Assembly (NCBI GenBank): GCA_036939975.1
Contig: JALLPB010001814.1
Coordinates: 1-10,541 of the forward strand
Origin: Cyclostephanos tholiformis
Taxonomy: Eukaryota > Bacillariophyta > Thalassiosirophyceae > Thalassiosirales > Thalassiosiraceae
Length of the DNA: 10,541 nucleotides
Direction: 5' to 3'
The notes beneath the pieces are model-generated. The model saw nothing but the letters and a program-made list of their open reading frames with translations. It was not told where the DNA came from and did no database searches. The position numbers were made by a program, and so were the translations under genes. Positions within the stretch are counted from its first letter, which is position 1, and every line of letters starts with the position of its first letter. This document shows, in pieces, positions 1 to 10,541 of this stretch.

Positions 1-1953
1 CCAGTTGCATAGAACTTCTTACCATGGGTGTTCGCTTTGGCAAGCAACAAAATACATTCCTTTGAATGCCTTTCAGTAATTGGATTGAGCACATTAGCCT
101 CCGGTACTGCTTTTAGCATGGCCTGCATAGCAGACCCTCTGTACCCTCCCTCCATCAATGCGTAAACTGTGTAATCATTTGCCTCCTGAATCGAACGCAA
201 GAGGACGCTGTACTCATCATCCCCATCCCCAATTGCCCTTGCCACTCTGGGATCTTTCAGACTTGCCCGAGTCAACGGCGCCACTCTGACTTTCCTCCAC
301 GAGTTCAGGCATTCCTCACAACCAAATCCAAATTCAAATGCCGAGGGCAACTTGAGCCAATCTCTGGGTCTTCGCCTCCAAAAACCAAAAGAGCCAGCTT
401 ATATTGTGGCACTTTGACAGGCAAATCCTGTGTGATGCATTCATCGACAAGATGTTCAAGATTAGTGCAAAAGCTTGTCTTGAACTAACCATATGTACAG
501 TCAGTTTCCTGTGTCACCGCAGTGGTATTTGGGATGCAGGGGTATAGATACACTCCAAGATGATGGAGCTTGGCAAGCAGATCAATCTGCAGTTGCCCTG
601 GCCCGCTATCACATTTCAAAATAAGCCTCTTCCCAGGTCTGTCCAACGTGTTTGGATAAAAGGGGAGGATAGAATTGGTCATATACAATTCAAACTCCCA
701 ATCATCCATTCCCCCTTTTGTATTCAAACCAAAGGTGCAGTCCCATGCCCGCTCGCTGGCAGTCCCAAACTGACCAATCACACGGGGGGTGAAAGCAAAC
801 ACTTCACTGCGAATCCTCTCACGATTGCCCGAAGTGGCCTTCATCTGGAATTGGAAGTGGGGTGGTAGGGCCTCGCCTGCTGCATTGCTGCCACTGATGA
901 GAGTAGCCATGAGGCTATCTTTGTTGGTCGCCTTCCCTGTCATTGGAAACCTTGGATCGGGAAGGATGATCTCTGGATGCCCCCCCCTCCTTCCTTCACT
1001 CCCATCAAGGCTTAAGCAAGTCTTGTCAAAATTGATTATATTGCATTCACCATGTTCATCATAGAATGCAAACCCAAGGTTGATCAAATCGTACTCCCAA
1101 CAGTCAAACCATGCACTCATGTTCAAATACGTCATCCATCTAATCCTTCGATCCTCGCAATACTCCATCTTTGACATGTCCAGATACTTCGCTGTGTGCA
1201 ATAGCACACGATTCAACAACTTCGAACAATAGTTATGCAGCATCGTCTCGTTGACTTTCGCATCAAGCTTTTTCAAGGTGAGCACATCGTCTCTCCTATT
1301 CAACTGATTGATGCATACATAACTTTCAAATGCCGTGCAAAGGGCACTGTACGCCCACTTTGGGATGTCACTTTTCACGCCTGGTTTCAGTGGCGATAGT
1401 CCTGCAAGGCCACTGTTGACATATCGTTGAATGGTTTGGGCAGACGGACCAACACCACCGAACTGGACCTTCACTCTTTTTGCAACTTTGTAGGATGACA
1501 AACCACCTCCTGATCGTACCAACTTGTTGCCCGTTTAAATGCCTGCTTGCTATTCTCGGACAAATTGAATTTATTCACTTGTCATTTCTGCATCCATGTC
1601 GCCATATGTCGTATCTGCCTTGCCTTTGGCTTTGCCTGAATCCCGCACTCCGGAGTTTGCATGCCAACAGATTTGACTGTCGATTCGGTTCTTGGTGACT
1701 CTGTCATTGGCGACAGGGATGAGCTGGATGTAGGGCTAAGAAACGAGACTGTGGCGGGGGTGTCCTTTGTTTTGCCTCCGATTGTCTTCTCATAGGTGCG
1801 ACGGACTGCCATCTGCTTCGCCGGGTTCAAACTCTCGGCAAGACTGAATTTGCTTGCTTGCTTTGCCTCAGGGATTGATGCACTTTGGCAGCGCAGTTTG
1901 AAGGCGGCGGCCTTTGTGATGCACTTATCCACATGCCCACCCCTTCCTGACAT
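1..1953 (-). pseudogene. Broken pogo-like DDE transposase (partial, runs off left edge)
   Basis: Remnant of a transposase that would cut and paste a DNA transposon. It reads right to left in three frames. Codons from 1953 give an N-terminal region rich in Ser/Thr/Pro/Lys, stopped by TGA at 1582-1584. The same frame continues with protein-like sequence (KFNLSENSKQAFKR) to about 1510. A frameshift then leads into a 345-codon open stretch down to 485. This stretch carries a psq-like helix-turn-helix (SAQTIQRYVNSGLAGLSPLK) and a DDE_1-like core: NFDKT (Asp166 counted from codon 1522), CDSGPG (Asp305) and QETD (Asp341), about 35 residues after the second Asp. TAG at 485-487 interrupts TYG-x-FK; the frame then resumes, shifts again near 350-375 and stays open to base 1. 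The open stretch has no ATG at its right end, only TTG, so it is not a separate gene. Terminal inverted repeats were not identified. Family assignment is by motif only. Confidence 0.8.
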
Positions 1954-2458
1954 GTTGACGAAGATTTAATGTCATTCTGGCGCAAGGGTTTGTGTGTAGA
2001 TTGATGCGCAATCGTCGATCTAACATGTCTGCGATGAGATTTTTTTTCTTGATTCGTCGTGTGGTGTTGGCGCCACCTTAAAGTTGGACAGGAAGACTAT
2101 GGCAGAACATAGGGGTGTCATATATCAAACAAATCAGAAGCGGGCGCTCTGCAACATAGGACACTCCTTCGGGGTATTCGATCCACTTAGCAAAGAGTTA
2201 CAGTTGATTGTAGCATGGGATCGGGTTCGGGAATAAAATGTATTAGAAAAGGGGGTGCGTCACAAATGGGTGATCTCCACTCGTTTTACCTACTACTATC
2301 TCGTTTGGAAGGGATAATTTCGTACCCGCCAAATTATTTCCTTCCCGCGATTTCTAGAATTTTTCGAACAAAAAAAAATGTTTTTAAATTGAATCATCTG
2401 CCGCAAGGGCACGGGGGAGCTTCTTGACGATGTTAGAAGAGTAAGGGCGCACAGCAAC
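1954..2458. other. Intergenic region, likely promoter and 5' UTR of the TLC gene
   Basis: No convincing gene is seen in these 505 bases. The left part should include the right end of the decayed transposon, but I could not find a terminal repeat. The right part, with AT-rich and homopolymer stretches around 2355-2395, lies just upstream of the TLC-domain gene and probably holds its promoter and 5' UTR. A 70-codon open frame at 2215-2427 has no recognisable content. Confidence 0.5.
2430..2444 (+). promoter_or_regulatory. Four-codon upstream ORF before the TLC gene
   Basis: ATG at 2430 followed by three codons and TAA (peptide MLEE) ends 14 bases before the ATG of the TLC-domain gene. If the transcript starts upstream of 2430, scanning ribosomes would meet this ORF first, which could lower translation of the main frame. 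The transcription start is unknown, so the element may not be in the mRNA. Confidence 0.3.
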
Positions 2459-3358
2459 ATGACTTACTTCCTGAACCGATTGCTTGACTACTCTCCTCTA
2501 CCCCCCCTTGCAAACCATATCGGTCTCGCATGCCTTTTCGCGCAAGTTTCGTTCACTTTGCTATTTAACAAGCGGACGACAATTCTACCCAGCGGCCCTT
2601 GGACGCAACTGTCGGTGTTCACTGCCCATCAAGTAGTGTCGTTGCCCCTCATGATAACATTGACATACTGCGGCTGGAAAGATTGGTTCTTCTATCCATG
2701 TGAGCCTGCTGCCACAGCATCCCAAAGGATATTCGGTTGTTCCAACCCAAACGATATTCCACTCGCCATAGCGTCTGGTGCCATGTTATTGTGGGATATA
2801 CCCACAAGCTTAATTTCCCCACCGTTGAGGGATCGCCTGATGTTGGCTCATCACGTGGGTATGTTTTCGACTGCGTTCTTGATTGGAGGTGGATTTTGTA
2901 AATACGGCAACCAGATTGGATATTATTATGCACCATTTTACTTCGGCGTCATTGAATTCAGCTCCATTTTCCTGAGTTATGTTGATGTCTTTCATCCAAA
3001 GTACGTACATTACCACAGTTGGATGAACTCAAAACACGGTGCAATACAAGAAGCCATAAACCAAGTGAATGAAGTGGGGCGAGTTCTCTTTGCTTTTTCC
3101 TTTTTGGCATTGCGTGGGGTGTACTTTCCGTACGTTTCGTTCTTTTGGGTCATCCCAGATTTAGCCCAGGCATATTACAACCCACCAGACGGCGTGCCGA
3201 TATGGACAGGATATTTTCTTATAAGTATGATAGCCTCATTTGCTTGCCTGCAGGCATATTGGGCGCTACTGATAGCAAAGCATGTGATGAAGGTGTTGCG
3301 TGCCGCTGGCGAGGATGTCACTGCAAAAATCCCTGATAGCGCGACGAAGAAAGATTAG
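2459..3358 (+). CDS. TLC-domain (TRAM/LAG1/CLN8) multi-pass membrane protein
   Basis: Encodes 299 residues with about six to seven hydrophobic segments (roughly 18-36, 50-71, 100-118, 128-146, 154-175, 206-232 and 250-275), so an integral, probably endomembrane, protein. TLC-type features include WDIPTSL at 112-118, the His pair at 131-132 in LMLAHHVGM, EFSSIFLSY at 166-174 and an Arg just before the penultimate membrane block. The length suits a stand-alone TLC protein of the TLCD/TMEM56 type and lacks the Hox-like region of some ceramide synthases. TLC proteins include ceramide synthases and regulators of membrane lipid composition; the substrate cannot be read here. The C-terminus TKKD only resembles a di-lysine ER retrieval signal, with Thr where a second Lys is usual. 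The ATG at 2459 opens the frame directly before the first membrane segment. No intron is needed. It converges on the pseudouridine synthase gene. Confidence 0.83.
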   Translation: MTYFLNRLLDYSPLPPLANHIGLACLFAQVSFTLLFNKRTTILPSGPWTQLSVFTAHQVVSLPLMITLTYCGWKDWFFYPCEPAATASQRIFGCSNPNDIPLAIASGAMLLWDIPTSLISPPLRDRLMLAHHVGMFSTAFLIGGGFCKYGNQIGYYYAPFYFGVIEFSSIFLSYVDVFHPKYVHYHSWMNSKHGAIQEAINQVNEVGRVLFAFSFLALRGVYFPYVSFFWVIPDLAQAYYNPPDGVPIWTGYFLISMIASFACLQAYWALLIAKHVMKVLRAAGEDVTAKIPDSATKKD

Positions 3359-3418
3359 TGGTTGATGTAAAGCGTGCACTCATTTCTGAAACAAAACTGT
3401 AGAATGGAAGATTGATGC

Positions 3419-3424
3419 AATAAA
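3419..3424 (+). terminator. Probable poly(A) signal of the TLC gene
   Basis: A canonical AATAAA hexamer lies 61 bases after the TAG stop of the TLC-domain gene, a suitable distance for 3' end formation. Cleavage would be expected shortly downstream, before the convergent neighbour. This is sequence match and spacing only. Confidence 0.5.
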
Positions 3425-3492
3425 TAGATATTAGTTTGAACTCATCAATGATGCAAAAAGAATTCGTAGCCATATTGTGAGCGACTAGTGAT

Positions 3493-3543
3493 TACGGCCG
3501 CGAACACCGTCCGGTGTGTTGAGTTGGCGTGTTAATGGCCGTA
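3493..3543. repeat. Nested inverted repeat in the convergent spacer
   Basis: An outer 7-bp inverted repeat (TACGGCC at 3493-3499, GGCCGTA at 3537-3543) encloses an inner 6-bp one (ACACCG at 3504-3509, CGGTGT at 3512-3517) with a two-base loop. It lies in the 342-base spacer (3359-3700) between the 3' ends of the TLC and pseudouridine synthase genes. Nothing else is seen there apart from the poly(A) hexamer. Function is unknown and chance cannot be excluded for arms this short. Confidence 0.35.
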
Positions 3544-3700
3544 TCAATAACAATGCTTTGAAAGTCTAAGTTTGCCACGCTCTGTTAGAAGTTGTTGATA
3601 TCTCACTAATTATGAACAATCTGCAGGAAATCGTTCAGTTCAACTTGCTGAAGATTATGAAGGAAAACCTCGACTGTTTACACCAGTCAGCCCGACCAAA

Positions 3701-5167
3701 CTAAAATCTTCTTACATCATCTTCACAAAAACCAAAGAAATCTTTCCACAGCTTTGGTAAACTTGCGACAAACGGATCAGTTTCCAAAAATTCCATTCCG
3801 CCTAAAGATACGGTTGGCAAGAATACAGATCGGGCATGCAGTGCCACAGACCCATCAGGAAGTGGTCGGTTGACCGTCCCTTGCTGATATCCACTATTCC
3901 TATTATGGTATTGTGAACTAAGATTGTTTCCATATCGTAAATCTCCTGCTATAGGTGCGCCTCCTACTAATCCAAGTAACGCACGGACCTGATGTTTGGC
4001 ACCTGTATCAGTGGTCACAGAGAGCAAATGCCTCGTATTCGAAGAGGATTTTGTTGCAGGCAAGGTCAATAAATGTCTCCATTCAATGCGGCATACGCGA
4101 CCATCGCCGTTGTTTGTCAAAGTATCCGATAAATTGCCAGGTTGGAGAGGTTTCACCTTGACCGAGCCTCCTGCATTTTTTGATTTCTCTCCAATATTGC
4201 CCCCGATTTTCCCCCTTGAACTCTGCAGAATTGCAGACAAACGATAGGACTTCGTGTCACTTAAATACATCGATCGGCTTACCAAGCCGTCCAAGCCGTG
4301 CAATTCTCCACTACGTTTTTCGTCTACACTTCCACCCTCTACTACAACCCAATAGCATTTCAATACCTTTCTCTTACTCCAAGCAACTTGTACACGGCTT
4401 GCCGCCTTGCCATTTTTTGCAAATATCAAAACTCCAGTACACGGTTGATCAAGACGATGGGTTGGCATGAGAAAGTCATTCTTAGAGCCACCGCCAAATG
4501 ATTGAGATTTGAGGTAGGTGAGAAGACATTTCGGATCAGAACCAGAACTATCTTGAATTGTACCGTCACTGCCACCTCCATTTCCAGGTTGAGATTTCCA
4601 TCCTGGTGGTTTGTTCACGACCAGCAAATGGTTGTTCGTAAATATAACTTGTGGCGTTTCAAGTCTAAGACGAGCCTTCGAAATGGATGAATAACTTCTG
4701 CTTTCATTTAATTGACTTAGAGGCGGTTCTTCATTATTTGATGCTGCGAATAAATTTGTGAAGACCTTTGGAGTTTTTGCTTCAGAATGCGAAACATGTG
4801 GAATTGAAAAACAGCAACGCAGTTTGGACTCTGCTACCGTGGTGGATAGAGGGAGTAACAACTGACGGCATGGCCTTGGCAATAGCAATGGTAGCGCTAT
4901 TGTGGATGATGATATGCAAACACATGCCATGATAACCCCGAAGACGCGAACGTAATAGGGGTGGACAAAGAAAGTGCAAGTGCGCCTCGATTCGATTCGG
5001 GAGCTAACGCAGCGCGCTCGTCGCCGAAGATGATTTCTACGATTATGGCCATGAAACTGCTCCAATATGAACTGCTTCCATTCACAAACAGTGACCATGA
5101 TGGAAGAGAGAGATGACGAAATCCCTTTCCGAATCCTCGTGGTGTGTAGATACTCGAGTACGTACAA
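3701..5167 (-). CDS. RluA-family RNA pseudouridine synthase, probably organellar
   Basis: Converts selected uridines in RNA to pseudouridine. The 488-codon frame shows the RluA order: FTNNHLLVVNKPPGW (176-190), catalytic motif HRLDQPCTGVLIFAK (237-251, nucleophile Asp240), TGAKHQVRALLGL (388-400, matching the TGR-x-HQ-I/V-R block with Ala for the usual Arg), GDLRYG (408-413) and VALHARSVFLP (441-451). A Gly/Ser/Lys-rich insert at about 311-355 separates the catalytic halves. Residues before about 165 are not catalytic. Start choice is open: Met1, Met24 (5098) or Met80 (4930). Met80 begins MACVCISSSTIALPLLLP, a signal-like hydrophobic stretch; the Met24 form has an Arg-rich start resembling a mitochondrial presequence. 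Either suggests organelle targeting, but no clear diatom plastid ASAFAP motif is seen. No S4 domain is seen. The target RNA is unknown. The gene is divergent from Ubl-eL41. Confidence 0.85.
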   Translation of the reverse strand: MYVLEYLHTTRIRKGISSSLSSIMVTVCEWKQFILEQFHGHNRRNHLRRRARCVSSRIESRRTCTFFVHPYYVRVFGVIMACVCISSSTIALPLLLPRPCRQLLLPLSTTVAESKLRCCFSIPHVSHSEAKTPKVFTNLFAASNNEEPPLSQLNESRSYSSISKARLRLETPQVIFTNNHLLVVNKPPGWKSQPGNGGGSDGTIQDSSGSDPKCLLTYLKSQSFGGGSKNDFLMPTHRLDQPCTGVLIFAKNGKAASRVQVAWSKRKVLKCYWVVVEGGSVDEKRSGELHGLDGLVSRSMYLSDTKSYRLSAILQSSRGKIGGNIGEKSKNAGGSVKVKPLQPGNLSDTLTNNGDGRVCRIEWRHLLTLPATKSSSNTRHLLSVTTDTGAKHQVRALLGLVGGAPIAGDLRYGNNLSSQYHNRNSGYQQGTVNRPLPDGSVALHARSVFLPTVSLGGMEFLETDPFVASLPKLWKDFFGFCEDDVRRF

Positions 5168-5585
5168 CCTCTCTAGGTAGAATACTTACGATCCAGTTAC
5201 TTAAGTTTGGGTACCATACCTGTTCCAAGGAGTACATAAACGTGTGTACGTGAAGAAAAGTCCTTTTTCTGGTGGTGCTCCTCTTCTCCTTTTTTCTCCT
5301 CCCACCACAAAAGTTGCTGTCTGCTCACCTAAGGGTAAGGATGACCATGGTGCTTTTTCATTCGCTGGATTCACGGCCGCTACCCGGAAACCGTGCTGCG
5401 ATGACGTTCCGTATATCAATATGTCCTTTCGATCGGCTGCGTGGCATTAATCCTTCCCGTGCTCAATCGAATCAAATGTGTAATTCGAATTAGCTGGTCG
5501 TGTCAAACTAACCCTCTCGTCCCCATAATATCCACTCTCTCTTTTCGTCAGGTTTTGAGCAACCGACTTAGGCCAAAAATATTCA
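5168..5585. promoter_or_regulatory. Divergent promoter region between pseudouridine synthase and Ubl-eL41
   Basis: These 418 bases (655 if the synthase starts at Met80) separate two genes transcribed away from each other, so both promoters should lie here. It holds a pyrimidine-rich tract around 5278-5302 and the likely 5' UTR intron of the right-hand gene. Overlapping 60-70-codon frames on both strands have no recognisable content. No confident TATA box or other core element was found. Confidence 0.5.
5335..5551 (+). other. Putative 5' UTR intron of the Ubl-eL41 gene
   Basis: The acceptor side is strong: a branch-point-like CTAAC at 5508-5512, then a pyrimidine-rich run (CTCTCTCTTTTCGTCAG) ending at AG 5550-5551, 34 bases before the ATG. 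The best donor upstream is GTAAGG at 5335, giving a 217-base intron; GTATAT at 5411 is a weaker alternative giving 141 bases. Leader introns are common in ribosomal protein genes of many eukaryotes. The intron lies wholly in the leader, so the protein would be unchanged. Confidence 0.4.
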
Positions 5586-5888
5586 ATGCAGATTATTGTA
5601 ACCGCACCTGCTGGTTCCTCGATGGCATATGCCGTTGAGGGTACCACCACTGTCACCGAGCTCAAGTCCATGATCGAGAACGCTGAGTTCATCCCTGGCC
5701 ACCTCATCCGTCTCATGAGCGGAGACGCCGAGCTTGTGGAGGGCACCCTCGCCGGCCTCGGCATCGAGGAGGACGAGGAACTTTCCCTCATGCTCGAAGT
5801 TCCCGGTGGCATGCGTGCCAAGTGGCGCAAGAAGCGCATGCGTCGCCTTCGTCGCAAGCGCCGCAAGATGCGTCAACGTGCTCGTTAA
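5586..5888 (+). CDS. Ubiquitin-like domain fused to ribosomal protein eL41
   Basis: One 100-codon frame encodes two modules. Residues 1-75 are ubiquitin-like: it starts MQIIV (ubiquitin MQIFV), has a helix-like ELKSMIENAE, and its last 38 residues align without gaps to ubiquitin's C-terminal half, including TL, I, L-x-L-x-L and the final Gly-Gly (74-75). Residues 76-100, starting at ATG 5811, are a complete eL41 of 25 residues (MRAKWRKKRMRRLRRKRRKM, then RQRAR), matching human eL41 at all but three positions. eL41 is a small large-subunit protein at the subunit interface. By analogy with FUBI-eS30, ubiquitin-eL40 and ubiquitin-eS31, cleavage after Gly75 would release eL41 with its native Met. 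The Ubl has one Lys (27), Asp47 where ubiquitin has Lys48, and the tail LEVPGG, so it is not ubiquitin. Codon use is markedly C-ending, as in highly expressed genes. The junction has no intron. Confidence 0.88.
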   Translation: MQIIVTAPAGSSMAYAVEGTTTVTELKSMIENAEFIPGHLIRLMSGDAELVEGTLAGLGIEEDEELSLMLEVPGGMRAKWRKKRMRRLRRKRRKMRQRAR

Positions 5889-6481
5889 AGGTGGGAGGGT
5901 AGCCAACTGAGGGGAGTTTTGCTACCTCGCGAAGGGGGTGAACTCCGTCATGATTTGCTTTTGAGTGTCGGCCTTGTTATTGCCATTCTAAGAAGACCTC
6001 TTGGTTTTAGTAGCGTAATTCACAACGGACTACTATCTTAAGTATTTCAACCAACGAACAATGACTCTCTTTCACTCTTTTTTACTCGTTGAACAAGTTA
6101 TGGCCTCAATAATAAGAAAAAATCTATTCCGAGCATGGGTCTTTTTGCAGTACTCAAGGCAGTGTCGAGATGCTTACCGTGGTCCCTTTTTCAAAGTTAT
6201 CTGTCTCAGGGTAGGAGGGAGGCGGGCGATGGGATATGTGATGGGAGTTCCACTTTTTTTCTGCCCTCGTTGACAGCAAAGCTGGGTAATAAAACTGAAA
6301 TCTAATGCCTTCCATGTGTGTTTATTTTATCTACCCCATGGAATAGATACAAGTCCTCTCAGGTTTGGCTGTGATCTCATTAAGGAAACACTGGATGACT
6401 ACCATACCGAAATTGTTTGCAATTGAGATGCCCAAAATTGGGGTTGACTAAAAAGCCTCCGTCTGAGAATGTATAAGTTAA
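5889..6481. other. 3' flank of Ubl-eL41, no further gene seen
   Basis: This should contain the 3' UTR and end of the Ubl-eL41 transcript. The clearest poly(A)-like hexamer is AATAAA at 6288-6293, about 400 bases after the stop, which would give a long 3' UTR for a ribosomal protein gene; a nearer non-canonical signal is possible. A 70-codon frame from ATG 6061 has no recognisable domain and is not called. Composition becomes AT-rich to the right. Confidence 0.4.
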
Positions 6482-6580
6482 TCCCCAAATGCTTTCAAAA
6501 TTCAAATGCATTTGGGGAGTGACCATATGGGAATTTTTTTGGCGACTGCCTGAATGCACTTGGGGCCTTCCCAAATGCAT
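6482..6580. repeat. Cluster of alternating inverted repeats built on GCATTTGGGGA
   Basis: Four copies of one motif in alternating orientation fall within 99 bases. TCCCCAAATGC (6482-6492) and its exact complement GCATTTGGGGA (6508-6518) form an 11-bp stem with a 15-base loop. ATGCACTTGGGG (6554-6565) and TCCCAAATGCAT (6569-6580) form a second stem, 10 of 12 paired, with a 3-base loop. A shorter relative, CCCAAAATTGGGG, lies at 6431-6443. It could be part of a small non-autonomous DNA element, a protein-binding array or an extruded hairpin; no target-site duplication was recognised. Confidence 0.6.
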
Positions 6581-7344
6581 ATTGTGAGGGCTTTTTCTGG
6601 GCTCATTTCATTGCCAATTAGGTCACGAGTGTGGTCTGATGGTGTATTACACTATTTGGATTTATTAACCTTTTATCATGTTATACCCCCCAACTATGTT
6701 ACTTACCTCTGAGATAGTATGAGTTTTAAGGGGAGGTCAAGCATTCGTTGTCGTCGTCGTCATCGTCGTCTTGTCATTCGACTTCAAATTTTGTCATCCA
6801 TCGGGCACATTGCCACCTCAGAAACCCGATTTTAGCCAATCGTAAACATTAGTGTTATTGTGAGGTATTTACCTAATTACTATTTAGTAACCATCGAAGT
6901 TATCCTGTAAGTTTCTGACAAAATACGCCCATGGGCATACGGTACGACGAATACTCTTGTTCGGCTCCCGCCATCGGAGTATACTCTACGAAAGAATCGG
7001 GCGAGAAACCCGTCTCAATCCGTCTACTTGATCCGGATGACCATCCGTGTCCCACAGAAAGAGAATAGACACCATCTGTGTTCCTCGGAAACTCTCGTAT
7101 GTAGAGCTCCATATGGTGATCGTTGATCGTTTGAAATTACACAAAACCGAGCTTTACAAATTTATTTTTGACACCTTTCTCGCATGCGTATGTAAATCAT
7201 ATTGAGAAAGTGAAACCTTCGCACCATTCCTCAACTTGGTAATGAGGGAATGAAATAATGCACAGAATTAACATGCCACTCACCACCATTGCCATAATAT
7301 TCGATTGACATCGACCTTTAGACCATTAATATCTATTAAACCAT
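6581..7344. other. AT-rich intergenic region, no gene supported
   Basis: About 760 bases hold only the trinucleotide microsatellite annotated separately and a 70-codon minus-strand frame (6900-7112) beginning at an ATG but without known motifs. The right part may include the 5' LTR of the Copia-type element, but without a second LTR copy in the window this cannot be shown. Confidence 0.4.
6746..6772. repeat. Imperfect GTC trinucleotide microsatellite
   Basis: A run of GTC units interrupted once by ATC and flanked by imperfect TTG units. It lies in non-coding AT-rich DNA and is likely to vary in length between alleles. No function is implied. Confidence 0.7.
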
Positions 7345-7676
7345 TGACCGAATAGGGGTTGGGCTCTGTTGAGTGACCTCCCCAGCCATGGCCATTACGT
7401 CTACCCAAATACAGTAGCCATATTTCCTCAGTTTATCAGACCCAGAGCTGACGCAACGTCATTGACGCGTCGACCGATCACACATAACGGCACTGACATC
7501 GCCACAGACCCGACCAAACTCGACAGTGTTGACCCCACCACTGACGACGAATATACCTCACGATACCAACCTTGTCACGAGCTGACCCAGTGCATCCAAC
7601 ACTGTGGGGCCGCGATTGACCTGACCCACGTGCCTTGACCTGATGCACGACAACCATAGCACGAACTGACAGGGCC

Positions 7677-9409
7677 ATGCATGTGCCCGGTCTCCGTCAG
7701 GGTGATACCGAGGCAAACATGATCTCCTGGATGGAGGGCACACTCGGCTTTAGCCAAGATGTTGCTACGAACCTCTATCAGAATCAGCTCCTCAAGTTCT
7801 GGAAGGAGTTCTCAGACATGAGCGACGAAAACATCGACCGAGTCATCGCAGCAATCTGGCATGACCTCAAGGAGTCAATTGCCAAGATTGCTGTTGTTTG
7901 ACTCAAACTGGTAATCTACTGGATTAAGTTCCAGATTAGAACCAACCAACCCTTCTTTCACAGAAAGGAAACAATCCATCACCTCAGTGAGGTAGAGACA
8001 AACGACTTCCTCCCTTTTAGGGAGCAGAAGGAACATGTTGATGTTGATGCATGATTCAAACTTGAAAAGGAGCCTGACCATGCTTCGATGACCCTTGACG
8101 TGGCCTCTGCACCGAAAGTCTTCAACAAGATTAGGACCATTCTGACCCGCGTTCGAGGGCGCTGGGATTCCCCTTGCCTACGTTATAAGGCATCAACTTG
8201 AACCTCCTGACTGGGAGGAGGACCCGCCTTATGGCAAGGAAGCTTCTATCTATCCGTCCTATGACCAGGAGATGATAGCACGTGCTCCGATTCTCCATCC
8301 TGGTACATGGCATTTTGGGATGGATGAGCACCTCGAGACCAAGGGAACCTTCTACCCGACCTTCAAGAGCAACAACCACAAGGTGTGGTCAATTCTCCAC
8401 AAGATGCCTCCCATCCTTCACCCTGGCACATGGCATGTTGGGATGGACAAGACCCTCAAGACGGAAGGAACCTTTTCCCCAACCTTCAAGGGTGACAACC
8501 ACAAGGTATGGTCAATCCTTCACAAGATTCTTTCTGCCACTGCTGTGGCAACTCGTCGTGAAGTTTACGGCCAGCCAGAATGGCCGACAAGCCTGGCGGA
8601 CCTTGCACACCTATTATTTTGGTGGTGACAAGGTTGACCACATGGCAAGCGACATTCTTAGCACCCTGAAGACCTTACACTACTCAGGTGACCACGCGAA
8701 CTTCACGTTCGACAAGTACTGCACGGCTCATGTCGAGCAGCATAACCGTCATGCTGCCTTGCAGGAATATGGTGTGAAACCCCTCGAGGAAAGAGACAAG
8801 ATCCTCCATTTCCAACAAGGCATCAAGGACCCGACCTTCGAGCCTATTCGTTCTTCCATTATTGTTGGCAATGCGGATGGGAAGTTTCAGGACTTCGACT
8901 CCGTCATGGCCACGTACATGACCTTCAAACGGGCTCAGAAGAGTACCACGACCCGTGTGTCTGCCGTGTCCACAAGTTCTGGCATGGGGCACGGAGGCGC
9001 TAAGCGCGGTGACCCGGATGCCCGTAAGAAGGGCCTTCCCCCTCAATCTGAGATTGACAAGTGTACTCATATCGTGAAGAAACACTACTCCAAGGAAGAG
9101 TACCGCAAGTTTTCTCCTGCCAAGAAGGCTAGACTCTGGCAGCTTAATAACCCAGGTGTGACCCCTGGTACCGGGAAGAAGTCCTCGGGCAAGCACTCGG
9201 CGGAATCTGCAGACTCCAAGATTGCCGCTTTGACCACGGCAGTTTCCTCTGCCGTGACCATGTTATCCTCCTTGTCCAACGCAACTGCAAAGTTGGCTGA
9301 CCCCGCAGCTGAGACCCCTGACACCTCAGCCAGTGATGACGCTTCTAACTGGAACAATCCAGCCCTGGCCCGTCAGGTCCAGTGCCCCAAGAAGCAGAGG
9401 AATGAATGA
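7677..9409 (+). pseudogene. Copia-type gag, broken by two stops and two frameshifts
   Basis: Gag forms the virus-like particle that packages element RNA. ATG 7677 opens an N-terminal helical region (GFSQDVATNLYQNQLLKFW, then DMSDENIDRVIAAI), resembling the gag start of diatom Copia elements. TGA stops lie at 7899-7901 and 8052-8054. Around 8160-8175 the frame shifts into PLAYVIRHQLEPPDWEEDPP, followed by a duplicated ILHPGTWH...VWSILHK module. Around 8550-8560 it shifts again into KFTASQNGRQAW, YYFGGDKVDHMASDIL and FDKYCTAHVEQHNRHAALQE, the conserved gag core, then a Lys-rich segment and a Ser/Ala-rich tail ending at TGA 9407-9409. No CCHC zinc knuckle was seen, which is unusual for Copia gag in general. 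Family assignment is from remembered similarity and motif order. Confidence 0.75.
8290..8535 (+). repeat. In-frame 123-bp tandem duplication within gag
   Basis: Two adjacent copies, 8290-8412 and 8413-8535, each encode 41 residues starting ILHPGTWH. Over the first 39 codons I count 23 base differences in 117 (about 80% identity), with 30 of 39 residues identical. Eleven codons differ only synonymously and nine change the residue. The copies therefore appear to have diverged while still coding, so the duplication predates the decay of this element. Confidence 0.85.
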
Positions 9410-9808
9410 CCCCGTCCCGGAGTTATCTCCATTATATGTACGATGCATCTCATGATTGACCCACGACGCTTGATATTATCAGACTTAAGCTCCAATAAAA
9501 TAGACCCCAATCATGAAACGACACTGGAACTAGACTCCCACGCAGATACCTGTGTGTTAGGCTGTAATGCCCTAATATTACACGACCATCTTAGACCCGT
9601 AAGTGTCCAGGGATATGATCCTGCCCTGGGTACCACACAGTATAACACTGTAAGTGGTGTGCTTGCCTACGACCACCCCACCTCTGGGGAGACATATCAC
9701 CTGGTTGTCAACCAGGCAATCCATATACCTCATCTAGACCATCACCTGCTCTGTCCAATGCAGTGTCGAGTTAATGACATGATGCTGGCCTGCTTGCCGC
9801 CAAGATGA
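9410..9808 (+). pseudogene. Copia-type aspartic protease fragment (start of pol)
   Basis: The protease would cut the gag-pol polyprotein. The frame is the same as the end of gag and is separated only by TGA 9407-9409; the first ATG is at 9443, where a 121-codon stretch begins. The active-site block is TTLELDSHADTCVLG (catalytic Asp is residue 31 counted from 9443). The usual D-S/T-G triad is D-S-H here, a form I associate with this branch of protist Copia elements. HIPHLDHHLLCPMQCRVND follows at about 91-109, a conserved block at the protease end. After this the sequence loses similarity and stops at 9806-9808, so integrase onward is missing. It was either one polyprotein with gag, with the TGA a later mutation, or expressed by readthrough. 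Confidence 0.75.
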
Positions 9809-10141
9809 CTTGACAGTACAGCCAGATGGCTAGCTTTGTCCGGACTCAGATGTGCCTGGCAATAGTTTGATCAAACACTCTCCTCATTTGGGGGGACCGA
9901 GCGATGAACAGGCACTGGCATGCACCCAATGATGGCATGGGTGCCAGGGCAGCCATGACCTTCTAGATCCAGTAAGCTCACAGGAATCCTGGTATTTGAT
10001 CGGCTTGCTTGCCGGAAGCCATGAAAAACAGAAATATGTTTTCTGTTGACCCATGATCCCAAATTCCAACTTCCTATGGCCAGAATGTCAAAATTTGGAG
10101 CAGTTGTGTCTGCATATTCTCATTAGAAAATTAAATGTTAC
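9809..10141. other. Unassigned sequence between two retroelement remnants
   Basis: No gene is seen in these 333 bases on either strand. Frames continuing from the protease soon hit stops and do not resemble Copia integrase; minus-strand frames continuing from the LINE fragment do not resemble its expected downstream part. A short inverted repeat (GCACCCA at 9924-9930 and TGGGTGC at 9939-9945) is present. Confidence 0.45.
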
Positions 10142-10541
10142 TTAGTCCCCACACACACACTGAATTATCGCTTGGTAGAATCTGGTGGCAACATAAGGTG
10201 AGGCATTCTCACTCCAAAGACCCTGCCCAATGCAAGCCCAGGCGGCACGGGCTTTCCACATCAGGGCACAGATTGCTTGAATATTGTCATCATCCTGGGA
10301 CATGAGGCATCCCAGGTACTTGAAAACCTCGACCCCATTCCAACACATTGCCGTGCACCAAAAACTGCTGTCGTAACGCTTTCACTAATGCCACTGCCGT
10401 CTACCCCTGATGTTTCCATTCCACCTTGATCTGGCACTCCTTGGAGAGTCTGTGTCTAGGGTAAGCAGGATGTACCTGCATTCGACATTGCTCACACCAA
10501 TTGAATTTGCCCTCAATAGGGATTTTAACCAAGTCTAGTGG
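10142..10541 (-). pseudogene. Non-LTR (LINE) reverse transcriptase polyprotein, C-terminal fragment
   Basis: Read right to left from the window edge, the sequence gives the region beyond the reverse transcriptase fingers and palm of a LINE ORF2-type protein. First is a possible metal-binding motif C-x2-C-x4-H-x5-H-x5-C (10496 down to 10434), then TAG at 10401-10403. The frame continues (ALVKALRQQFLVHGNVLE) to a run of four C (10333-10336, G on the coding strand), where one extra base shifts the frame to VEVFKYLGCLMSQDDD, the thumb-like segment common in such elements. RFYQAII follows, then similarity is lost just before TAA 10142-10144; the usual continuation (LLYGSETW in related elements) is missing. 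It was probably 3'-truncated or interrupted. Family and motif are from remembered similarity. Confidence 0.75.

Follow-up and report, generated by a model that had tools for sequence, protein, structure and literature searches.

A ubiquitin-like domain fused directly to ribosomal protein eL41 in the diatom Cyclostephanos tholiformis and its relatives

Introduction

It has long been asked why some ribosomal proteins are preceded by a domain of the ubiquitin family. The closest described arrangements are ubiquitin–eL40 and ubiquitin–eS31 as well as the FUBI–eS30 protein (FAU) of animals, in which an N-terminal ubiquitin-like domain (Ubl) that is not ubiquitin ends in Gly and is joined directly to a small basic protein. 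In human cells, the cutting of FUBI–eS30 depends on USP36 and is needed for maturation of the 40S subunit, and cleavage failed in mutants in which the Gly pair had been changed to AA or GV (PMC8354635). Both USP16 and USP36 act on FUBI as well as on ubiquitin (PMC10611586); USP enzymes can, thus, adapt to another Ubl. For yeast, ubiquitin is thought to be a cis-chaperone of eS31 and eL40, with an effect called minor but positive, and Giardia ribosomes retain an uncut ubiquitin–eS31 (PMC8122580), from which it follows that cutting is not universal.

The ribosomal protein considered here, eL41 (named eS32 in some PDB entries), makes up bridge eB14 in solved ribosomes, its place being beside h44 in the decoding centre; both eS30 and eL41 are located near the decoding centre (PMC5693986). 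The original prediction made for the locus under study knew of no described Ubl–eL41 fusion, a remark that needs correction, since fusions of ubiquitin with further ribosomal proteins, eL41 being one of them, are noted as "a few cases" in Table S2 of a 2021 review, which calls them anecdotic (PMC8122580); PMC11354881 repeats this list. These "Ub–eL41" entries, some of which may be diatom sequences, have in common with the fusion described below a ubiquitin-family domain and eL41 in one protein; they differ in being presented as few ubiquitin fusions, the text of the review at that point stating neither a breadth across diatoms nor a non-ubiquitin nature of the leader. In the main text of a paper on ubiquitin fusions in algae (PMC6332867), L41 was not found, and the open-licence literature yielded, beyond the two ubiquitin–eL41 mentions, no account of a diatom-wide fusion of a non-ubiquitin Ubl with eL41. 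In a search with ubiquitin joined to eL41, for which 7974 candidates were scored, double ubiquitins outscored single ones and PF05162 was present in none of the best 120 matches listed. Promoters of a diatom "rpL41" appear in two papers; this gene may be either the Ubl–eL41 fusion gene or that of the protein now called eL42. While a ubiquitin or Ubl leader on a ribosomal protein is known, its combination with eL41 as the partner and with a diverged leader, across diatom classes, would be a new variation on it.

The fusion gene of C. tholiformis

The window, i.e., the whole stretch of DNA that was analysed, comprises 10,541 nucleotides of contig JALLPB010001814.1. On its plus strand, positions 5586–5888 constitute one open frame of 100 codons, running from ATG 5586 to TAA 5886–5888. 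The frame is bounded upstream by an in-frame TGA (5556–5558, plus strand), so that ATG 5586 is its first ATG. The 100-residue product is composed of a 75-residue Ubl ending in Gly-Gly (5586–5810, plus strand) and a complete 25-residue eL41 (5811–5888 including the stop TAA, plus strand), with the linker being absent; the junction Gly74-Gly75-Met76 occupies positions 5805–5813 of the same strand, and a cut would fall after Gly75. The leader has a net charge of −11, its tail reads LEVPGG, and its one lysine occupies the Lys27 position.

Frame reading and translation agree with the coordinates of the original prediction (start at 5586, Met76 at 5811), and its reading of a single, linker-less frame from Ubl to eL41 is borne out by two Pfam domains, both above their curated cut-offs. 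Ribosomal_L41 (PF05162) covers residues 76–98 with 33.4 bits (cut-off 22.3), and ubiquitin (PF00240) covers residues 5–71 with 27.5 bits, a narrow pass at a cut-off of 25.4. In alignment with the best solved eL41 chain, 23 of 24 positions are identical, and the second half of the protein is, as is characteristic of the eL41 family, a 25-residue basic helix fitting the curated model. Minus-strand frames of 139 and 107 amino acids overlap the gene; a chance frame or an antisense gene was rejected in view of the conservation of the plus frame described below. Positions 5586–5888 are a genuine Ubl–eL41 fusion gene.

Conservation and taxonomic spread

A protein search with the fusion returned 684 protein clusters at E ≤ 1e-3, with several of the best 120 of 684 listed coming from named diatoms, and a profile of more distant members returned 1100 clusters at E ≤ 10, of which, again, the best 120 were listed. 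The listed matches of both searches provided a readable set of 154 clusters, the window's own included. In 154/154 of these, the Ubl is joined directly to eL41; as in a Ubl–ribosomal protein precursor, the Gly-ended Ubl and the ribosomal protein are conserved as a linker-less unit. The upstream 75 codons, on whose conservation the original prediction had been made to depend, are, hence, conserved. The eL41 part is exactly 25 residues long in 150 of the 154 clusters, the exceptions being P0054, in which it is cut short, and P0007, P0050 and P0126, which have an odd end; in P0069, the Ubl is present only in part. All domain counts given below as fractions of 149 leave out P0050, P0063, P0069, P0146 and P0152, which start other than with Met-Gln.

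Most clusters are without an organism name. Among the matches listed, nine carry one: Stephanodiscus triporus, Discostella pseudostelligera, Mediolabrus comicus, Cyclotella cf. meneghiniana, Thalassiosira oceanica, Chaetoceros neogracile, Cyclophora tenuis, Proboscia inermis and Leptocylindrus danicus. Taxonomy look-up confirmed eight of the nine as diatoms (Chaetoceros under the spelling neogracilis), belonging to the classes Thalassiosirophyceae, Fragilariophyceae, Leptocylindrophyceae and Melosirophyceae; for Cyclotella meneghiniana, a diatom as well, the look-up gave synonyms only. This spread was read from the best 120 matches per search. For 17 of the 154 clusters, mmetsp, a transcriptome project, is listed as a source; the whole fused frame, therefore, occurs in transcripts of other diatoms. 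Scans of viral and prokaryote contigs for the DNA of relatives gave no match. Judging from these protein sequences, the Ubl–eL41 fusion of diatoms appears to be widespread yet hardly studied, a relative of the fusions of ubiquitin with ribosomal proteins known from other eukaryotes, and possibly represents a synapomorphy of the diatoms.

The ubiquitin-like leader

The AlphaFold model of the fusion protein, based on a 35-sequence alignment (mean pLDDT 90.2), displays ubiquitin-type strands and a helix—a predicted beta-grasp fold—followed by a separate eL41 helix. The 50 best PDB matches listed for the model are ubiquitin, ubiquitin variants or chains of ubiquitin-bearing complexes, at 29–34% identity and with a best E-value of 1.8e-8, to ubiquitin. 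At E ≤ 1, PF00240 is recognised in each of the 35 aligned members, although the precomputed Pfam annotation of many listed clusters does not include it. As modelled, the Ubl has the fold of the ubiquitin superfamily, and the ubiquitin-like first half proposed in the original prediction agrees with the PF00240 match, the model and the PDB matches.

With ubiquitin–eL40 and ubiquitin–eS31, the fusion shares a ubiquitin-fold leader ahead of a ribosomal protein. In contrast to their leader, and to ubiquitin proper with its near-identical 76 residues, LRLRGG tail and seven lysines, the diatom leader is identical to ubiquitin at only 25/76 positions and is devoid of LRLRGG and of Lys6, 11, 29, 48 and 63; it has the predicted fold of ubiquitin yet is another protein. 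At the places of these five lysines, lysine occurs in 0/149 sequences, while Lys27 is present in 149/149, Arg42 is retained in 134/149, and the Lys33 place is a lysine in 54/149; the total number of Ubl lysines is one in 81/149 and two in 61/149. A drifted ubiquitin is ruled out by the non-ubiquitin residues that are common to the 149 sequences.

Like the leader encoded in the window, FUBI has a single lysine, which occupies the Lys27 place (PMC8354635). It is also acidic, with a charge of −8 as computed from a sequence whose match with a PDB chain of FUBI spans all 74 residues (146 bits). The partner of FUBI, however, is eS30 instead of eL41, and a profile of 19 Ubls, scored against reference sequences, places canonical ubiquitin (53.6 bits) above FUBI (20.5 bits), with NEDD8 at 23.2 and SUMO1 at 18.3 bits. 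These profile scores suggest, albeit without proof, a convergent origin of the likeness to FUBI; given the lower score of FUBI and the different partner protein, a FUBI homologue is not favoured.

The end of the leader is conserved in a form of its own. The tail L-[DE]-[VI]-x-[GA]-G is found in 127/149 sequences, the Arg72 place is acidic in 138/149, and of the three residues preceding the Gly pair, only the Arg74 place varies freely. The terminal residue is Gly in 154/154 clusters and the penultimate one is Gly in 140 and Ala in 14 (135 and 14, respectively, in the subset of 149). P0097, named Chaetoceros neogracile, is among the 14 fusions with an Ala-Gly ending, which may be a lineage trait that is informative on the protease. 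Across the 149 sequences, the Ubl has a mean net charge of −9.5 (from −14 to −3), compared with 0 for ubiquitin, while the eL41 part carries +16 to +18 in 148/149, with P0054, due to its truncated eL41, as the exception.

These features bear on the possibility that the Ubl, once released, additionally functions as a modifier or signal for which dedicated conjugation enzymes exist. The predicted ubiquitin fold, 13 invariant Ubl columns among the 35 aligned members and the retention of the terminal Gly, Lys27 and Arg42 would be compatible with such a role. The ubiquitin E1, however, should reject an acidic residue at the Arg72 place, part of the family ends in Ala-Gly, and we know of no conjugate of the eL41-leading Ubl; altogether, we judge a modifier function to be unlikely.

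Proposed release of eL41 from a precursor

We consider it likely that the gene encodes a precursor comparable to FUBI–eS30, which is cut after its last Gly and whose acidic domain aids the production of eL41 in cis. According to this proposal, translation would yield a single precursor of N-terminal Ubl and eL41, and a protease of the host, by type either a deubiquitinase or a Ubl protease, would cut after the last glycine, probably co-translationally or soon after translation, thereby releasing an ordinary 25-residue eL41 with Met1 that would then enter the ribosome. The eL41 peptide is shorter than the exit tunnel of the ribosome. The acidic, lysine-poor Ubl would most likely work in cis, providing a folded start for this very short peptide and offsetting its charge of about +17 until delivery; the acidity of the Ubl suggests such charge shielding, an argument that is a correlation. 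With regard to the original prediction, the fusion, the ubiquitin-like nature of its leader and its conservation have, thus, found support, while the cutting and the chaperone or expression role are what we infer.

The retention of the terminal Gly and of the L-[DE]-[VI]-x-[GA]-G tail is as expected of a protease recognition site. Because the tail is other than LRLRGG, ordinary deubiquitinases may cut it poorly, and its conservation points to a Ubl protease. There are also observations which count against the cutting model, namely, the Ala-Gly endings, considering that cleavage of FUBI–eS30 failed after changes in its Gly pair, and the lack of LRLRGG together with the acidic Arg72 place.

If the fusion stayed uncut, diatom ribosomes would permanently carry the Ubl as a component of their own, a situation for which the ubiquitin retained on eS31 in Giardia is a precedent; some solved eL41 chains also have a longer N terminus, amounting to 33–41 residues in total. 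Yet, these extensions are 8 to 16 residues long as opposed to the 75 residues of the Ubl, and the strictly kept terminal Gly would be without a clear use in an uncut chain. In the archaeal 30S subunit, moreover, the N-terminal extension of eL41 lies buried close to the P site, with h27, h44 and h45 around it (PMC7005279). A 75-residue Ubl would hardly fit there, which argues for a cut at the conserved Gly no later than during assembly. A permanently attached Ubl is, on this evidence, very improbable.

Alternatively, eL41 could be made by internal initiation at Met76, with the upstream domain being a separate product or a translational leader and the protease being needless. A Met is present at the junction in 154/154 clusters, and in the window its context, GGTGGCATGC, has G at −3, as against T at −3 of ATG 5586. 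However, five ATGs, four of them in frame, are located between ATG 5586 and ATG 5811, which disfavours leaky scanning to Met76, and further Met codons are found within the Ubl in 147/149 members. An independent start would, furthermore, not need the invariant terminal Gly. Where solved eL41 chains extend further at the N terminus, the junction Met stays internal (5/5 alignments shown; four of the five chains are apicomplexan), hence, the reason for its retention may be the ribosome and not initiation. We, therefore, regard internal initiation as highly unlikely and favour the precursor that is cut after its last Gly.

Genomic context of the fusion gene

The element GGTTTTGAGCAACC (5551–5564, plus strand) is located 21 bases before the start codon of the fusion. 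In 15 of 19 upstream-extended relatives, Glu-Gln-Pro/Leu or Ser-Asn-x occurs 5 to 16 codons before the Met-Gln start, and these leader peptides can be interpreted as an element of the window's DNA, GAGCAAC(C), translated in two frames, an interpretation made from the peptides of the relatives. Shuffled leaders gave on average 0.7 and at most 4 matches in 2000 trials, a figure that is optimistic considering the post hoc choice of the pattern. Genome-wide, the 14-base pattern has six occurrences (the window, one exact and four one-mismatch sites), as many as the reversed control; a general ribosomal-gene motif in this genome is, thus, not supported, and the frames around the other five places are not ribosomal-looking by eye. 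As GGTTTTGAGCAACC follows TTTTCGTCAG, it could begin an exon. If real, the element would be a leader or a splice-site-adjacent signal of the fusion gene.

Elsewhere in the window, positions 2459–3358 (plus strand) encode a 299-residue protein with a TLC domain (TRAM_LAG1_CLN8, 42.4 bits in Pfam), and positions 3701–5167 (minus strand) a pseudouridine synthase (PseudoU_synth_2, 65.5 bits), which faces away from the fusion gene and has its upstream region in common with it. Broken frames at 7677–9808 (plus strand) resemble, by eye, a copia-type retroelement, with a gag-like frame and a frame containing LDSHADTCV; of the four frames compared with Pfam, two are without a match and two have weak matches below cut-off (E 0.011 and 0.083).

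When the 24.95 Mb assembly was searched with the 25-residue eL41, the fusion locus was the sole match. An ordinary ubiquitin–eL40 gene is present in the same genome, while six-frame searches for eS30 and eS31 gave none above cut-off, implying that the assembly is incomplete or that introns interrupt these two genes; the finding of a single eL41 is, therefore, to be read with caution. A strongly altered stretch resembling ubiquitin, with ILGG at its end (L007; G000 contig C1027, 4062–4271), lies within a 268-codon frame and differs from both ubiquitin and the eL41 leader.

Implications

A farther-reaching idea is that diatoms, independently of FUBI, evolved their own acidic, lysine-poor Ubl, which became the standing leader of eL41 early in their history and which in its released form would serve diatoms alone as a modifier or signal linked to the making of ribosomes. 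We regard this as unlikely; if true, peptides of the decoding centre would have gained acidic Ubl leaders more than once.

With the Ubl–eL41 fusion, a third arrangement of a ubiquitin-family leader and a ribosomal protein comes into view across several diatom classes, in which the leader precedes a peptide of merely 25 residues and is hardly usable as a ubiquitin supply. The fusion, thus, separates the idea of the leader as a "cis-chaperone" from that of the leader as a "ubiquitin source", and does so in a group with genetic tools, in which the distinction is testable.
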